Positions 1 through 64,000 of a stretch of 64,000 nucleotides of DNA are shown here, piece by piece; the stretch's first letter is position 1, and each line of letters begins with the position of its first letter. Below the pieces are notes generated by a model. It searched no databases, was not told the origin of the DNA, and saw only the letters and a list, made by a program, of their open reading frames with translations. The translations under genes were made by a program, and so were the position numbers. This DNA comes from Frigoribacterium sp. CG_9.8 (GTDB taxonomy: Bacteria; Actinomycetota; Actinomycetes; Actinomycetales; Microbacteriaceae). The stretch covers positions 558,001 through 622,000 of the forward strand of contig NZ_JADOVH010000001.1 in NCBI RefSeq assembly GCF_015751965.1. Direction: 5' to 3'.

Positions 1-617
1 GCGGTGGTATCGAGGGAGCCAAACTCAGCGTCGCTCTCAGAGGCTGGATCGGATGCCTGCTCGGCGGATTGGGCCTCCACTGGCGCGGGTTCACCGGTCG
101 TATTCGATGGGTATTCGAGACTCAGTTCGATGAGCATCGGGCGATCACGCGTTGCAGTAAAACCAGCACAGTCGCTCATCACGGCGCCGTTTCGGTAGAC
201 CGCCCCGCTTCGATAGGTCGCGACCGTGAGGGTGCGGTTCGAGTGGGCGCCCTGATAGAGCTTCTGAGTCGCAGCAGAATCGGCGAGCCGGAGCTCCGCG
301 AGGGTGAACCCCTGTTTCGCTGCGATCTCCATCACCCGGTCGGGAAGAGTGACGGACCGGGGTACGGCAAAAACTGCCTTGTACCAGGGCGACGTGTTGT
401 CCGGACCGTAGCCTGGATCACCCTGGTCGCAGGCGAGCCTCGCGCCGGAAGCGCGCAGGTCATCCGCCATCGATCGAAAACCGGTCTCGGCGAGGTTTTC
501 GTGGAGCAGTCCGACCGAACGTGCTGCAACGAACGCAGTGCTCCCCAGCACCAGCAGCGTGACGACGCTGACGATGACGAGTTGGCTTCGACGGCGCAGT
601 GGCATGAGGGTCATCAT
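1..617 (-). CDS. Secreted or membrane-anchored hypothetical protein, 3' end outside window
   Basis: The reading frame enters from the left edge and is open for 205 codons, so the C-terminus is missing. An AGGAAG ribosome binding site lies about 6 nt before the ATG at 617. A basic N-terminus (PLRRRSQ) is followed by one hydrophobic segment at about residues 11-31, and the remainder is polar and presumably extracytoplasmic. Two cysteines (in LACDQ and SDCAG) could form a disulfide. The last visible stretch is rich in Ser, Glu, Ala and Pro and looks like a disordered tail. I do not recognise a family. It lies downstream of the S9 peptidase gene on the same strand, with a 63 nt gap. Confidence 0.65.
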   Translation of the reverse strand, partial: MMTLMPLRRRSQLVIVSVVTLLVLGSTAFVAARSVGLLHENLAETGFRSMADDLRASGARLACDQGDPGYGPDNTSPWYKAVFAVPRSVTLPDRVMEIAAKQGFTLAELRLADSAATQKLYQGAHSNRTLTVATYRSGAVYRNGAVMSDCAGFTATRDRPMLIELSLEYPSNTTGEPAPVEAQSAEQASDPASESDAEFGSLDTT

Positions 618-680
618 AGGATCTTCCTGAGGAAGAATCGTGATCACCGCGCCGCTGCCGACGCCGATATTCTGGGCGGG

Positions 681-2765
681 TCAGCCCAGCAGCTTCGGGC
701 GCACCCAGTGCGTGCCATTCACATGCTGGTCGAGGAAGGCGAAGACGGTCTCGTACCAGAGCACCGCATGCTGAGGCTTCAGCACCCAGTGATTCTCGTC
801 GGGGAACAGAAGAAACTTGTGCGGGGTCGAGCCATCGGTCGCGGCATGGTGCTCGGCGAGTTCGGACCAGAGCCGAAGGCTCTCGCCGACCGGTACCCGG
901 TAGTCGTTGTCGCCATGAATAACCAGCATCGGCGTCACGATGTCACGCACGCTGTGGTGCGGTGAACTGTCGGTCATGCCCTGTGGGGAGAAGATGCTCT
1001 GCCAGTACCAGGAGTTGTCCGTTGTGCCGTTGAACTGGTCGAGCGCCCACAGGCTGGCATGGCTGACAATCGCACGGAAACGGTCGGTGTGGCCGGCCAC
1101 CCAGTTCGCCATGTAGCCGCCGAACGAGCCCCCGAGGGCCGCGGTGCGGGTGGCGTCGATGTCGGCGCGAGCTTCCGTGGCATCCGTAATCGCCATCAGG
1201 TCGGTGAATGGCTTGGCTCCCCAGGCATCCCAGCCCCGGGCGATGAAGTCGAGGCCGTACCCGGTAGACAGGGCGGGGTCGGGCAGCAGAACCGCGTATC
1301 CGCGCGAGACGGCGAGAAGAGGATTCCAGCGCCAGCTCCACGCGTTCCAACTGTTGAGTGGGCCGCCGTGGATCCAGAGCAGGAGTGGGGCCGGATGCTG
1401 CGGCGATGCGCCATCCGGAAGCAGCAGCCATCCGCGCACCCGTGTGCCATCCTCGGCCACGGTCGTGACCTCGGTGATCGATCCCGGCACTTCGGGAGTC
1501 TTGGCTGGCGTCGCAAGCGGGGTGACGGCTCCCGATCGGGAGATGCGCACCGGATGCGGCGGCAACACCCAGGATGACCGAAGCGCCACGAGGTCCCCGC
1601 TTGCGAGGTCGACCGCGACTTCGCTGTAGCCGAAATCGTCCGTGGTGAGCTGGCTCGGGGCTCCGCCGTGCAGAGGAATGCGAAAGACCGGACCTCGCCC
1701 GTCGTGGTCGGCGGTCACGATGAGGGACTCGTCGTCGGCGTCAAAGATGAGGCTGGACGGCCAGCGATCCCAGCCCGCGGCGATGCGGCGCGCATTACTG
1801 CCGTCGATGTTGGCGACCCAGAGTTCCTGATCGGCGGGACCGTCCGGGGTGCTGAAATCAGCGCGCACGAAAGCGATCCGTGCACCATCCCGGCTCACCG
1901 CGGGTACTTCGAAGTCCACCCGTTCCTCATCGAAGAGGGTCGTTTTGGTACCGGTCTCGATATCGATCGACACGATGACGAAGCGACCGGACCGCTGCTC
2001 GGGCACCTGCAACGACGCGATCAGAGTGCGGCCATCCGGGGTGAGAGCCTGGCCAGCAGTATCGGCGGAACGGCCGGGCACCGGTGTGAGGTCCCGCGGT
2101 CGCGGCAGATTCGCCGCATAGGGCAGTGGCTCCGGTGGCGGCACCGGTGCGCCGGTGAGGGGGACTGTGTCCAGCAGGCCGGTCAGGTCGAGCGCGAGGA
2201 GGTGTGGCTCCGAGGGCCCGAGATCATGATCCCAGTAGCGCACGGGGTAGCTCTCATGAAGAATCGCCGTGATCTTCTTGGTCTTTCGTTCGAGGCGCGA
2301 GGCGGCATCCGTCTCGAGACTGTCGGTGGATGTGAGCAGGCCTGCGGCGATCACGACGGCGTCGGATCCGCTGGCGGTCGCGGCAATTTCGGAGACTCCT
2401 CCGGCGAGGCGGGTGACCGCGTGGGCCTCGCCCCCGGCGGCGGGCAGCATCCATACCTGCGAGGTCTCGGTGTCCTTCTCTGCGGTGGCGTCTGGGCGTG
2501 CGGAGACGAAGAGGATGTCACCAGAGCCGGTGAACGCGACACCGGATTCCCCCTTGGCCGACCGGGTCAGCCGCGTCGGCGAGCCTGAGCCATCTGCAGG
2601 AGCCGACCAGAGCGAACGCTCGTAGGACGTGCGATCGAGGGCGAGGGTCGCAACTGTGAGAACTACGGTGCGGCCATCCGGCGAGAGGGCGAGACCCTCC
2701 ACCCGGGGTAGCGCGATGTAGTCGTCGAGGGATGCGAACGGCAGAAGTTGAGTCTCAGTTGACAT
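681..2765 (-). CDS. S9 family prolyl oligopeptidase / acylaminoacyl-peptidase
   Basis: A serine peptidase of the prolyl oligopeptidase clan that cleaves short peptides. The first ~420 residues of the 694 resemble the beta-propeller that gates the active site (repeated SPDGRTV-type motifs). The C-terminal alpha/beta-hydrolase domain holds the triad: Ser near residue 547 in GGSFGGY, Asp near 621 in GDNDYRVP and His near 658 in PDENHW. No signal peptide is seen, so it is probably cytoplasmic. A TAGCGT box ends exactly 6 nt before the ATG, which predicts a leaderless mRNA. The gene is transcribed divergently from the small ACT-domain gene; only 75 bp separate the starts. Confidence 0.92.
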   Translation of the reverse strand: MSTETQLLPFASLDDYIALPRVEGLALSPDGRTVVLTVATLALDRTSYERSLWSAPADGSGSPTRLTRSAKGESGVAFTGSGDILFVSARPDATAEKDTETSQVWMLPAAGGEAHAVTRLAGGVSEIAATASGSDAVVIAAGLLTSTDSLETDAASRLERKTKKITAILHESYPVRYWDHDLGPSEPHLLALDLTGLLDTVPLTGAPVPPPEPLPYAANLPRPRDLTPVPGRSADTAGQALTPDGRTLIASLQVPEQRSGRFVIVSIDIETGTKTTLFDEERVDFEVPAVSRDGARIAFVRADFSTPDGPADQELWVANIDGSNARRIAAGWDRWPSSLIFDADDESLIVTADHDGRGPVFRIPLHGGAPSQLTTDDFGYSEVAVDLASGDLVALRSSWVLPPHPVRISRSGAVTPLATPAKTPEVPGSITEVTTVAEDGTRVRGWLLLPDGASPQHPAPLLLWIHGGPLNSWNAWSWRWNPLLAVSRGYAVLLPDPALSTGYGLDFIARGWDAWGAKPFTDLMAITDATEARADIDATRTAALGGSFGGYMANWVAGHTDRFRAIVSHASLWALDQFNGTTDNSWYWQSIFSPQGMTDSSPHHSVRDIVTPMLVIHGDNDYRVPVGESLRLWSELAEHHAATDGSTPHKFLLFPDENHWVLKPQHAVLWYETVFAFLDQHVNGTHWVRPKLLG

Positions 2766-2840
2766 CCCCCCACGCTAGTCGCCAGGGTCGGCGGCGCGTA
2801 TTCGACGCCGGTGAGGTGGCACCGTGCTTAGAGTTGGCCA

Positions 2841-3062
2841 ATGAACAGCGACCGACCAGTACTCACGGATCTCGAGGCGATGCTCGGTAGCCTCGAGCCG
2901 ACAGTTCGCGAGGGCGTAGTTGTTTACGCGACGGTAGCCGACGAACTCGTCGCGGGAATCAGCTGCAATGTGCTCGCGGGGGCGCATCACGACCACATCT
3001 TGGTGCCATTGGCGCGCACCGATGACGCGCTGCGTGTGCTTCATGAACTCGATAGGGCTTAA
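2841..3062 (+). CDS. Shortened ACT-domain protein (COG3602-like), possible internal deletion
   Basis: The 73 residues carry both ends of the COG3602-type ACT protein as I remember it: an N-terminal LEPTVREGVVVYATV-like segment and a C-terminal GISCNVLAGAHHDHILVP-like segment. Family members are usually about 125-135 residues, so roughly 50-60 central residues are missing and the two ends are joined in frame. It may be a decayed gene or a minimal variant; no stop or frameshift interrupts it. A TAGAGT box ends 6 nt before the ATG, so it still has a plausible leaderless promoter. Family ACT proteins are thought to bind amino acids; function here is unknown. Confidence 0.6.
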   Translation: MNSDRPVLTDLEAMLGSLEPTVREGVVVYATVADELVAGISCNVLAGAHHDHILVPLARTDDALRVLHELDRA

Positions 3063-3110
3063 CGGCCGATAGCCACCCGAGTGCTCGCGTCACGCCACTA
3101 AGGTTGTCTC

Positions 3111-3269
3111 ATGTATTCACTTTTGGGATTAGCGGTGTATCTTCTTGGCGCCGCTGCCCTCGCCTTTGCCCTGTTCTGGGTGGTGCGTCTTGGTGTGCGG
3201 TACGCCTTGCGCGACCATGACAGATGGCGCGAGAGCAGATCGCCCAATCCGCCATCTGAGCTCCACTAA
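3111..3269 (+). CDS. 52-residue single-pass membrane protein
   Basis: ATG to TAA gives 52 residues. Residues 2-24 form a hydrophobic Leu/Ala/Val segment, followed by a basic and polar tail (VRLGVRYALRDHDRWRES), as expected for a small inner-membrane protein with a cytoplasmic tail. A TAAGGT box ends 6 nt before the ATG, the same spacing as at other leaderless starts in this window. It follows the ACT-domain gene by 48 nt and converges with the BNR lipoprotein gene. No family recognised. Confidence 0.55.
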   Translation: MYSLLGLAVYLLGAAALAFALFWVVRLGVRYALRDHDRWRESRSPNPPSELH

Positions 3270-3305
3270 CGCCGTCCCACCAGCTGGGAAGCGGATGCCT
3301 GGCGA

Positions 3306-3351
3306 GCACCGCTGCGGTGCGCGCGTCAGCTGTGCGCCGTCAGCTGTGCGC
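3306..3351. repeat. Hairpin plus two tandem 14-bp repeats at a convergent gene junction
   Basis: GCACC-GCTGC-GGTGC forms a short hairpin at 3306-3320. It is followed by two adjacent identical copies of CGTCAGCTGTGCGC (3324-3337 and 3338-3351). The second copy overlaps the 3' end of the lipoprotein gene. It may be a weak bidirectional terminator that gained a tandem duplication. Confidence 0.5.
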
Positions 3352-4221
3352 TGAGAGCACGGTCCAGGTGGCGCCAACGTCATCAGTGACCGAGATGCCC
3401 CGGTCATCCGCCACGTAGAGGCGATTACCGTCGACAGTGAAGGCCTGGGGAGTGCCCGTTACCGTGCCACCCTTCGTCCAGGTTCCCTTCGCCCCGCGCG
3501 CCCAGACGTTGCCGCTGGTGTCGATGCCCGCGAGCGTGCCAGCCGGATCTGCTGCCACCAGGTACAGTGCGGGGGCGGTGGCGTCCACGGTGAACGTGGT
3601 GGCGTTGTCGGTGCTGACGACGAGACCCTTCTGCGTCGTGGCGTAGAGAGAATCGCCGACAGCGAGGATGTCGCGGGCGACAAGTGTGGCGCCGTCGCTC
3701 CAGGTGCGGCCGCCATCCATACTGCGCTGGATCTGTTGCTTGCTCGAGTCCATTCCGAACACTCGATCTGCAGCTCCATTGCCGGTCATCACCGTCAAGC
3801 CGTGGAAGTCGGTTTTGCCGGTCAGCGATACGTTGGTCCAGGTTGCACCTGCGTCCGTGCTGGTGATCAGGCCGAGGTTCGGGGTGCCGAATGTGTCGGG
3901 TGTCGTCGGGCCGGGGTGCCCGGAGGCATAGGCGGTATCACCGGCGATGCTTAACCCCATTGGATCGAAATCCAGGCCGCCGATCGGCCCGGTTGCGCTG
4001 GCCTTGCCTGCCGAGCTGACCGCGAGCCGGTAGAGCCCCTCGTGGGTGGCGACGAGCAGGCTGCCGTCGGCGTGATTCACGTCGAGCTCGTGAATGTGCT
4101 CGAACGCCACACCGGTCTTTTCCGGCGCTGGCGCGGCACTGTTCGGGGACGAGCATCCGGCGAGAGCGAGCACGGTGACGACAGCGGTGGCAAGGACCAC
4201 GGTGGTGTTGAGTTTCATCAT
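3340..4221 (-). CDS. Lipoprotein with BNR/sortilin-like beta-propeller repeats
   Basis: A 293-residue predicted lipoprotein. The signal sequence ends in a lipobox LALAGC, with the lipidated Cys at residue 23. The mature part has repeated short blocks such as DAGATWTNV, DGGRTWSDG and VGATWTVL, typical of BNR (Asp-box) beta-propellers of the kind annotated as F510_1955-like glycosyl hydrolases. True glycosidase activity is not established for that group, so a sensor or binding role is as likely. It starts 12 nt after the stop of the acyl-CoA synthetase gene on the same strand, suggesting co-transcription. Confidence 0.85.
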   Translation of the reverse strand: MMKLNTTVVLATAVVTVLALAGCSSPNSAAPAPEKTGVAFEHIHELDVNHADGSLLVATHEGLYRLAVSSAGKASATGPIGGLDFDPMGLSIAGDTAYASGHPGPTTPDTFGTPNLGLITSTDAGATWTNVSLTGKTDFHGLTVMTGNGAADRVFGMDSSKQQIQRSMDGGRTWSDGATLVARDILAVGDSLYATTQKGLVVSTDNATTFTVDATAPALYLVAADPAGTLAGIDTSGNVWARGAKGTWTKGGTVTGTPQAFTVDGNRLYVADDRGISVTDDVGATWTVLSAHS

Positions 4222-4233
4222 CTGTGCCCCATT

Positions 4234-5931
4234 TTACCGCCCGCGCAATTCGTCATCGCGCCACTCGATCGCGATCACGGTGCCGACAGCGACCTCTACT
4301 TCGCGAGCCCGAAGCTCTACCCGGCGGATCTTGCCGGAGATCGTCTTCGGCAGTTCCATGAACTCAATGCGACGGATGCGCTGGAACGGCGCGAGTTTTT
4401 GGCGCGCGTAAGCGAGGATCGAAAATGCGACCTCGGCCGTTGGCTCGAAGCCGGCAGCGAGCACGACGTAGGCCTTCGGCACGGCGAGGCGCACGGCATC
4501 CGGAGCTGGCACGATCGCGGCCTCAGCCACCGCCGGATGCTCGATGAGCACGCTCTCGAGTTCGAACGGGCTGATCTTGTAGTCGGAGGCCTTGAAGACG
4601 TCGTCGGTGCGGCCGATGTAGGTGATGTAGCCCTGTGAATCCCGGGCAGCAATGTCACCGGTGTGGAAGTAGCCGTCGTGCATTGTCGCGGCATTTCGCT
4701 CGGCATCGCCGACGTAACCGGTCATGAGGTTTACCGGATGCTGACCGAGGTCGACACAGATTTCACCCTCCTCGGCGAGTTGGCCAGAGATCGGGTCGAC
4801 GAGCACGATCGGGCTGCCGGGAAGTGGGCGGCCCATTGAGCCGTCTTTCACGGGGGAGCCCGGGGTATTGCCAACCACGGCCGTCATCTCGGTCTGGCCG
4901 TAGCCGTCGCGGATGGTGAGCCCCCAGTGCGAGCGCACCTGGCTGATCACCTCGGGGTTCAGCGGCTCTCCCGCCGAGATCGCCTCGCGCAGCAGCCCGC
5001 TACCCGCAGAGAGGTCGGACTGGATCAGCATCCGCCACACCGTCGGTGGCGCGCAGAAGGATGTGACCCGTTCATCCCGAATCTTCTGCAGCAGCGACGC
5101 AGCATCGAAGCGACCGTAGTTGAAGACGAATATGGTGGCCTCGGCGACCCAGGGCGCGAAAAAACAGCTCCAGGCGTGCTTGGCCCAGCCTGGGGAAGAA
5201 ATGGCGAGGTGGATGTCTCCGGCCTTGAGTCCCAGCCAATACATGGTGGAGAGGTGGCCGACCGGGTACGACACCTGGGTGTGTTCCACGAGCTTCGGCC
5301 GCGTGGTGGTGCCCGAGGTGAAGTAGAGCAGCAGCGGATCGTGCGACGAGGTCCCCGGATGCGTAAGCGGCGCTGCAGGCACGGCGAAGGCATCCGCGAA
5401 GTCGATCCAATCGCCCGCTCCGGCGCCCACTCGAATGCGGGTGAAGTCACCGGGTACGTCGTCGAATTTGTCGGTATCGGCGGATGCGGCGATTACGTGC
5501 CGCACGCCGCCGCGCTGCAGCCGATCGATGAGGTCTGCGGTGCCGAGCGCTGTCGTCGTTGGCAGAATTACCGCGCCGATCTTCATGATGGCGAGCATCG
5601 AATCCCAGAGTTCGACCTGATTGCCGAGCATCAGCATGACGGCGTCGCCACGTTTCACCCCGAGCGATTGCAGCCATCGCCCGACCCGGTCGGAGCGTGT
5701 TGCCATCTCGTCGAAGCTGAATCGGGCGGTCGAGCCGTTTTCCTCTGCGATCACCAGGGCTGGCGCGGTGTTGCCTCGAGCGACGGCGTCAAACCAGTCG
5801 ATGCCCCAGTTGAAGGACGCGCCGACATCGGGCCAGCGAAACTCGCCTACAGCCGCGTCGTGGTCATGCCGCAGGGCGACCAACCGATCGCGGGCAGCTC
5901 GAAAGTTGTCGGTTGCGGGAGTGTGCGACAT
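4234..5931 (-). CDS. AMP-forming acyl-CoA synthetase (acetyl/medium-chain family)
   Basis: Activates a carboxylic acid with ATP and CoA through an acyl-adenylate. The 565 residues contain the P-loop-like YFTSGTTTRPK near residue 205, the YGQTE motif near 345, the HTGDIA aspartate near 423, the hinge region GRTDDVFKASDYKISP, and the C-terminal catalytic lysine in TISGKIRR near 532. Length and motifs fit the acetyl-CoA synthetase / MACS group; the exact acid is not predictable. It lies 53 nt downstream of the YqhA-like gene on the same strand and may belong to a run terC-yqhA-acs-lipoprotein. Confidence 0.88.
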   Translation of the reverse strand: MSHTPATDNFRAARDRLVALRHDHDAAVGEFRWPDVGASFNWGIDWFDAVARGNTAPALVIAEENGSTARFSFDEMATRSDRVGRWLQSLGVKRGDAVMLMLGNQVELWDSMLAIMKIGAVILPTTTALGTADLIDRLQRGGVRHVIAASADTDKFDDVPGDFTRIRVGAGAGDWIDFADAFAVPAAPLTHPGTSSHDPLLLYFTSGTTTRPKLVEHTQVSYPVGHLSTMYWLGLKAGDIHLAISSPGWAKHAWSCFFAPWVAEATIFVFNYGRFDAASLLQKIRDERVTSFCAPPTVWRMLIQSDLSAGSGLLREAISAGEPLNPEVISQVRSHWGLTIRDGYGQTEMTAVVGNTPGSPVKDGSMGRPLPGSPIVLVDPISGQLAEEGEICVDLGQHPVNLMTGYVGDAERNAATMHDGYFHTGDIAARDSQGYITYIGRTDDVFKASDYKISPFELESVLIEHPAVAEAAIVPAPDAVRLAVPKAYVVLAAGFEPTAEVAFSILAYARQKLAPFQRIRRIEFMELPKTISGKIRRVELRAREVEVAVGTVIAIEWRDDELRGR

Positions 5932-5984
5932 CGGTGGCGCTCCTTGCGGTCAGGAGTTCGATCGTAACGCGGGCCACCGTGAGA

Positions 5985-6710
5985 CTAATTCGCGCGAATT
6001 TCCCGTGCCAGTTGTTCGTACTGCGCGGCCCGCAATTCCCTCTCCGCCGCGGTGCCGCCCTCCACCGGAAGTGTCATGACGTCGCCGCGCGGTGGCCCGG
6101 CGGCGATAGCTCCCGCATACGATGCGCTGGAAATTTTATCGATCCAGGCAAGCGCTACCGCCGACAGGATGAAGACGCTGTGGATGATGACCTGCCAGAA
6201 CACCCCCTCGGAGGTGTACACCTCATCGGTGACTTCATCGACGGCGGTGGTTGTGGCCCCGAGATCATTCACTCCGATGAAGGTCTTGAGCAGATGGATG
6301 GAGGAGATGCCGATGATCGCCATCGCGAGCTTCACCTTGAGCACATTCGCATTGACGTGCGAGAGCCACTCGGGCTGGTCGGGATGACCCTCGATCCGGA
6401 TGCGGGACACGAAGGTTTCGTAGCCACCGATAATCACCATGATGAGCAGGTTCGCGATCATCACCACGTCGATCAAGCCAAGCACACCGAGCATGATCTC
6501 GGCCTCTCGGATTTCGAGTGGGTGCGCCACCACCTTCTCCCCGAGGTGATAAAGCTCCACCATGAAGACGATGACGTAGATGAGCTGGGCCACGATGAGC
6601 CCGAGATAGAGCGGGGCCTGCAGCCAGCGGCTGAAGAAGATGACATAGCCGACGCCAGTGACGCCGGCGGGCTGGGGGCGATATTGGCGGGGCTGGGTGG
6701 GCGTCGTCAT
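5985..6710 (-). CDS. UPF0114 (YqhA) family membrane protein
   Basis: An integral membrane protein with several hydrophobic segments: around residues 25-55 (YLGLIVAQLIYVIVFMVEL), 70-95 (MLGVLGLIDVVMIANLLIMV), 125-150 and about 185-205. The segment GGYETFVSRIRIEGHPDQPEW is characteristic of the family. At 241 residues it is longer than the usual ~165, because of an N-terminal tail and a hydrophilic C-terminal extension. Function is unknown. It starts 49 nt downstream of the TerC gene on the same strand and so may respond to the same Mn2+ riboswitch transcript. Confidence 0.85.
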   Translation of the reverse strand: MTTPTQPRQYRPQPAGVTGVGYVIFFSRWLQAPLYLGLIVAQLIYVIVFMVELYHLGEKVVAHPLEIREAEIMLGVLGLIDVVMIANLLIMVIIGGYETFVSRIRIEGHPDQPEWLSHVNANVLKVKLAMAIIGISSIHLLKTFIGVNDLGATTTAVDEVTDEVYTSEGVFWQVIIHSVFILSAVALAWIDKISSASYAGAIAAGPPRGDVMTLPVEGGTAAERELRAAQYEQLAREIRAN

Positions 6711-6759
6711 GAAAACCGTTCTTCACAGAGAGAGGTCGGGCGAGGGCAGGGAGGGATGC

Positions 6760-7740
6760 TCAGGGAGCGGGGATCTTCGCGTCGCCCCGTGTCTTGCGCA
6801 GGCTGAGTACCGTGGCCACGGCGATCGTGAGGCCGATGAAGGTCAGCGAGAACCAGATCGGAATGTCGGGAGCCCACTTCACCGACTCTCCACCATTGAT
6901 GAATGGCAGCTCGTTTACCTTGAGCGCGTGCAGCACGAGCTTCACACCGATGAAGGCGAGGATGACTGCCAAACCCTGGGCGAGATAGACGAGGCGCTCA
7001 AGCAGCCCGCCGATGAGGAAGTAGAGCTGGCGAAGTCCCATCAGCGCGAAGGCGTTGGCGGTGAACACGATGTAGGCCTCGTTTGTGAGGCCGTAAATAG
7101 CGGGAATCGAGTCGACCGCAAAAATCAAGTCGACGAATCCGATGGCCACGATCGTGAGCAGCATCGGGGTGAAGAATCGCTTGCCGTCGATCTTCACCGA
7201 GAGGCGGTCGCCATGGTAGTCGTCTGTCAGCGGCAGAATCCGGCGAGCAAATTTTACCAAGCGCCCATTGGCCGGATCGCTCTCGTGCGAGCTGAACGCC
7301 TGGCGGTAGGCCAGAACGAGCAGGAGTGCACCGAAGATATAGAAGACCCAGGAGTAGTTCTCGATCAGCGCCGCTCCCACGGCGATGAACCCGCCGCGCA
7401 TGATCAGGGCGATGACAATGCCGATCATCAGCACCTTCTGCTGGTACTTCTTGGGCACCGCGAAACCAGTCATCACGAGGAGGAAGACAAAAAGATTGTC
7501 AATCGACAGTGCTTTCTCCGTGAGGTATCCGGCGAAGTATTCCCCGCCGAAACCCCAGCCGGACACGAGACCGATACCCACTCCGAAGAGCAGGGCGAGG
7601 CCGATATAGAACGCTGACCAGCGTGCGGACTCACCGATTGTCGGTTCGTGTGGTGTGCGCACGTGCGCAAAGAATTCGAACACGAAGAATGCGATCGTGA
7701 TCGCGATGGTGATGATCCAAATCAGGGGTGTGATGCCCAC
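6760..7740 (-). CDS. TerC family membrane protein, copy 1 (Alx-like, probable Mn2+ exporter)
   Basis: A 326-residue polytopic protein of the TerC/Alx family. The family motifs KALSIDNLFVF and FAVDSIPAIYG carry membrane acidic residues thought to bind metal; family members are linked to Mn2+ efflux and metallation of exported proteins. The GTG start is set by AAGGAGAG 6 nt upstream. That Shine-Dalgarno lies in the 3' arm of a perfect 8-bp hairpin whose 5' arm is also the 3' strand of the riboswitch P1 helix, so translation should be switched on by ligand. A paralogue is transcribed divergently. Confidence 0.93.
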   Translation of the reverse strand: MGITPLIWIITIAITIAFFVFEFFAHVRTPHEPTIGESARWSAFYIGLALLFGVGIGLVSGWGFGGEYFAGYLTEKALSIDNLFVFLLVMTGFAVPKKYQQKVLMIGIVIALIMRGGFIAVGAALIENYSWVFYIFGALLLVLAYRQAFSSHESDPANGRLVKFARRILPLTDDYHGDRLSVKIDGKRFFTPMLLTIVAIGFVDLIFAVDSIPAIYGLTNEAYIVFTANAFALMGLRQLYFLIGGLLERLVYLAQGLAVILAFIGVKLVLHALKVNELPFINGGESVKWAPDIPIWFSLTFIGLTIAVATVLSLRKTRGDAKIPAP

Positions 7741-7748
7741 AGGGCTCT

Positions 7749-7866
7749 CCTTGGTCGGTTACTGCACGGACCAAGGTCTCTTCCACCCAAAATATGGGCA
7801 AGCCGTCCGGAGCCCTGATGAGTGCTCGTAATGACGAATCGGCTTTGCGGGAATACTCCCCTTGTA
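7749..7866 (-). promoter_or_regulatory. yybP-ykoY (Mn2+) riboswitch for terC copy 1, with SD-sequestering platform
   Basis: Read on the minus strand, conserved elements occur in family order: GGGGAGUA, CAAAGCCG...CGUCA, CCGGACGGCUUG and GAAGAGACCUU. P1 is CAAGG (7860-7864) with CCUUG (7772-7776). The 3' P1 strand can instead pair as CCUUGGUC with GACCAAGG (7749-7756, 12-nt loop), which covers the AAGGAGAG ribosome binding site of terC. Bound ligand would hold P1 closed and free the site: a translational ON switch. The motif and pairings are visible; the ligand is known for the family and inferred here. Confidence 0.85.
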
Positions 7867-7942
7867 AATGCGAGCCTAGCCCATGAATCACCGGAGAGTG
7901 CTCGAAGCCGGGCCCACTCGCTGTGGCGTCTAAGATTGACTC

Positions 7943-8098
7943 CGCGAAGGGGAGTATTCCCAGGGACTAAAGAAGCCCGGCACCGCATCCGTCAAGACGG
8001 TCGCCACTGTTGCTGGCCCGGGTGCGGCGGTGCCATATCGATCGGCACGGAAGAGACTTTCGGGCTTTTGGCAACCCTCGCCGCCCTCCTCTGAAAGG
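7943..8098 (+). promoter_or_regulatory. yybP-ykoY (Mn2+) riboswitch for terC copy 2
   Basis: The plus strand carries the same signature: GGGGAGUAUUCCC at 7949-7961, GCACCGC...CGUCA, GGGUGCGGCGGUGC and GGAAGAGACUUUC. P1 is CGAAGG (7945-7950) with CUUUCG (8057-8062). CUUUC can alternatively pair with GAAAG at 8093-8097, the Shine-Dalgarno of the following gene, and GGGC with GCCC strengthens that hairpin. The architecture mirrors the riboswitch on the other strand, about 80 bp away. Confidence 0.82.
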
Positions 8099-8102
8099 CC
8101 TC

Positions 8103-9104
8103 ATGGACCTGCAACTCCCGCTCTGGTTCGAGATCACGAGCATCACCGTGCTGCTCCTCATCGTCACTGCCGACCTTGTGCTCGCCTATAAACGACCGCA
8201 CATTCCCTCAACCCGGGAATCGAGCCTCTGGGTCGGCTTCTACGTATCACTCGCCCTCATCTTCGCCGTGGTGATGTTTTTCATCGGGGGAGGTGAGAAC
8301 GCCGGACAGTTCATCGCCGGCTGGCTTACCGAGTACAGCCTGTCGATTGACAACCTCTTCGTCTTCGTGATCATCATGGCGAGGTTCTCGGTGCCGCGAA
8401 AGTACCAGCAGGAGGTTCTGATGGTCGGCATCATCATCGCGCTCGTGCTGCGTGCGATCTTTATTCTTCTCGGTGCGCAGTTGATCGAGAACTTCAGCTG
8501 GATTTTCTATATCTTCGGGGCCTTTCTCCTGTACACCGCGTTCGTGCAGGCCTTCCAGAACAGCGAGGAGCTGGATGAGAAGGAGAGCGTCATTATTCGC
8601 CTTCTGCGCAAACGCATTCGTATTTCCAACGATTTCGACGGGGCCAAGCTGCGAACGGTCATCGGTGGCAAGAAGGTCTTCACGCCAATCATCGTGGTGT
8701 TCATCGCCATCGGCACGACAGACCTGGTCTTCGCGCTTGACTCGATCCCGGCAATCTTCGGCATCACGACAAGCGCGTTTATCGTCTTCACCGCCAATGT
8801 GTTCGCCCTGATGGGTCTTCGCCAGCTGTACTTCCTGCTCGGTGACCTGATCGACAAGCTGGTCTATCTCAAGTACGGAATCGCTTTCATCCTCGCCTTT
8901 ATCGGGTTCAAGCTCGTGGCACACGCACTGCACACCAACGAAGTGCGGTTCATCAACGGGGGAAGGGGAGTGGAGTGGGCGCCGGAGATCGGTACTGTCT
9001 TCTCACTCGGCGTGATCGTGGCCTCGATGGCGGTGGCGGTAATCGCAAGCCTGATCAAGATTCGTCACGATCGACGGCGAGTGTCGGTCGACTCCAACCA
9101 TTAG
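8103..9104 (+). CDS. TerC family membrane protein, copy 2 (Alx-like, probable Mn2+ exporter)
   Basis: A 333-residue paralogue of the divergent TerC gene with the same landmarks: YSLSIDNLFVFV, FALDSIPAIFG and a GLRQLYFLLGDL segment. About eight or nine membrane helices can be counted. I take the ATG at 8103, preceded by GAAAGG, because a longer frame would run into the riboswitch RNA. The two copies differ throughout and at the C-terminus, where this one ends in a basic tail (KIRHDRRRVS), so the duplication is old. Likely role: Mn2+ efflux or metal delivery to exported enzymes. Confidence 0.93.
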   Translation: MDLQLPLWFEITSITVLLLIVTADLVLAYKRPHIPSTRESSLWVGFYVSLALIFAVVMFFIGGGENAGQFIAGWLTEYSLSIDNLFVFVIIMARFSVPRKYQQEVLMVGIIIALVLRAIFILLGAQLIENFSWIFYIFGAFLLYTAFVQAFQNSEELDEKESVIIRLLRKRIRISNDFDGAKLRTVIGGKKVFTPIIVVFIAIGTTDLVFALDSIPAIFGITTSAFIVFTANVFALMGLRQLYFLLGDLIDKLVYLKYGIAFILAFIGFKLVAHALHTNEVRFINGGRGVEWAPEIGTVFSLGVIVASMAVAVIASLIKIRHDRRRVSVDSNH

Positions 9105-9159
9105 CTGGTGGATCGTGCGTCGCCGGGGAGGCGTTCGTAATCGGTGTTAGCCTGAGCCG

Positions 9160-9204
9160 GTGCTATTCGGTCTGCTTCTCCTTCGCAGCCGCGACGGGTC
9201 CTAG
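9160..9204 (+). CDS. Leucine leader peptide of the leuCD operon (14 residues)
   Basis: GTG to TAG encodes 14 residues, [14 protein letters not shown], with five Leu codons among the first eight (CTA, CTG, CTT, CTC, CTT). It lies 87 nt before leuC. Hairpin-forming sequence begins inside its last codons. Leu-rich leaders controlling leu operons by ribosome-mediated attenuation are well known in bacteria. No strong Shine-Dalgarno is seen before the GTG, so the start is the weak point. Confidence 0.6.
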
Positions 9205-9262
9205 TTTCCCAGCCTCCCTCGTCGCGGAGTCTGGTGCGGGTCCACGCGCCGCTGGCTGACCC
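9189..9262 (+). promoter_or_regulatory. Probable leucine attenuator hairpins upstream of leuC
   Basis: CCGCGACG (9189-9196, overlapping the leader peptide end) is perfectly complementary to CGTCGCGG (9220-9227). GGGTC at 9238-9242 pairs with GACCC at 9258-9262, and an earlier GGGTC at 9196-9200 competes for the same GACCC. Mutually exclusive pairings next to a run of Leu codons fit attenuation. No long U-tract follows, so the block could be Rho-dependent or translational. Confidence 0.5.
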
Positions 9263-9290
9263 CCCTTTGGTATCGGAGAGCTCACCACAC

Positions 9291-10766
9291 ATGATCGATG
9301 TAATTCACGCAGTACCCCGCACACTCGCCGCGAAAGTATGGGATGACCACCTGGTTGTGGCGGGGGAGGACGGCACCCCCGACCTGATCTACATCGACCT
9401 CCACCTGGTTCACGAGGTGACGAGTCCGCAAGCATTCGATGGGCTGCGTCTTGCCGGACGCCCGGTACGCCGCCTCGATCTGACCATCGCAACCGAGGAC
9501 CACAACACCCCGACCGTCGACATCGATAAGCCGATTGCGGATCTCACCAGCCGCACCCAGATCCAGACCCTGCGCAACAACTGCGCGGAGTTTGGTGTGC
9601 GCCTGCACTCGCTCGGCGACATCGACCAGGGGATCGTGCACGTGGTCGGCCCGCAGCTCGGCCTCACCATGCCCGGCATCACCGTCGTCTGTGGCGACTC
9701 TCACACCTCCACCCACGGGGCATTCGGCGCAATGGCATTCGGTATCGGCACCAGTGAGGTCGAGCACGTGCTCGCTACCCAGACTCTGCCGCTCATCGCG
9801 TTCAAGACGATGGCGATCACCGTCGAGGGTTCCTTGCGACCCGGCGTGACGGCCAAGGACATCATCCTCGCCGTCATCGCCCAGATCGGCACCGGCGGCG
9901 GTCAGGGCTACGTTCTCGAGTTCCGCGGCAGCGCCATCCGCTCCCTCTCGATGGAGGGTCGGATGACGGTCTGCAACATGTCGATCGAGGCCGGCGCGCG
10001 AGCCGGGATGATCGCCCCGGACCAGGTGACCTACGACTACCTGTTCGGTCGTCCGCACGCACCAACAGGCGCGGACTGGGATGCCGCGGTTGCCTACTGG
10101 GACACCCTCGCAACCGATGCCGATGCCGTGTTCGATGCCGAAGTGTTCCTCGATGCAAATGTGCTCGAGCCCTTCGTCACCTGGGGAACCAATCCCGGCC
10201 AGGGTGTATCTCTCAGCGACAGCGTGCCCGATCCAGCCCTGATCATTGACCCGAACGAGCGTGCCTCGGCCGAGCGGGCGCTGCACTACATGGATCTCAC
10301 AGCGGGCACCCCGCTCAAGGAGATTCACGTTGATGCGGTGTTCATGGGATCGTGCACTAACAGCCGAATCGAAGACCTGCGACTGTTCGCTTCGATCATC
10401 AAGGGGCAGAAGAAGGCGGATGGCGTTCGCGTCATGGTCGTGCCCGGTTCGGCCCGCGTGCGCATCGAGGCCGAAGCCGAGGGTATCGACCAGATCGTGA
10501 AAGACTTCGGCGCGGAGTGGCGGTTTGCCGGCTGCTCGATGTGCCTCGGCATGAACCCTGACCAGCTCGCACCTGGCGAACGGTGCGCATCCACCTCCAA
10601 CCGCAACTTCGAGGGCCGGCAGGGTAAGGGCGGACGCACGCACCTGGTTTCGCCGCTGGTCGCAGCGGCTACGGCGATTCGAGGCACGCTTTCTTCCCCG
10701 TGGGACCTCGGTCTTCAGACGGCGGGTCTCGGTACGGACTCCAACACCGCGGGAGGGAACGCCTGA
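9291..10766 (+). CDS. leuC: 3-isopropylmalate dehydratase large subunit
   Basis: Large subunit of isopropylmalate isomerase, which converts 2-isopropylmalate to 3-isopropylmalate in leucine synthesis. The 491 residues carry the aconitase-fold cluster ligands: Cys in GSCTNSR near residue 352 and the CSMCLG pair near 415-418. The N-terminus [11 protein letters not shown] is typical. ATG at 9291 follows GGAGAG. Its TGA overlaps the leuD ATG (TGATG), so the two subunits are translationally coupled. A Leu-rich leader peptide and hairpins lie directly upstream. Confidence 0.97.
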
Positions 10767-11410
10767 TGGACAAAATCTCTGTCGTTACCGGAGTCGCGGT
10801 GCCGCTCAAACGCGCCAATGTCGACACCGACCAGATCATTCCCGCGGTCTTCCTCAAGCGGGTCACCAAAACCGGATTCGACGACGCGCTGTTTTCTGCG
10901 TGGCGTCAGGATCCCGACTTCGTGCTCAACAATCCCGCTTTCGCCGGCGGGCGAGTTCTGATCGCCGGGCCAGATTTCGGCACCGGATCCAGCCGCGAGC
11001 ACGCCGTCTGGGCGCTGCGCGATTATGGCTTCCATGCGGTACTCAGCCCTCGCTTCGGTGACATCTTCCGAGGCAACTCCGGCAAGCAGGGGTTGGTCGC
11101 TGGCGAGATCAGCGAATCCGACCTCGTGGCGCTGTGGGCTGCGATTGACGCACAGCCCGGCATCGAGGCATCCGTCGACCTCGTAGCCAAGACGGTGACC
11201 ATCGGCGATTTCGCTGTGCCATTCCTGATCGACGATTACACTCGGTGGCGGTTGCTTGAGGGCCTGGATGACATCGGACTGACCCTGCGAAACGAAGCAC
11301 GGATCACCGCGTTCGAGGAGCATCGGGAAGCCTGGCGTCCGCGTACTATTCCAATACAACCGGTTCAACCGATTCAACCGATCATGATCAACGATGGCGC
11401 AGGTGAATAA
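10766..11410 (+). CDS. leuD: 3-isopropylmalate dehydratase small subunit
   Basis: Swivel-domain partner of LeuC, 214 residues. Motifs [15 protein letters not shown] and [14 protein letters not shown] are diagnostic. The C-terminus is unusual: after the conserved end near REAWRPR comes a Pro/Gln/Ile tail ([12 protein letters not shown]) encoded by 9-bp repeats (CCGGTTCAA/CCGATTCAA) at about 11351-11386, a likely recent slippage expansion. The stop is immediately followed by the murA ATG, so the amino-acid and cell-wall genes are probably co-transcribed. Confidence 0.96.
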
Positions 11411-12778
11411 ATGAGTCGTCTGCTCACAGATGCCCAGAAGGCGGGACAGCGGGTGGGATTGAAGTCTGATGAGATCACGATCACCGGCGGCAATCCCCTG
11501 ACCGGTCGCATCGCTGTGCGCGGCGCCAAGAACCTCGCCACCAAGGCAATGGTGGCCGCCCTTCTTGGTGAGACCCCGAGCATCCTGCGCGACGTTCCCG
11601 ACATCAGTGATGTCGAGGTTGTGCGCGGACTCCTCGAGGTCTACGGCGTGATCGTCACCACCCCGCACCCCGGAGAACTGCATTTCGACACGTCGAACGT
11701 GGAGAAGGCGCACTTCGCCGAGATCGATGCACACGCCGGATCCTCTCGTATTCCGATTCTCTTTTGTGGACCGCTGCTTCACCGCCTCGGCGAGGCTCGG
11801 ATTCCCGACCTCGGTGGCTGTCGTATTGGTGATCGCCCGATCGACTTCCATCTTGATGCTCTGCGTGCCTTCGGCGCTGTCGTCGACAAATCATTCGAGG
11901 GCATCTACATCACCGCCCCCGACGGGCTGCACGGTGCCAACATCCATTTGCCGTATCCCAGCGTCGGAGCCACCGAGCAGGTGCTGCTCACCGCTGTGCG
12001 TGCGAAGGGCACTACGGAGCTGAGAAACGCGGCGATCGAGCCCGAGATCATGGATCTCATCGCCATCCTGCAAAAAATGGGCGCGATCATCTCGGTCGAG
12101 CCGAGTCGGGTCATCCTGATCGAGGGTGTCGACCGTCTCGATGGCTACAAGCACCGCGCGCTCTTCGACCGCAACGAGGTGGCCAGCTGGGCCGCCGCGG
12201 CACTCGCCACCAAGGGTGACATCTTCGTGGAGGGCGCACGCCAGAGCGAGATGATGACGTTCCTCAATGTCTTTCGCAAGGTCGGCGGCGCCTTCGATGT
12301 AGAGGATGACGGCATTCGGTTCTACCACCCGGGAGGCGAACTGGGGCCGGTGACCATTGAGACGGATGTTCACCCCGGCTTCATGACGGATTGGCAGCAG
12401 CCCCTGATTGTGGCGCTCACGCAGGCCACCGGGGTTTCGTATGTGCACGAGACCGTATACGAAGACCGATTCGGTTTTACGTCGGCGCTCAACGAGATGG
12501 GCGCAAATATTGTCGTTCACAAGGATGGCCTTGCGGACCATCCGCGCCGCGTTGCCCGCCGGGACTTCGAGCAGGCTGCGGTCGTCACCGGCCCGACGCC
12601 ACTGCACGGGGCCAATGTGCGTGTTCCCGACCTGCGTGGCGGGTTCAGTTATCTCATCGCAGCCCTGACCGCCGAGGGTGTCTCGACCGTGAGTAACGTG
12701 GGCATCATCAGCCGGGGCTACGAACACTTCATCGACAAGCTCGCGATTCTCGGGGCCGACTTCGTCTTCGAGGGCTGA
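11411..12778 (+). CDS. murA: UDP-N-acetylglucosamine 1-carboxyvinyltransferase
   Basis: First committed enzyme of peptidoglycan synthesis: transfers enolpyruvate from PEP to UDP-GlcNAc. The 455 residues include GAKNLATK at the N-terminus (Lys/Asn of the active site) and LGGCRIGDRP near residue 136. The Cys in that loop is the residue alkylated by fosfomycin in E. coli MurA; mycobacterial enzymes have Asp there, so this enzyme should be fosfomycin-sensitive at target level (inference). The start abuts the leuD stop. plsC and gpsA follow on the same strand. Confidence 0.96.
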   Translation: MSRLLTDAQKAGQRVGLKSDEITITGGNPLTGRIAVRGAKNLATKAMVAALLGETPSILRDVPDISDVEVVRGLLEVYGVIVTTPHPGELHFDTSNVEKAHFAEIDAHAGSSRIPILFCGPLLHRLGEARIPDLGGCRIGDRPIDFHLDALRAFGAVVDKSFEGIYITAPDGLHGANIHLPYPSVGATEQVLLTAVRAKGTTELRNAAIEPEIMDLIAILQKMGAIISVEPSRVILIEGVDRLDGYKHRALFDRNEVASWAAAALATKGDIFVEGARQSEMMTFLNVFRKVGGAFDVEDDGIRFYHPGGELGPVTIETDVHPGFMTDWQQPLIVALTQATGVSYVHETVYEDRFGFTSALNEMGANIVVHKDGLADHPRRVARRDFEQAAVVTGPTPLHGANVRVPDLRGGFSYLIAALTAEGVSTVSNVGIISRGYEHFIDKLAILGADFVFEG

Positions 12779-12786
12779 ACATCGAC

Positions 12787-13551
12787 GTGTCGGCAACTCC
12801 CGCAGAGACGCGAATCAGGTCGGAAAAGATCGCCATCTTCCGGCTCTTGGCCCTCGTGCTTGTGCCACCGATGGAATTTCTCGCGCGCTTCGTGATCATC
12901 GACGGTCACAAACTACCGAAGACCGGCGCCTTCGTTCTCTCGCCTAACCACTACAGCGAGATCGATCCGGTAGTGATCGGGCGAGTCATGTACAAGCTCG
13001 GGCGAATGCCGCGGTACCTCACCAAAGCATCCCTCTTCTCAGTGCCCGTCATGGGCTGGTTTTTGCGCACGTCCGGCCAGATTCCGGTCGAGCGCACCGG
13101 GGTTGTGCGCGGGCACGATCCAATTGCCGCAGCCAATACCCTCGCGCACGCCGGGCACGCAGTGGTGATCTACCCCGAGGGTTCGCTCACGCGCGATCCC
13201 GACCTGTGGCCGATGCGCGGCAAGACGGGGGCGGTGCGCATGGCGCTGCTCGCCGATATTCCGTTGATCCCGGTCGCGCACTGGGGCACCCAGCACGTGA
13301 TGTCGCGCTATGGCAGAAAGATCAGCCTGTTTCCGCGCAAAACAATCACCATAAAGATCGGTGACCCGGTCGACCTCTCCGCTTTTCGCGGCAAGGGGCT
13401 GGATCCACAGACGCTCACGGCGGCGACCACAGTGCTCATGACCGAGATCACCAAGCTGCTCGCCGACTTGCGCGGCGAGCCGATCCCCGCTGAAATCTGG
13501 GATCCGTCCAAGCACAGCCAGACCGAGATTGGCCGTTTTGAACAACCCTAA
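12787..13551 (+). CDS. 1-acyl-sn-glycerol-3-phosphate acyltransferase (PlsC family)
   Basis: Transfers an acyl chain to lysophosphatidic acid in phospholipid synthesis. The 254 residues carry the HX4D motif (NHYSEID near residue 56) and the second substrate motif PEGSLTRD near 134. It lacks long membrane helices apart from a hydrophobic stretch at about residues 19-36, so it is probably membrane-associated. GTG start, 8 nt after murA. The gene is followed by gpsA, which makes the glycerol-3-phosphate that feeds the same pathway. Confidence 0.92.
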   Translation: MSATPAETRIRSEKIAIFRLLALVLVPPMEFLARFVIIDGHKLPKTGAFVLSPNHYSEIDPVVIGRVMYKLGRMPRYLTKASLFSVPVMGWFLRTSGQIPVERTGVVRGHDPIAAANTLAHAGHAVVIYPEGSLTRDPDLWPMRGKTGAVRMALLADIPLIPVAHWGTQHVMSRYGRKISLFPRKTITIKIGDPVDLSAFRGKGLDPQTLTAATTVLMTEITKLLADLRGEPIPAEIWDPSKHSQTEIGRFEQP

Positions 13552-13555
13552 TCCG

Positions 13556-14596
13556 ATGACTCTGCCCATCCGCCTCTCGCGTCCCGGGGTGCGTCGCGTT
13601 GCGGTGCTCGGTGCCGGAAGCTGGGGTACCACCTTCGCAAAAGTGCTCGCCGACGGTGGATCCGATGTCGCACTCTGGGCGCGGCGGCCAGAGGTGGCCC
13701 GGGAAATATCCCAGTCCAAGCGCAACAGCGACTATCTGCCGGGGATCAACCTGCCGCGTAACCTCTGGGCATCCTCCTTCATCCCCGACGTCCTCGACGG
13801 TGCCGAGATCGTGTTCGTCTCCGTTCCGAGCCAGTCGCTGCGAGAGAACCTGCGAATCGTGCGCGACCTTATTCCACCCGAGTCAATCGTTGTGTCTCTG
13901 ATGAAGGGGGTGGAGAAGGGCACCGGCGATCGCATGAGCGAGGTCATTCTCCAGGAGCTCGAGATCGATTCGAATCTCGTCGCCGTGACCTCTGGACCCA
14001 ATCTCGCGCTCGAGATAGCCAAGGAGCAGCCGACCGCCGCCGTGGTTTCCTCTGCGTCGCTCGACACCGCGACCCTCGTGGCTGCTGCGGCGACGAACCC
14101 CTACTTTCGCTCATTCGTGAACACGGACGTCATCGGCACCGAGTTCGGCGGTGTGCTCAAGAACCTCATCGCGGTGGCCATCGGAATTGTCGACGGCGTT
14201 GGATATGGCGAGAACACGAAAGCATCCATCATCACTCGCGGCCTTGCGGAGATGACCGATTTTGCCGTTGCCTACGGCGGCCTCGCGCAGACACTCTCGG
14301 GACTCGCGGGGCTCGGCGACCTCATTGCCACCTGCGAGTCATCGCTTTCGCGCAATAACACTGCTGGGAGGCTGCTCGGACAGGGCTACAGCTTCACGGA
14401 TGTGGTGAAGCAGATGAACCAGACCGCTGAAGGTCTCTCCTCTGTCGCGCCGATCCTCGCGCTCGCTGCTGCTCGCGGGGTGGATATGCCGATCGTCGCT
14501 CAAGTGGCGCAGGTGCTCGCAGGAACAATGAATCCGCGGGACATCGCCCCGCACTTGACGACCGACGAAAGTACTCCCGCGATCCTCGTCGAGTAG
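13556..14596 (+). CDS. gpsA: Glycerol-3-phosphate dehydrogenase [NAD(P)+]
   Basis: Reduces dihydroxyacetone phosphate to sn-glycerol-3-phosphate for phospholipids. The Rossmann motif GAGSWGTTFA lies near residue 21, and the catalytic region EFGGVLKNLIAVAIGI and the GLAGLGDLIATC signature are present. I chose ATG at 13556, 4 nt after plsC (346 residues); a TTG 27 nt upstream is in frame but overlaps plsC. No clear Shine-Dalgarno, consistent with translational coupling. It converges with the DUF3515 gene. Confidence 0.95.
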   Translation: MTLPIRLSRPGVRRVAVLGAGSWGTTFAKVLADGGSDVALWARRPEVAREISQSKRNSDYLPGINLPRNLWASSFIPDVLDGAEIVFVSVPSQSLRENLRIVRDLIPPESIVVSLMKGVEKGTGDRMSEVILQELEIDSNLVAVTSGPNLALEIAKEQPTAAVVSSASLDTATLVAAAATNPYFRSFVNTDVIGTEFGGVLKNLIAVAIGIVDGVGYGENTKASIITRGLAEMTDFAVAYGGLAQTLSGLAGLGDLIATCESSLSRNNTAGRLLGQGYSFTDVVKQMNQTAEGLSSVAPILALAAARGVDMPIVAQVAQVLAGTMNPRDIAPHLTTDESTPAILVE

Positions 14597-14616
14597 CACC
14601 ACATCGTGCATCAGCG

Positions 14617-14634
14617 CCGGTGTATCAGCACCGG
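14617..14634. terminator. Weak hairpin between convergent gpsA and DUF3515 genes
   Basis: CCGGTG-TATCAG-CACCGG gives a 6-bp stem with a 6-nt loop in the 73-bp convergent gap. No T-tract on either side, so terminator function is only suggested. Confidence 0.3.
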
Positions 14635-14669
14635 TAGCGAATACGAGCCAACCCGAATGCAGCCCATAA

Positions 14670-15197
14670 CTAGCCAGTCGGCACCGGAGTCGGCGTGCTC
14701 TCTGGCACGAAGCCGGGGTCTCGACTCGTGCACGCCTTGGTCTGCGCGATCGATCCGACGGCGTTTGACAGGGCGTCCAAGATGATGGCCCCCTGACCCT
14801 GGGTGAGCTCGGTATCGACCACAACCTGTGTCGCAGGTGACCGCCCCCAGGTTGTGTAGACGTAGCGGGGTGAGCCCGAGATATCCACGACCCAGTCGAT
14901 ACCGTTGACGGTCGAGCAGCTCGCCGAGGGAGCTGGCTGAGCTACCCCGCAGCGCAGCAGGACCGAGGCGGGGTCGCCCCAGGCGCCGGTGGCCTGAGCA
15001 TTCGTGTTACGCAGGGGCTGATCCACGACGGACTTTGGCAACCGCACGATGATCTCGGCACACTTCGGGTCCGTCGCATTCGCTGCTGGCGTGAGAGGGA
15101 CGGTCGGGACGCAGGCCGTGATCAGCACGAGCAGCAGCGGGATGAACAGTCCGACCGCGAGAACCGCGCGTTTCGGCAGTTGAGAAATCACAGGCAT
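14670..15197 (-). CDS. DUF3515 family putative lipoprotein
   Basis: 175 residues from the ATG at 15197. A basic N-terminus and hydrophobic segment end in LITAC, a plausible lipobox with Cys near residue 29. The mature domain has conserved Cys residues (DPKCAEI, LLRCGV, SASCSTV, TKACTS) and the WGDP/GIDWVVD features of DUF3515, a family found in actinobacteria between gpsA/ddl and thiL. Function unknown; the location suggests an envelope role. A TAACCT box 7 nt before the ATG suggests a leaderless mRNA. Divergent from thiL with only 24 bp between starts. Confidence 0.85.
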   Translation of the reverse strand: MPVISQLPKRAVLAVGLFIPLLLVLITACVPTVPLTPAANATDPKCAEIIVRLPKSVVDQPLRNTNAQATGAWGDPASVLLRCGVAQPAPSASCSTVNGIDWVVDISGSPRYVYTTWGRSPATQVVVDTELTQGQGAIILDALSNAVGSIAQTKACTSRDPGFVPESTPTPVPTG

Positions 15198-15221
15198 TAC
15201 ATTCAGGTTACCGTTTGAAGC

Positions 15222-16208
15222 ATGACGATCACGCCAGAACCTGTCGTTGCCGACACACTCGGGAGCATTGGAGAGTCGGCCGTGCTGGCGCGGATTTTCC
15301 CTCGGCTGCCCGCCGCGGCATCCGCCCTGCTCGGTCCGGGGGATGATTGCGCCGTCGTTGCTGCTCCGGACGGGCGATTTGTGGTGACCACCGACATGAT
15401 GATCCACGGTCCGGATTTTCGCTTGGCCTGGTCGACCCCTCATGACCTCGGCTGGAAGGCTGCTGCCTCCAATCTGGCGGATGTCGCTGCTATGGGCGCC
15501 GTGCCGAGCGCGCTCGTCGTAGCAATCGCCGCCCCCGCCGACTCTCCCGTTTCGCTGCTCGAGGGCATCGCCGATGGGCTGAGGGATGCCTGCGAGACAC
15601 TCGCGCCGGGATGCGGTGTCGTCGGCGGGGACCTCTCTGTCTCGGCAACCATCACCATCGCCGTCACCGCCTTCGGTGACCTCGAAGGGCGGACCCCCGT
15701 GCTGCGCTCAGGCGCATCGCCCGGCGACACAGTTGCTGTGGCCGGCCCGCTCGGCGAGGCCGCATTGGCCCTGCGACTGCTCTTCAGCAACGCAGTCGAC
15801 CCCTCCGGACGACCGGATGCAGCGCTCGCCACCGCGCTGCGGTCCCGCACCGCACCGCAGCTCGCTCCGACCCCGCCGATTGCTGCCGGCCGGGTCGCCG
15901 CTCTCGCTGGAGCAACGGCGATGCTCGACCTCAGCGACGGTCTCGCGATCGATTGCGCTCGCCTTGCCCGGGCGAGCGGCGTCGGCGTCGACTTCGCCTC
16001 GGCCACACTCGGTCCGGACACCGCACTCGCACTTGCCGGTGGGGAAGACCACTCATTGCTCGCGACCTTCCCGCCGGGAGCAACGCTGCCCGCGGAGTTT
16101 CGTCGCATCGGAGTGTGCATCGAAGGCCAGGGCCTCACGGTCGATGGTTCGCCCCATGACTCCACCGGCTGGGACCCGTATCGTGACTGGGCAGGATCTG
16201 CGGGCTGA
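15222..16208 (+). CDS. thiL: Thiamine-phosphate kinase
   Basis: Phosphorylates thiamine monophosphate to thiamine diphosphate, the last step of cofactor synthesis. The 328 residues show the ThiL/PurM-like features GPGDDCAVV, TTDMMIHGPDFRL, NLADVAAMGA and LDLSDGLAID, which bind ATP, Mg2+ and substrate. A TACCGT box 7 nt before the ATG fits leaderless initiation. The neighbouring DUF3515 gene starts 24 bp away on the other strand, so the two promoters must overlap. Confidence 0.94.
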   Translation: MTITPEPVVADTLGSIGESAVLARIFPRLPAAASALLGPGDDCAVVAAPDGRFVVTTDMMIHGPDFRLAWSTPHDLGWKAAASNLADVAAMGAVPSALVVAIAAPADSPVSLLEGIADGLRDACETLAPGCGVVGGDLSVSATITIAVTAFGDLEGRTPVLRSGASPGDTVAVAGPLGEAALALRLLFSNAVDPSGRPDAALATALRSRTAPQLAPTPPIAAGRVAALAGATAMLDLSDGLAIDCARLARASGVGVDFASATLGPDTALALAGGEDHSLLATFPPGATLPAEFRRIGVCIEGQGLTVDGSPHDSTGWDPYRDWAGSAG

Positions 16209-16236
16209 GCCGACTCCGGCGGATGATCGTGGGCTG

Positions 16237-16292
16237 GCCCATCCACCGCAGCCCATCCACCGCAGCCCATTCACCGCAGCCCATCCACCGCA
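16237..16292. repeat. Four tandem 14-bp repeats between thiL and rsmD
   Basis: Four consecutive copies of GCCCATCCACCGCA occur; the third has one change (ATTC for ATCC). The array fills the convergent gap and stops within 2 bp of the rsmD stop codon. No hairpin is evident. Probably a slippage-generated minisatellite. Confidence 0.85.
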
Positions 16293-16293
16293 G

Positions 16294-16875
16294 CTAATCG
16301 GCGAGTGAAGGTACTGCGCCAGCCCACCACAGTGTTGTATCGCCGTAGTCCTTGCGCCGAGTGCGCGTGATCCCGGGCGGCCAGTCGGGTTCGGGAGATC
16401 GGCTGCTTCGCTCGAGACAGAGCACGGCGTCCGGTGCGAGATGCGCCGCGAGCGATGCGAGATTCTCTGCGAGTTCTGTCTCGGCGAGGTCGTAAGGCGG
16501 ATCCATGAAGACGAGGTCCCAGGTCTCGGGGTTGCTCGTGAGGAATGACTGCACGAGGCGTCCGCTCACTTCGATCCTCAGAGTGGAGCCCCGTGGCGCC
16601 CTGGCCAGTACGGTTGCCGCGTTCGCCCGACACACTGCGGTGCCGACGCCGCCGCGTTCGACCAGTCGCACGAGGGCGGCACCTCGGCTGGCTGCTTCGA
16701 GGCCGAGCGCTCCGGATCCGGCATAGAGATCGAGTACTCGAGCACCGTCGATCGCGTCTCGCGCTTCGAGTGCGGAGAAGATCGCCTCGCGCACGCGGTC
16801 GCTGGTGGGGCGTGTGCCATCCCCGGGAGTCTTGAGTGCAATGGATCCGGCGAATCCGGAGATTATTCGAGTCAT
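16294..16875 (-). CDS. rsmD: 16S rRNA (guanine966-N2)-methyltransferase
   Basis: Rossmann-fold methyltransferase of 193 residues that uses S-adenosylmethionine to methylate G966 of 16S rRNA. Visible signatures are TRPTSDRVREAIFS at the N-terminus, the SAM-binding DLYAGSGALGLEA and the catalytic MDPPYDL. It converges with thiL and is divergent from recG, the standard actinobacterial neighbourhood. Confidence 0.94.
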   Translation of the reverse strand: MTRIISGFAGSIALKTPGDGTRPTSDRVREAIFSALEARDAIDGARVLDLYAGSGALGLEAASRGAALVRLVERGGVGTAVCRANAATVLARAPRGSTLRIEVSGRLVQSFLTSNPETWDLVFMDPPYDLAETELAENLASLAAHLAPDAVLCLERSSRSPEPDWPPGITRTRRKDYGDTTLWWAGAVPSLAD

Positions 16876-16894
16876 CGAGTCCGACCTTATCGGG

Positions 16895-16928
16895 CTCTAC
16901 AGCGTGTTCCGGGTTCTACAGCGTGTTC
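16895..16928. repeat. Direct repeat pair in the rsmD-recG promoter region
   Basis: TCTACAGCGTGTTC occurs twice, ending at 16909 and 16928 (19-bp period). The pair lies in the 138-bp divergent gap between rsmD and recG. It could be a regulator site or a neutral duplication. Confidence 0.4.
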
Positions 16929-17013
16929 GCTCGTCAGGACTGCTGCCCACCCACGATTTTGCCGCCCTGCCTGGCCGACCGTTACAGTCGGGCCCCGGCG
17001 GTAGCCTGTCGAG

Positions 17014-19293
17014 GTGGACTCTCCGCTCGATGCCAAGCTCAGCACCGCCCTCGGTGGGCGCACTGCGGCGGCACTCGAGAAGGGTCTCGGGCTGGCAACG
17101 GTCGGCGATCTGCTCACCCACTATCCCCGGCGGTATGCCCTGCGCGGGGAACTGACCGCGCTCGCTCAGCTCTCGGTGGATGAAAACGTCACGATTGTCG
17201 CGGAGGTGCTCGTGGTGCAGGAGCGCACGATGCGAGCACGCAAGGGGTCGATCTTCGAGGTGACGATCAGCGATGGCAGCGACATCCTCTCCCTCACCTT
17301 CTTCAACCAAGCCTGGCGCAAGGCCGAGCTCAAGCCCGGAGTACGCGGTATCTTCGCCGGCAAAGTCGGCGACTATCGCGGAACGATCCAGTTGGCACAC
17401 CCCGACTACGAACTTTTCGAGACGGATGACACGGGCGAAGACTCTGAGGCCGGTGCGGAGCGGGCGCGCAAGTGGGCCGAGCAGCCGGTGCCGATCTATG
17501 CGGCCACGGCAGCGGTCGCCTCCTGGCAACTCGCAAAGGCCGTCGGGGTGCTGCTCGATACGCTTCCGCTGCTGGATGACCCCGTACCGGGCGCGGTGCG
17601 CGGGGATCGCGGGCTGATGAGTTATTCGCGCGCTCTCGCGCTCATCCATCGGCCGGAGAAAGACATCGAGTGGCGGGCAGCGCAGAAGTCTCTTCGTTTC
17701 CAGGAGGCCTTCGTGCTGCAGGCGGCACTGCTCGAGCAGCGGGCACTGTTGAAACTCCAGTCATCGACCCCTCGCGTACCGAAGCCGGGTGGCCTGCTCG
17801 AGCGGTTCGATGCGCAACTCCCGTTCGTGCTCACCGGGGACCAGACAACCGTCGGTGCGGAGATTGCCGGCGACATCGCGGCATCCGCTCCCATGAATCG
17901 ACTCGTGCAGGGGGAGGTCGGATCGGGCAAGACCCTTGTTGCGTTGCGGGCGATGCTCGCCGTCGCCGACACCGGCGGGCAGTCCGCGCTACTGGCACCG
18001 ACAGAGGTGCTCGGGGGGCAGCACCTGCGCTCGATCGTCAAGACTCTCGGCCCAGACCTCGCGGCCGAACTGCGCCCCACCCTGATCACCGGCCAGCTGC
18101 CGGTGGCGGATCGGCGCAAAGCCACACTCGCGGCAGTGAGCGGGCAGGCGCAGATCGTGGTCGGAACGCATGCCCTGCTGAGTGAGAGTGTGGCGTTTTA
18201 CGACCTCGGACTCGTGGTCGTCGACGAACAGCATCGGTTCGGCGTTGAACAGCGCGAGGCGCTGCGTCGTAAGGGCACAGTGCCGCCGCACGTTCTCGTG
18301 CTGACGGCGACGCCGATTCCGCGCACGGTGGCGATGACCGTGTTTGGAGACCTGGATGTTTCGACGATCGCCGAGTTGCCCTCCGGTCGCGTGCCGATCC
18401 AGAGTTTCGTGGTGCCTCTCGCCGACAAGCCCGGGTGGGTGAACCGGGTCTGGGAGCGTCTCGCCGAGGAGTTGGCTCAGGGGCGACAGGGATTCGTGGT
18501 GTGCCCCGCGATCGACAGCACACTCATCGAGAGTCCGCTCGTCGAGGGTGCCGTTCGCGCGCCGAAATCCGGGCCAGTTCGCACACAACGGGCTGGCGTG
18601 CCGGCCCGGGATGACCGTAATGGCCCGGATACGGAATCGGCGGCGGCAGGATCGGCGGCAGCAGGATCGGCGGCAGCGGAACTGGCCAACGTTACTGACA
18701 CCCTCGCGGCCGTCCGGGCTAATCCGTTATTTGCAGGCAGACGTATCGAGCCACTGCATGGCCGTCTCGCGAGCGAGGACAAGGATGCCCTGATGCGCGC
18801 CTTTGCCGCCGGGGAGATTGATGTGCTCGTGGCGACGACGGTGATCGAGGTGGGTGTGGATGTGCCCAACGCCTCGACGATGGTGATTCTTGATGCCGAT
18901 CGTTTCGGTGTCTCCCAGCTACACCAGTTGCGCGGGCGGGTGGGCCGTGGCGGAGTGCCCGGGCTCTGTCTGATGGTGACTCACGCCGAGGTGGAGACTC
19001 TTGCCCGCGAGCGGGTTGAGATCGTGGCATCCACCCTCGACGGTTTCGAACTGGCGCAGAAGGACCTCGAGCTAAGGCAGGAGGGCGATGTGCTCGGCAG
19101 CACCCAGTCGGGCGGCAGGTCATCCCTTCGACTGTTGCGTGTCGCCAAAGACGGGGTGCTCATCACCGAGGCGCGCGCAATCGCACAGGGGGTACTGGCT
19201 GATGATCCATCGCTCGGTTCGCATCCTGCACTGCGAATGGCCCTCGAGCGTCGACTCGACGAGGCGAGCCGGGACTTCCTGGCGAAGAACTGA
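17014..19293 (+). CDS. recG: ATP-dependent DNA helicase RecG
   Basis: Superfamily 2 branch-migration helicase that remodels stalled forks and Holliday junctions. The 759 residues contain an N-terminal OB/wedge domain, Walker A GEVGSGKT, the DEQH box in VVDEQHRFG, motif III LTATPIPRT, VATTVIEVGVDVP and QLRGRVGRGG. Between the helicase lobes is a low-complexity insertion with three SAAAG pentapeptides, encoded by 15-bp tandem repeats at 18636-18680. A TAGCCT box 6 nt before the GTG suggests a leaderless mRNA. Confidence 0.96.
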   Translation: MDSPLDAKLSTALGGRTAAALEKGLGLATVGDLLTHYPRRYALRGELTALAQLSVDENVTIVAEVLVVQERTMRARKGSIFEVTISDGSDILSLTFFNQAWRKAELKPGVRGIFAGKVGDYRGTIQLAHPDYELFETDDTGEDSEAGAERARKWAEQPVPIYAATAAVASWQLAKAVGVLLDTLPLLDDPVPGAVRGDRGLMSYSRALALIHRPEKDIEWRAAQKSLRFQEAFVLQAALLEQRALLKLQSSTPRVPKPGGLLERFDAQLPFVLTGDQTTVGAEIAGDIAASAPMNRLVQGEVGSGKTLVALRAMLAVADTGGQSALLAPTEVLGGQHLRSIVKTLGPDLAAELRPTLITGQLPVADRRKATLAAVSGQAQIVVGTHALLSESVAFYDLGLVVVDEQHRFGVEQREALRRKGTVPPHVLVLTATPIPRTVAMTVFGDLDVSTIAELPSGRVPIQSFVVPLADKPGWVNRVWERLAEELAQGRQGFVVCPAIDSTLIESPLVEGAVRAPKSGPVRTQRAGVPARDDRNGPDTESAAAGSAAAGSAAAELANVTDTLAAVRANPLFAGRRIEPLHGRLASEDKDALMRAFAAGEIDVLVATTVIEVGVDVPNASTMVILDADRFGVSQLHQLRGRVGRGGVPGLCLMVTHAEVETLARERVEIVASTLDGFELAQKDLELRQEGDVLGSTQSGGRSSLRLLRVAKDGVLITEARAIAQGVLADDPSLGSHPALRMALERRLDEASRDFLAKN
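18636..18680 (+). repeat. Three 15-bp tandem repeats inside recG
   Basis: Units begin ATCGGCGGC and encode SAAAG three times, keeping frame. They sit in the linker before the segment LAAVRANPLFAGRR, between the helicase lobes, where length changes are likely tolerated. Confidence 0.85.
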
Positions 19294-19359
19294 GTGGCTG
19301 TGCCGCACGGTTGCGCGGAAGATCACAAACTTGTAACACCCGTGCCGTAGGCTCGCAGC

Positions 19360-19842
19360 ATGAGCAGGATCGCCGTCGTTCCCGGTTCCTTCGACCCGGT
19401 GACCCTCGGTCACCTCGATGTGATTGAACGGGCAGCCAGGATCTTCGACCGGATCCACGTGCTGGTCGTTCACAACCCGACGAAGACCGCGCTGCTTCCG
19501 GTCGCGCAGCGGGTTGCCCTGATCGAGAGGGCGATTGTGGATGCCGGGTTCGAGGGCGACATCATCGTGACCTCCTGGAGTGTTGGACTGCTCGTTGACT
19601 ACTGCACAGAGGTCGGGGCGAGCGTGATCGTGAAGGGTGTCCGCTCCCAACTGGATGTGGCCTACGAGACGCCGATGGCGATCGTGAACCGCAATCTGGC
19701 TGACGTCGAAACGATCTTCATGCTTCCGGATCCCGCCCACGCGCACGTCTCGAGTTCTCTGGTGCGCCAGGTCGCGGGTCTCGGCGGAGATGTCGCTCCC
19801 TACGTGCCGAAGGCGGTTGCAGACTTTCTTCAGACCGGCTGA
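19360..19842 (+). CDS. coaD: Pantetheine-phosphate adenylyltransferase
   Basis: Fourth step of coenzyme A synthesis: adenylylates 4'-phosphopantetheine. The 160 residues show the nucleotidyltransferase motif [13 protein letters not shown] and the C-terminal [17 protein letters not shown], both diagnostic. The recG-coaD order is standard for the phylum. A TAGGCT box ends 6 nt before the ATG, again the leaderless spacing. Confidence 0.96.
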
Positions 19843-19973
19843 GGCATTCGCGGTCTCACCTTCGTCGTATCCCGGCGCTCGCATTAATGCGAAGGCGACA
19901 TGCGACGCAGGAGCAGAGGGGGATACCCGCCCGGGGTCTCGTGTTCTGGCTCGGCTATCTCTAAGCTCGGCTC

Positions 19974-20366
19974 ATGTACCTTCTGATTTCCGGGCTTGGT
20001 CTCATGTTCATGATCTTCGCCCTCGTCGACATCATCCGGGCTGACCAGTCGATGATCCGGTACCTCGATAAGCCCATCTGGATCATCATCGTGATCCTGC
20101 TTCCGCTGATCGGCTCGGTGCTCTGGTTCGTCATCGGCCGGGACTCTGGGCAGACCGCCGAGCTCGGCAGTTTTGGTGACCCGCGCCGGCGGGAGGCGCC
20201 GCGCGGCAGTGCTCAGTCGCCGCACTCCCAGAGCACTACCGAGCGTGAACTTGCGGCCCTCGAGCGCGAGATCGAACACCAGAATCAGGAGGATCGCATT
20301 CGCCGTCTTGAGGCACACCTGCGCGCGCACCCCAACGACACCATTCCGAAGAAATCCGAGTCATAA
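19974..20366 (+). CDS. PLDc_N domain membrane protein
   Basis: A 130-residue protein with two hydrophobic segments (about residues 3-20 and 39-57) enclosing the motif ALVDIIR...KPIWIIIVILLPLIGSVLWFVIGR, the signature of the phospholipase D N-terminal / cardiolipin synthase N-terminal domain. The C-terminal half is charged and probably coiled (ERELAALEREIEHQNQEDRIRRLEAHL). There is no phospholipase catalytic domain, so it is probably a small membrane regulator or scaffold. TAAGCT lies 6 nt before the ATG. No close operon partner. Confidence 0.8.
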   Translation: MYLLISGLGLMFMIFALVDIIRADQSMIRYLDKPIWIIIVILLPLIGSVLWFVIGRDSGQTAELGSFGDPRRREAPRGSAQSPHSQSTTERELAALEREIEHQNQEDRIRRLEAHLRAHPNDTIPKKSES

Positions 20367-20936
20367 CTCGTGCACTCACGGGACGGCTCTTCAAAAAGGG
20401 CGATGCGGGTGCTTCGCTTGTAAACGAGACTGCGCGACGTGAAGAGCGCTGACGGCACTGCCCTGAACTGGGGCCGGATACGCCGGATGCCCAGTAACAA
20501 GACGCGCACGAAGGTGCGCACGCCGGCGAGGTCAACTTGGTCGGACCTTGTTCCCACCACTATCCCCGTCTCACTCTGCGTGAATTGAGTCTCATGGCTT
20601 CGAGCGATCGGCTGCTACTGAGCGTGGTGGCGGGTGGGCCCTGAGCGGGCTGCCGAAGAAAGAGTCGCCTACCTCATCCAGCGGGTGCTTGCAGGCGAGG
20701 CCCCGAACGACGACCTTGGCGAACGAGAGCAAGCAGTCGTGCGAGCGGACTGGGCCGAGCAGGCCGATGATCTCGTCGAGCATCTGAATCTCGAAGCTGA
20801 GTTCACCCAAGTTGGTAGGTTGTGGACCGACGCGGACGCAAACGGGCATGCTGTCTCACGCGGTGCCGACACACCCGGTGCTGTTTCACCCGGCGCTGTT
20901 TCATCCAGTGCTGCGACCTCCAGGGAGGTAGTGGCG
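20367..20936. other. 570-bp gap with no supported gene
   Basis: No recognisable protein family on either strand. It contains GCTCTTCA (20386-20393) with its complement TGAAGAGC (20440-20447), and four degenerate 15-bp tandem repeats at 20857-20916. A plus-strand frame (ATG 20634) is open but would overlap vapC by about 210 bp antisense, so I do not call it. The stretch may be the remains of decayed DNA beside the toxin-antitoxin module. Confidence 0.5.
20857..20916. repeat. Four degenerate 15-bp tandem repeats near the vapC 3' end
   Basis: Units of the type CACCCGGTGCTGTTT run head to tail, with the two central copies nearly identical and the outer ones diverged. They end about 20 bp from the vapC stop codon. 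Confidence 0.7.
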
Positions 20937-21314
20937 CTATACCGAGAGGACAGTAACCATCTTGCTGACCAGCTCGAAATCCTTCGGGTTGCGCGTCATA
21001 ATCGCGGCGCCAAGGGAATAGGCGTGCCCGGCGAGCATGATGTCTTTGCTGCGGGCGTGATTGGGGCGCGTCTGGCTCACGATTGTAGCCAGTGTCCCGT
21101 AGCCCACCGCCGCTTTCTCATCGAAGGGCGTCCACTCGAACAGTGACTCCAGCAGCGTCAGCCTGGCTTGCTGCGCAGTGTGCATGGACGAGCCGACCGT
21201 AAGTTGAAGACCGAACTGTAGCTCGGAGAGAGAGATCGTGCTGCAAGCGAAGATCTCATCTTCTGCCCAGACGTCCGGAAATTCTATGAGCACACTCGTG
21301 TCGAGCAGGATCAC
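20937..21314 (-). CDS. PIN-domain toxin, VapC family
   Basis: A 125-residue PIN-domain ribonuclease, the toxin of a type II system. The acidic active-site residues are visible: Asp5 in MILLDTS, Glu in SLSELQFG, and Asp in RSKDIMLAGHA, with TRNPKDFE near the C-terminus. The GTG start overlaps the antitoxin stop by 4 nt (GTGA), giving coupled translation. Family enzymes cleave tRNA or rRNA; the target here is unknown. Confidence 0.9.
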   Translation of the reverse strand: MILLDTSVLIEFPDVWAEDEIFACSTISLSELQFGLQLTVGSSMHTAQQARLTLLESLFEWTPFDEKAAVGYGTLATIVSQTRPNHARSKDIMLAGHAYSLGAAIMTRNPKDFELVSKMVTVLSV

Positions 21315-21661
21315 GCTTCAGCTCGATCGGCCGCTCGGTTTGCAGTTTCGGCCCAGGGATCGAGAATTGGATCGTCACTTAGTTCGCGCCCGGCGCGGAG
21401 GTCGTCTGCCCAGCCAGTGCTGTCGCCGCTCGCGAGAGGGACCAGGGCCGCCAACGCAGCGGAACCGACCCATCGGCTGCGTGTGTTGGTCTCGCGCTGG
21501 ATGACAACCCCGACAGGTTTCCCATTGCTGAGAACCTCGAAACGCACCCCGCTTGCCGCCTTCGCGATGATTTCGCTCGGGCTCTGCTTCAACTCTCTGA
21601 TGCCCACCGTTTGTCGCACCTGCTGCGGGTCAGGCTGTGGACTCGGCTGCGCTGTAGTCAT
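21311..21661 (-). CDS. Phd/YefM-type antitoxin of the vapBC pair
   Basis: 116 residues from the ATG at 21661. The segment VGIRELKQSPSEIIAKAASG and VLSNGKPVGVVI is the Phd/YefM DNA-binding fold; the C-terminal half (DDLRAGRELSDDPILDPWA) is the likely toxin-binding tail. An in-frame ATG at 21688 is rejected because it would place the palindromic operator inside the coding region. It neutralises the downstream PIN toxin and probably represses its own promoter. Confidence 0.85.
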   Translation of the reverse strand: MTTAQPSPQPDPQQVRQTVGIRELKQSPSEIIAKAASGVRFEVLSNGKPVGVVIQRETNTRSRWVGSAALAALVPLASGDSTGWADDLRAGRELSDDPILDPWAETANRAADRAEA

Positions 21662-21680
21662 GGAGTCAACATACCACGGG

Positions 21681-21698
21681 TGTAGCACGCGTACTACA
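21681..21698. promoter_or_regulatory. Palindromic operator of the vapBC pair
   Basis: TGTAGCACGCGTACTACA is an 18-bp palindrome with a single mismatched pair, centred on ACGCGT and ending 20 bp upstream of the antitoxin ATG. Autorepression through such sites is normal for this class of module. Confidence 0.65.
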
Positions 21699-21750
21699 GC
21701 ATCTGCCCATCGATATTACTTGGCGCTAAAGCTGCAACCGCGGCACTCGT

Positions 21751-21767
21751 CACGCCACTTGGGCGTG
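21751..21767. terminator. Small hairpin between the 65-residue gene and vapBC
   Basis: CACGCC-ACTTG-GGCGTG forms a 6-bp stem just past the end of the 65-residue membrane protein gene on the minus strand. Weak candidate terminator. Confidence 0.3.
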
Positions 21768-21776
21768 GACCCCTGG

Positions 21777-21974
21777 TTACTTCGGCCAGTTATTGGACCC
21801 ATCTTTGGGAGCCCCTGACAGGGTGTTTTTATTCACGAAGAGCAGGGCGCCACCCACTGGCAAGAACCGGAGCGCGGGTATCCAGTGGAAAATGACTAGC
21901 ACCGCAAAGCTCGCGAAGAGTACAACGAAAGCGACGATTCGTACAGTTCTGTCCAGCAATGAAGTTCTGTCCAT
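21777..21974 (-). CDS. 65-residue membrane protein downstream of the symporter
   Basis: ATG at 21974 is preceded by a near-perfect Shine-Dalgarno, AGAAGGAGG, with 6 nt spacing, strong support for a real start. Residues 10-28 are hydrophobic (VRIVAFVVLFASFAVLVIF), followed by PALRFLPVGGALLFV, so one or two membrane passes. The gene lies 114 nt after the symporter gene on the same strand and may be a third member of the DUF485-symporter operon. No family recognised. Confidence 0.6.
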   Translation of the reverse strand: MDRTSLLDRTVRIVAFVVLFASFAVLVIFHWIPALRFLPVGGALLFVNKNTLSGAPKDGSNNWPK

Positions 21975-22088
21975 CGGTGGCCTCCTTCTCGCGGAATTCG
22001 TGAGAAAAGCCGACATCGACCCCTTTGCCCAGCGATAGAGCGGGGTCCCATTGACCGGCGGAGGTCGGGTGGACGTATTCGAAGGAGC

Positions 22089-23705
22089 CTAGCGGTCAGT
22101 GGCCTCCTCGGCGCCGAATCCGGTGAGGGAACGAACCTCCATCTCCGCGGCGATCGCCGGGTTTTCCAGTGTGTGGCTTGTGATCGTTCCGAGCCAGCCG
22201 AGGAGGAAGCCGAGCGGGATGGAGACGATGCCGGGGTTGCTGAGCGGGAACCAGTGAAGGTCCACACCCTGGATCATCGACGTCGGCAATCCCGACACTA
22301 CCGGGGAGGAGGCAATCAGTAGGATCGCCGATCCGAGCCCGCCATACATGCTCCAGAGCGCTCCGCGCGTGGTGAATCGCTTCCAGTAGAGCGAGTAGAG
22401 AATCGTGGGCAGATTCGCTGAGGCCGCTACCGCAAAGGCGAGTGCCACGAGAAAGGCGACGTTCTGCCCCTGCACGCCGATTCCGCCGACGATCGCAAAA
22501 ACGCCGATGACGACCACGGTAATACGAGCGACCCTGACTTCGGTCCCCGGCGCAGCCCTGCCCTTCTTGATCACACTGGCGTAGACATCATGGGCGAAGG
22601 ATGTCGCAGCGGTGATGGTGAGACCGGCGACGACCGCGAGGATCGTCGCGAAGGCCACAGCGGAAATGAGCCCGAGGAGGATCGGCCCGCCGAGTTCGAA
22701 GGCGAGGAGCGGCGCCGCAGAATTGACACCCCCGGGGGCGGTGAGGATCCTGTCCCGACCAATGAGTGCTGCCGCTCCATATCCCAGCACGAGGGTGAAG
22801 AGGTAGAACACGCCGATCAGCCAGATCGCCCAGACCACCGAGCGGCGAGCCTCGCGGGCTGTCGGCACCGTATAGAACCGCATCAGTACATGGGGGAGCC
22901 CCGCGGTTCCGAAGACGAGTGCGAGAGCGAGGGAGATGAAGTCCAGTCTGCTGATACCGGTGAAGCCATACTGCAGCCCGGGCGTCAATATGGCCTCGCC
23001 ACCTCGATCCGCGGCGGCCCCGAGGAGTGTGGAGAGGTTGAAACCGTTTATCGCCAGCACCCAGATCGTCATGATGAAGGCGCCGGCGATGAGGAGACCG
23101 GCCTTGATGATCTGCACCCAGGTGGTGCCCTTCATGCCCCCGATCAGCACGTAGATGATCATGAGTACTCCGACGACAGAAATGACAAGTGACTGGCCAA
23201 CCCGGTCGTTGATGCCGAGGAGCAGGGAGACGAGACCGCCCGCTCCGGCCATCTGGGCGAGCAGGTAGAAAAAGCAGACCGCGAGAGTCGTCGTGGCCGC
23301 AGCGAGGCGCACCGGCCGCTGCTTGAGTCGGAACGACAGCACGTCGGCCATCGTGAACTTTCCGGTGTTGCGCATGAGTTCGGCCACGAAGAGCAGTGCG
23401 ACGAGCCAGGCGACAAGGAACCCGATCGAATAGAGGAATCCGTCGTAACCATTGATCGCAATTGCTCCGCAGATGCCGAGGAAGGATGCCGCGGAGAGGT
23501 AGTCGCCGGCAATTGCGGTGCCGTTCTGAGGCCCGGTGAACGATCGCCCGGCTGCGTAGTAATCGGCTGCAGTTTTGTTGTTTCGACTCGCCCTGAGCAC
23601 CACGATGAGCGTGACTGCCACGAAGCCGCCGAAGATGCTGATATTGAGAACGGGGTTGCCTACGGTTGTGGACTCGGCCGCGGCAAGAATCGCCAGCGTG
23701 CTCAT
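22089..23705 (-). CDS. Sodium:solute symporter, ActP/acetate type
   Basis: A 538-residue SSF-family transporter with about 13 hydrophobic segments. The N-terminal GRSFTGPQNGTAIAGDYLSA and FLGICGAIAINGYDGF regions and the AQMAGAGGLVSLLLG segment match acetate/monocarboxylate permeases (ActP). The preceding DUF485 gene overlaps its ATG by 4 nt, the standard arrangement for this subgroup. Likely imports acetate or another short carboxylate with Na+ or H+. Confidence 0.9.
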   Translation of the reverse strand: MSTLAILAAAESTTVGNPVLNISIFGGFVAVTLIVVLRASRNNKTAADYYAAGRSFTGPQNGTAIAGDYLSAASFLGICGAIAINGYDGFLYSIGFLVAWLVALLFVAELMRNTGKFTMADVLSFRLKQRPVRLAAATTTLAVCFFYLLAQMAGAGGLVSLLLGINDRVGQSLVISVVGVLMIIYVLIGGMKGTTWVQIIKAGLLIAGAFIMTIWVLAINGFNLSTLLGAAADRGGEAILTPGLQYGFTGISRLDFISLALALVFGTAGLPHVLMRFYTVPTAREARRSVVWAIWLIGVFYLFTLVLGYGAAALIGRDRILTAPGGVNSAAPLLAFELGGPILLGLISAVAFATILAVVAGLTITAATSFAHDVYASVIKKGRAAPGTEVRVARITVVVIGVFAIVGGIGVQGQNVAFLVALAFAVAASANLPTILYSLYWKRFTTRGALWSMYGGLGSAILLIASSPVVSGLPTSMIQGVDLHWFPLSNPGIVSIPLGFLLGWLGTITSHTLENPAIAAEMEVRSLTGFGAEEATDR

Positions 23706-24118
23706 GACTGTGCTCCGCTGCCACTGCCACTGCCACTGCCACTGCCACTGCCACTCGCCGGATCCGCATCGGTGTGGCCACCCGATGCCAGATTATGGCG
23801 AAACTCATCCGCAAGGGGATCGACCCTGCGGTTCGCGTGGGAGACGTACCAGGTGGTGATGGCGAAGGTCGTGACGAACTGTGCCAGCCCGAGGAACAAG
23901 CCGAGGTTGATGTTTCCGATTACCGGAGTCGACATGAACTCATGGGCGTAATCAGCGAGCAGCACATAGGCGAAATACCAGAGCAGGAAGGCGATTCCGA
24001 GAGGAAACACGAAGCTCCGGTGAGTGGCCCTCAGACGCTGGAACGGTTCTGACGCCTGGGCTTTTTCGAAGTTGGTCGCCGGTTCGCTGTGCGTTGTGGC
24101 TGCATTGTCGTTGGCCAT
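23702..24118 (-). CDS. DUF485 membrane protein (symporter partner) with Gly-Ser repeat tail
   Basis: 138 residues from the ATG at 24118 (AAGGGAA upstream). Two membrane helices (about residues 36-55 and 71-90) with the DUF485 features FQRLRATHRSFVFPLGIAF and FVTTFAITTWYVSHANRRVDPLADE. Family members are always next to ActP-type symporters. The C-terminus is extended by alternating Gly-Ser residues encoded by a CCACTG hexanucleotide array (plus strand 23715-23756). Its TGA overlaps the symporter ATG. Confidence 0.88.
   Translation of the reverse strand: MANDNAATTHSEPATNFEKAQASEPFQRLRATHRSFVFPLGIAFLLWYFAYVLLADYAHEFMSTPVIGNINLGLFLGLAQFVTTFAITTWYVSHANRRVDPLADEFRHNLASGGHTDADPASGSGSGSGSGSGSGAQS
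23715..23756. repeat. Hexanucleotide array CCACTG inside the DUF485 gene
   Basis: Five perfect CCACTG units (23721-23750) flanked by one variant on each side (CCGCTG, CCACTC). On the coding strand it encodes (Gly-Ser)n immediately before the overlap with the symporter start. Confidence 0.9.
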
Positions 24119-24286
24119 GGATTCCCTTGCTTCCGTCGCGCCCGTAAACGCCCGGCACTGCGGTGTGCCGTACTTCAACCTATGGTGGCCCTCGAACGAG
24201 TGTCAAGAGCACCGCAGGCATGCGGAGCTCTCGTGGCCCCGCGGGAGTTGAGACAATGGACTGTGCCGTCTCCCCATCCATCCGCT

Positions 24287-24314
24287 GGTACCGCTGCCCT
24301 CGGTACCGCTGCCC
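24287..24314. repeat. Two copies of a 13-bp repeat upstream of the LLM gene
   Basis: GGTACCGCTGCCC occurs at 24287-24299 and 24302-24314 (15-bp period) within the 219-bp divergent gap between the DUF485 gene and the F420 operon. No promoter was identified with confidence in this gap. Confidence 0.6.
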
Positions 24315-24337
24315 GGGCCGCCGCCCACCACGGCGCT

Positions 24338-25324
24338 GTGGCCATCGGGTATGCCGCGATGCTGGAGCGATTCCCGCCAACCGAGGCGCTCGCGCTCGCA
24401 GCCTATGCCGAACAGCACGGCTTTTCGGGAGTGATGGCGGCCGATCGTTTTCAACCGTGGGTGCCGCACCAGGGTGAAGCGAGTTTCGTCTGGAATGTGC
24501 TCGGAGCGCTCGGGCAGACGACGAGTGGCGACCTCGGTACCGGGATGACTGTGCCAACATTCCGCTGGCATCCGGCAATGGTGGCACAGGCCAGCGCGAC
24601 GCTCGCGGCGATGTATCCGGGCCGGCACTGGCTCGGGGTCGGGTCGGGCGAGGCGATCGACGAGCATGTGACCGGTGCGTATTGGCCCGAAACCGCCGAG
24701 CGGATCAACCGCATGTTCGAGGCGATCGAGATCATCAAGAAGCTGTTTACGGCGTCACTTGCCGGCCGAGACACCAAACACAACGGGGCGCATTTCACGC
24801 TGGAATCTACCCGGTTGTGGACGATGCCTGAGGTGGCGCCCGAGATCCTGGTGGCAACCTCTGGGCCGGTAACGGCCAAACGCGCTGGCCGCACCGTGGA
24901 CGGAATCATCATCGATGGGGCGCCGATGGACAAGATCGCCGGCCTGTTCGCCCGCTTCGACGAGGGGGCGCGGGAATCCGGCCGGACGGGCGGCATCAAG
25001 GTATTGCGGCTTCACCTCAGTTGGGCCCCGACCGCTGAAGTTGCGATGGCAAACGCCATGACCGAATGGCCGAATGGCGGCATGCGATTCCCGCGCTCCG
25101 ACATCCGCTCGCCCTTCGAATTCGAGCAACTCGCTCGGCTGGTGCGGCCAGAGGACTTCGAGGGACGGATGCTCGTATCGGAGGATCCGGACGCACATCG
25201 CGCCTTGATCCAGTCTTACCTCGATCTCGGCTTCGACCGCATCTACCTGCATAACGTCGGACGCAACCAGCGCGAATGGATCGACCTATTCGCGCGCGAC
25301 GTTCTTCCGAAACTGGTGCGCTAG
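24338..25324 (+). CDS. LLM-class F420-dependent oxidoreductase
   Basis: 328 residues of the luciferase-like (LLM) superfamily in the TIGR03557-type F420 group: [27 protein letters not shown] at the start, [26 protein letters not shown] and [13 protein letters not shown]420 use is strongly supported by context, since cofE starts within its stop codon (TAGTG, 1-nt overlap) and cofC and cofD follow. GTG at 24338 is chosen because it places the conserved IGY strand at the N-terminus; the Shine-Dalgarno is poor. Substrate unknown. Confidence 0.85.
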
Positions 25325-26076
25325 TGCTGAGTGTGTGGGCGATCGAGGGCATTCCTGAGATCGTGGCGGGGGATGACCTCGCGAGAATTATCGGCGATCT
25401 TGTTGGCTCACTCGAAGAGGGGGACATCCTTGCCGTCACCTCCAAGATCGTGTCGAAAGCGGAGGGCCGGTTTGTTTTGGCTGCAGATCGAGAGCAGGCC
25501 ATCACCGACGAGACCGTGCGAGTGGTCGCAACGAAGGTGCATCACGGCGGAGTCACGCGCATCGTGGAGAATCACCTCGGCATAGTGGCGGCCGCAGCCG
25601 GTGTCGACGCGTCGAACACACCGGAGGGCACGGTGCTGCTGCTACCACGGGACCCGGATGCCTCGGCGCTTCGCCTGCGCACGGCCCTCGAGTACCGCTT
25701 CGGTGTGCGGCTCGGGGTGATCATCACCGACACCCTCGGCCGGGCCTGGCGGGAAGGTCAGACCGACGCGGCGATCGGGGCGAGCGGTGTGCGCGTGCTC
25801 GACGACCTGCGCGGCTCTCTCGATACGCAGGGACGCCGTCTCGATGTCACGATTCCGGCCACCGGCGATGAGATCGCCTCCGCCGCAGATCTGGTGAAGC
25901 GCAAGAGCGGCGGGCTGCCAGTGGCGGTGGTGCGGGGACTCGCGCACCTTCTCGATGAGGATGCTGAGGGCGCCCGGTCCCTGGTGCGCCCAGCCGCGAA
26001 CGACATGTTCCGGCTCGGAACGGACGAAGCCTGGAACCAGGGTTTCGCAGCGGGACAGCGCGACGCACGTGAGTGA
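25324..26076 (+). CDS. cofE: Coenzyme F420:L-glutamate ligase (CofE)
   Basis: Adds L-glutamates to F420-0 with GTP. The 250 residues contain [15 protein letters not shown], the metal/GTP region [17 protein letters not shown], and [27 protein letters not shown]. Mycobacterial FbiB carries an extra C-terminal nitroreductase-like domain of about 200 residues that reduces dehydro-F420; here the protein ends after the ligase, so that activity must be encoded elsewhere or not be needed. It overlaps the LLM gene by 1 nt and cofC by 8 nt. Confidence 0.92.
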
Positions 26077-26785
26077 TCCGTCGGGATCCGCCGACGAGCG
26101 ATCCTCAACCGGCTCAGGCATCCGCACGTCCGGGCCGCGCGCCGAGGAGGTGCCACCGACAACAAACTGGGTCATTGTCGTGCCGGTGAAGGGGACGAGC
26201 CGGGCGAAGTCCCGATTCGGCCCCGGCGATAATTCCGCCCTCGCCCTTGCGATGGCAGCAGATACTGTGGCGGCGGCAATGGAGGCGCGGGGAGTGGCCA
26301 GGGTGCTCGTCGTCACGACTGCGGAAGCATCCGCCGTCTTCGTCGACCTCGGTGCTTCCGTGGTGGTGCAGGAGACCGCTGGCCTCGCTGCCGCCATCTC
26401 GCTCGGGGTGGCAACCGCCGTCGAACTGAGTGAATCGGGCGGCGGGATCGCTGTGCTCCTCGGCGATCTGCCTGCCCTCACGTCGACCGAGTTCGGTGCC
26501 GCGCTCACCGCGGCCCGGTCGCATCCGCTCGCGATGGTTGCGGATGCGTGCGGCCAGGGAACCGCGCTCATCACGGCGGTACACGGCGCGATCCACGCTC
26601 CGGCGTTCGGTGTCGGATCGAGTGACGTCCACCGGTCAGCGGGATATATTCCGCTCGACGTATCTTCCAATTCCGGGCTGCGTAATGACGTCGATTTGCC
26701 GGAAGACCTCGCCGTGCTTGCGGGTCGGCTCGGCATCCGGACCGTGCGAGCGCTCGCCAGCGGACAGCATGCACATCTCGATTAG
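26069..26785 (+). CDS. cofC: 2-phospho-L-lactate / phosphoenolpyruvate guanylyltransferase (CofC, FbiD)
   Basis: Activates 2-phospholactate (or PEP in mycobacteria) with GTP for F420 assembly. The 238 residues have a disordered Ser/Gly-rich N-terminus of about 30 residues, then the nucleotidyltransferase core: [29 protein letters not shown] and [23 protein letters not shown]. The N-terminal extension overlaps cofE. Which substrate is used cannot be read from the sequence. Confidence 0.9.
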
Positions 26786-27036
26786 ATCCTTCTTCGTTAA
26801 TCGTAATTTCATGCTGCTCTGGTGCGCGCAGCACTGTTTCTGCCACTGATCGGAATAGTCATTTTGGCTGCTGAGACTGCTGCCGTGTTTCCGCCAGACA
26901 GGCGCGTTGACGCGTCGAGTACAGCGATGTTCGGCGGGCTGGTCGGCTCGCTCCTCGGGACGAAGGTGTTGAGGCGCGTGGGAAGCGTGCCTCCAAATAA
27001 CGACCCACAGCGGGGGACCGATCGGCACACCCCTTT
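26784..27036 (+). pseudogene. Decayed MFS transporter fragment between cofC and cofD
   Basis: Directly after the cofC stop, one frame reads [16 protein letters not shown], the typical N-terminal entry of a major facilitator protein (NRNFxLLWxxQ). It then hits a stop, and another frame continues with hydrophobic FLPLIGIVILAAETAAVF and GGLVGSLLGTKVLRR, which resemble an MFS helix end. No open frame spans the region, so it looks like a frameshifted and internally deleted remnant. Assignment rests on pattern only. Confidence 0.4.
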
Positions 27037-27049
27037 TGGGAGGCACCGC

Positions 27050-28027
27050 TCAGCGACGGGCGAGCGAGAGGGCATCGGCTGCCAGGCGTGCGCTTGTCTC
27101 AAGGTCGCGCATCCAGAGCGGCGCCGCGAATGAGGTGATCCCGGCCGGGGCAAGCGCTGCCACAGCGTCGGCATCCGACTCGTCCACGAGCCAGGCGTCG
27201 AGGAGCCCGCCCGACCTGCGGCCGCCGTAGTGCAGAGCGACAGCTTCAGCCGAGGTCTGCACGCCGATCGCGCTGAGGCAGGCATCCGCCATTCCGCGCA
27301 CGACGGCACCCGAGATTATCGGCGATACCCCGACGATGGGAGCGGATGCGCCGACCAGCGTCGCCCGCACGCCCGGGATTCCGAGGATCGTTCCGATCGA
27401 CACGACCGGGTTCGACGGAGCGAAGAGAATCGCGTCAGCGCCACTGATCGCCTCGAGAACGCCGGGTGCAGGGCGTGCGGTGTGCACGTTCCGCTGCTCG
27501 AAACGACGCGCGGTGACCGAAGCTCGGCGCCGGGTCCACCACTCCTGGAAGTGCATCGTGCCGTCGTCGGTCACGACCTGGGTCTCTACCTCATCGTCCG
27601 TGACCGGAAGCAGAGTGACACCGAGGTTCCACCGGGCGGTAATACGGGCCGTTGCCTCGCTGAGAGCAAGGCCGGAGCGCAGAAAATGGCTGCGGGCGAT
27701 ATGTGTGCCCAGATCCAGATCCCCGAGGGTGAACCACGGCCACCCGACACCGTAGGCGTTGAGCTCAGCGCTGACCCGTTCGGTCTCGCCGATGCGCCCC
27801 CAGCCGCGCACCTCATCGTTTGCCCCGGCGAGTGTGTACATGATCGAGTCGAGGTCGGGTGTGATTCGCAGGCTGCTGAGCCACATGTCGTCACCCGTGT
27901 TCACCACCGCCGTAATCTCGGCGGTGGTACCCCCGTCCCCGTCGGGAAGCGTTTCGCGCAGGTGGTGACGCAGGCCGCGGAGAAATCGGGCGCCGCCGAC
28001 GCCTCCAGAAAGAACGGTGATTTTCAC
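27050..28027 (-). CDS. cofD: 2-phospho-L-lactate transferase (CofD, FbiA)
   Basis: Transfers the phospholactyl (or enolpyruvyl) moiety to the deazaflavin Fo, producing F420-0 or dehydro-F420-0. 325 residues from GTG 28027: ITVLSGGVGGARFLRGL at the N-terminus, VVNTGDDMWLSSLRITPDLDSIMY, and FAPSNPVVSIGTILGIPG are diagnostic. It converges with cofE-cofC across the MFS remnant and diverges from moxR. TAGCGT lies 7 nt before the GTG. fbiC (Fo synthase) is not in the window. Confidence 0.93.
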   Translation of the reverse strand: MKITVLSGGVGGARFLRGLRHHLRETLPDGDGGTTAEITAVVNTGDDMWLSSLRITPDLDSIMYTLAGANDEVRGWGRIGETERVSAELNAYGVGWPWFTLGDLDLGTHIARSHFLRSGLALSEATARITARWNLGVTLLPVTDDEVETQVVTDDGTMHFQEWWTRRRASVTARRFEQRNVHTARPAPGVLEAISGADAILFAPSNPVVSIGTILGIPGVRATLVGASAPIVGVSPIISGAVVRGMADACLSAIGVQTSAEAVALHYGGRRSGGLLDAWLVDESDADAVAALAPAGITSFAAPLWMRDLETSARLAADALSLARR

Positions 28028-28179
28028 GGTGTCCACGCTAGCTCGAGCCACGCCTCTGAGATACCTGTGTGTGGTGTCGATGCTGGCTGGGTATTCCCTA
28101 GACAAATGAACGACAGTGAGCCCCGGTCTGGGATATTGGACGAAGACTTGGCGAACAATGGGCGGGACCAGCGCGACAC

Positions 28180-29205
28180 ATGACGAGCAACGACCTGAGC
28201 AAAGACAGCACTGAGAGTGCGATGCGATTCGACGAATTCTCCCGCAACTCCGACCAGATCATCCGCAGGATCGAGACGGTGATCGATGGCAAGAGGGAGG
28301 CAGTGCAGACGGCGCTCACCGTTCTTCTCGCCGAAGGACACCTGCTCATCGAAGACGTTCCCGGGGTCGGCAAGACGATGCTCGCGAGGGCGCTGGCGAA
28401 GTCGGTGGACTGCACCGTCAATCGCATCCAGTTCACTCCGGACCTGCTCCCCTCCGACATCACCGGGGTGTCGATCTATAACCAGGTCGAGCGCGAGTTC
28501 GAATTCAAGCCGGGTCCGATCTTCGCCAACATCGTGATCGGTGATGAGATAAACCGCGCGAGCCCGAAGACCCAGAGCGCGCTGCTGGAGAGTATGGAGG
28601 AGGGCCAGGTGACGGTCGACGGATCCACAAGCATCCTCGCCTCGCCTTTCACCGTGATTGCAACGCAGAACCCGATCGAGATGGAGGGAACCTACCCACT
28701 TCCCGAGGCACAGCGCGACCGGTTCATGGCGCGTATCTCGATGGGATATCCGGATGAGGCGGCCGAGATCGCAATGCTGCGCACTCGCGAATCCGCCAGC
28801 CCCCTCACTGATCTGCAGCCGGTGGTCTCGACAGTGCAGCTGATTGCCATGATCGCCACCGTCCGCACCGTCTTCGTCTCCTCGGCAGTGGAAGAGTATG
28901 CGGTGAGTATCTCGCAGGCCACCCGGCGCGATCGCGACCTGCGACTGGGTGCGAGCCCCCGTGCCACACTGCAACTAGTGCGAGCGGCAAAAGCCCGAGC
29001 GGCCCTTGACGGGCGGGAGTTCGTGCTCCCTGACGACATCGACGCTCTCGCCGTTGCGGTGTTGGGGCATCGCGTGATCCCGACCAGTCGTGCGTCGGGC
29101 AACGGTAACCTCCTCGCCTCGAGAGCGGCCGCCGAAATCATTGCGCGCATCGTGGCGGCCACCCCGGTGCCCCTTGGTGCCGTGAACCCGGCCCGATCAG
29201 TCTGA
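28180..29205 (+). CDS. MoxR family AAA+ ATPase
   Basis: 341-residue chaperone-like ATPase. Walker A is EDVPGVGKTMLARALAK, Walker B is FANIVIGDEINRASPKTQ, sensor 1 is TVIATQNPIEMEGTYPLPEAQRDRF. MoxR proteins usually act with DUF58 partners that have von Willebrand-type domains, and exactly that gene follows. The three-gene set moxR-DUF58-transglutaminase is widespread and thought to assemble or process cell-surface complexes. It is divergent from cofD; the shared 152-bp gap holds both promoters. Confidence 0.93.
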   Translation: MTSNDLSKDSTESAMRFDEFSRNSDQIIRRIETVIDGKREAVQTALTVLLAEGHLLIEDVPGVGKTMLARALAKSVDCTVNRIQFTPDLLPSDITGVSIYNQVEREFEFKPGPIFANIVIGDEINRASPKTQSALLESMEEGQVTVDGSTSILASPFTVIATQNPIEMEGTYPLPEAQRDRFMARISMGYPDEAAEIAMLRTRESASPLTDLQPVVSTVQLIAMIATVRTVFVSSAVEEYAVSISQATRRDRDLRLGASPRATLQLVRAAKARAALDGREFVLPDDIDALAVAVLGHRVIPTSRASGNGNLLASRAAAEIIARIVAATPVPLGAVNPARSV

Positions 29206-29373
29206 TGCGCCCGCGCGACGCCTGCCAGCCTGATGCCTGAGCGCGCGAGTACCGAACACGGGGGTGCCGAACAGAGGGGTACTGGGCGCGGAAGCGCTGG
29301 GCCGGGGAGTTCCGGAGCAGGTACAGGCCGGCGAGGCACTGGTGCGCTTCGCTCGGTGCGGTCGCCGGCTGCC

Positions 29374-30735
29374 ATGACGGCTATGGCGCGCGCGCTCACG
29401 AAAATGGTCACCGGCTCCGCTGGTCGGGTGCCCGCTCGGCGTGCCGTGCGCCTCACCCGACGCGGCTGGGTGCTCCTCGTATCCGGAGGCCTCGCCATCC
29501 CCTCCTCCTACTGGCTGGGTCGCGGTGAACTGCTCTATCTCGGCTGCTTTCTTGTGCTGCTTCCCCTGCTGGCGCTTGCCTTCGTGCGATTTCGGCGCAT
29601 ACGGCTGTCGGTGCAACGCTCCTTCTCACCGGCCGTGGTGAGTGCAGGACATCCGACAGTGGCGGATATCAGGGTGAGCAATCTCTCCTCCTCCGGCACA
29701 GCGGGTGCCAATTGGCGCGACCCCTGGCCGTGGCCGCCGTACGCAACCGAGCCCGCTGCCCTGCCGGCGCTCATGCCGCGAGGACCACGCTTTGCCCGGC
29801 GTGGGTCGAGTGTGCTTTTTCGCTACGAGGTCACCCCGCCACACCGGGGAATATTTGCGATCGGGCCGATGCTCGTGGACTTTACCGACCCCTTCGGTCT
29901 CGCTGACGGAGCTCTCGTTGCCGGAACCAGCGCCACCCTCACAGTGACGCCCGCACTCGTGCCACTGGCTGACGGCGGTGTCTCGATGTCGACTGACGAG
30001 GGCCAGACGCGCGTGCTCAAGAGACGGACGCTCGGCGGCGAAGATGACCTGATGACCCGTGAATACCGCAGCGGTGACGCGCTGCGCCGAGTTCACTGGC
30101 GCGCCTCGGCGCATGCCGACAAGCTAATGGTGCGGCAGGAGGAACAGCACAGCCACGCCGAGGCGCGCATTCTGCTCGACACCAGGCTCGCCAACTACCG
30201 GGACATCACCCCTAATCTCGACGGCGAAGGACCGCAGAGTGAGGCCTTCGAATGGGCGGTGGCGTTCACTGCGTCGCTCGGGGTGCACCTTGCCCGCAGC
30301 GGATTCCTGGTGCAGGTGATCGAAACAGCTCCGGCTCAACTCGCCTCGCTTGAGCATCCGGACGAATTCCTCGAGAGCCTTGCTTCCGTGACACTGAGCG
30401 AGGCACCGCTCGAGGAGCTCTCGCTGCTTCGCGGAGTGCAACGGCCGGATCAATCGCAGGGGTTGGTCTTCGCCATCGTCTCTGACGCCGACGCGGCAAC
30501 CGTTGAGCGACTCGGCGCGCAACGCCAGTCCTTTGACCTCGCCGTGGCTTTCCTGGTCGCACCACGACAGCTTTCCCTCGCGCGCGCACTCACTGATGCC
30601 GGGTGGTCGTGTGTCACCGTGCAGGTCGACGATCCGATCGATAGAGCCTGGCTCGCCCTTGGGACAGTCCAGGATGAGTCCGCGCCCGCCGGTCGGGACA
30701 CTGCGGCGGAATTCGAGCCGGAGGGGCGCCGGTGA
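29374..30735 (+). CDS. DUF58 domain membrane protein
   Basis: Two hydrophobic segments near the N-terminus (LTRRGWVLLVSGG and LLYLGCFLVLLPLLALAFV) anchor a large cytoplasmic part with the DUF58 signature (EDDLMTREYRSGDALRRVHWRASAHADKLMVRQEE). I use ATG 29374 (453 residues). An in-frame ATG at 29233 would add 47 Gly/Arg/Ser-rich residues and is possible, as neither start has a clear Shine-Dalgarno. It probably works with the MoxR ATPase. The stop overlaps the next GTG by 4 nt. Confidence 0.88.
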   Translation: MTAMARALTKMVTGSAGRVPARRAVRLTRRGWVLLVSGGLAIPSSYWLGRGELLYLGCFLVLLPLLALAFVRFRRIRLSVQRSFSPAVVSAGHPTVADIRVSNLSSSGTAGANWRDPWPWPPYATEPAALPALMPRGPRFARRGSSVLFRYEVTPPHRGIFAIGPMLVDFTDPFGLADGALVAGTSATLTVTPALVPLADGGVSMSTDEGQTRVLKRRTLGGEDDLMTREYRSGDALRRVHWRASAHADKLMVRQEEQHSHAEARILLDTRLANYRDITPNLDGEGPQSEAFEWAVAFTASLGVHLARSGFLVQVIETAPAQLASLEHPDEFLESLASVTLSEAPLEELSLLRGVQRPDQSQGLVFAIVSDADAATVERLGAQRQSFDLAVAFLVAPRQLSLARALTDAGWSCVTVQVDDPIDRAWLALGTVQDESAPAGRDTAAEFEPEGRR

Positions 30736-33065
30736 GCGGCCCTGATCTTGCGACCCGTCCTGCGCCTGCCGCTGCACGGCGACCCGCGGTGCCACCGAGC
30801 ACGCGAGCCGCCCGGTCGGCCGAACTGCGCATGAGTGGCGCTCTTCTCCTCGCTCTTCTGGTGACGCTCGCGGGACTCCACGTGCTCCTCGATGGAGTGC
30901 TGTGGTGGCTCCAACTCGCCATGCTCAGCGTCGTGCTCCTCGGCACTGCGGCGAGTGTGCGGCGTTTCGTGCCGGTCACGCTCGCTGCCGCACGGGCAAG
31001 TGGCTATCGTCGGCTGCTTCCACCCCTCGCCGCGGCGGTCGTGCTTGTGCTGGTTGTCACCGTGGTTTTCGTTCCCGCCACGGCGTTTCTCGGCATCATC
31101 CCCACCGCTGATTCGTGGATGGGTTTCCAGCAGCTCGTCGAGGCCGGTAACCTCTCCATCTCCCGGCAGTCTCTCCCGGCGTCGGCAAACGTGCCCATCA
31201 TGTTCCTGCTGTGCCTCGGATTCGGGGCCCTCGTCATCCTCGCCGACCTGCTGACCACCACCCTGCGAACGCCCGCGCTTGCCGGTGCACCCCTGCTCGT
31301 ACTGCTGGCTGTTCCGAGTGCCGTGAGCGTCGACATCACCGATCCCATTGTTTTCGCACTTGCCGCACTCGCCTATCTGGTGTTGCTGCGATCCGGTGCC
31401 GCGCGGCGGCAGACCGGTCTCACCATTGCTCTTGCGTCGACTGTGGTTGTTGGTGCGCTCGTGGTGCCGCTGCTCCTGCCCGCAGTGGGTCCGGCGCAGA
31501 TCACGAACGGCACCGGCGTCAGCTCTGGCGTGAACCCGGTTCTATCGCTAGGGCAGAATCTTCGGCAGGGTGTGGAGCGCACGGTGCTCGGCTACACGAC
31601 CGCGTCGGGTACCGCGCAGTACCTGCGGCTGGTGAGTCTGGAAAACTTCAGCGGGGCGAACTGGGGCCCGAATACGTTTCGCCAGAGTTCGGCGAACACG
31701 GTGGATGCGATCGGTGCCCCGCCCGGATTGGCGCCTGACGTGGCCACCACGCAAGACCAGGTCACAGTCTCCGTCGACGATCTGACCAGCCCGTGGCTTC
31801 CGTTGCCGTACCCCACGGCAAGCGTCGGCGGACTCGATGGAGACTGGTATTGGGACTCCGACGGGCTCACGGTGAAGAGTCCCAACCGTGATGCTCGCAA
31901 CGAGACCTATCGAGCGACCAGTCTTGTCATCGCTCCGACACCCGCTCAACTCGCGAGCGCTGGCACAACGGTACCGGCCGGCTTTGACCGCTTCCTGTCG
32001 CTGCCGGCGAACCTGCCGAAAATCATCTCCGACACCGCGAACCGTGTGGCGGGCGGCGCTGCGAACAATTACGAGAAAGCCCTATTGCTGCAGGGATACT
32101 TTCGCAACGGCGAATTTCAGTACTCCGAGACTGCACCAGTCGACAAAGGGTACGACGGCACGGGCATGACGGTGATTGCGTCATTCTTGAAGGCGAGGGA
32201 GGGATACTGCATCCACTTCGCCTCGGCGATGGCCGTGATGGCACGCAGCCTCGGTATCCCGTCCCGCATCGCTGTCGGTTTTCTTCCCGGCACCCAACTC
32301 CCGGAAATGCGCAACGGTCGAACGGCGTTCACCGTCACCTCACGCGACCTGCATGCCTGGCCCGAGCTCTACTTCGAGGGCATTGGCTGGACCCGGTTCG
32401 AGCCGACGGTCAGCCGTGGTGAGGTGCCCGCGTACGCGGACGTGGCATCCCCGGATGTGCCGACGCCAGTGAATACCGCCACCCCGGCGCCGGTGAACAG
32501 CGCTGGTGCCCAGCCCTCCACTTCCGCGGCGCCCCTCGCACCCGAGCCGACAAAGCAAGCGACGGCCAGCGGGGCTCGGGTCACACCGATCGACACCTGG
32601 AGCTGGCTCCTTCTTGCGCTTGGCACGGTGGCAGTTCTCCTGCTGGCACCTGCCGTGGCTCGAATGCTGCTGCGAAGACGACGGCTTATTTCACTGGCCG
32701 CGGGCAGTTCGTCGGCCCGCACGGCATGGCAGGAGGTTCTCGATACCGCCGCCGATCTCGGCATCGATATTGCCGACACTGCGACCCCCCGCGAGGTGGC
32801 TGACCTTCTTGCGCAGTCGATCGGGGCTGCCGATCGTGGCCCGCTCGATCGGGTGCGGTCCGCGGTGGAGCGCGAGAGCTATGGGCAGGATCCGGGGGCA
32901 GGCGGGGGAGTCGTGCTGACGAGCTCGCTCCCACTGGCCGTCGATGTGCGCCGCACCATCAGCGACCTGCTTGCGGCCGTCGATGGCAGAAGGCGCCTGC
33001 GCGCCATCCTGGTTCCGGCTTCTCTGTGGGCGCGGATTCGGCGCGCTGTGCGAGTTGCCGACTGA
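30732..33065 (+). CDS. Transglutaminase-like membrane protein (TgpA type)
   Basis: 777 residues. About six membrane helices (residues ~33-235) precede an extracytoplasmic transglutaminase-like domain with catalytic Cys in REGYCIHFASAMAVMARSLGIPSR and His in TSRDLHAWPELYFEGIGWTRFEP. A linker rich in Thr, Ala and Pro follows, then a final membrane helix (SWLLLALGTVAVLLLAPAV) and a C-terminal cytoplasmic DUF4129-like segment. Likely a surface peptidase or cross-linking enzyme acting with the upstream MoxR and DUF58 proteins. Confidence 0.9.
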   Translation: MSGPDLATRPAPAAARRPAVPPSTRAARSAELRMSGALLLALLVTLAGLHVLLDGVLWWLQLAMLSVVLLGTAASVRRFVPVTLAAARASGYRRLLPPLAAAVVLVLVVTVVFVPATAFLGIIPTADSWMGFQQLVEAGNLSISRQSLPASANVPIMFLLCLGFGALVILADLLTTTLRTPALAGAPLLVLLAVPSAVSVDITDPIVFALAALAYLVLLRSGAARRQTGLTIALASTVVVGALVVPLLLPAVGPAQITNGTGVSSGVNPVLSLGQNLRQGVERTVLGYTTASGTAQYLRLVSLENFSGANWGPNTFRQSSANTVDAIGAPPGLAPDVATTQDQVTVSVDDLTSPWLPLPYPTASVGGLDGDWYWDSDGLTVKSPNRDARNETYRATSLVIAPTPAQLASAGTTVPAGFDRFLSLPANLPKIISDTANRVAGGAANNYEKALLLQGYFRNGEFQYSETAPVDKGYDGTGMTVIASFLKAREGYCIHFASAMAVMARSLGIPSRIAVGFLPGTQLPEMRNGRTAFTVTSRDLHAWPELYFEGIGWTRFEPTVSRGEVPAYADVASPDVPTPVNTATPAPVNSAGAQPSTSAAPLAPEPTKQATASGARVTPIDTWSWLLLALGTVAVLLLAPAVARMLLRRRRLISLAAGSSSARTAWQEVLDTAADLGIDIADTATPREVADLLAQSIGAADRGPLDRVRSAVERESYGQDPGAGGGVVLTSSLPLAVDVRRTISDLLAAVDGRRRLRAILVPASLWARIRRAVRVAD

Positions 33066-33087
33066 GCTTTACGCGACGCGGCTGAAT

Positions 33088-33174
33088 CGTGAACCAGATG
33101 CAGGCCTAAATAGCGCTAGATTGTGCCTCAGCCTGTGAGAAGGTCACGATCAATGCCGATCGTGATGGTTCACG
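33088..33174. promoter_or_regulatory. Nested inverted repeats upstream of the APC permease
   Basis: CGTGAACCA (33088-33096) has its exact complement TGGTTCACG at 33166-33174. Adjacent to the downstream arm is a tight perfect palindrome, TCACGATC-AATGCC-GATCGTGA (33144-33165). Together they form a possible operator or leader hairpin ending 20 bp before the permease start. Confidence 0.5.
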
Positions 33175-33194
33175 TACCAGTCCGGAAAGTAACA

Positions 33195-34694
33195 ATGCCC
33201 GCTGATTCTTCCCCAACGTCTCCCCGAACCGACAGCGAGCATCTCGCCGTCCTCGGCTACGAAGACACGTTCAACCGCTCGATGACTCTCTGGGCCAACT
33301 TCGCCCTCGGTTTCACCTATCTCTCCCCGCTCGTCGGCGTCTATTCACTCTTCGCGTTGGCTGTTTCCACCGGGGGCCCGCCCTCGATCTTCTGGCTCCT
33401 GATCGTGGGGGGAGGGCAAATGCTCGTTGCCCTGGTTTTCGGTGAGGTCGTGTCGCAGTATCCGATCCACGGCGGAATCTACCCCTGGACCCGTCGCCTC
33501 TGGGGGCGTCGATATGCATGGATGTCGGCCTGGGTCTACATCTGGGCGATGATCGTCACGATCACGGCAGTTGCGCAATACGGAAGCGGTTTCCTCGCTA
33601 GCCTCGTCGGCTTGCCGGTTACCAAAACCGTGACGCTCGGGCTCACGGTGCTGTTCCTCGTCGTCGCGCTCGGACTCAATTTCACCGGCACCAAGACTCT
33701 TGGTCGGGTTGCCAAGATCGGCCTCGCCGCTGAGCTCATCGGCGTGATCGCGGTCGGGCTGTACCTGTTGATCTTCCAACGCCAGCAGGAATTCAGCGTG
33801 TTCTTCACGTCGATGGGCGTCGAGGGCAACGGCTCATACGGTGCTGCGTTCCTTGGGGCGGCCCTCGCCGGGCTGTTCCTGTTCTATGGCTTCGAGGCCT
33901 GTGGGGATGTCGCAGAAGAAACAGCAGACCCGGCCCGCAGCATCCCACGAGCGATGATTCTCACCATCGTGGTCGGTGGGGTGTCCTCGCTTCTCGCGTT
34001 TGGCGGTTATGTCATGGCCGCACCCAACCTGCAGGCCATCGTTGACGGAAAAGACGCCGATCCGATACCAGCGATCCTGCAAGCGTCGCTCGGGGATATT
34101 GGCGCGAAGATCTTTCTTCTTGTGGCGCTCACGGCCTTCCTGTCCTGCGTCCTGAGCCTCCAGGCAGCCGCGAGTCGGTTGCTGTTCTCCTTCGCGAGAG
34201 ACGGCATGATCCCCGGCCACCGATGGCTCGCTCGGGTCTCACCACGCAGCAAGGTGCCAACCAATGCGCTGATTGTCGCCTGCAGCATCCCGGTCGTGAT
34301 CTGCGTGATCATCTTTGTCGGCCCGGATGGCCTGCTCACGCAGATCACCTCGTTCGCTGTGCTCGGCATCTATGTGGCATTCCAATCCGTAGTGCTTGCG
34401 TCATTGCGGCAGCGGATCAAGGGGTGGCGACCGGCGGGACCATTCAGCCTCGGGAAGTTCGGGTTCGCAATCAATGTCGCGGCGCTTGTCTACGGGATTT
34501 TTGCGATGGTATTGATCGCGCTGCCGGGACGGTCCGGGGTATTCCTGAACGATTGGATTGTGCTCATCGGCCTCGCGATCGTCATAGGTATCGGTCTGTT
34601 GTACCTGTTCATCGCTCGTCCGGATCGCCAATCAAATGCTCCAGAGGGCGACGCAATCCGCGTCGCGGAGTTGCTGCGGTCGCACGGCAAGTAG
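33195..34694 (+). CDS. APC superfamily amino acid permease
   Basis: A 499-residue transporter with about 12 hydrophobic segments. The N-terminal ANFALGFTYLSPLVGVYSLF and HGGIYPWTRRLWGRRYAWMSAW, and the FYGFEACGDVAEETADPARSIPRAM loop, are typical of the amino acid/choline/GABA permease group (APC). ATG at 33195 follows GGAAAG. The substrate cannot be fixed; a bacterial GABA/choline-type amine or amino acid is likely. It converges with the MocR gene. Confidence 0.9.
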   Translation: MPADSSPTSPRTDSEHLAVLGYEDTFNRSMTLWANFALGFTYLSPLVGVYSLFALAVSTGGPPSIFWLLIVGGGQMLVALVFGEVVSQYPIHGGIYPWTRRLWGRRYAWMSAWVYIWAMIVTITAVAQYGSGFLASLVGLPVTKTVTLGLTVLFLVVALGLNFTGTKTLGRVAKIGLAAELIGVIAVGLYLLIFQRQQEFSVFFTSMGVEGNGSYGAAFLGAALAGLFLFYGFEACGDVAEETADPARSIPRAMILTIVVGGVSSLLAFGGYVMAAPNLQAIVDGKDADPIPAILQASLGDIGAKIFLLVALTAFLSCVLSLQAAASRLLFSFARDGMIPGHRWLARVSPRSKVPTNALIVACSIPVVICVIIFVGPDGLLTQITSFAVLGIYVAFQSVVLASLRQRIKGWRPAGPFSLGKFGFAINVAALVYGIFAMVLIALPGRSGVFLNDWIVLIGLAIVIGIGLLYLFIARPDRQSNAPEGDAIRVAELLRSHGK

Positions 34695-34737
34695 CCGTCG
34701 AGTTGCAGCGCTCGCTCTGGGCGCTTCCGTTGTAGAC

Positions 34738-34817
34738 CATGCTGCCGTTCGTCAGCCGTGCGGCTTAACGTTCGGCAGCATGGCTGACGAACGGCGGCAT
34801 GGCTGACGAACGGCGGC
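34738..34817. terminator. Inverted and duplicated repeat between convergent permease and mocR genes
   Basis: GCTGCCGTTCGTCAGCC (34741-34757) is complementary, with one mismatch, to GGCTGACGAACGGCGGC, which is present twice as a 19-bp tandem duplication (34780-34798 and 34799-34817). Either copy can close a 17-bp stem. Position between convergent stops suggests a bidirectional terminator, one arm of which has been duplicated. Confidence 0.6.
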
Positions 34818-34852
34818 AGCCACCTCGCAGCGGGCGGCCGGACAGCGCGATG

Positions 34853-36178
34853 TCAGGCGCGGGCAGCTGTCGCGAGCAGTTCGGCGATCGAGTCGAAGTC
34901 GCTGCGCACCAGTCCAGCGGTCACTCGCACGAAGTTTTGTCCGGCGCTCACGGTGAAGGGGGTACCAGCCGCCACCCGGATGCCTGCGGCGGCCAGCTGC
35001 ACGACAGCGGCCCGTTCATCCGCCACCTCGAGCCACGTGTTGATGCCATCGGAGGGTGGCAGCGTCACCCCGTGGGAAGCAAGCGCCTCCGAGAGTCGCC
35101 TCTGCCGGGACCGATAGATGAGCCGGGCGTCATTCACCTCCGAGATCGAGGTTGAGTCGGTGAGCAGGTCATGAAGGATCGTCTGCAACATGCGCGAGGT
35201 CCAGCCAGGGCCGAGAATGCGCCGGGCCACGAGAGCTTCGATGATCTCGGTCGGGCCGCCGATGGCCGCGATGCGCAGGTCGGGACCGTGCGACTTCGAG
35301 AAGCTGCGAATATGCAGCACCTGCCGCGGCAGCCAGGTGCCGAGACTCACATCGCGGGAGACCGCGATCTCGCCGGAGTGATCGTCCTCGATCACAATGG
35401 CGTCGCTCGCGTGCCGACTGAGGCGGATGACGCGGGCAAGCTCTTCAGCGCGAGCCCTCGTCAGCGACCGGCCGGTGGGGTTGTGCGCCCGGGGCTGCAG
35501 CAGGATCGCGGAGGGCCGCAGAGTGAGCGCTTCCTGCAGAAGGTCGGGGCGCATTCCGTCTTCGTCGAGGCCGACGGGCACGCGAACGGCCCCAAAGTGC
35601 TCGAGCAGATCGAACATCGGTGGGAATCCGGGGTCTTCCACCACCACCCGGTCGCCAAACCGGATCACGGTCTCCAGGGCGCGGGACAGTCCATCCAGCG
35701 CACCGTCGACCACCGTGATCGCCTCCACCTCGTAGGGCCAGCTCGATCGCAACACCGTCTCGAGTTCCGAGATGACCGGTTGGTCCAGGTAGCTCGACGT
35801 GCCGGCACGCTCCGCTACCCGTGACAGTGCGGTGCCGAGCGCGGGCAGAAGCTGGGGGTCAGGGGTGCCGCTCGAGAGATCAAGTCGAGTCGCCTCGAGT
35901 TGCCCGGCAAGACCCTGGAAGCGTGGGGGAAGCCACTTGCGCGGGGCGGCCATCACGAAACTCCCGCTGCGTCCGCGCGAGACGATCAGCCCGACCCCGG
36001 AGAGTGCCTGCCAGGCATGGCTAACGGTGGCCGGGCTTACTCCGAGATCGATCGCGAGCTGACGCACGGTCGGAAGACGGTCGCCGGGGGCGAGGTCACC
36101 GGAGGTGATGAGGCGAGCGACAGCCGCCGCAATTCCGTGCGGCGTCGGCACGTCCACGGCACAAGCGATCTGCTTCAC
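34853..36178 (-). CDS. MocR/GntR-family regulator with aminotransferase-like domain
   Basis: 441 residues. The N-terminal winged helix (IAAAVARLITSGDLAPGDRLPTVRQLA and LGVSPATVSHAWQAL) is joined to a fold-type I aminotransferase domain with the PLP region HIRSFSKSHGPDLRIAAIGG, whose Lys is the expected PLP ligand. MocR proteins sense amines or amino acids through PLP. The divergent position next to the pyrimidine/ureide operon suggests it controls that operon, perhaps by sensing beta-alanine or a related amine (inference). GTG start. Confidence 0.88.
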   Translation of the reverse strand: MKQIACAVDVPTPHGIAAAVARLITSGDLAPGDRLPTVRQLAIDLGVSPATVSHAWQALSGVGLIVSRGRSGSFVMAAPRKWLPPRFQGLAGQLEATRLDLSSGTPDPQLLPALGTALSRVAERAGTSSYLDQPVISELETVLRSSWPYEVEAITVVDGALDGLSRALETVIRFGDRVVVEDPGFPPMFDLLEHFGAVRVPVGLDEDGMRPDLLQEALTLRPSAILLQPRAHNPTGRSLTRARAEELARVIRLSRHASDAIVIEDDHSGEIAVSRDVSLGTWLPRQVLHIRSFSKSHGPDLRIAAIGGPTEIIEALVARRILGPGWTSRMLQTILHDLLTDSTSISEVNDARLIYRSRQRRLSEALASHGVTLPPSDGINTWLEVADERAAVVQLAAAGIRVAAGTPFTVSAGQNFVRVTAGLVRSDFDSIAELLATAARA

Positions 36179-36224
36179 GCCGGACCCCCGTTGTCAATGA
36201 TTGATCTTGATCTAAATCAGCCCT

Positions 36225-36271
36225 ATGTTTACGCCAACGTCATAGACAGAAACATAAGTGAAATGTTTACG
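36225..36271. promoter_or_regulatory. Candidate MocR operator: direct and inverted ATGTTTACG boxes
   Basis: ATGTTTACG is present at 36225-36233 and 36263-36271 (38-bp spacing), and AAACAT at 36250-36255 forms an inverted pair with the second box (7-bp spacer). The boxes lie in the AT-rich 143-bp divergent gap. Known MocR operators are often direct repeats with or without an inverted half, so the layout fits. Confidence 0.5.
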
Positions 36272-36321
36272 GCGCACAATAACACAACCTTGAGACACAC
36301 GGCTCGGCGAAAGAGGCCCAA

Positions 36322-37170
36322 TTGACTGTCATACGCGCAGCGATCACCCAAACCACATGGACCGGCGACAAGGAGTCGATGATCGCCAAGCACGAGCAAT
36401 TCGCTCGTGATGCGGCGGCGGATGGCGCCCAGGTGATCTGCTTCCAGGAGCTCTTCTACGGGCCGTACTTCGGCATCACCGAAGACGCCAAGTACTACGC
36501 CTATGCCGAACCCGCGGACGGGCCGATCGTTATGCGTTTCGCCGCTCTTGCCAAGGAACTGAACCTCGTGATGGTGCTGCCCATCTACGAAGAAGACATG
36601 CCGGGCGTCTACTACAACACCGCTGTGGTGGTGGATGCCGATGGCACGATCCTCGGCAAGTACCGCAAGCACCACATCCCTCACCTCGATAAATTCTGGG
36701 AGAAGTTCTACTTCCGACCCGGCAATCTCGGCTACCCCGTCTTTCAGACGGCTGTCGGGCCGATCGGCGTCTACATCTGTTACGACCGCCACTTCCCGGA
36801 GGGATGGCGCGAGCTCGGCTTGAACGGCGCGCAGATCGTCTTCAACCCCAACGCAACCAAGCCGGGTCTGTCCAACCGGCTCTGGGAGATCGAGCAGCCC
36901 GCGGCTGCCGGGGCGAATGGCTACTTCGTCGCAGCTCCCAACCGGGTGGGACGCGAAGACAACGAATACGGGGATCTGGCGGTCACCTTCTATGGCAACA
37001 GTCAGTTCGTCGACCCACAGGGCAACATCATCGGCGGCTACGGCAGTGGTGAGCACGAGGAGATCGTGATCCGAGATCTCGATCTGGACATGATCCGAAA
37101 GGTGCGCGACAACTGGCAGTTCTACCGCGACCGTCGTCCGGAGTCGTACACGAGCATCCCGAAGCCGTAG
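36322..37170 (+). CDS. Beta-ureidopropionase (nitrilase-superfamily N-carbamoyl-beta-alanine amidohydrolase)
   Basis: Hydrolyses N-carbamoyl-beta-alanine to beta-alanine, CO2 and ammonia. The 282 residues carry the nitrilase triad: Glu in VICFQELFYGPYFG, Lys in GKYRKHHIPHL and Cys in VGVYICYDRHFPEGWR. The FRPGNLGYPVF segment and the C-terminal NWQFYRDRRPESY resemble PydC-type enzymes. Start is TTG with AAGAGG upstream. First gene of the locus, followed 10 nt later by dihydropyrimidinase. A related N-carbamoyl amine substrate is possible. Confidence 0.88.
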   Translation: MTVIRAAITQTTWTGDKESMIAKHEQFARDAAADGAQVICFQELFYGPYFGITEDAKYYAYAEPADGPIVMRFAALAKELNLVMVLPIYEEDMPGVYYNTAVVVDADGTILGKYRKHHIPHLDKFWEKFYFRPGNLGYPVFQTAVGPIGVYICYDRHFPEGWRELGLNGAQIVFNPNATKPGLSNRLWEIEQPAAAGANGYFVAAPNRVGREDNEYGDLAVTFYGNSQFVDPQGNIIGGYGSGEHEEIVIRDLDLDMIRKVRDNWQFYRDRRPESYTSIPKP

Positions 37171-37180
37171 GGGCGATCAC

Positions 37181-38620
37181 GTGAAGACACTCATCACCAA
37201 CGGACTCGTCGTCAATTCCACCGGCACTGCCCTCGCCGACGTGCTCATCGACGGCGAGACGATCGCGGCGGTGCTGGCACCCGGATCCCAGCTGCTCGGA
37301 TTCGATGTCGCCGCCAATGTCGACGCGGTGATCGACGCACGCGGCAAGTATGTGATCCCCGGCGGCATCGATGCGCACACCCACATGGAGATGCCGTTCG
37401 GCGGCACAAGTGCGAGCGACACCTTCGAGACCGGAACACGGGCTGCGGCCTGGGGTGGCACGACATCCATCGTGGATTTCGTGGTGCAGTACGCCGGCGA
37501 GAACGTGATCGACCAGTACACCCTCTGGCAGGCCAAGGCGGCCGGGCAGTGCGCAATCGACTATGGATTCCACCAGATCCTCAGCGATGTGCAGGATTCA
37601 TCGCTGGTCGCGATGGATGAACTGCTGAAGGAGGGCGTCTCGAGCTTCAAGCTCTTCATGGCCTACAAAGGTGTGTTCCTCTCCGATGACGGGCAGATCA
37701 CCAAGGCCATGCAGAAGGCCGCGTCCAACGGCTCGATGATCATGATGCACGCCGAGAACGGCAGTGTCATCGACCTGCTCGTGCAGCAGGCCATCGCCGC
37801 AGGCAACACCTCGCCCTACTTCCACGGCACAACCCGGCCCTGGCAGGCCGAGGAGGAGGCAACGCACCGTGCGATCATGCTTGCCAATCTCACGGGCGCA
37901 CCGCTCTACGTCGTGCATGTGAGCGCGAAACAGGCCGTTGCGCAGATTGCCACCGCCCGCGATGCCGGGCAGAACGTCTTCGGCGAGACCTGCCCGCAAT
38001 ACCTGTATCTCTCGCTTGAGGAGCAACTCGCCGCCTCGAGCACGGAGTGGGGAACTTTCGAGGGCGCCAAGTGGGTGTGTTCGACCCCCTTGCGATCGCG
38101 CGAGGAAGGCCACCAGCACCACATGTGGCAGAGCCTGCGCACCAACGATATTCAGATGGTGTCCACCGACCACTGCCCGTTCTGCATGAAGGGCCAGAAG
38201 GATATGGGCCTCAACGACTTCTCCAAGATTCCGAACGGTATCGGGTCGGTGGAACACCGCATGGACCTGCTCTTTCAGGGTGTAGTCGACAAACAGATCT
38301 CGCTCGAGCGCTGGGTCGAGGTGACCTCCACCACGCCAGCCCGCATGTTCGGCATGTACGGCAAGAAGGGCGTGATCCAGCCTGGGGCGGACGGAGATGT
38401 CGTGATCTACGATCCGAACGGCCACACCTCGATTGGGTTTGGCGAGGGCCGATCGCACCACATGAACATGGACTACAGCGCCTGGGAGGGCTTCGAGATC
38501 GACGGCCATGTGGATACGGTGATCTCCCGCGGCAAGGTGATCGTCGACGACGACCGGTACCTCGGCACGAAGGGCGACGGCCAGTACGTGCCGCGCGGCC
38601 TCTCCCAGTATCTGATCTGA
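37181..38620 (+). CDS. Dihydropyrimidinase / D-hydantoinase
   Basis: Opens dihydropyrimidine or hydantoin rings to N-carbamoyl amino acids. The 479 residues show the amidohydrolase metal site: GGIDAHTHMEMPFG near residue 65, the carboxylated Lys in FKLFMAYKG near 158, YVVHVSAKQ, and STDHCPF, plus CSTPLRSREE. GTG start. The upstream beta-ureidopropionase acts on its product, so the two form consecutive pathway steps. Confidence 0.93.
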   Translation: MKTLITNGLVVNSTGTALADVLIDGETIAAVLAPGSQLLGFDVAANVDAVIDARGKYVIPGGIDAHTHMEMPFGGTSASDTFETGTRAAAWGGTTSIVDFVVQYAGENVIDQYTLWQAKAAGQCAIDYGFHQILSDVQDSSLVAMDELLKEGVSSFKLFMAYKGVFLSDDGQITKAMQKAASNGSMIMMHAENGSVIDLLVQQAIAAGNTSPYFHGTTRPWQAEEEATHRAIMLANLTGAPLYVVHVSAKQAVAQIATARDAGQNVFGETCPQYLYLSLEEQLAASSTEWGTFEGAKWVCSTPLRSREEGHQHHMWQSLRTNDIQMVSTDHCPFCMKGQKDMGLNDFSKIPNGIGSVEHRMDLLFQGVVDKQISLERWVEVTSTTPARMFGMYGKKGVIQPGADGDVVIYDPNGHTSIGFGEGRSHHMNMDYSAWEGFEIDGHVDTVISRGKVIVDDDRYLGTKGDGQYVPRGLSQYLI

Positions 38621-38661
38621 TGAGCGCACCCCATATTCAGTCGCACCACGAGAGGTAGCCG

Positions 38662-39678
38662 ATGCAATTCGGAGCAGTTCTGCAAACCAACCCACCAGCC
38701 TCGCGCACGGTGTACCTCGCCAAGCTCGCCGAGCAGCACGGCTTCGACTACGCCTGGACCTTCGACTCACACCTGCTCTGGCAGGAGCCCTATGTGATCT
38801 ACAGCCAGATCCTGAGTGAGACGAACCGAATCAAGGTCGGTCCGATGGTCACCAACCCGGCCACGCGCGACTGGACTGTCACGGCATCCATCTACGCGAC
38901 GCTCAACGAGATGTACGGCAATCGCACCATCTGCGGCATCGGGCGTGGGGATTCTGCCGTTCGGGTGACGAACGGTGCTCCGACGACACTCAAGACGCTG
39001 CGCGAATCAATCCATGTGATCCGCGAGCTCGCAAACTCCCGCTCGGTGGAGTACAACGGGGCCCAGCTGCAGTTTCCGTGGAGCGTCGGCAGCGAACTCG
39101 AGGTCTGGGTTGCGGCATACGGTCCGCTCGCCCTCAAGCTCACCGGTGAGGTCGGCGATGGCTTCATCCTGCAGATGGCGGACCTGGATGTCGCGGAGTG
39201 GATGATCGCGACCGTGCGTTCCGCCGCCGAGAAAGTGGGCCGCGACCCCCTGTCGATCAAATTCTGCGTGGCCGCGCCAATGTACATCGGAGATGACTGG
39301 GAACACATGCGCAACCAGTGCCGCTGGTTTGGCGGCATGGTCGGTAACCATGTGGCCGATATCGTCGCCAAGTACGGGGCGGATAGCGCGGTTCCGAAAG
39401 CACTCACGGACTACATCGCCGGCCGCGAGGGCTACGACTACAACGATCACGGTCGCGCGGGCAACTCCCACACGGATTTTGTGCCCGACGAGATCGTCGA
39501 CCGGTTCTGCCTGCTCGGCAGCGCCGAGGCGCACATCGAGAAGTTGAAGGCGCTCAAGGAGCTCGGTGTCGACCAGTTTGCCGGGTACCTGCAGCACGAC
39601 AATAAAGAAGAGACCCTCCGGGTGTACGGCGAGACCGTGATCCCGACCATGCGTGACCACATCACGGCCAAAGCATGA
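38662..39678 (+). CDS. LLM-class flavin/F420-dependent oxidoreductase of the pyrimidine locus
   Basis: 338 residues of the luciferase-like superfamily, resembling the TIGR03842 group related to methylene-tetrahydromethanopterin reductase: QFGAVLQTNPPASRTVYLAKLAEQHGFDYAWTFDSH is split over the first strands, then GPMVTNPATRDWTVTASIYATLNEMYG and ICGIGRGDSAVR. It is embedded between dihydropyrimidinase and the importer, overlapping the next permease start by 4 nt. No dihydropyrimidine dehydrogenase gene is present, so it is the best local candidate for a pyrimidine redox step. Cofactor (F420 or FMN) is not proven. Confidence 0.85.
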   Translation: MQFGAVLQTNPPASRTVYLAKLAEQHGFDYAWTFDSHLLWQEPYVIYSQILSETNRIKVGPMVTNPATRDWTVTASIYATLNEMYGNRTICGIGRGDSAVRVTNGAPTTLKTLRESIHVIRELANSRSVEYNGAQLQFPWSVGSELEVWVAAYGPLALKLTGEVGDGFILQMADLDVAEWMIATVRSAAEKVGRDPLSIKFCVAAPMYIGDDWEHMRNQCRWFGGMVGNHVADIVAKYGADSAVPKALTDYIAGREGYDYNDHGRAGNSHTDFVPDEIVDRFCLLGSAEAHIEKLKALKELGVDQFAGYLQHDNKEETLRVYGETVIPTMRDHITAKA

Positions 39679-40544
39679 CTCGATTTCGCGGCATCCTGCT
39701 CGGCACTCTCGGTATCGTGCTGCTCGGCGTGCTGTGGGAGGGGTACAAGGCGATCGGCCCGTCGAATGGCGTGGTGCTGAACGGGCTCACCGTGCTGCCG
39801 CGGACGAACGACCTCGCCATGCCGCACCTGGCGACCATGTTCACTCGCCTGTTCGAGCCGGTCACCTCGGCCGCTGGGTCTCCCGCGCTCTGGAGCGCGG
39901 TAACACAGGCGGCCGGATTCAGCCTCAGCGTCGCCGCGGTGGGCTGGCTGATCGGCGTGGTGGTCGGGATGCTGCTCGCGGTTCTTATGCAGCGCTTCCG
40001 TACCGCCGAATCCGCACTGCTGCCCTGGGTGGTGCTGAGCCAGACCGTGCCTCTCATCGCACTCGCACCGCTCGTTGCGGGCATCGGTTCCCAGGTGCGC
40101 TTCGGAGAGGCCCGCTGGCAGGACTGGATGTCTGTGGCCCTGATCGCGTCATATCTTGCCTTTTTCCCGGTGTCGGTCGGTGCCCTTCGCGGACTGGAGT
40201 CCCCCGACCGAGAGCACGTGGAACTCATGCGCACCTATGCGGTCGGCTGGTGGAAGACACTGCTCACCCTGAGGCTGCCGGCGAGCATCCCGTATCTGCT
40301 TCCGGCCCTGCGGCTGGCCGCAGCCAACGCGGTGATCGGCACGGTGGTCGCCGAGGTGTCGATCGGGCTCCGCGGCGGTGTCGGTCGAATGATGATCGAG
40401 TACGCCTCCGCTGCCAGTGGTGATCCAGGCAAACCCTGGGCGCCGATCTTCGGTGCCGTGGTGATCGGCTTGCTCGCCGCCGCACTCGTCGCCGCCATCG
40501 GGCTGGCCTTGAGAAAGTACCGTCGGGGAGAGGTACCAGCATGA
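39675..40544 (+). CDS. ABC transporter permease (pyrimidine-type importer), first
   Basis: 289-residue BPD-type inner-membrane permease. Seven or so hydrophobic segments; the cytoplasmic EAA loop is in LMRTYAVGWWKTLLTLRLPASIPYLLPALR. Related to permeases of NMT1/THI5-type importers for pyrimidine-like or sulfonate substrates. ATG overlaps the oxidoreductase stop (ATGA), and its own stop overlaps the ATPase start. Confidence 0.9.
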   Translation: MTRFRGILLGTLGIVLLGVLWEGYKAIGPSNGVVLNGLTVLPRTNDLAMPHLATMFTRLFEPVTSAAGSPALWSAVTQAAGFSLSVAAVGWLIGVVVGMLLAVLMQRFRTAESALLPWVVLSQTVPLIALAPLVAGIGSQVRFGEARWQDWMSVALIASYLAFFPVSVGALRGLESPDREHVELMRTYAVGWWKTLLTLRLPASIPYLLPALRLAAANAVIGTVVAEVSIGLRGGVGRMMIEYASAASGDPGKPWAPIFGAVVIGLLAAALVAAIGLALRKYRRGEVPA

Positions 40545-41425
40545 GTAACGCGGTCACCGTCAGTGCGGCATCCAAGATCTTCCCGCTCGCTCGCGGTAAA
40601 CGGGTGGTCGCCCTCGAGGCGATCGACCTCACGGTGGCACCCGGGGAGTTCGTCTCCCTCATCGGTCCGAGCGGATGTGGCAAGTCGACACTGCTGCGTC
40701 TCATCGCCGATCTCGACCAGCCGACCGCCGGACGCATCGAGGTCTTCGGCAAGTCGGCGAAGCAAGCCCGTATCGACCAGGACTATGGCATCGCCTTCCA
40801 GCAGGCCGGGCTGCTGCCGTGGCGCACGGTCACGGGCAACATCGAGCTTCCGCTCGAGTTGCATGGGATTGGTAAGAGGGCCCGGCGCGCCAGGGCAGCT
40901 GAATTGCTCGCACTGGTCGGGCTCTCCGATTTCGCCGACCGTTATCCAGACCAGCTCTCCGGCGGAATGCAGCAGCGCGTTGCCATCGCTCGCTCACTTG
41001 CCGAGTCTCCGGAACTCCTCCTCATGGACGAGCCCTTCGGCGCGCTCGACGAGATGACGCGGGAACGGATGCAGAACGAGCTGGTGCGCCTCTGTGCTGA
41101 AACCGGAGCGGCGGTCGTATTCGTGACCCACTCGATTCCGGAGGCGGTGTTCCTCTCCGATCGCGTGGTGGTGATGTCCCCTCGCCCGGGACGCATCCTC
41201 GAAATCGTGCCGGTCGGGCTCGGAAGCGCGGGCAACCGTGATGACGGGCTGCGCGAGGCATCCGGATTCTTCGCGGCGGTGAAGGCAGTGCGCGAGGCGC
41301 TGCACGGTGTGCCTGCTGAGGAAGTTCGAGCCGACTCCGCCGCCGGGGTGCCAAGTGGCGCGCCTGGAGCGGAAGTGCTGTACGCCTCTGAAGCCCCCGC
41401 GCCTCGCGGGCTGGAGACACGATGA
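40541..41425 (+). CDS. ABC transporter ATP-binding protein (pyrimidine-type importer)
   Basis: 294 residues with Walker A GPSGCGKSTLL, Q-loop FQQAGLLPWRTV, signature LSGGMQQRVAIARSLA, Walker B LLLMDEPFGALDEMTRE and the switch His in VFVTHSIPEAVFL. Closest to the nitrate/sulfonate/taurine (SsuB/TauB, NMT1-type) group. A C-terminal Ala/Pro-rich tail of about 30 residues (SGAPGAEVLYASEAPAPRG) is not part of the fold. Overlaps both flanking permease genes by 4 nt. Confidence 0.93.
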   Translation: MSNAVTVSAASKIFPLARGKRVVALEAIDLTVAPGEFVSLIGPSGCGKSTLLRLIADLDQPTAGRIEVFGKSAKQARIDQDYGIAFQQAGLLPWRTVTGNIELPLELHGIGKRARRARAAELLALVGLSDFADRYPDQLSGGMQQRVAIARSLAESPELLLMDEPFGALDEMTRERMQNELVRLCAETGAAVVFVTHSIPEAVFLSDRVVVMSPRPGRILEIVPVGLGSAGNRDDGLREASGFFAAVKAVREALHGVPAEEVRADSAAGVPSGAPGAEVLYASEAPAPRGLETR

Positions 41426-42192
41426 GGGCCGCGGGAGCAGGGCGGGTGCGGATGATCCTGGCCCCGGTCATCCTCGGCGTCGTCGTGCTCGTGCTGTGGC
41501 AACTCGCTGTCGTCGGCTTCGCGATCAAGCCATACGTGCTGCCGAGCCCCACAGCGATCGGTGACCAGTTCACGCGGGCGTTCGGCTCGATCTGGTCGGG
41601 AACGAGGGTCACCGGCTTCAACGCTCTCATCGGGCTGCTGCTCGGCGCCGTGTTCGGCATCCTGTTCGCCATCGTGTCTGCCCTCGTGCGGGTGTTCGAC
41701 GAGGCCACGCTTCCGGTGGTCACCGCACTCGCGGTCGTGCCGATCGTGGCTCTCGCGCCGGTGCTGTACACGATGTTCGGAGCCGGGGCAGAGACCGGTC
41801 GCCAGCTGATTGCGGCCCTCGCGGTGTTCATCCCCGTCTATGTCAACACCCTGCGGGGGCTTCGCCAGGTGCGACCGGTGCATCGGGACCTGATGAGGGC
41901 GTATGCCGTGAGTTCCTGGCAGGCGACCCGCACCGTAACTCTGCCTGGCGCGCTACCGTTCCTCTTCACCGGGCTGCGGATCGCGTCATCCCTCGCGGTG
42001 ATCTCTGCGCTCATCGCGGAGTATTTCGGTGGCCCGGTTGCCGGCCTCGGCAAGTCGATCACCTCCGCCGCCGCCTACAGCAACTACGCCCTCGCCTACG
42101 CCTTTGTGCTCGGCTCAATCGTGCTTGGACTCGTCTTTTACCTGCTCACCCTCGCCCTGGAGAAGATTGCGACGCGGCACTCTCCCGCCTGA
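41422..42192 (+). CDS. ABC transporter permease (pyrimidine-type importer), second
   Basis: 256 residues with about six membrane helices and the EAA-type loop DLMRAYAVSSWQATRTVTLPGALPFLFTGLRIASSLA. Pairs with the first permease to form the channel. The order permease-ATPase-permease-binding protein, joined by ATGA overlaps, implies one heteromeric importer. Confidence 0.9.
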   Translation: MRAAGAGRVRMILAPVILGVVVLVLWQLAVVGFAIKPYVLPSPTAIGDQFTRAFGSIWSGTRVTGFNALIGLLLGAVFGILFAIVSALVRVFDEATLPVVTALAVVPIVALAPVLYTMFGAGAETGRQLIAALAVFIPVYVNTLRGLRQVRPVHRDLMRAYAVSSWQATRTVTLPGALPFLFTGLRIASSLAVISALIAEYFGGPVAGLGKSITSAAAYSNYALAYAFVLGSIVLGLVFYLLTLALEKIATRHSPA

Positions 42193-42252
42193 CGTCCGGC
42201 GGTCCCTGCGGACCGACGGCGAACCACCGCCCCATCGAACCACTGAACCACT

Positions 42253-42312
42253 GAGTCACATTTCATCGAGTCATATCCCATCGAGTCATATCTCATCGAG
42301 TCACATCTCACG
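42253..42312 (+). repeat. Four 15-bp repeats directly before the binding-protein ribosome site
   Basis: Four contiguous units of the form GAGTCAYATCTCATC (42253, 42268, 42283, 42298) fill the leader and end exactly where the GGAGG Shine-Dalgarno (42312-42316) begins. Differences between units are mostly C/T. Unusual for a minisatellite to abut the ribosome binding site; it may tune translation or be an mRNA processing signal that boosts the binding-protein level. Confidence 0.85.
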
Positions 42313-42321
42313 GAGGAAACA

Positions 42322-43467
42322 ATGAAACACAGCAGAAGAATTGTTCTCGGTATCGTCTCAATCGCTGCGGCGAGCGCGCTCGCTCTCAGCGGTTGTAGCA
42401 GCACCCCGAAGGCGGCAACCAGCGCCGGAGCCCTCACCCCGGTAACCCTGCAGTTGCAGTGGCTGGCGCAGGCGCAGTTCGCCGGCTACTACGCTGCCGT
42501 CGCCCAGGGGTACTACAAAGCCGAGGGCCTCGATGTGACGATCAAAGAGGCTGGGGCCGACACGGTGCCGATTAAGTCGGTCGCTGCTGGGGAGGCCGAC
42601 TACGCGATCTCCTGGGTACCGAAGGTGCTCGGATCCATTGAGCAGGGCGTCAACGTCACCGATGTCGCGCAGATCTTCGAGCGAAGCGGCACCACGCAAA
42701 TCTCATTCAAAAACAAGGGGATCGTCAAGCCTGCCGATCTCAAGGGCAAGAAGGTGGGCAGCTGGGGCTATGGCAACGAGTGGGAACTCTTTGCTGGAAT
42801 GCAGGGTGCCGGAATCAACACCACCTCCGGTATCAGTCTCGTGCAGCAGGCCTTCGACATGAAGGGCTTCCTCGCCGGTGACATCGACGCTGCGCAGGCC
42901 ATGACCTATAACGAGTATGCCCAGGTGCTCGAGACGGTAAATCCGGCCACCGGCACGCTCTACACGGCCGGTGACCTGAACGTGATCAACTGGAACGACG
43001 ACGGAACTGCCATGCTGCAGGACGCGATCTGGGCGGATGCGGGAAAGCTCGCGAGCGACTCGGGGTACCAGTCACAGACCGTCAAGTTCATCAAGGCATC
43101 GATCAAAGGCTGGATCTACGTGCGTGATAACGCCGCGAAGTCGGCGGACATCGTGACGGCGGCGGGATCAACTCTCGGCACCAGCCACCAGCTCTGGATG
43201 ACCAACGAGGTGAACAAGTTGATCTGGCCGTCGACCAGCGGTGGTATCGGAATGATCAACACCTCCACCTGGGCCAATACGGTGAAGATCGCAATGAGCA
43301 CCAAAAATGACACCGGTTCCACGATCATCACCGCGACACCCCCGAAGACTGCCTACTCCAACACCTATGTGAAGAAGGCGCTTGCCGAACTCGCAACCGA
43401 GGGTGTCGACATCACCGGAAGCAGCTTCACCCCGCTTACCGTCACTCTCAAGGAGGGTGGCAAGTAG
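42322..43467 (+). CDS. ABC transporter substrate-binding lipoprotein, NMT1/THI5-like
   Basis: 381-residue periplasmic-type binding protein. Lipobox LALSGC after a basic/hydrophobic signal. The NMT1/THI5-like core starts with VTLQLQWLAQAQFAGYYAAVAQGYYKAEGL split across the first strand and helix, then VGSWGYGNEWE and AAQAMTYNEYAQ. Such proteins bind pyrimidine or pyrimidine-like rings (for example thiamine precursors), which fits a locus degrading pyrimidines. GGAGG lies 5 nt before the ATG. Confidence 0.92.
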   Translation: MKHSRRIVLGIVSIAAASALALSGCSSTPKAATSAGALTPVTLQLQWLAQAQFAGYYAAVAQGYYKAEGLDVTIKEAGADTVPIKSVAAGEADYAISWVPKVLGSIEQGVNVTDVAQIFERSGTTQISFKNKGIVKPADLKGKKVGSWGYGNEWELFAGMQGAGINTTSGISLVQQAFDMKGFLAGDIDAAQAMTYNEYAQVLETVNPATGTLYTAGDLNVINWNDDGTAMLQDAIWADAGKLASDSGYQSQTVKFIKASIKGWIYVRDNAAKSADIVTAAGSTLGTSHQLWMTNEVNKLIWPSTSGGIGMINTSTWANTVKIAMSTKNDTGSTIITATPPKTAYSNTYVKKALAELATEGVDITGSSFTPLTVTLKEGGK

Positions 43468-43528
43468 AATTTATCCACCCGGTGCGGGGGCGTTGTGCGT
43501 CCCCCGCACCACTGAGCGAAGGCATCCC

Positions 43529-44893
43529 ATGACCACTCTCGACCCCACCATCTCTGACACAGCCGCGTTCGAGCACGCAGACGGCGCCGCCGCCTATGAC
43601 CTCGACCGCTCGCATGTCTTCCACTCCTGGTCGGCACAGGGGGCGCTGAAGCCCTTTGTGATGGCCGGTGGACTCGCCTCCACCATCTGGGACTACGACG
43701 GTAAGCACTATCTCGACTTCTCGAGCCAGCTCGTCAACATGAACATCGGCCACCAGCATCCGAAAGTGATCGATGCCATCAAGGCGCAGGCCGATCGCCT
43801 CACTATGGTCGCGCCGGCGCACGCGAACCTTGCACGGGGGCAGGCCGCCAAGCGCATCGTCGCGAAGGCTGGTCGCCCGTTCAGCAAGGTCTTCTTCACC
43901 AACGGCGGTGCGGATGCCAACGAGAACGCCATGCGGATGGCGCGCTTGGTCACCGGTCGCGACAAGATCCTTTCCCAGTACCGCTCGTATCACGGCAACA
44001 CCGGCGCGGCCGTTGTCGCCACCGGCGACTGGCGTCGGGTGCCCAATGAGTTCTCCCGCGGTCACGTGCACTTCTTCGGTCCGTTCCTCTATCGCTCGGA
44101 GTTCTGGGCCTCCTCGCCTGAGGAGGAGTGTACGCGTGCGCTGCACCACCTCGAGCGACTGATCATCTCGGAGGGCCAGGCCTCGATCGCGGCGATCATC
44201 CTCGAGGGTGTTCCCGGCACTGCAGGAGTGCTCGTGCCGCCGCCGGGATACCTCGCGGGCGTGCGGGACCTCGCCGACAAGTACGGCATTCTGCTCATCA
44301 TGGATGAGGTCATGTCCGGCTTCGGCCGCACCGGCAAATGGTTCGCCTGGCAGGGGTTCTCGGCCGCAGAGGGCGACTGGACACCCGATCTCATCACCTT
44401 CGCCAAGGGAGTCAACTCCGGCTATGTCCCCGCCGGCGGGGTGATCATCTCGGAGTCGATCGCCAATGCTTTCGAGACGCAGGTGTTCCCCGGTGGGCTC
44501 ACCTACTCCGGGCATCCGCTTGCCATGGCGTCCATCGTTGCGTCGATCGACACGATGGATGAGGAGGGCATCATCGACAATGCCCGCATGATCGGCGCCG
44601 ATTACCTCGGTCCCGGACTCGTCGAACTCGCGGCGAAGCATCCGATGATCGGGGAGGTGCGCGGTCTCGGCGTGTTCTGGGCGCTCGACCTCGTCGACGA
44701 CCCGGAGACGAGAGATCCGGTCTCGGGAGCGGTCGTCGCACAGGTGAAGACCGAGCTGATGGCTCGTGGATTGTTTCCGTTCTCGGCCGATAATCGCATC
44801 CATGTCGTGCCGCCGTGCGTGGTGACTCCCGACGAGGTCGCCCGTGCATTGGCGATCTATGACGAAGCGTTCACTGCGGTGGAGTCGGCCTGA
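43529..44893 (+). CDS. Class III PLP-dependent aminotransferase (probable beta-alanine:pyruvate type)
   Basis: 454 residues with the class III signature LLIMDEVMSGFGRTGKWFAWQ and the PLP Lys in DLITFAKGVNSGYVPAGGV. Substrate-binding motifs FFTNGGADANENAMRMAR are typical of omega-transaminases. After beta-ureidopropionase, a beta-alanine or 3-aminoisobutyrate aminotransferase is the expected last step of pyrimidine catabolism, giving malonate semialdehyde. The exact amine is inferred from context. GAAGG lies before the ATG. Confidence 0.9.
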   Translation: MTTLDPTISDTAAFEHADGAAAYDLDRSHVFHSWSAQGALKPFVMAGGLASTIWDYDGKHYLDFSSQLVNMNIGHQHPKVIDAIKAQADRLTMVAPAHANLARGQAAKRIVAKAGRPFSKVFFTNGGADANENAMRMARLVTGRDKILSQYRSYHGNTGAAVVATGDWRRVPNEFSRGHVHFFGPFLYRSEFWASSPEEECTRALHHLERLIISEGQASIAAIILEGVPGTAGVLVPPPGYLAGVRDLADKYGILLIMDEVMSGFGRTGKWFAWQGFSAAEGDWTPDLITFAKGVNSGYVPAGGVIISESIANAFETQVFPGGLTYSGHPLAMASIVASIDTMDEEGIIDNARMIGADYLGPGLVELAAKHPMIGEVRGLGVFWALDLVDDPETRDPVSGAVVAQVKTELMARGLFPFSADNRIHVVPPCVVTPDEVARALAIYDEAFTAVESA

Positions 44894-44903
44894 GCCGGTG
44901 CCC

Positions 44904-44954
44904 ACCGAGATCGAGTCAATACCGAGATCGAGTGAATACCGAGATGAAGTGAAT
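44904..44954. repeat. Three 17-bp tandem repeats upstream of crtY
   Basis: Units ACCGAGATCGAGTCAAT, ACCGAGATCGAGTGAAT and ACCGAGATGAAGTGAAT follow each other without gap, ending 43 bp before the crtY start. They may act as binding sites that regulate the carotenoid/retinal genes, or be a neutral expansion. Confidence 0.85.
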
Positions 44955-44997
44955 AGGTGGTAGTAAGAGCCCTTTCGGATGGCTTAGTTTCTTAACT

Positions 44998-46179
44998 GTG
45001 ACGGGTTTCTCTGCGGCGACTGACGCCGACCTCGTGATCCTTGGGGCCGGGTGCGCTGGTCTGTCCCTCGCGGCCCGACTCGCCAGGTCGAAGACCCGCC
45101 TGCGGGTGGAAATCGTGGAGCCGCGCACGCACTACCAAGACGACCGCAGCTGGTGCTTCTGGCGGCCGGAGCGCCATGATCTGGCTGACCTGGTCTCGCA
45201 CAGCTGGGACAGCTGGCGCTTCTCCGACGCCAGCGGCCAGGCCTTCAGCCATCGGGTGGCCGGCCTGCGCTACCAGTACGTGCGCGGGATCGACTTCTAC
45301 GAGCGAGCCCTGCAACGCATCGAGAGTGCGAGCAACATCCACACCCGGATCGGAGTGCACGCGACCGAGCTCGAGCCGCTGGGAGACGGGCCGGATGCGC
45401 TGGTTCGCGTGGAGACCGACCGCGGAAGCATCCGCACCCGGTATGTGATCGATACCCGTCCTCGACCAATGCCCGCGGTGCTCTACCAGAGCTTCAGCGG
45501 CGTGGAGATCGAGAGCGAGCATCCGCTGCCGTTCGACGCGAACGAAGTCGGCTTGATGGATTCGATGGCGACGGATGCGGGCGGCATGCACTTTCGTTAC
45601 ACGCTTCCGCTCAGTCGGACGCGCGCAGTCATCGAATGGACCAGGTTCAGCACCACGCCCGTTCCTGGAGCCACGCTGGCTGCCGAGCTGGATGCCGAAC
45701 TCGCGATGCTCGGGCTGGCCAGTGCCCGCGTGATTCGGCGCGAGGGGGGCATCCTGCCAATGGGCATGCTTGGCGCCCTGCCAGAAGCTCCGCACGGTGT
45801 GGTGTTTGCCGGCAACTCGGGTGGTGCGCTTCGGGCGGCCTCCGGCTACGGATTTCTGCGCATCCAGAACTGGGCGCGTGCCTGCGCCGCCGCCGTTGAG
45901 CGGGGAGGGCCACCCATCGGGCACCCGGGTGAACCGTGGCTGCGCCGATCGATGGACGGTATTTTCCTGAAGGCGGTGCGGGCCGATCCTGAGCGCGTAC
46001 CGGAGTATTTTCTCGCGCTTGCGCGGGGGGTGCCACCCGCTGGGCTTGTGCGCTTCCTCAGCGATTCTGCGCGCCTCACCGACTACGGTCACCTTATTGC
46101 CAGCCTGCCCAAGGTGCCATTTCTCAAGCAGTTGGTCACGAGACGGTTGACAGCGGCGCGCGACATGGTGCGCGCGTGA
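44998..46179 (+). CDS. crtY: Lycopene beta-cyclase, CrtY type
   Basis: Cyclises lycopene to beta-carotene. The 393 residues begin with the FAD/NAD-binding DADLVILGAGCAGLSLAARLA and include the CrtY-family DDRSWCFWRPE and GDRGLLRIQNWARA-like region (GYGFLRIQNWARA). A monomeric CrtY is unlike the split CrtYe/CrtYf cyclases of many actinobacterial C50 pathways. No phytoene genes lie nearby, so lycopene must come from elsewhere. TAGTTT is 7 nt before the GTG. Its TGA overlaps the blh GTG. Confidence 0.88.
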   Translation: MTGFSAATDADLVILGAGCAGLSLAARLARSKTRLRVEIVEPRTHYQDDRSWCFWRPERHDLADLVSHSWDSWRFSDASGQAFSHRVAGLRYQYVRGIDFYERALQRIESASNIHTRIGVHATELEPLGDGPDALVRVETDRGSIRTRYVIDTRPRPMPAVLYQSFSGVEIESEHPLPFDANEVGLMDSMATDAGGMHFRYTLPLSRTRAVIEWTRFSTTPVPGATLAAELDAELAMLGLASARVIRREGGILPMGMLGALPEAPHGVVFAGNSGGALRAASGYGFLRIQNWARACAAAVERGGPPIGHPGEPWLRRSMDGIFLKAVRADPERVPEYFLALARGVPPAGLVRFLSDSARLTDYGHLIASLPKVPFLKQLVTRRLTAARDMVRA

Positions 46180-47123
46180 GCGGGGTAGTCGGCACTGGGT
46201 TTGCCCGGGTGCGGCCCTCGTTTGAGACCATTCTCTTTTCGGTGGTGGCCGTTGTTGCCGTACTTGCCATTGCCCTGCGGATACCCACTCCACCGCTGCC
46301 CGTGCAGATCGGGGTGCTCGGCGTGCTCGTTGCCACGCTCGGGTTGCCGCACGGTGCGCTCGATCCGCTCATCGCGCGACGGGCCGGCCTGTGGAAAACA
46401 CCGTTCGGGCTCGCCGGTTTCAACCTGGGTTATGTCGCGATGGTCGCGCTGGTCGTCGGCGTCTGGCTGGTCGCACCGACCGCGAGCCTGATCGGCTTTT
46501 TGCTGGTGTCGGGCATTCATTTCGGCGCCGACTGGAACCTCGGACGCAGTGTGGTGGTGCGATCCTTCACCGGGGTCGGCCTGCTCACGTTGCCAGCCTT
46601 CGCTCATCACGATGAGGTCGCGGGTATTTATCGCACTCTCGCGGGCCCCGGCGGAGTGATCGTGGCCGATGTGCAGACCTGGCTTGGGCCGGTTGCGATT
46701 GCCGCGATGCTGCTCGGTGCCGCATTCGCGCTGCGTCGCCGCCCCACCGATGCGCTCGAGATTCTGCTTGCCGCAACCCTCGCAATCGTCGCACCGCCGC
46801 TGGTGTTTTTCGTGCTGTATTTCTGTGCGCTGCACAGCGCACGGCACCTGCGCCACGGTTTTGCGGAGGAGCGTGGCGGCGGCCGGACGGCGGCGCTGAT
46901 ATTGGTCGTCTACACCGTGGTGCCGATTGTGGCGGTCGGCGTACTCACGGCGATATTCGCGGGTGACTTTGCGCCGGGTGGCGCGCTGGCCGGTGACTGG
47001 ATCATCCGCCTTGTGTTCATCGGGCTTGCCGCCCTCACCGTGCCGCACATGGTGGTGATCGCCATCGGCGAATTGCGGCAGCGGCGACAATCTCAAACCG
47101 GGCGTGCGGTCAGCGTGGAGTAA
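46176..47123 (+). CDS. blh: Brp/Blh family beta-carotene 15,15'-dioxygenase
   Basis: Membrane enzyme that cleaves beta-carotene into two molecules of retinal. The 315 residues form about eight hydrophobic segments with the conserved metal-binding histidines in LGLPHGALDP, SGIHFGADW, ALHSARHLRHG and LTVPHMVV. Overlap with crtY (GTGA) makes a two-gene beta-carotene-to-retinal operon. Retinal is normally used for a microbial rhodopsin; none is encoded in this window. Possible horizontal acquisition is not tested. Confidence 0.9.
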   Translation: MSGVVGTGFARVRPSFETILFSVVAVVAVLAIALRIPTPPLPVQIGVLGVLVATLGLPHGALDPLIARRAGLWKTPFGLAGFNLGYVAMVALVVGVWLVAPTASLIGFLLVSGIHFGADWNLGRSVVVRSFTGVGLLTLPAFAHHDEVAGIYRTLAGPGGVIVADVQTWLGPVAIAAMLLGAAFALRRRPTDALEILLAATLAIVAPPLVFFVLYFCALHSARHLRHGFAEERGGGRTAALILVVYTVVPIVAVGVLTAIFAGDFAPGGALAGDWIIRLVFIGLAALTVPHMVVIAIGELRQRRQSQTGRAVSVE

Positions 47124-47140
47124 CGTCTACTCCCAGCATC

Positions 47141-47174
47141 CCGGTGCCGCCGGACTGCCGGTGCCGCCGGACTG
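47141..47174. repeat. Two tandem 17-bp repeats after blh
   Basis: CCGGTGCCGCCGGACTG is present twice in direct contact in the 218-bp gap between blh and yceD. Confidence 0.8.
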
Positions 47175-47188
47175 TGGGCCTGTGGCCA

Positions 47189-47246
47189 CGAACTGCGCCA
47201 AACTGTCGGTATTACCGGCTGGAAGCGGCAATTCGGCACAGTTCGC
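47189..47246. terminator. Structured element after the crtY-blh operon
   Basis: CGAACTGCGCC (47189-47199) pairs with GGCACAGTTCG (47235-47245) apart from one C-A mismatch, and the loop holds a further hairpin CGGTATTACCG. About 65 nt past the blh stop; terminator or processing element is plausible, no T-tract. Confidence 0.4.
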
Positions 47247-47341
47247 GGTGCTGGCAATGGACGGAGTTGCCGTGGGGGAGGTTCGCCCAGAGCACAGAGG
47301 GCGATCGCGGCCGGGCTCGGTCTCTCGCGTAAGATTGCGAA

Positions 47342-47920
47342 GTGCCTCACGTGATCAAGACCCCCTACACCGTCGATGTCTACGACCTCATGCACCGCCC
47401 GGGTGAAATGCGAGAGCGGACGCTGGATATCGTCGTACCCGAGGAGTTCGGCAATGCGATGATCGCCGCGAAAGTAGGCAGTGATCTTCAGATCGGGCTG
47501 CGGATGGAGTCGCTTCACGACGGCATCCTTGTGAGTGCGGATATCGACGGAACCGCCGCGGGGGAGTGCGGCCGGTGCCTGATTGACATCGAACAGGCCA
47601 TCCAGGTCGAGATTCAGGAGCTTTTCGCGTATTCTTCAGACGAAGCTTTTGAATATGAGGTTCACGAGGACACCATCGATCTCGAACCTCTAGTCAGGGA
47701 TGCGGTGGTGCTGTCACTTCCGTTCCAGCCGGTCTGTCAAGAAGATTGCCTCGGCCTGTGCCCGCAGTGTGGGGTGCGGCTCCTCGACAACCCGGGCCAT
47801 GAGCACGAGAACGCGATCGATCCACGGTGGGCGGCTCTCGGAAGTCTGGCCGGTTTCGACGGCAACACAGATTCCACCACCACCACGAATGTGACCGACG
47901 CTGCCAGCAGCGCGGAGTAG
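47342..47920 (+). CDS. YceD family protein (DUF177)
   Basis: 192 residues of the DUF177 family that is invariably next to rpmF and linked to 23S rRNA/ribosome assembly. The core GECGRCLIDIEQAIQV and a C-terminal Cys cluster in CQEDCLGLCPQCG could bind zinc. The remaining tail is Thr/Ser-rich. A TAAGAT box lies exactly 6 nt before the GTG, giving a clear leaderless prediction. rpmF follows 15 nt after the stop. Confidence 0.93.
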   Translation: MPHVIKTPYTVDVYDLMHRPGEMRERTLDIVVPEEFGNAMIAAKVGSDLQIGLRMESLHDGILVSADIDGTAAGECGRCLIDIEQAIQVEIQELFAYSSDEAFEYEVHEDTIDLEPLVRDAVVLSLPFQPVCQEDCLGLCPQCGVRLLDNPGHEHENAIDPRWAALGSLAGFDGNTDSTTTTNVTDAASSAE

Positions 47921-47935
47921 AGAAAAGAGAAACCC

Positions 47936-48139
47936 ATGGCCGTACCGAAACGCAAGATGTCCCGCGCGAGCACTCGTGCGCGTCGCGCCCAGTGGAAGGC
48001 GACCCCGCCGACCCTGGTGAAGACCGTCGAGGGCGGCAAGGTCACCTACAGCCTGCCGCATCGTGCGAAGGTCGTCGAGGACTCCACCGGAGCTCCCCTC
48101 TACATGGAGTACAAAGGCCGTAAGGTCGCGGACGTATAG
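47936..48139 (+). CDS. rpmF: 50S ribosomal protein L32
   Basis: 67 residues, starting [21 protein letters not shown], the hallmark of bL32. The Cys-based zinc motif is absent, which is common among C-minus paralogues; no second copy is seen here. Preceded by yceD, followed by rnc. Confidence 0.96.
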
Positions 48140-48175
48140 TCCGGCTGTCATCACCGACGATTGTCGTCACTGACG

Positions 48176-48883
48176 ATGCTCGGGACTGAGGCGACTCGGG
48201 GTGAACTCGAGGTTTTTCTTGCGGTTGATGTGAGTGCAGAACTGCTCGAGCTGGCGTTGACCCATCGGTCCTATGCATACGAGCATGGTGGCCTCGCCCA
48301 CAACGAACGTCTCGAGTTTCTCGGCGACTCGATTTTGGGCCAGGCCGTGACCGTCATGCTGTATCGCGACTTGCCAACGCTCGATGAGGGCGAGCTTGCC
48401 AAGCGACGCGCGTCTTTGGTGAGCACCGTTGCACTTGCCGAGGTGGCCCGGATGATCGGGCTCGGCCGCCACATCCGGTTGGGCCGTGGCGAAGAGCTCA
48501 CCGGCGGTCGTGACAAGTCCTCCATCTTGGCCGATACCGTCGAAGCCGTCATCGGTGCGACCTACCTCGACGCCGGCGGCGAGGCGGCCACTGCGCTCGT
48601 CCTGCGGCTCATCGCGCCGCTGATGCTCGATCCCGATCGTTTCGGTGCCGCGATGGATCCCAAAACCAGCCTGCAGGAATTTGCCGCGCGGGCGGGTCGA
48701 GGCCTCCCGCACTATGCGGTAACCGACAGCGGCCCCGACCACTCCAAGCGATTCCACGCCACCGTGTCTCTCGGGGGAACGGACATCGCCGAGGGGGACG
48801 GCACGAGTAAGAAGCAGGCCGAGATGGCAGCAGCGCTTGAGGCGTGGACCATTCTGTCAACTGCCAGCCCGACCCAGCGCTGA
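48176..48883 (+). CDS. rnc: Ribonuclease III
   Basis: 235-residue double-stranded RNA endonuclease that matures rRNA and regulates mRNAs. The signature NERLEFLGDSILGQAV gives the catalytic acidic cluster (Glu and Asp), DTVEAVIGATYLDAG is the second, and a C-terminal dsRBD (PKTSLQEFAAR ... GTSKKQAEMAAALEAW) is present. I prefer ATG 48176; a TTG 15 nt upstream is possible. mutM starts 2 nt after the stop. Confidence 0.95.
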   Translation: MLGTEATRGELEVFLAVDVSAELLELALTHRSYAYEHGGLAHNERLEFLGDSILGQAVTVMLYRDLPTLDEGELAKRRASLVSTVALAEVARMIGLGRHIRLGRGEELTGGRDKSSILADTVEAVIGATYLDAGGEAATALVLRLIAPLMLDPDRFGAAMDPKTSLQEFAARAGRGLPHYAVTDSGPDHSKRFHATVSLGGTDIAEGDGTSKKQAEMAAALEAWTILSTASPTQR

Positions 48884-48885
48884 GG

Positions 48886-49833
48886 GTGCCAGAACTTCCC
48901 GAGGTCGAGGTGGTGCGCGCCGGCCTCGAGCCGGCGGTCACCGCTGCGAGGATCGACGCCGTCACCGTGTTCGAAGAGCGGTCGTTGCGACGTCACGATG
49001 GTCCGAGCGAGGACTTTATCGAGCGGCTGGAGGGCCGAAGCATCCTCGCGGCGGTGCGCCGTGGCAAGTTCCTCTGGCTGCCGCTGTCTGCGTCTGTGTC
49101 GGGTGCGCCTGCGTTTCCGGTGCCTCCTGCGTTTTCCCCATCGACCGAAGCGCTCGTCGTACACCTCGGTATGAGCGGCCAGGTGCTGTTGCGCGAGTTC
49201 GGGCGGGCGGATGACGCGCTCCTGCGCATCCGGATGCACATCACGTCGCCAGCTCACGGTCCGATGCGCGTGGACTTCGTGGATCAGCGTATTTTCGGAT
49301 CGATGGCGATCGACCGGATGCTTACAACCCCGGATGGCCATGCTGCCGGCTTCGGCTCCGATGCCGCGCTGATTCCGAGCCAGGTGGCGCACATCGCGCG
49401 GGATCCACTCGATCCGGCATTTAGCGATCGGCGATTCTTCGAGGCGCTGGCCAAACGTCGCACGGGGATCAAGCGCGCGCTGCTCGACCAGAACCTGATC
49501 AGCGGCATCGGTAACATCTACGCGGATGAGGCGCTCTGGGCGGCCCGCGTGCACTACAACCAGCCGACGGCAGCGCTCAGCCGGGCGCGGGCTCGCACAC
49601 TTCTTGCCGAGGTGCGTCTCGTGCTCGGCAGGGCACTCGCCGAGGGCGGCACGAGCTTCGACGCGCAGTATGTCAACGTGAACGGTGCGTCCGGCTATTT
49701 CTCGCATTCGCTCAGTGCCTACGGCCGGCAGGGAAAGAGCTGTTCGCGCTGCGGTCGGCTGATCATCCGTGAGTCATTCATGAACCGTGGCTCGCACTTC
49801 TGCCCGTTCTGCCAGCGGATCCGGCTCGCCTAA
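48886..49833 (+). CDS. mutM: Formamidopyrimidine-DNA glycosylase
   Basis: Excises 8-oxoguanine and formamidopyrimidines and cleaves the abasic strand. The start is certain because the catalytic N-terminal Pro-Glu (PELPEVEVVR) must follow the GTG-encoded Met. The 315 residues also contain the loop Lys in VRRGKFLWL and the zinc finger Cys residues CSRCG ... CPFC near the C-terminus. Slightly longer than usual owing to an insertion near residues 62-80 (SASVSGAPAFPVPPAF). Confidence 0.95.
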   Translation: MPELPEVEVVRAGLEPAVTAARIDAVTVFEERSLRRHDGPSEDFIERLEGRSILAAVRRGKFLWLPLSASVSGAPAFPVPPAFSPSTEALVVHLGMSGQVLLREFGRADDALLRIRMHITSPAHGPMRVDFVDQRIFGSMAIDRMLTTPDGHAAGFGSDAALIPSQVAHIARDPLDPAFSDRRFFEALAKRRTGIKRALLDQNLISGIGNIYADEALWAARVHYNQPTAALSRARARTLLAEVRLVLGRALAEGGTSFDAQYVNVNGASGYFSHSLSAYGRQGKSCSRCGRLIIRESFMNRGSHFCPFCQRIRLA

Positions 49834-49878
49834 CCGACCACTTCGGCAATCCGCTCACCGTCGACCAGGAAAAGCGCC

Positions 49879-49897
49879 AGTGCATGACTCCTGCACT
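49879..49897. terminator. Hairpin between convergent mutM and histidine kinase genes
   Basis: AGTGCA-TGACTCC-TGCACT is a 6-bp stem with a 7-nt loop in the 100-bp convergent gap. Weak. Confidence 0.35.
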
Positions 49898-49933
49898 CTG
49901 CTGGGGCAGACTACGAGGGTCGCAAGAGCCCGC

Positions 49934-51295
49934 TCAGGCCGCGGGCAGCGATACCGTGAACACCGCGCCACCGCCGGGAGCATTGCCCGCCGCGATGCTG
50001 CCGCCAAGGCGTGCGACCAACCGGGCGGCAATCGACAGGCCGAGACCGGTGCCAACCGGGCGGATGTCCCGGTACCGCGCCCGCAGAGCGCCGCGATCGA
50101 AGGCCACCGCAAGGTCGCCGGGGGAGAGGCCCGGACCTCCATCCCGCACCTCGATGACCACGGCAGTGCCGAGGGTGCGAGCGGCGATGGACACCGTCGA
50201 TCCGGCCGGCGTCACGCGCAAGGCATTTTCTACGAGACCGTCGATTAGCTGGCGCACACGCTGGGCGTCGCTCTCCAGGGCAAGTGCGGCGAGCCCGGCG
50301 GTGCCCGGCAGCGCGGTCACCGTCACCTCGAGGGTTGCGGCCCGGCCGCGCCATGCGTCGGCGGTTTGCTCGAGGATCAACGCCACATCCACCGGCTGGC
50401 GGATGACCGCAAAATCGTCGGCTTCGAGTCGCGCGAGTTCGAGCAGATCTGCGACGAAGCGATCCAGCCGCCCGGTCTCGGTGACAAGGGTGGCGCCGAC
50501 GCGTGCAATGTCTTCCTCATGGATGAGTCCGTCGACCATCGCCTCTCCGTAGCCGCGCACGGCGGTGAGCGGTGTGCGCAACTCGTGGGAGATGGAGAGC
50601 AGAAACTCCCGCTGGCGGCCCTCGCTGGTGCTGAGAGCACGGTCGAGGGTCGCGAGTGCCTCGGCGACGGCGGCGACCTCGGTGGGCTGATGGGCCTCCA
50701 TCGCCAGACCGCGTTCGCCGGCAGCCATCCGCCTGGCCGTCTCTACCGTCGCGATGAGCGGCCGGGTGAGCCAGCGCGCCAGGAGGGTGCCGGCGACGAT
50801 CGCCATAACGACTCCGATCGCCAGGGCCACAAACATCCGCTGGACGGTTCCGGCTGTGGTGGTCTCGAGGTTACCGAGAGAACGAACCAGCACGATCGCG
50901 GTACCCGAATCGGTGGGGCGGCCCTCGACGACCATGGTCTTTCCGCGGCGACTCTCTGTCTGCGAGACCGGTTGTCCCGATAGCAGCGTCGACACGTCGG
51001 CGGGCGTGACGAAGGCCGCGCCCGGACCGGACACTCGTCCGTCTGCGGCAACGACTGCGACCCGTGAGTCACCGAGAGCGAGTCTCACCCGCTCCCGCAG
51101 TGACGTGAGATCGGTGGCCGCGGGCAGCTTACTCAGCAGTTGGGCCTGTGCCGCGAGCTGCGCCCGCCCCTGGCTGATCGTGGACTGCCGCACCAACTGA
51201 ACGGAGACGGCACCGGTGATCAGCACCGCGAGCACAGCGACGCTCACCGTGACGAGCGTGATGCGGCCACGAAGCGATCGGAACCACGCGGTCAT
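49934..51295 (-). CDS. Two-component sensor histidine kinase
   Basis: 453 residues. An N-terminal membrane helix (residues 13-33), an extracytoplasmic sensor of about 110 residues, a second helix (MFVALAIGVVMAIVAGTLLA), a HAMP segment, the H-box SISHELRTPLTAVRGYGEAM and a HATPase domain with N-box GLVENALRVTP, DGGPGL and GTGLGLSIAARL. Its ATG overlaps the response-regulator stop by 4 nt. The signal is unknown. Confidence 0.93.
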   Translation of the reverse strand: MTAWFRSLRGRITLVTVSVAVLAVLITGAVSVQLVRQSTISQGRAQLAAQAQLLSKLPAATDLTSLRERVRLALGDSRVAVVAADGRVSGPGAAFVTPADVSTLLSGQPVSQTESRRGKTMVVEGRPTDSGTAIVLVRSLGNLETTTAGTVQRMFVALAIGVVMAIVAGTLLARWLTRPLIATVETARRMAAGERGLAMEAHQPTEVAAVAEALATLDRALSTSEGRQREFLLSISHELRTPLTAVRGYGEAMVDGLIHEEDIARVGATLVTETGRLDRFVADLLELARLEADDFAVIRQPVDVALILEQTADAWRGRAATLEVTVTALPGTAGLAALALESDAQRVRQLIDGLVENALRVTPAGSTVSIAARTLGTAVVIEVRDGGPGLSPGDLAVAFDRGALRARYRDIRPVGTGLGLSIAARLVARLGGSIAAGNAPGGGAVFTVSLPAA

Positions 51296-51969
51296 TCCAC
51301 CACCGAGTAGCCGACTCCGCGGGAGGTGCGGATCGGACTGTCGGCTCCGAGTTTCGCGCGAAGCTGGGCCACGTGCACGTCCACCGTGCGCCCGAGCCCG
51401 TAGTCGGCCTGCCCCCAGACGCTCGACAGCAACTGCTCGCGGGTGAAGACCTGTCCCGGCGAGCTCATCAGCTTGGCGAGAAGGTCGAATTCAGTGCTGG
51501 TGAGGTCGATAGGACGACCGGATGCTTCCACCCGTCGCCGCGCGGCATCCAGCGTCACCGTGCCGGCGGCCACCGGCGCGGGGAGAGGTATTCCGGCGTG
51601 ACGGCGCAGGATCGTCTTGATTCGCGCGACGAGTTCCCGTGGCGAGAACGGTTTGGTGAGGTAGTCATCGGCGCCGAGCTCGAGCCCGAGGATACGGTCG
51701 ATCTCGTCGTCGCGGGCGGTGACGAAGATCACGGGCGTCCAATCATCCACAGCCCGCATCCGACGGCAGATCTCGATGCCGTCGAGGCCTGGCAGCCCCA
51801 CGTCGAGCACCACAGCGACGGGATGCAGTCGACGGATGCTCGCGAGCCCAGAAAGTCCGTCCCGCTCCACATGCACGCCGAATCCCGCTTCGCTGAGGTA
51901 CAGGCGCTGCAGGTCGGCGATGGCGCGCTCGTCTTCGACGATCACGATCAGACCCTTTGACTCGCCCAT
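51292..51969 (-). CDS. OmpR/PhoB-family response regulator
   Basis: 225 residues. Receiver domain with acidic pocket VIVEDERA, phosphoacceptor Asp in VVLDVGLPG, Thr in FVTARDD and Lys in LTKPFSP; C-terminal winged helix with the LTSTEFDLLAKLMSSPGQVFTREQLL and TVDVHVAQLRAKL features. Translated before the overlapping kinase gene. Nothing in the sequence identifies its target promoters. Confidence 0.94.
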   Translation of the reverse strand: MGESKGLIVIVEDERAIADLQRLYLSEAGFGVHVERDGLSGLASIRRLHPVAVVLDVGLPGLDGIEICRRMRAVDDWTPVIFVTARDDEIDRILGLELGADDYLTKPFSPRELVARIKTILRRHAGIPLPAPVAAGTVTLDAARRRVEASGRPIDLTSTEFDLLAKLMSSPGQVFTREQLLSSVWGQADYGLGRTVDVHVAQLRAKLGADSPIRTSRGVGYSVVE

Positions 51970-52106
51970 GCCATCATTCTGGCGGTAGAAAAGATCGACG
52001 GGCCGTGCAGCTGCAGCGGCCTTACGTTGCTCGAACATTTGCCGCCAGTGCGCGCGACATCCGGTCACAGCACGTACGACTGCTCGGCCGCTTGCCGTGT
52101 GAGCAG

Positions 52107-53240
52107 CTATGCCTGTGGCGCGAGCTGCTTTTTCCAGGCACCCTCGAATCCCATCGAGACGAACCCGATGGCCTCGTTCACGTCGAGCATGTGCCGATTC
52201 TCCTCGGCGTTGAAGGTAAGGATCGAAGGATGGCCCGGGGCAATGGACTGCAGATTGCGAATGTTTGCAACCTTCAGCAGCATGCCAAGCCGGCGTCCGC
52301 GGTGCTCCGTGAGCACGATCGTGTCGTTCTGGAATACCGGGCGAGCGAGTTCGGCAGGAACCCCGAGTTCGGTCATCCCGGCGAGGCGTGCGGATGGCAG
52401 GTGCTCCACTACGGAGACCAGGTATTTTTTCGGGCCAGCTTCGACACGATCCTCGTAGTCGATGAGTCGTTGGCGGGTCCAGATATCTTCGGGTTCTTTC
52501 AGGCCTGCACTCGGGGCATCCGTGCTCATGCGCGTGAATAGCAGCGCCATGTCGTCAAGCCAGCGATCGGGCGTTCGGCCGGTCCACTGGTGTACCCGGA
52601 AGTCCGCACCGGCGCGACCGGCGGATTCGTCGAAGCGATGGTCGATCATCGCTGTGGAGACGGGGAGCACGAGGCGGCTGAGGCGTTCCACCTGTTCGAG
52701 CCGGTAGCCGCGACCGAGCAAAAAGCGCACCTCGGCATTGGCTGCGGGAACCGACCCGAAACCGGTGGGAGACTCGAGCCGTTGCCCCGCGGCCGCTCGA
52801 GACGCTGCGTAGACCACGATGGCGCCGCGCCTGCGCTCGGTGGCCAGGTGCTCGAGGTGGTCAGCCAGAGCCGTGCCGATGCCGCGATTCCGGTATTGCG
52901 GATGCACCTGCACGTCAACCCATGCCATGTCATCGGCGGCCGCTGCGCGTGTTTGGAAGGTCGCCCGTGCCACGATTCGGCCGTCAACCCGGGCCGCAAA
53001 CAACTGTTTTGGCTCGTACTCCTGGTCGAGCCACACCGGCAGCAATTCGGCGGGGGTCAACGAGAGTTCGTCGGTGCCGTAGCCGTCTGCCGCGACAGCG
53101 TTACGCACCTCGACGGTTTCGGTGAACGCGGTTTGGATTGCCGCGGTTTTCATGGGTTCGGTGACGCCCCGGTCATTGTCAGCGCTCGGATGATCGAGGT
53201 GCGAGGGTATTGCAACTCGCTCGAGAGTGACGTCAGTCAC
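52107..53240 (-). CDS. Tandem GNAT-domain N-acetyltransferase
   Basis: 377 residues with two GNAT folds. The N-terminal one has the acetyl-CoA loop VHPQYRNRGIGTALADHL near residue 113; the C-terminal one has the same position as TEHRGRRLGMLLKV near 308, typical of mycothiol synthase-like duplications. GTG start with a strong AGGAGGT 8 nt upstream. The acyl acceptor is unknown. The gene is alone between the two-component system and the LuxR remnant. Confidence 0.82.
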   Translation of the reverse strand: MTDVTLERVAIPSHLDHPSADNDRGVTEPMKTAAIQTAFTETVEVRNAVAADGYGTDELSLTPAELLPVWLDQEYEPKQLFAARVDGRIVARATFQTRAAAADDMAWVDVQVHPQYRNRGIGTALADHLEHLATERRRGAIVVYAASRAAAGQRLESPTGFGSVPAANAEVRFLLGRGYRLEQVERLSRLVLPVSTAMIDHRFDESAGRAGADFRVHQWTGRTPDRWLDDMALLFTRMSTDAPSAGLKEPEDIWTRQRLIDYEDRVEAGPKKYLVSVVEHLPSARLAGMTELGVPAELARPVFQNDTIVLTEHRGRRLGMLLKVANIRNLQSIAPGHPSILTFNAEENRHMLDVNEAIGFVSMGFEGAWKKQLAPQA

Positions 53241-53765
53241 AGCGGTGACCTCCTGTTCCGCCGCCCGGATGTAGACAGCCGACCAGAGTACAACCGAGGC
53301 TCAGGGATGAGAGCCGATCGATACCGAAGCGTTAGGACAGCAGCCACCCGTTGTCGGCGGCGATCCGCACGGCTTCGCCACCGTTGCGCGGCCTCGTCTT
53401 GCCGATCGCCGCGGAGAGATGGTTGCGCACGATGCCCTATGTTCTAGGCACTCCGCTGCGCAACTCATGCAGAACCTGCGCCAGCATCTCAGGGCTCCCG
53501 GCTTTTCGTGGAAGGACCTCGAGTCGCCCGCAGTCCGCAGGATTCACAATCGACTCGGTAGCAGTTGCGGGTAAATTGCGTGCGAAGTCGCAACTGCTCC
53601 CGAGTCGATTCGAAATACCGGTCGGGAACCGGGGTGTGGCGCGGGAAGTCGGGCCCGCGTAGTCAGAAGCGGAGGTGCGGACTGCCCGGGATGGCCTCCC
53701 CTCTCCGGTACCGTTGAGCCAGACATTCGTGGGCCAGCAGGCGGGCGAGAAAGAGGGGCGGGCCG
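53241..53765. other. 525-bp gap upstream of smc holding a regulator fragment
   Basis: Apart from the short LuxR-type remnant (listed separately), I see no supported gene. The half nearest smc is G-rich and probably contains its promoter; no clear TANNNT box at leaderless spacing was found for smc. Confidence 0.5.
53332..53436 (-). pseudogene. C-terminal LuxR/NarL DNA-binding fragment
   Basis: A 34-codon fragment ends in TAA and begins just after an in-frame TAG. It reads GIVRNHLSAAIGKTRPRNGGEAVRIAADNGWLLS in two halves, which is the DNA-recognition helix and tail of NarL/DesR-type regulators (GTVRNHLSxAIxKTxARN). The receiver and the rest of the HTH are gone or unrecognisable, so it is a decayed response-regulator gene. 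Confidence 0.65.
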
Positions 53766-56700
53766 GTGTACCTGAAGAGCCTGACCCTGAAAGGGTTCAA
53801 GTCGTTCGCTCAAGCCACGACCTTCGCCTTCGAGCAGGGAGTTACCTGCGTCGTCGGGCCGAATGGCTCCGGTAAGTCCAATGTCGTGGATGCGCTTGCC
53901 TGGGTGATGGGCGAACAGGGAGCGAAGACCCTGCGCGGCGGCAAGATGGAAGACGTGATCTTCGCCGGAACGGCGACGAAGGGTCCGCTCGGGCGCGCCG
54001 AGGTAATCCTCACCATCGATAATTCAGATGGCGCATTGCCCATCGACTACGCCGAGGTCACCATCAGTCGCACGCTGTTCCGCAACGGGGGCTCGGAATA
54101 CGCCATCAACGGTGACACCTGCCGACTCCTCGACGTGCAGGAGTTGCTGAGCGATTCTGGTCTCGGGAGGGAGATGCACGTCATCGTCGGCCAGGGCCAG
54201 CTCGATGCCGTTCTGCACGCCAGCCCGGAAGAGCGCCGGGGGTTCATCGAAGAAGCCGCGGGCATCCTCAAACATCGCCGTCGCAAAGAAAAGACGATCC
54301 GCAAGCTTGACGCGATGCAGGCCAACCTCACCCGACTGTCCGACTTGGCGGGGGAGATCCGTCGCCAGCTCAAGCCGCTTGGCCACCAGGCCGAGATTGC
54401 CAAGGAGGCCCAGTCGATCGCATCGATCGTGCGGGATGCGCGGGCTCGGCTGCTCGCCGACGAGGTGGTCACCTTGCGTACCGCCATCACGACGTCGAGT
54501 CGCAGCGAAAGCGAGCGCAAGACCCAGCGCATCGTGCTCCAGGAGCAGCTCGACCAGGCGAAGCTGCGTGAGCACCGCATCGAACAGTCGCAGGAGGGGG
54601 ATGCGGTGGATGCGGCGCGCCGCACTTCCTTCGGCCTCGAGTCTGTGCAGGAGCGCCTGCGCAACCTGTATTCCCTCGCCAACCAACGTCTGCTCCTGCT
54701 CGGTCAGCAGGCCGAGGGACCGGATGCCGTGCAGGGCGTCACCCGCCAGATGGTGTCCGATGCCGAAGACGAGGTCGAGCGCATTGCCGCGACGATCGTG
54801 GATGCCGAGGCGGCCTGGCATGACGCTCAGGCGGCGACCGCGGTAGCGCGCGCCAACCTTGACGGGCTCGACGAGCAGATTGCGTACCAGTCCACCCTGG
54901 TGTCCCGCCACGACCTGGAGATCGCGGGGCTCACCGGCCTAAAAGACAGTGCCGCATCCCGGCTCGCTGCGGTGCGGGGGGAAGTGCTGCGCCAGCAGAA
55001 TGCGCTGGATGCTGCACGCGAGCGTCGCGAACTCGCCCAGGTGGCGTTCGTCGAGCTCGAAGCCGAAGCGATGGTGTCGGATACCGGCGAAACGGATCTC
55101 GATGCCGCGTACGAGACGGCCCAGGCCGAGGTCGTCGATGCCGAGGCGGAAATCGATCGCCTGCGCGACGCCCTGCACGGCAACGAGCGTGAGCGGGATG
55201 CTCTCGCCGCTCGTGTCAGTGCCCTGTCATCGGCGATGGATCAGAAGGATGGCTCGAGTGCACTCGTTGCCGCGCGGCTCGATGGCATTCAGGGTCTCGT
55301 CGCCGAGCATGTGCAGGTCAGCCCCGGCTACGAAGCGGCGATTGCCGCAGCTCTCGGCTCACTCACCGACGCGGTCCTGTCCGACAGCCGTGACGCAGCG
55401 CTCGCTGCGCTCGAATACTCGGCGAACAACGATTTGGGCCGGGTGGAAGTGGTGCTCGGTGAGACGGCTGTCGACGTTCTTGCGGCGCGCCCTCTCGAAG
55501 TGTCTCTCGAAGATGCCATCGTTTCGGCGGCACACGTGGTCACCGCTCCCGGCGGGGTGCGGCTGCTGCTTTCCGGCATCCTGATCGCGGACGACCTGGT
55601 GACGGCTCGAGACGCCTGGTCACGGCTCGAGGCTCGCTCGGGCACCACCATCATCACGAAGGCGGGGGACGTGCTCTCCGAGTACGTCTTGCGCGGGGGG
55701 TCGGGTGCCAAGCGCTCGCGCCTCGAGCTGGTGGCCGATCGGGATGCTGCGAAACACCGTCTCGAGGAGGTCACCTCGCTCATCGACCGGGCGCGGTTCG
55801 CCCTCGCCGAGCAGCGCGGTCGCCTCGAGGTCGCGAAGGAGCAGTCCACCCGGGCGCTCGCAGCACTTCGCCAATTCGACTCCCAGCTCGCTTCACAGAC
55901 CGAGAAGCTCAACCGCGCGCGCGTGCAGGCGGAGGCCGCTGCGGCCGAAGCCGAGCGCCTCGAACGCGGGCTCGCCCTCGCGACGGACGCCGTGACGGAT
56001 GCCGCAACCGCAGCCGAACGCGCTGCCCAAGAACTCGACATCTTCGTCTCCCGCCCGCGCCCCATCCTTGATGTGGCCGCTCGTGATGGGGTTCTCGCCG
56101 ACCTCGACGAGGTTCGTGAGAACGAAGTCGAGGCGAGGCTGCAGGTCGAGACCGCGCGCGAACGCGCCAGGGCCGAGCAGCTGCGCGCGGCACAGTTGAA
56201 GCGTCGGCTGGAGGCTGAGCGTGAGGCGGCTGACGAGGCGGCTAGGCGAGCGGTGATCCGGCGCCGGCAGGTGGCATCCGCTCAGACAGTGATCGACGCC
56301 CTCCCGGCCGTGCTGGATGCGGTGGACCGTTCGGTGTCCGAGGCCCGGGTGCAACTGGCCGCGCGCGAGTCCGAGCGCTCCGCCCAGAATCTGGAGTTGG
56401 CCGATTTGCGCCGCGGAGAGAACGCGCTGCGTGAGCGGCTCGCGTCGATCAGCGAAGACGTGCACGGGCTCGAGATGCTTCTCTACGAGAAGAAGTTGCA
56501 CCTGTCGTCGCTGCTCGAACGGGCTGGCAAGGAACTCGGGCTCGTGGAAGACGTACTCGTGGCCGAATACGGTCCAGAGCAGCCGATACCCGACCCGGGC
56601 GACGCAGCCGGCTCCCTGCCCGAGGAGCCTGCTGACACCTTGGTCGCGGGTTCCCTTGGTGCTGGGGTCGCGCAATCGCCGGCCCGAGTGCCTCAGCCCC

Positions 56701-57374
56701 ACCGCGCCTTTGTGCGCGCGGAGCAAGAGGTGCGCCTCGCCAAAGCCGAGCGCACGCTCGCCCAACTCGGCCGGATCAACCCGCTCGCTCTCGAGGAGTT
56801 CGCTGCGCTCGAGCAACGGCATCGGTTTCTCACCGAGCAGCTCACCGATCTCACCGCCACCCGCACCGACCTACTCACGATCATTGGTGAGATTGACGGA
56901 AAAATGGAGGACATCTTCTCGAGTGCCTTCGAAGACACCCGTGAGGCGTTCAACACGGTTTTCCCGATCCTGTTCCCCGGCGGCACGGGCAGCATCTTCC
57001 TCACCGAGCCCGACAGCATGCTGACAACGGGCATCGAAGTCACGGTGCGGCCAGCCGGCAAGAAGATCGAACGACTGTCGCTGCTGAGCGGCGGTGAGCG
57101 GTCGCTGGCTGCTGTCGCACTGCTCATCGCCATCTTCAAGGCTCGCCCGAGCCCGTTCTACATCATGGATGAGGTGGAGGCGGCACTCGATGACGCCAAC
57201 CTCGGTCGCCTGCTGCAGATTTTCGAAGATCTGCGCGAGACATCGCAGCTCATCATCATCACGCACCAGAAGCGCACGATGGAGATTGCGGATGCCCTGT
57301 ATGGCGTAAGCATGCGCGCTGACGGCATCAGCGCGGTCGTCGGACAGCGCGTGAGGGCGGAGACTTCCGCCTGA
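53766..57374 (+). CDS. smc: Chromosome segregation protein SMC
   Basis: 1202-residue condensin ATPase. Walker A GPNGSGKSNVVDALAWVMGEQ near residue 32, a hinge domain at about 510-660 (VSPGYEAAIAAALGSLTDAVL), two long coiled-coil arms on either side rich in Glu, Ala, Arg and Leu, and a C-terminal head with LSGGERSLAAVALLIAIFKARPSPFYIMDEVEAALDDAN in segments (signature and Walker B). Forms a dimer and with ScpAB compacts DNA. Between mutM and ftsY as in relatives, but separated from both by extra genes. Confidence 0.97.
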   Translation: MYLKSLTLKGFKSFAQATTFAFEQGVTCVVGPNGSGKSNVVDALAWVMGEQGAKTLRGGKMEDVIFAGTATKGPLGRAEVILTIDNSDGALPIDYAEVTISRTLFRNGGSEYAINGDTCRLLDVQELLSDSGLGREMHVIVGQGQLDAVLHASPEERRGFIEEAAGILKHRRRKEKTIRKLDAMQANLTRLSDLAGEIRRQLKPLGHQAEIAKEAQSIASIVRDARARLLADEVVTLRTAITTSSRSESERKTQRIVLQEQLDQAKLREHRIEQSQEGDAVDAARRTSFGLESVQERLRNLYSLANQRLLLLGQQAEGPDAVQGVTRQMVSDAEDEVERIAATIVDAEAAWHDAQAATAVARANLDGLDEQIAYQSTLVSRHDLEIAGLTGLKDSAASRLAAVRGEVLRQQNALDAARERRELAQVAFVELEAEAMVSDTGETDLDAAYETAQAEVVDAEAEIDRLRDALHGNERERDALAARVSALSSAMDQKDGSSALVAARLDGIQGLVAEHVQVSPGYEAAIAAALGSLTDAVLSDSRDAALAALEYSANNDLGRVEVVLGETAVDVLAARPLEVSLEDAIVSAAHVVTAPGGVRLLLSGILIADDLVTARDAWSRLEARSGTTIITKAGDVLSEYVLRGGSGAKRSRLELVADRDAAKHRLEEVTSLIDRARFALAEQRGRLEVAKEQSTRALAALRQFDSQLASQTEKLNRARVQAEAAAAEAERLERGLALATDAVTDAATAAERAAQELDIFVSRPRPILDVAARDGVLADLDEVRENEVEARLQVETARERARAEQLRAAQLKRRLEAEREAADEAARRAVIRRRQVASAQTVIDALPAVLDAVDRSVSEARVQLAARESERSAQNLELADLRRGENALRERLASISEDVHGLEMLLYEKKLHLSSLLERAGKELGLVEDVLVAEYGPEQPIPDPGDAAGSLPEEPADTLVAGSLGAGVAQSPARVPQPHRAFVRAEQEVRLAKAERTLAQLGRINPLALEEFAALEQRHRFLTEQLTDLTATRTDLLTIIGEIDGKMEDIFSSAFEDTREAFNTVFPILFPGGTGSIFLTEPDSMLTTGIEVTVRPAGKKIERLSLLSGGERSLAAVALLIAIFKARPSPFYIMDEVEAALDDANLGRLLQIFEDLRETSQLIIITHQKRTMEIADALYGVSMRADGISAVVGQRVRAETSA

Positions 57375-57421
57375 TCGGCGAAGTTGTTGGACCGCGTCCA
57401 TTAAGTGCCTAAGCTAGTGCC

Positions 57422-58081
57422 ATGGTTGACATCATCATCGCCGGACTCGCACCGGACCTCGTGCCCTATCCTGAGGCGCTCGCTCTGCAGCGCAGCATCC
57501 ATTCCGAAGTGGTGGAGGGTACCCGGGCCGACACGGTTCTGCTGCTCGAGCATCCGTCGGTCTACACCGCCGGCTCACGCACCGAGGCAAGTGAGCGACC
57601 GGATGACGGCTCGCCGGTCATCGATGTCGACCGCGGCGGCAAGCTCACCTGGCACGGCCCGGGGCAGCTGGTGGGGTACCCGATCCTGCGACTGCTCAAC
57701 CCCGTCGATGTCGTGGCCTATGTGCGCCGACTCGAGGAGCTGCTCATCGACGTGATCGCTCACTTCGGGGTGACCGGGGTACGGGTGGCAGGCCGGTCAG
57801 GAGTCTGGATCGTGGATGGGGTGCGCGATGAGAAGATCGCGGCCATCGGCATCCGGGTCGCCGGTGGTGTCACGATGCACGGCTTCGCACTCAATTGCAG
57901 CAACTCCCTCGACCCCTACGAGCACATCGTGGCCTGCGGCATCCGGGATGCGGGCGTCACCACGATCAGCCGTGAAGCCGGCAGAGATGTCACCCCGGCC
58001 GACGCGGCCGCTATTGTTTCCGAGCGCTTCGACGCGTTCGTTGCCGAGCACGCTTTCGAGACTTCGGCGGTCTCAGCATGA
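57422..58081 (+). CDS. lipB: Lipoyl(octanoyl) transferase
   Basis: Transfers octanoate from acyl carrier protein to lipoyl domains of 2-oxoacid dehydrogenases. 219 residues with [20 protein letters not shown], the [22 protein letters not shown] region and the catalytic Lys/Cys residues of this family (IAACGIRD-type, here [13 protein letters not shown]). TAAGCT lies 6 nt before the ATG. Its stop overlaps lipA by 4 nt. Confidence 0.95.
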
Positions 58082-59064
58082 CCGCCGCACCAGACGGACG
58101 GCGGATGCTTCGCCTCGAGATCCGCAATACCGAGACGCCGATCGAGCGCAAGCCCCCGTGGATCAAGACTGTGGCACGGCAGGGACCGGAATACCTCGAA
58201 CTGCAGAAACTCGTGAAGGACGAAGGTCTTCACACGGTGTGCCAGGAGGCCGGATGCCCCAACATCTACGAGTGCTGGGAAGACCGCGAGGCGACCTTCC
58301 TCATTGGCGGATCCCAGTGCACCCGCCGGTGCGACTTCTGCCAGATCGACACCGGTAAGCCGGCCGACTACGACATGGATGAGCCGCGCCGCGTTGCCGA
58401 CTCGGTGCTCAGCATGCGGCTGCGGTACGCCACCGTCACCGGTGTCGCCCGCGACGACCTCCCCGACGAGGGCGCCTGGCTGCACGCCGAAACTGTGCGA
58501 CGCATCCATGCGGTCAACCCCGGAACGGGCGTCGAGATCCTCGCCACCGACTTCTCGGGCAACCCCGACCTGCTCGCCGAAGTCTTCTCCTCGCGTCCGG
58601 AGGTGTTCGCCCACAACGTCGAGACGGTGCCGCGGCTGTTCAAGCGCATCCGTCCGGCCTTTCGCTACGAACGCTCGCTTGGCGTCATCACCAGCGCGCG
58701 CGAGGCAGGACTCATTACCAAGTCCAACCTGATCCTCGGTATGGGCGAGGAGCGCGTGGAGATCAGTCAAGCGCTGCAAGACCTGCACGATGCCGGAACC
58801 GACATCATCACCGTCACCCAGTACCTGCGCCCGACCGCGAGGCACCTGCCCGTGGCACGGTATTTGCCGCCGCAGGAGTTCATCGAGATCAAAGAAGAGG
58901 CTGAGGCCATCGGATTCCTCGGGGTACTCGCCGGTCCGCTGGTTCGGTCGTCCTACCGGGCCGGACGTCTGTGGGCGCAGTCGATGAAGCGCAAGGGCAT
59001 CGAACTGCCAGAACAGCTCGCACACCTCGCCGACACTGATCTGGGGTTCGCGCAGGCGGTTTAG
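58078..59064 (+). CDS. lipA: Lipoyl synthase
   Basis: Radical SAM enzyme that inserts two sulfurs into octanoyl groups. The 328 residues contain the radical-SAM CX3CX2C motif in [11 protein letters not shown] and the second Fe-S cluster Cys residues near the N-terminus ([12 protein letters not shown]), both required for lipoylation. Translationally coupled to lipB. Confidence 0.97.
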
Positions 59065-59095
59065 CGGGGTGACAGCCGGGCGGTGCGGGCGGGGG

Positions 59096-59656
59096 TCAGC
59101 CGACGACGAGGGCTTCGTCGTTGACGGTGTGCACGCGCCATCCCTCACCCAGGCGGTCGAAGGTGGCAGTCGACCCGTTTTCAATCGCGGGAAGTTTCTG
59201 TCCGGCGAGGGCACCGAGCGTGCAGCGGATGATCGTGCCGTGGCAGACGATCACCACGTTCCTGTCGCCGTAGTCGTCGGCGATGCGGTCCAGTGCGGCG
59301 ATGCCACGGGCGACCACCGAGTCGAGGCTCTCGAGTCCGGGGTAGGCGTGGTCAGGCCAGTTCGCCGCGATGTCTTCGGCCGTCGCACCCTCGGCATCGC
59401 CGTAATGGCGTTCCGCGAGGAGGTCGTAGCTGGGTCCGAGTGTGATTCCGAGGCCATCGGCGATGATCTGTGCCGTCTCCCGGGCACGGCTGAGCGGCGA
59501 ACTCACCACGGCATCCCAGCGCGTTCCGGTGAGCGCATCGACGGCATGTCTTGCCTGCTCCCGCCCGGTGTCATTGAGTGGAATGTCGGAGGAGCCCTGG
59601 AGCCGAAGCTGCCGGTTCCACTCGGTCTGGCCATGGCGGATGAAGGCGAAAGTCAC
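59096..59656 (-). CDS. Histidine phosphatase family protein
   Basis: 186-residue phosphoglycerate-mutase-like phosphatase. The catalytic N-terminal RHGQTEWN lies at residues 7-14; ETAQIIADGL and the second catalytic region VVIVCHGTIIRCTLGAL are present. GTG 59656 is the only start that keeps RHG near the N-terminus. It converges with lipA and lies divergently to ftsY. Substrate unknown. Confidence 0.92.
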   Translation of the reverse strand: MTFAFIRHGQTEWNRQLRLQGSSDIPLNDTGREQARHAVDALTGTRWDAVVSSPLSRARETAQIIADGLGITLGPSYDLLAERHYGDAEGATAEDIAANWPDHAYPGLESLDSVVARGIAALDRIADDYGDRNVVIVCHGTIIRCTLGALAGQKLPAIENGSTATFDRLGEGWRVHTVNDEALVVG

Positions 59657-59773
59657 CTCCCTAGTCTGCCGTGCTCAGCGGCGGCTGGTTCTCGCGACGA
59701 CCTGCCGACACGCTCAGCTCGATCGGGGCATCCGGCGCGTCGTGGACCTCTCACGGATCAGTAGCATTGGCCT

Positions 59774-60646
59774 ATGGCTTCTCCCTGGTCCCTGTCGGGC
59801 GCTCTCAAGGGCATGTTCGCTCGCAAGACCATCGACGATGAGACCTGGAACGACCTCGAAGATGCCCTGATTACGGCTGATTTCGGCCCCGCCCTCACCG
59901 AAGCGATTATTGACGAGCTCCGCGCAAGCGTGAAGCGTTTCAACACCACCGATCCGGTCGACCTGAAGCGGATGTTGCGCGAGACACTCGAGGAGCGGCT
60001 CTCCCGCCTCAACCCCACCCTCACGCTCAGTGCACGCCCCGCGGTGGTGCTCGTGGTCGGGGTCAACGGAGTTGGCAAGACCACCACCATCGGCAAGTTT
60101 GCAAAGTTTCTCGGCGGGTATGGCCGCAGCGTGATCGTCGGCGCGGCCGACACGTTTCGGGCGGCGGCCGTCGAACAGCTGGCCACCTGGGCGGAGCGCG
60201 GCGGTGCCGCCATCCAGCGTCCGCAGCAGCAGGGCCAGGATCCGGCATCCGTCGCCTACCAGACTGTGGAGCGCGCACAGCGCGAGGGAATCGACATCGT
60301 GCTGATTGACACCGCAGGCCGCCTCCAGACCAAGAGCGGCCTCATGGACGAGCTTGCGAAGATCCGCCGGGTGATCGAGAAGCAGACCGAGATCGCGGAG
60401 GTGCTGCTCGTGCTCGATGCGACGACCGGCCAGAATGGCCTCGCCCAGGCGGAGGCGTTCATCGAGCACGCGGGCGTCACCGGGCTTGTGCTGACCAAGC
60501 TCGATGGCTCGGCCAAGGGCGGCTTCGTGCTGTCGGTGCAGGAGAAGACGGGTATCCCGATCAAGCTCGTCGGGCAGGGTGAGGGCATCGGCGACCTCAC
60601 CGGGTTCACGCCACATGTATTCGTGCAAAACCTGATCGGATCATGA
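59774..60646 (+). CDS. ftsY: Signal recognition particle receptor FtsY
   Basis: Membrane receptor that pairs with Ffh in co-translational targeting. 290 residues with a short N-domain and no acidic A-domain, then the G-domain: GVNGVGKTTTIGK, ADTFRAAAVEQL, DTAGRLQTKSGLMDEL and LTKLDGSAKGG. TAGCAT lies 6 nt before the ATG. ffh, often next, is not in the window; iclR lies beyond. Confidence 0.96.
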   Translation: MASPWSLSGALKGMFARKTIDDETWNDLEDALITADFGPALTEAIIDELRASVKRFNTTDPVDLKRMLRETLEERLSRLNPTLTLSARPAVVLVVGVNGVGKTTTIGKFAKFLGGYGRSVIVGAADTFRAAAVEQLATWAERGGAAIQRPQQQGQDPASVAYQTVERAQREGIDIVLIDTAGRLQTKSGLMDELAKIRRVIEKQTEIAEVLLVLDATTGQNGLAQAEAFIEHAGVTGLVLTKLDGSAKGGFVLSVQEKTGIPIKLVGQGEGIGDLTGFTPHVFVQNLIGS

Positions 60647-60680
60647 CCGTTTCCCCTCCCGCCCCTGCGGGTTGACGGAT

Positions 60681-60706
60681 GCCGGGCGCGCTGCACATCG
60701 CCCGGC
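60681..60706. terminator. Strong hairpin between convergent ftsY and iclR genes
   Basis: GCCGGGCG (60681-60688), a 10-nt loop and CGCCCGGC (60699-60706) make a perfect 8-bp GC stem. It lies at the convergent junction. An A-run (60715-60720) is on the iclR side, so the classical T-tract position is only partly met. Confidence 0.6.
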
Positions 60707-60723
60707 TCGGCTCGAAAAAACAG

Positions 60724-61602
60724 CTACCGGTTCATCGATCGCGGAAGTGCTCCCAGCTGGGCCGAGAGTTCCGCCGCGACCCGGGCAGTGAGCATTCCAG
60801 CCTCGCCAAATCGCCCCCCGAGTCGGGTCTTGGGCGCGCTCACGTTGATCGCGGCGATGATCGTGCCCCGAAAGTCGAAGACGGGAGCGGAGACACCCAC
60901 GACGCCCTTTTCGAACTCTTCGTCGACGATCGCATAGCCGCGTCGACGAATAAGAGAAATCTCGGCCCATAGGCTATCGAAATCGGTAACGAGCGGCATC
61001 ACATCCGTGCGGGCTGCGGCGCTGGCCCCCGCGGTCTGCGCCACCGAAGTGAACGGGCTCGTGACTGGTTCATCATGCCCGTGCAGCGCGTACCATCCAC
61101 GCAGATCGTGCTCTGCCCAGTCGCTCACCAGCACTCGACCCGACGAGGTCTGCCATGCCGCAGTGCTCACCCCCTCCCAGCCGAGACCGCGGAAGGCCAA
61201 CTCGCTCAGCTCGCTGGCCAGGGTGAGCACACTGCCGCCACGCAGCACGCAGAGGTGGGTTGTTTCATGTATTGCGGTGACGACCCGGCGCAGGAAGGGA
61301 GCGGATGCCCGCACCAGTCGTGACTCGAGCGTGCGGGCAGCGAGGGCGTAGAGCTGGTAACCCAGGCGATAGCTCTGGGTAATCGGGTCGCGCGAGACGA
61401 GGCCGGACTCGGCCAGGGTCGCGAGCGTACGGGAGACCCCGCCCTTATCGCGACCAGCGAGTTCTGCGACCCGCACGACACCGAGACCGCCCGCTGATTC
61501 TGATTCGGGTGAACCGAGAATTTCGAGCAGTTCAAGATCACGGCGGAGGCCGGAAGAGTTGCGCCGCGGGGCTACAGCCGCTGTCGCTTCGACAGAATTC
61601 AT
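60724..61602 (-). CDS. IclR family transcriptional regulator
   Basis: 292 residues from ATG 61602. An N-terminal winged helix (LGVVRVAELAGRDKGGVSRTLATLAESGLV) and a C-terminal effector domain with FRGLGWEGVSTAAWQTSSGRVLVSDW and VDEEFEKGVVGVSAPVFD. An ATG at 61629 is in frame but would start inside the palindromic operator. It probably represses or activates the divergent OpuC-type importer and itself; effector unknown. Confidence 0.9.
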   Translation of the reverse strand: MNSVEATAAVAPRRNSSGLRRDLELLEILGSPESESAGGLGVVRVAELAGRDKGGVSRTLATLAESGLVSRDPITQSYRLGYQLYALAARTLESRLVRASAPFLRRVVTAIHETTHLCVLRGGSVLTLASELSELAFRGLGWEGVSTAAWQTSSGRVLVSDWAEHDLRGWYALHGHDEPVTSPFTSVAQTAGASAAARTDVMPLVTDFDSLWAEISLIRRRGYAIVDEEFEKGVVGVSAPVFDFRGTIIAAINVSAPKTRLGGRFGEAGMLTARVAAELSAQLGALPRSMNR

Positions 61603-61627
61603 GGCATCACCGTAGTCCTGCGTTGCC

Positions 61628-61653
61628 ATTTGCACAACTGGAGTTGTGCAAAT
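61628..61653. promoter_or_regulatory. Perfect 12-2-12 palindromic operator between iclR and the OpuC-type operon
   Basis: ATTTGCACAACT, spacer GG, then AGTTGTGCAAAT: twelve base pairs match exactly on both sides. It is 25 bp upstream of the chosen iclR start and about 82 bp before the first importer gene. IclR dimers bind such palindromes. Confidence 0.85.
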
Positions 61654-61735
61654 AGAAACTCCCATCTAGTGTTCTGACAAGCCGACGCTCGATCCGAGTC
61701 GCGGCAACTCAACGAAGAGTGAGGTGGAGGCATCC

Positions 61736-62401
61736 GTGACCCAGTTTGACTTCGGTCGCCTGCTGCATTTCTGGGAGACCCGTGGTCCCGACATCGTCGG
61801 CCTCGTGGTCGAGCACATCTCGGTGGTGGCCGTCTCGCTGCTGATCGCGATGATCATCGGGGTCGGTGTCGGCATGCTGGTCTGGGATCGCCCGCTGCCG
61901 CGATCCACCGTGATCGCTGCCGCCGGAGTGGCACTCACCATCCCGTCCCTTGCGATGCTCGCCCTGCTCATTCCGACCTTCGGCCTCGGGTGGACTCCCA
62001 CGATCATCGCCCTGGTGATGTATTCTCTGCTGCCGATCGTGCGCAACACGGTGGTCGGCCTGCGCGAGGTCGCCCCCGCCGTCATGGAGTCAGCGACGGG
62101 CATGGGAATGAACAAGTTCACTGTGCTCTTTCGGGTGCAGTTGCCGATCGCTTGGCCCATCATCCTCACCGGAGTGCGCGTGGCCGCGCAACTCACCATC
62201 GGAGTCGCAGCGATCGCGGCATATGTCGCTGGCCCGGGGCTTGGCACCTTCATCTTCCGGGGTCTCTCGTCGCTCGGCTCGGTCAACGCTCTCAACTTCG
62301 CTCTCACCGGAACTCTGGGAGTGGTACTCCTCGCGCTCATCGTCGACGCACTCTTCGTTGCCATCACCCGCTACTCCACGTCAAAGGGACTCCGTGCCTA
62401 A
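61736..62401 (+). CDS. OpuC-type ABC permease, first
   Basis: 221 residues with five or six hydrophobic helices and the EAA-type loop of the glycine betaine/carnitine/choline group (GMGMNKFTVLFRVQLPIAWPIILTGVRVA). GTG 61736 is chosen because GGAGG sits 5 nt upstream; a GTG 12 nt earlier is in frame. Short form, so a second permease is expected and follows. Confidence 0.92.
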   Translation: MTQFDFGRLLHFWETRGPDIVGLVVEHISVVAVSLLIAMIIGVGVGMLVWDRPLPRSTVIAAAGVALTIPSLAMLALLIPTFGLGWTPTIIALVMYSLLPIVRNTVVGLREVAPAVMESATGMGMNKFTVLFRVQLPIAWPIILTGVRVAAQLTIGVAAIAAYVAGPGLGTFIFRGLSSLGSVNALNFALTGTLGVVLLALIVDALFVAITRYSTSKGLRA

Positions 62402-63452
62402 AACACCAGCCACCGCCATTCTGCAGATCGCCCGCAACACCAGCGGTGCCCGGATCGTGCTCGATCAGGTGACCAAGAGCTACGCCAACCAGCCGGTCGC
62501 GGCGGTGGAGAACTTCTCCATCGCGGCCGAGCCGGGCGAGCTCATCATGTTCGTCGGCCCGAGCGGCTGCGGCAAGACCACCACCATGAAGATGATCAAC
62601 CGCATCATCGAGCCGACGAGCGGATCCATCTCGATCGACGGGCGCGACGTGCTCTCCCTCGATCCGCACGAGCTTCGTCGCCACATCGGTTACGTCATTC
62701 AGCAAATCGGACTCTTCCCGCACATGACCATCGCGGAGAACATCGCGGTCGTGCCGAAGCTGCTCGGCTGGACCAAGGAGAAGACGGCCGACCGGATCGA
62801 CGAGCTTCTCACCACAGTCGAGCTCGATCCACGGGAATTCGCACACCGCTATCCCAAGCAACTCTCGGGTGGTCAGCAGCAGCGCGTGGGGGTGGCGCGG
62901 GCGCTCGCCGCCGACCCACCGGTGATGCTCATGGATGAGCCATTCGGCGCGACCGACCCGATCACTCGCGAGAAGCTGCAGGCCGAGTTTCTGCGGCTGC
63001 AGGAGACTCTGGGTAAGACGATCATCTTCGTCACCCATGACTTCGACGAGGCAGTGCGACTCGGCGATCGCATCGCAGTGCTGAGCGGGCGCAGCCAGAT
63101 CGAGCAGTTCGACACGCCTGCCAACATCCTTGCGGCACCTGCCAACGACTATGTGGCCTCGTTCATCGGGCATGGGGCGGCGATCAAGCGGCTCACCCTC
63201 ATCCCGGTGACCGAGGCGCGACTCGGCCCGGCAAGTGAATCCTCCGGCGGACCGGTCACCGTGCGGGCCACCGACAGCCTGCGCGACGCCCTCGACTCCC
63301 TCGTGCTCACCGGGCTTGGCGCCCTCACCGTTCTCGACTTCGACGGCGTTGCGATCGGCTCGATCAGCATGGAGCGGATCTCGGCTGTGCTCGGCGCGCA
63401 AGTCCCGTCGGCCCCGACCGGACTCCCGCCGGCAGCGGCAGACCGACCATGA
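62394..63452 (+). CDS. OpuC-type ABC ATP-binding protein with CBS domains
   Basis: 352 residues. Walker A GPSGCGKTTTMKMINRI, Q-loop QQIGLFPHMTI, signature LSGGQQQRVGVARALA, Walker B VMLMDEPFGATDPITRE, switch His in VTHDFDEAV. The C-terminal ~100 residues form a CBS-like regulatory segment (VRATDSLRDALDSLVLTGLGALTVLDFDG). GTG start overlaps the upstream permease by 8 nt with AAGGGA before it; the stop overlaps the next permease. Confidence 0.93.
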   Translation: MPKTPATAILQIARNTSGARIVLDQVTKSYANQPVAAVENFSIAAEPGELIMFVGPSGCGKTTTMKMINRIIEPTSGSISIDGRDVLSLDPHELRRHIGYVIQQIGLFPHMTIAENIAVVPKLLGWTKEKTADRIDELLTTVELDPREFAHRYPKQLSGGQQQRVGVARALAADPPVMLMDEPFGATDPITREKLQAEFLRLQETLGKTIIFVTHDFDEAVRLGDRIAVLSGRSQIEQFDTPANILAAPANDYVASFIGHGAAIKRLTLIPVTEARLGPASESSGGPVTVRATDSLRDALDSLVLTGLGALTVLDFDGVAIGSISMERISAVLGAQVPSAPTGLPPAAADRP

Positions 63453-64000
63453 CCGCCGTCACTTCCCCGAACGCATCGACCGGGTACGCCGACGGGGTGC
63501 GCGAGCGGTTCTTCACGCCACGTCGCTTCGTCACCCCGCTGGTCGTCGTTATCGTGCTCGGAGTGCTCCTGTTCTGGCTGTCGAGCATTCAACTCGACTC
63601 CATCGAGAAGCGCACGCTCAACATCGACTACATCGTCAACCGCACACGTGAGCATCTCGGGCTCACGATCGTGGCATCCGCTCTCGTCGCCATTCTTGCC
63701 ATTCCCACCGGAATCGCGCTCAGCCGCACGAAATCGCGGGTGGTGCGTGCACTCGTTCTCGGCATCGCCAACATCGGGCAGGCGACTCCGGCCATCGGAG
63801 TGATCATCCTGCTCGCCATCATCTGGCAGACCGGCTACAGCACCGCGCTCGTCGCTCTGGTGGTCTACTCATTTCTGCCCGTGCTGCGCAACACTCTCAT
63901 CGGAATCCAGCAAGTGGATGAAAACGTGCGCGAATCCGCGCGCGGCATGGGGATGACGCCCAACCAGGTGCTGCGCCGTGTGGAGTTGCCACTGGCAGTA
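63449..64000 (+). CDS. OpuC-type ABC permease, second (3' end outside window)
   Basis: 184 codons visible. A longer N-terminus than the first permease (a helix at about 31-50 and a periplasmic stretch) precedes the permease core with GIALSRTKSR, ANIGQATPAIGVIILLAIIW and an EAA-type loop SARGMGMTPNQVLRRVELPLAV. The substrate-binding protein probably follows. The substrate is likely a quaternary amine, but not proven. Confidence 0.9.
   Translation, partial: MTAVTSPNASTGYADGVRERFFTPRRFVTPLVVVIVLGVLLFWLSSIQLDSIEKRTLNIDYIVNRTREHLGLTIVASALVAILAIPTGIALSRTKSRVVRALVLGIANIGQATPAIGVIILLAIIWQTGYSTALVALVVYSFLPVLRNTLIGIQQVDENVRESARGMGMTPNQVLRRVELPLAV

Follow-up and report, generated by a model that had tools for sequence, protein, structure and literature searches.

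The analysis confirms a pair of predicted yybP-ykoY-type Mn2+ riboswitches, lying back to back between two divergent terC genes (terC1 and terC2), in the 64,000-nucleotide stretch of Frigoribacterium DNA studied here (the window). The component parts are known; what is new is the mirrored layout and its origin, and no earlier description of Mn2+ riboswitches in a mirrored arrangement turned up in our search of the open-access literature. Judged from sequence, we consider it quite probable that the two leaders would act as Mn2+-ON translational switches and that the terC1 unit was gained as a cassette beside the native terC2. The features of the locus are as follows.

6712 to 7942: terC1 riboswitch cassette, its extent taken by blastn relative to the cassette-free site of L001
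6760 to 7740, minus strand: terC1, TerC/Alx family membrane protein of 326 aa, GTG start, plasmid-type lineage
7747 to 7776, minus strand: predicted expression platform of terC1, CCTTGGTC (7776-7769) pairing with GACCAAGG (7756-7749)
7764 to 7875, minus strand: aptamer 1 (terC1 leader), with P1.1 (7864-7860/7776-7772), L1 GGGGAGTA and GAAGAGAC, P1.2 TTCC/GGAA, no P2, P3 with CGTCATTACG, and P4
7874 to 7879, minus strand: -10 box of terC1, TAGGCT (TANNNT test over leaders)
7931 to 7936, plus strand: -10 box of terC2, TAAGAT (same test)
7935 to 8069, plus strand: aptamer 2 (terC2 leader), with P1.1 (7945-7950/8057-8062), P1.2, a possible small P2, P3 with CGTCAAGACG, and P4
8057 to 8098, plus strand: predicted expression platform of terC2, CTTTC (8057-8061, P1 3' strand) against GAAAG
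8103 to 9104, plus strand: terC2, TerC/Alx family membrane protein of 333 aa, native Microbacteriaceae lineage

Both gene products belong to the TerC/Alx family: they match PF03741 (E 1e-48 and 1e-49) and TIGR03718 'R_switched_Alx' (356 and 360 bits, cut-off 246), so the claim that each aptamer heads a TerC gene stands. Movement of Mn2+ by such proteins is described from other species, where their role is debated (PMC13274385, PMC10550928). The plus strand carries GGGGAGTA at 7949-7956, CGTCA at about 7990 and GAAGAGAC at 8050-8057, and the minus strand GGGGAGTA at 7861-7854, CGTCA and GAAGAGAC at 7783-7776. Between the P1 helices, whose 5' ends are at 7864 and 7945, lie 80 bp, in agreement with the original prediction of two signatures on opposite strands about 80 bp apart.

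Both aptamers are detected by R1, a covariance model made from 51 aligned Micrococcales terC leaders from which the window and a pair-bearing congener (G005) were excluded. Aptamer 2 scores 89.9 bits (plus strand, 7935-8069, E 1.3e-22) and aptamer 1 scores 63.4 bits (minus strand, 7764-7875, E 2.2e-15). The third-best match in the window (41165-41283, 12.4 bits, E 0.18) is regarded as chance. In G005 the orthologs of aptamers 1 and 2 reach 69.9 and 93.1 bits. A further R1 match spans the whole alx leader of E. coli (52.8 bits, E 1.9e-12), which ties the actinobacterial RNAs to an established yybP-ykoY member by sequence and structure and places them near the alx type; the E. coli mntP leader gives no R1 match.

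The consensus fold of the 51 leaders consists of P1.1, L1, P1.2, an optional P2, P3.1, L3, P3.2 and P4. Changes on both sides are seen in 25 of its 32 base pairs, and the covariation score is 0.485; shuffled alignments give 0.203 (0 of 500 shuffles as high) and slid structures no more than 0.131. Covariation extends over all main helices, bearing out the P1.1/P1.2/P3.1/P3.2/P4 architecture, while the L1 5' strand, GUCA and GAGAC are invariant among the 51 relatives. Both aptamers of the window possess the conserved metal-site loops L1 (GGGGAGUA ... GAGAC) and L3 (CGUCA). Most terC leaders of the relatives likewise show GGGGAGTA ... CGTCA ... G[AG]AGAGAC a short way 5' of the start codon.

The check proposed with the original prediction, the Rfam yybP-ykoY model on both strands, came out negative: RF00080 has no match at E<=1 in 7700-8130, and Rfam release 15 at the gathering score has none anywhere in the window. 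Formally this is the refutation that had been named in advance. Controls show how little weight it carries. RF00080 gives the E. coli mntP leader 41.6 bits, under the cut-off of 45, and the alx leader is absent from the Rfam matches at E<=0.1, although published work describes the two leaders as Mn2+ riboswitches (PMC9603457). No relative (0/60) exceeds the threshold, nor does any of 149 Actinomycetota genomes. Since the model misses alx and all 149 genomes as well, the Rfam negative is uninformative for both aptamers; an RF00080 match is a detection criterion rather than a defining trait and has little power for the actinobacterial subgroup. A large actinobacterial set of predicted Mn2+ riboswitches thus escapes the current model, probably because most of its members are without P2.

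In anatomy the two RNAs share with RF00080 the L1 motifs (GGGGAGUA/GAGAC), L3 (CGUCA), the P1.1 switch helix, P3, P4 and a Mn2+-related transporter downstream. They depart from it in that the terC1 aptamer and most actinobacterial relatives have no P2 and fall under Rfam detection. P1.2 is UUCC/GGAA in the window, whereas most relatives have UCCC/GGGA. The L1 (GGGGAGTA, GAAGAGAC) and L3 (CGTCA) motifs are identical between aptamers 1 and 2. Aptamer 2 has 16 additional nucleotides at the position of P2, where a small P2 is possible, and a longer P4; the P2 insertion is absent from aptamer 1 and from 35 of the 51 aligned relatives. P3.2 is unlike in sequence between the two, the version in aptamer 1 being less regular. 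The earlier suggestion that differences in P3 give different affinities is not sustained: L1 and L3 have their motifs in common, and the clear differences are a putative P2 hairpin in aptamer 2 and the length of P4. From the differences in P2, P3.2 and P4 no estimate of the affinity of either aptamer is possible.

A single shared divergent promoter had also been envisaged, but two promoter-like -10 boxes are found, one per gene and 57 bp apart. TANNNT occurs 17-19 nt 5' of GGGGAGTA in 74 of 80 leaders, against a background of about 0.08 per position; the 80 include near relatives and are not independent observations. With the -10 box just 5' of P1, each transcript would start at P1 of its own aptamer, near 7867 on the minus strand and 7943 on the plus strand.

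For terC1, CCTTGGTC comprises the P1 3' strand and beyond, and its predicted duplex with GACCAAGG has -15.6 kcal/mol. GACCAAGG overlaps the Shine-Dalgarno sequence AAGGAG (7752-7747), containing its AAGG, and the stem of this platform is kept in G005 with a changed loop. The computed probability that the Shine-Dalgarno core is unpaired is 0.00 in the free leader and 0.2-0.85 with P1 forced, and mean Shine-Dalgarno accessibility increases from 0.32 to 0.53 on forcing P1. For terC2, GAAAG belongs to the Shine-Dalgarno sequence GAAAGG (8093-8098) and its duplex with CTTTC has -10.5 kcal/mol; the single-sequence fold of this leader shows no pairing between P1 and the Shine-Dalgarno sequence, and accessibility is 0.41 against 0.42 with P1 forced. 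Over 79 leaders the P1 3' strand pairs with its own Shine-Dalgarno sequence at -9.39, compared to -8.20 (sd 0.21) after shuffling (0 of 2000), a shuffle that leaves shared ancestry in place. P1 types CTTTCG, CCTCCGG, CCTTCGG and CCTTGGTC are often matched with Shine-Dalgarno types GAAAG, CCGGAGG, CCGAAGG and GACCAAGG.

Stabilisation of P1.1 by Mn2+ is established for the yybP-ykoY class (PMC6754395), which makes a Mn2+ ON response at translation likely for terC1 and terC2. Each of the divergent genes would have a separate promoter, and its transcript would open with the yybP-ykoY-type aptamer, for which Mn2+ is presumably the ligand. At low cytosolic Mn2+ the P1.1 3' strand would pair with the Shine-Dalgarno region and little TerC would be translated. 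With rising Mn2+, metal bound between L1 and L3 would stabilise P1.1, leaving the Shine-Dalgarno sequence free so that TerC can be made. The protein may then export Mn2+ or supply it to exported enzymes. As to the mirrored layout, a plasmid-type riboswitch-terC1 cassette would have been gained beside the native riboswitch-terC2 unit before the split from one congener.

The proteins encoded by terC1 and terC2 are 51-54% identical. In a 77-row tree terC2 is placed among the Microbacteriaceae copies, and terC1 groups with that of G005, with two genomes of other families in the order and with copies on Arthrobacter/Paenarthrobacter plasmids (100/99), to which it is 78-83% identical. An aptamer lies 5' of the terC1-type gene on all four plasmids examined (R1 64-68 bits); three of these are typed as conjugative and the fourth as non-mobilizable. 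The tree points to a native gene next to one of a plasmid-borne lineage and not to local duplication. In L001 the neighbouring genes are as in the window (acyl-CoA ligase-like gene, UPF0114 gene, terC2, leuC, leuD and murA) with no terC1, and by blastn window positions 5901-6711 and 7943-8200 align to stretches of L001 about 92 bp apart.

One result runs against the cassette account: in the terC2 gene tree the pair-bearing G005 groups with relatives lacking terC1, and L001 is a nearer neighbour of it than the window is. The cassette may consequently have been lost from L001 rather than always been missing there, and the discordance calls for either such loss or an error in the gene tree. The two genes have diverged from their G005 counterparts to a similar degree (dS 0.66 and 0.75), which suggests that the cassette is probably older than the split from G005; with dN/dS of 0.11 and 0.10, both genes are under purifying selection. 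Transfer between plasmid and chromosome could have run in either direction. Riboswitch and transporter gene appear to travel jointly on plasmids and to be able to land beside a resident copy, and the mirrored layout most likely is a by-product of such cassette transfer. The pair would offer a natural system for comparing two Mn2+ sensors within one cell.

Four other explanations were weighed. A local inverted duplication of a single riboswitch-terC unit might be suspected from the TerC genes on both sides and from a perfect inverted repeat of 15 bp (GGGAATACTCCCCTT / AAGGGGAGTATTCCC) that lies between the aptamers, but this repeat is the family's conserved P1/L1/P1.2 sequence. The two proteins, given their 51-54% identity, fall in separate clades and terC1 resembles the plasmid copies at 78-83%; the 77-row tree (100/99) contradicts local duplication, which we reject as extremely unlikely. 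A separate class of yybP-ykoY lookalikes that senses something else, perhaps pH or a different metal, would explain the missing Rfam match and the lack of P2 in most relatives. Nevertheless the Micrococcales-only R1 recovers alx, itself a reported Mn2+ riboswitch (PMC9603457), at full length, L1 and L3 carry the yybP-ykoY family motifs, and in one genome (G053) an Rfam fragment match coincides with an R1 match, making this reading very improbable.

More weight, though still on the unlikely side, goes to control by transcription termination (intrinsic or Rho-dependent) instead of translation initiation. This is the mode of other yybP-ykoY members, and E. coli mntP is reported to be Rho-dependent (PMC11647493); neither leader, however, shows a GC hairpin followed by a U run, and the competitor of P1 overlaps the Shine-Dalgarno sequence. 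We infer translational rather than Rho-dependent control. Somewhat less plausible is that the mirrored pair forms a functional module, with promoter interference at 57 bp and two sensors giving graded control, as the original prediction had proposed in part. At this distance between the -10 boxes the polymerases should overlap; G005 retains the pair, and both genes are under purifying selection. Against this, the spacer varies (87 bp between the GGGGAGTA signatures in the window, 122 bp in G005) and, among the matches listed, the pair occurs in two genomes only. The broader idea of one module, in which overlapping and exclusive promoters and aptamers with and without P2 stage two exporters, combined with conjugative cassettes that spread Mn2+ control between genera, is similarly doubtful; if true, mobile riboswitch-terC cassettes would carry ready-made Mn2+ control across genera. 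Our preferred reading remains that of two translational switches, one per gene, brought together by cassette gain.

Among known systems, the E. coli alx leader is alike in its downstream TerC/Alx gene, its full-length R1 match and an apparently absent P2; unlike the window pair it is a single, unmirrored copy, for which published work describes an additional pH response. The plasmid riboswitch-terC cassettes (pTC1, pLDW-10, pAD51 and pA8H1) resemble the terC1 unit in aptamer position and in terC1 identity (78-83%), but are unmirrored. Tandem riboswitches also have two neighbouring aptamers per locus, yet these lie in one transcript whereas the window pair lies in two. A 2022 review counts Mn2+ among the riboswitch classes without known tandems (PMC9481103), and the window pair, being a different arrangement, leaves that gap unfilled.

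R1 matches occur in 162 of 200 Microbacteriaceae genomes and, at E<=0.001, in 38 of 149 Actinomycetota genomes. Mirrored pairs, among the matches listed, are those of the window and of G005, one other species of the genus. A DNA-pattern search covering 396 genomes from the order and 400 from the family gave no further pair resembling paired terC leaders, the matches outside the window being scattered sequences judged by their matched letters alone; the patterns tolerate limited gaps and missed the wider-gapped G005, so this is an undercount and additional mirrored pairs may exist. Divergent terC pairs with an aptamer at one gene each are present on conjugative Paenarthrobacter/Arthrobacter plasmids (L141 2233-4502, L144 2221-4496). 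Those of pTC1 and pAD51 were dismissed as further mirrored pairs, the second terC having no aptamer match.

By pattern search, terC orthologs without an upstream aptamer signature are seen in L022, L042, L060, L065 (Clavibacter), L064 and L068 (Aurantimicrobium); the Clavibacter and Aurantimicrobium orthologs suggest that the switch was lost in some lineages. In a Rathayibacter terC leader (L074) the 3' piece GGGGAGAGACC alone remains, which may be the relic of a decayed aptamer. Within the genome of the window itself, a fourth R1 match (L135 1501-1588, G000:C3:187729-187816, 25.6 bits) lies inside a DUF885 gene and is probably due to chance. The third strong aptamer of this genome (L134 1501-1655, minus strand, G000:C4:236479-236633, R1 41.2 bits) is located about 50 nt 5' of a gene for a metal transporter of the VIT1 family (PF01988).
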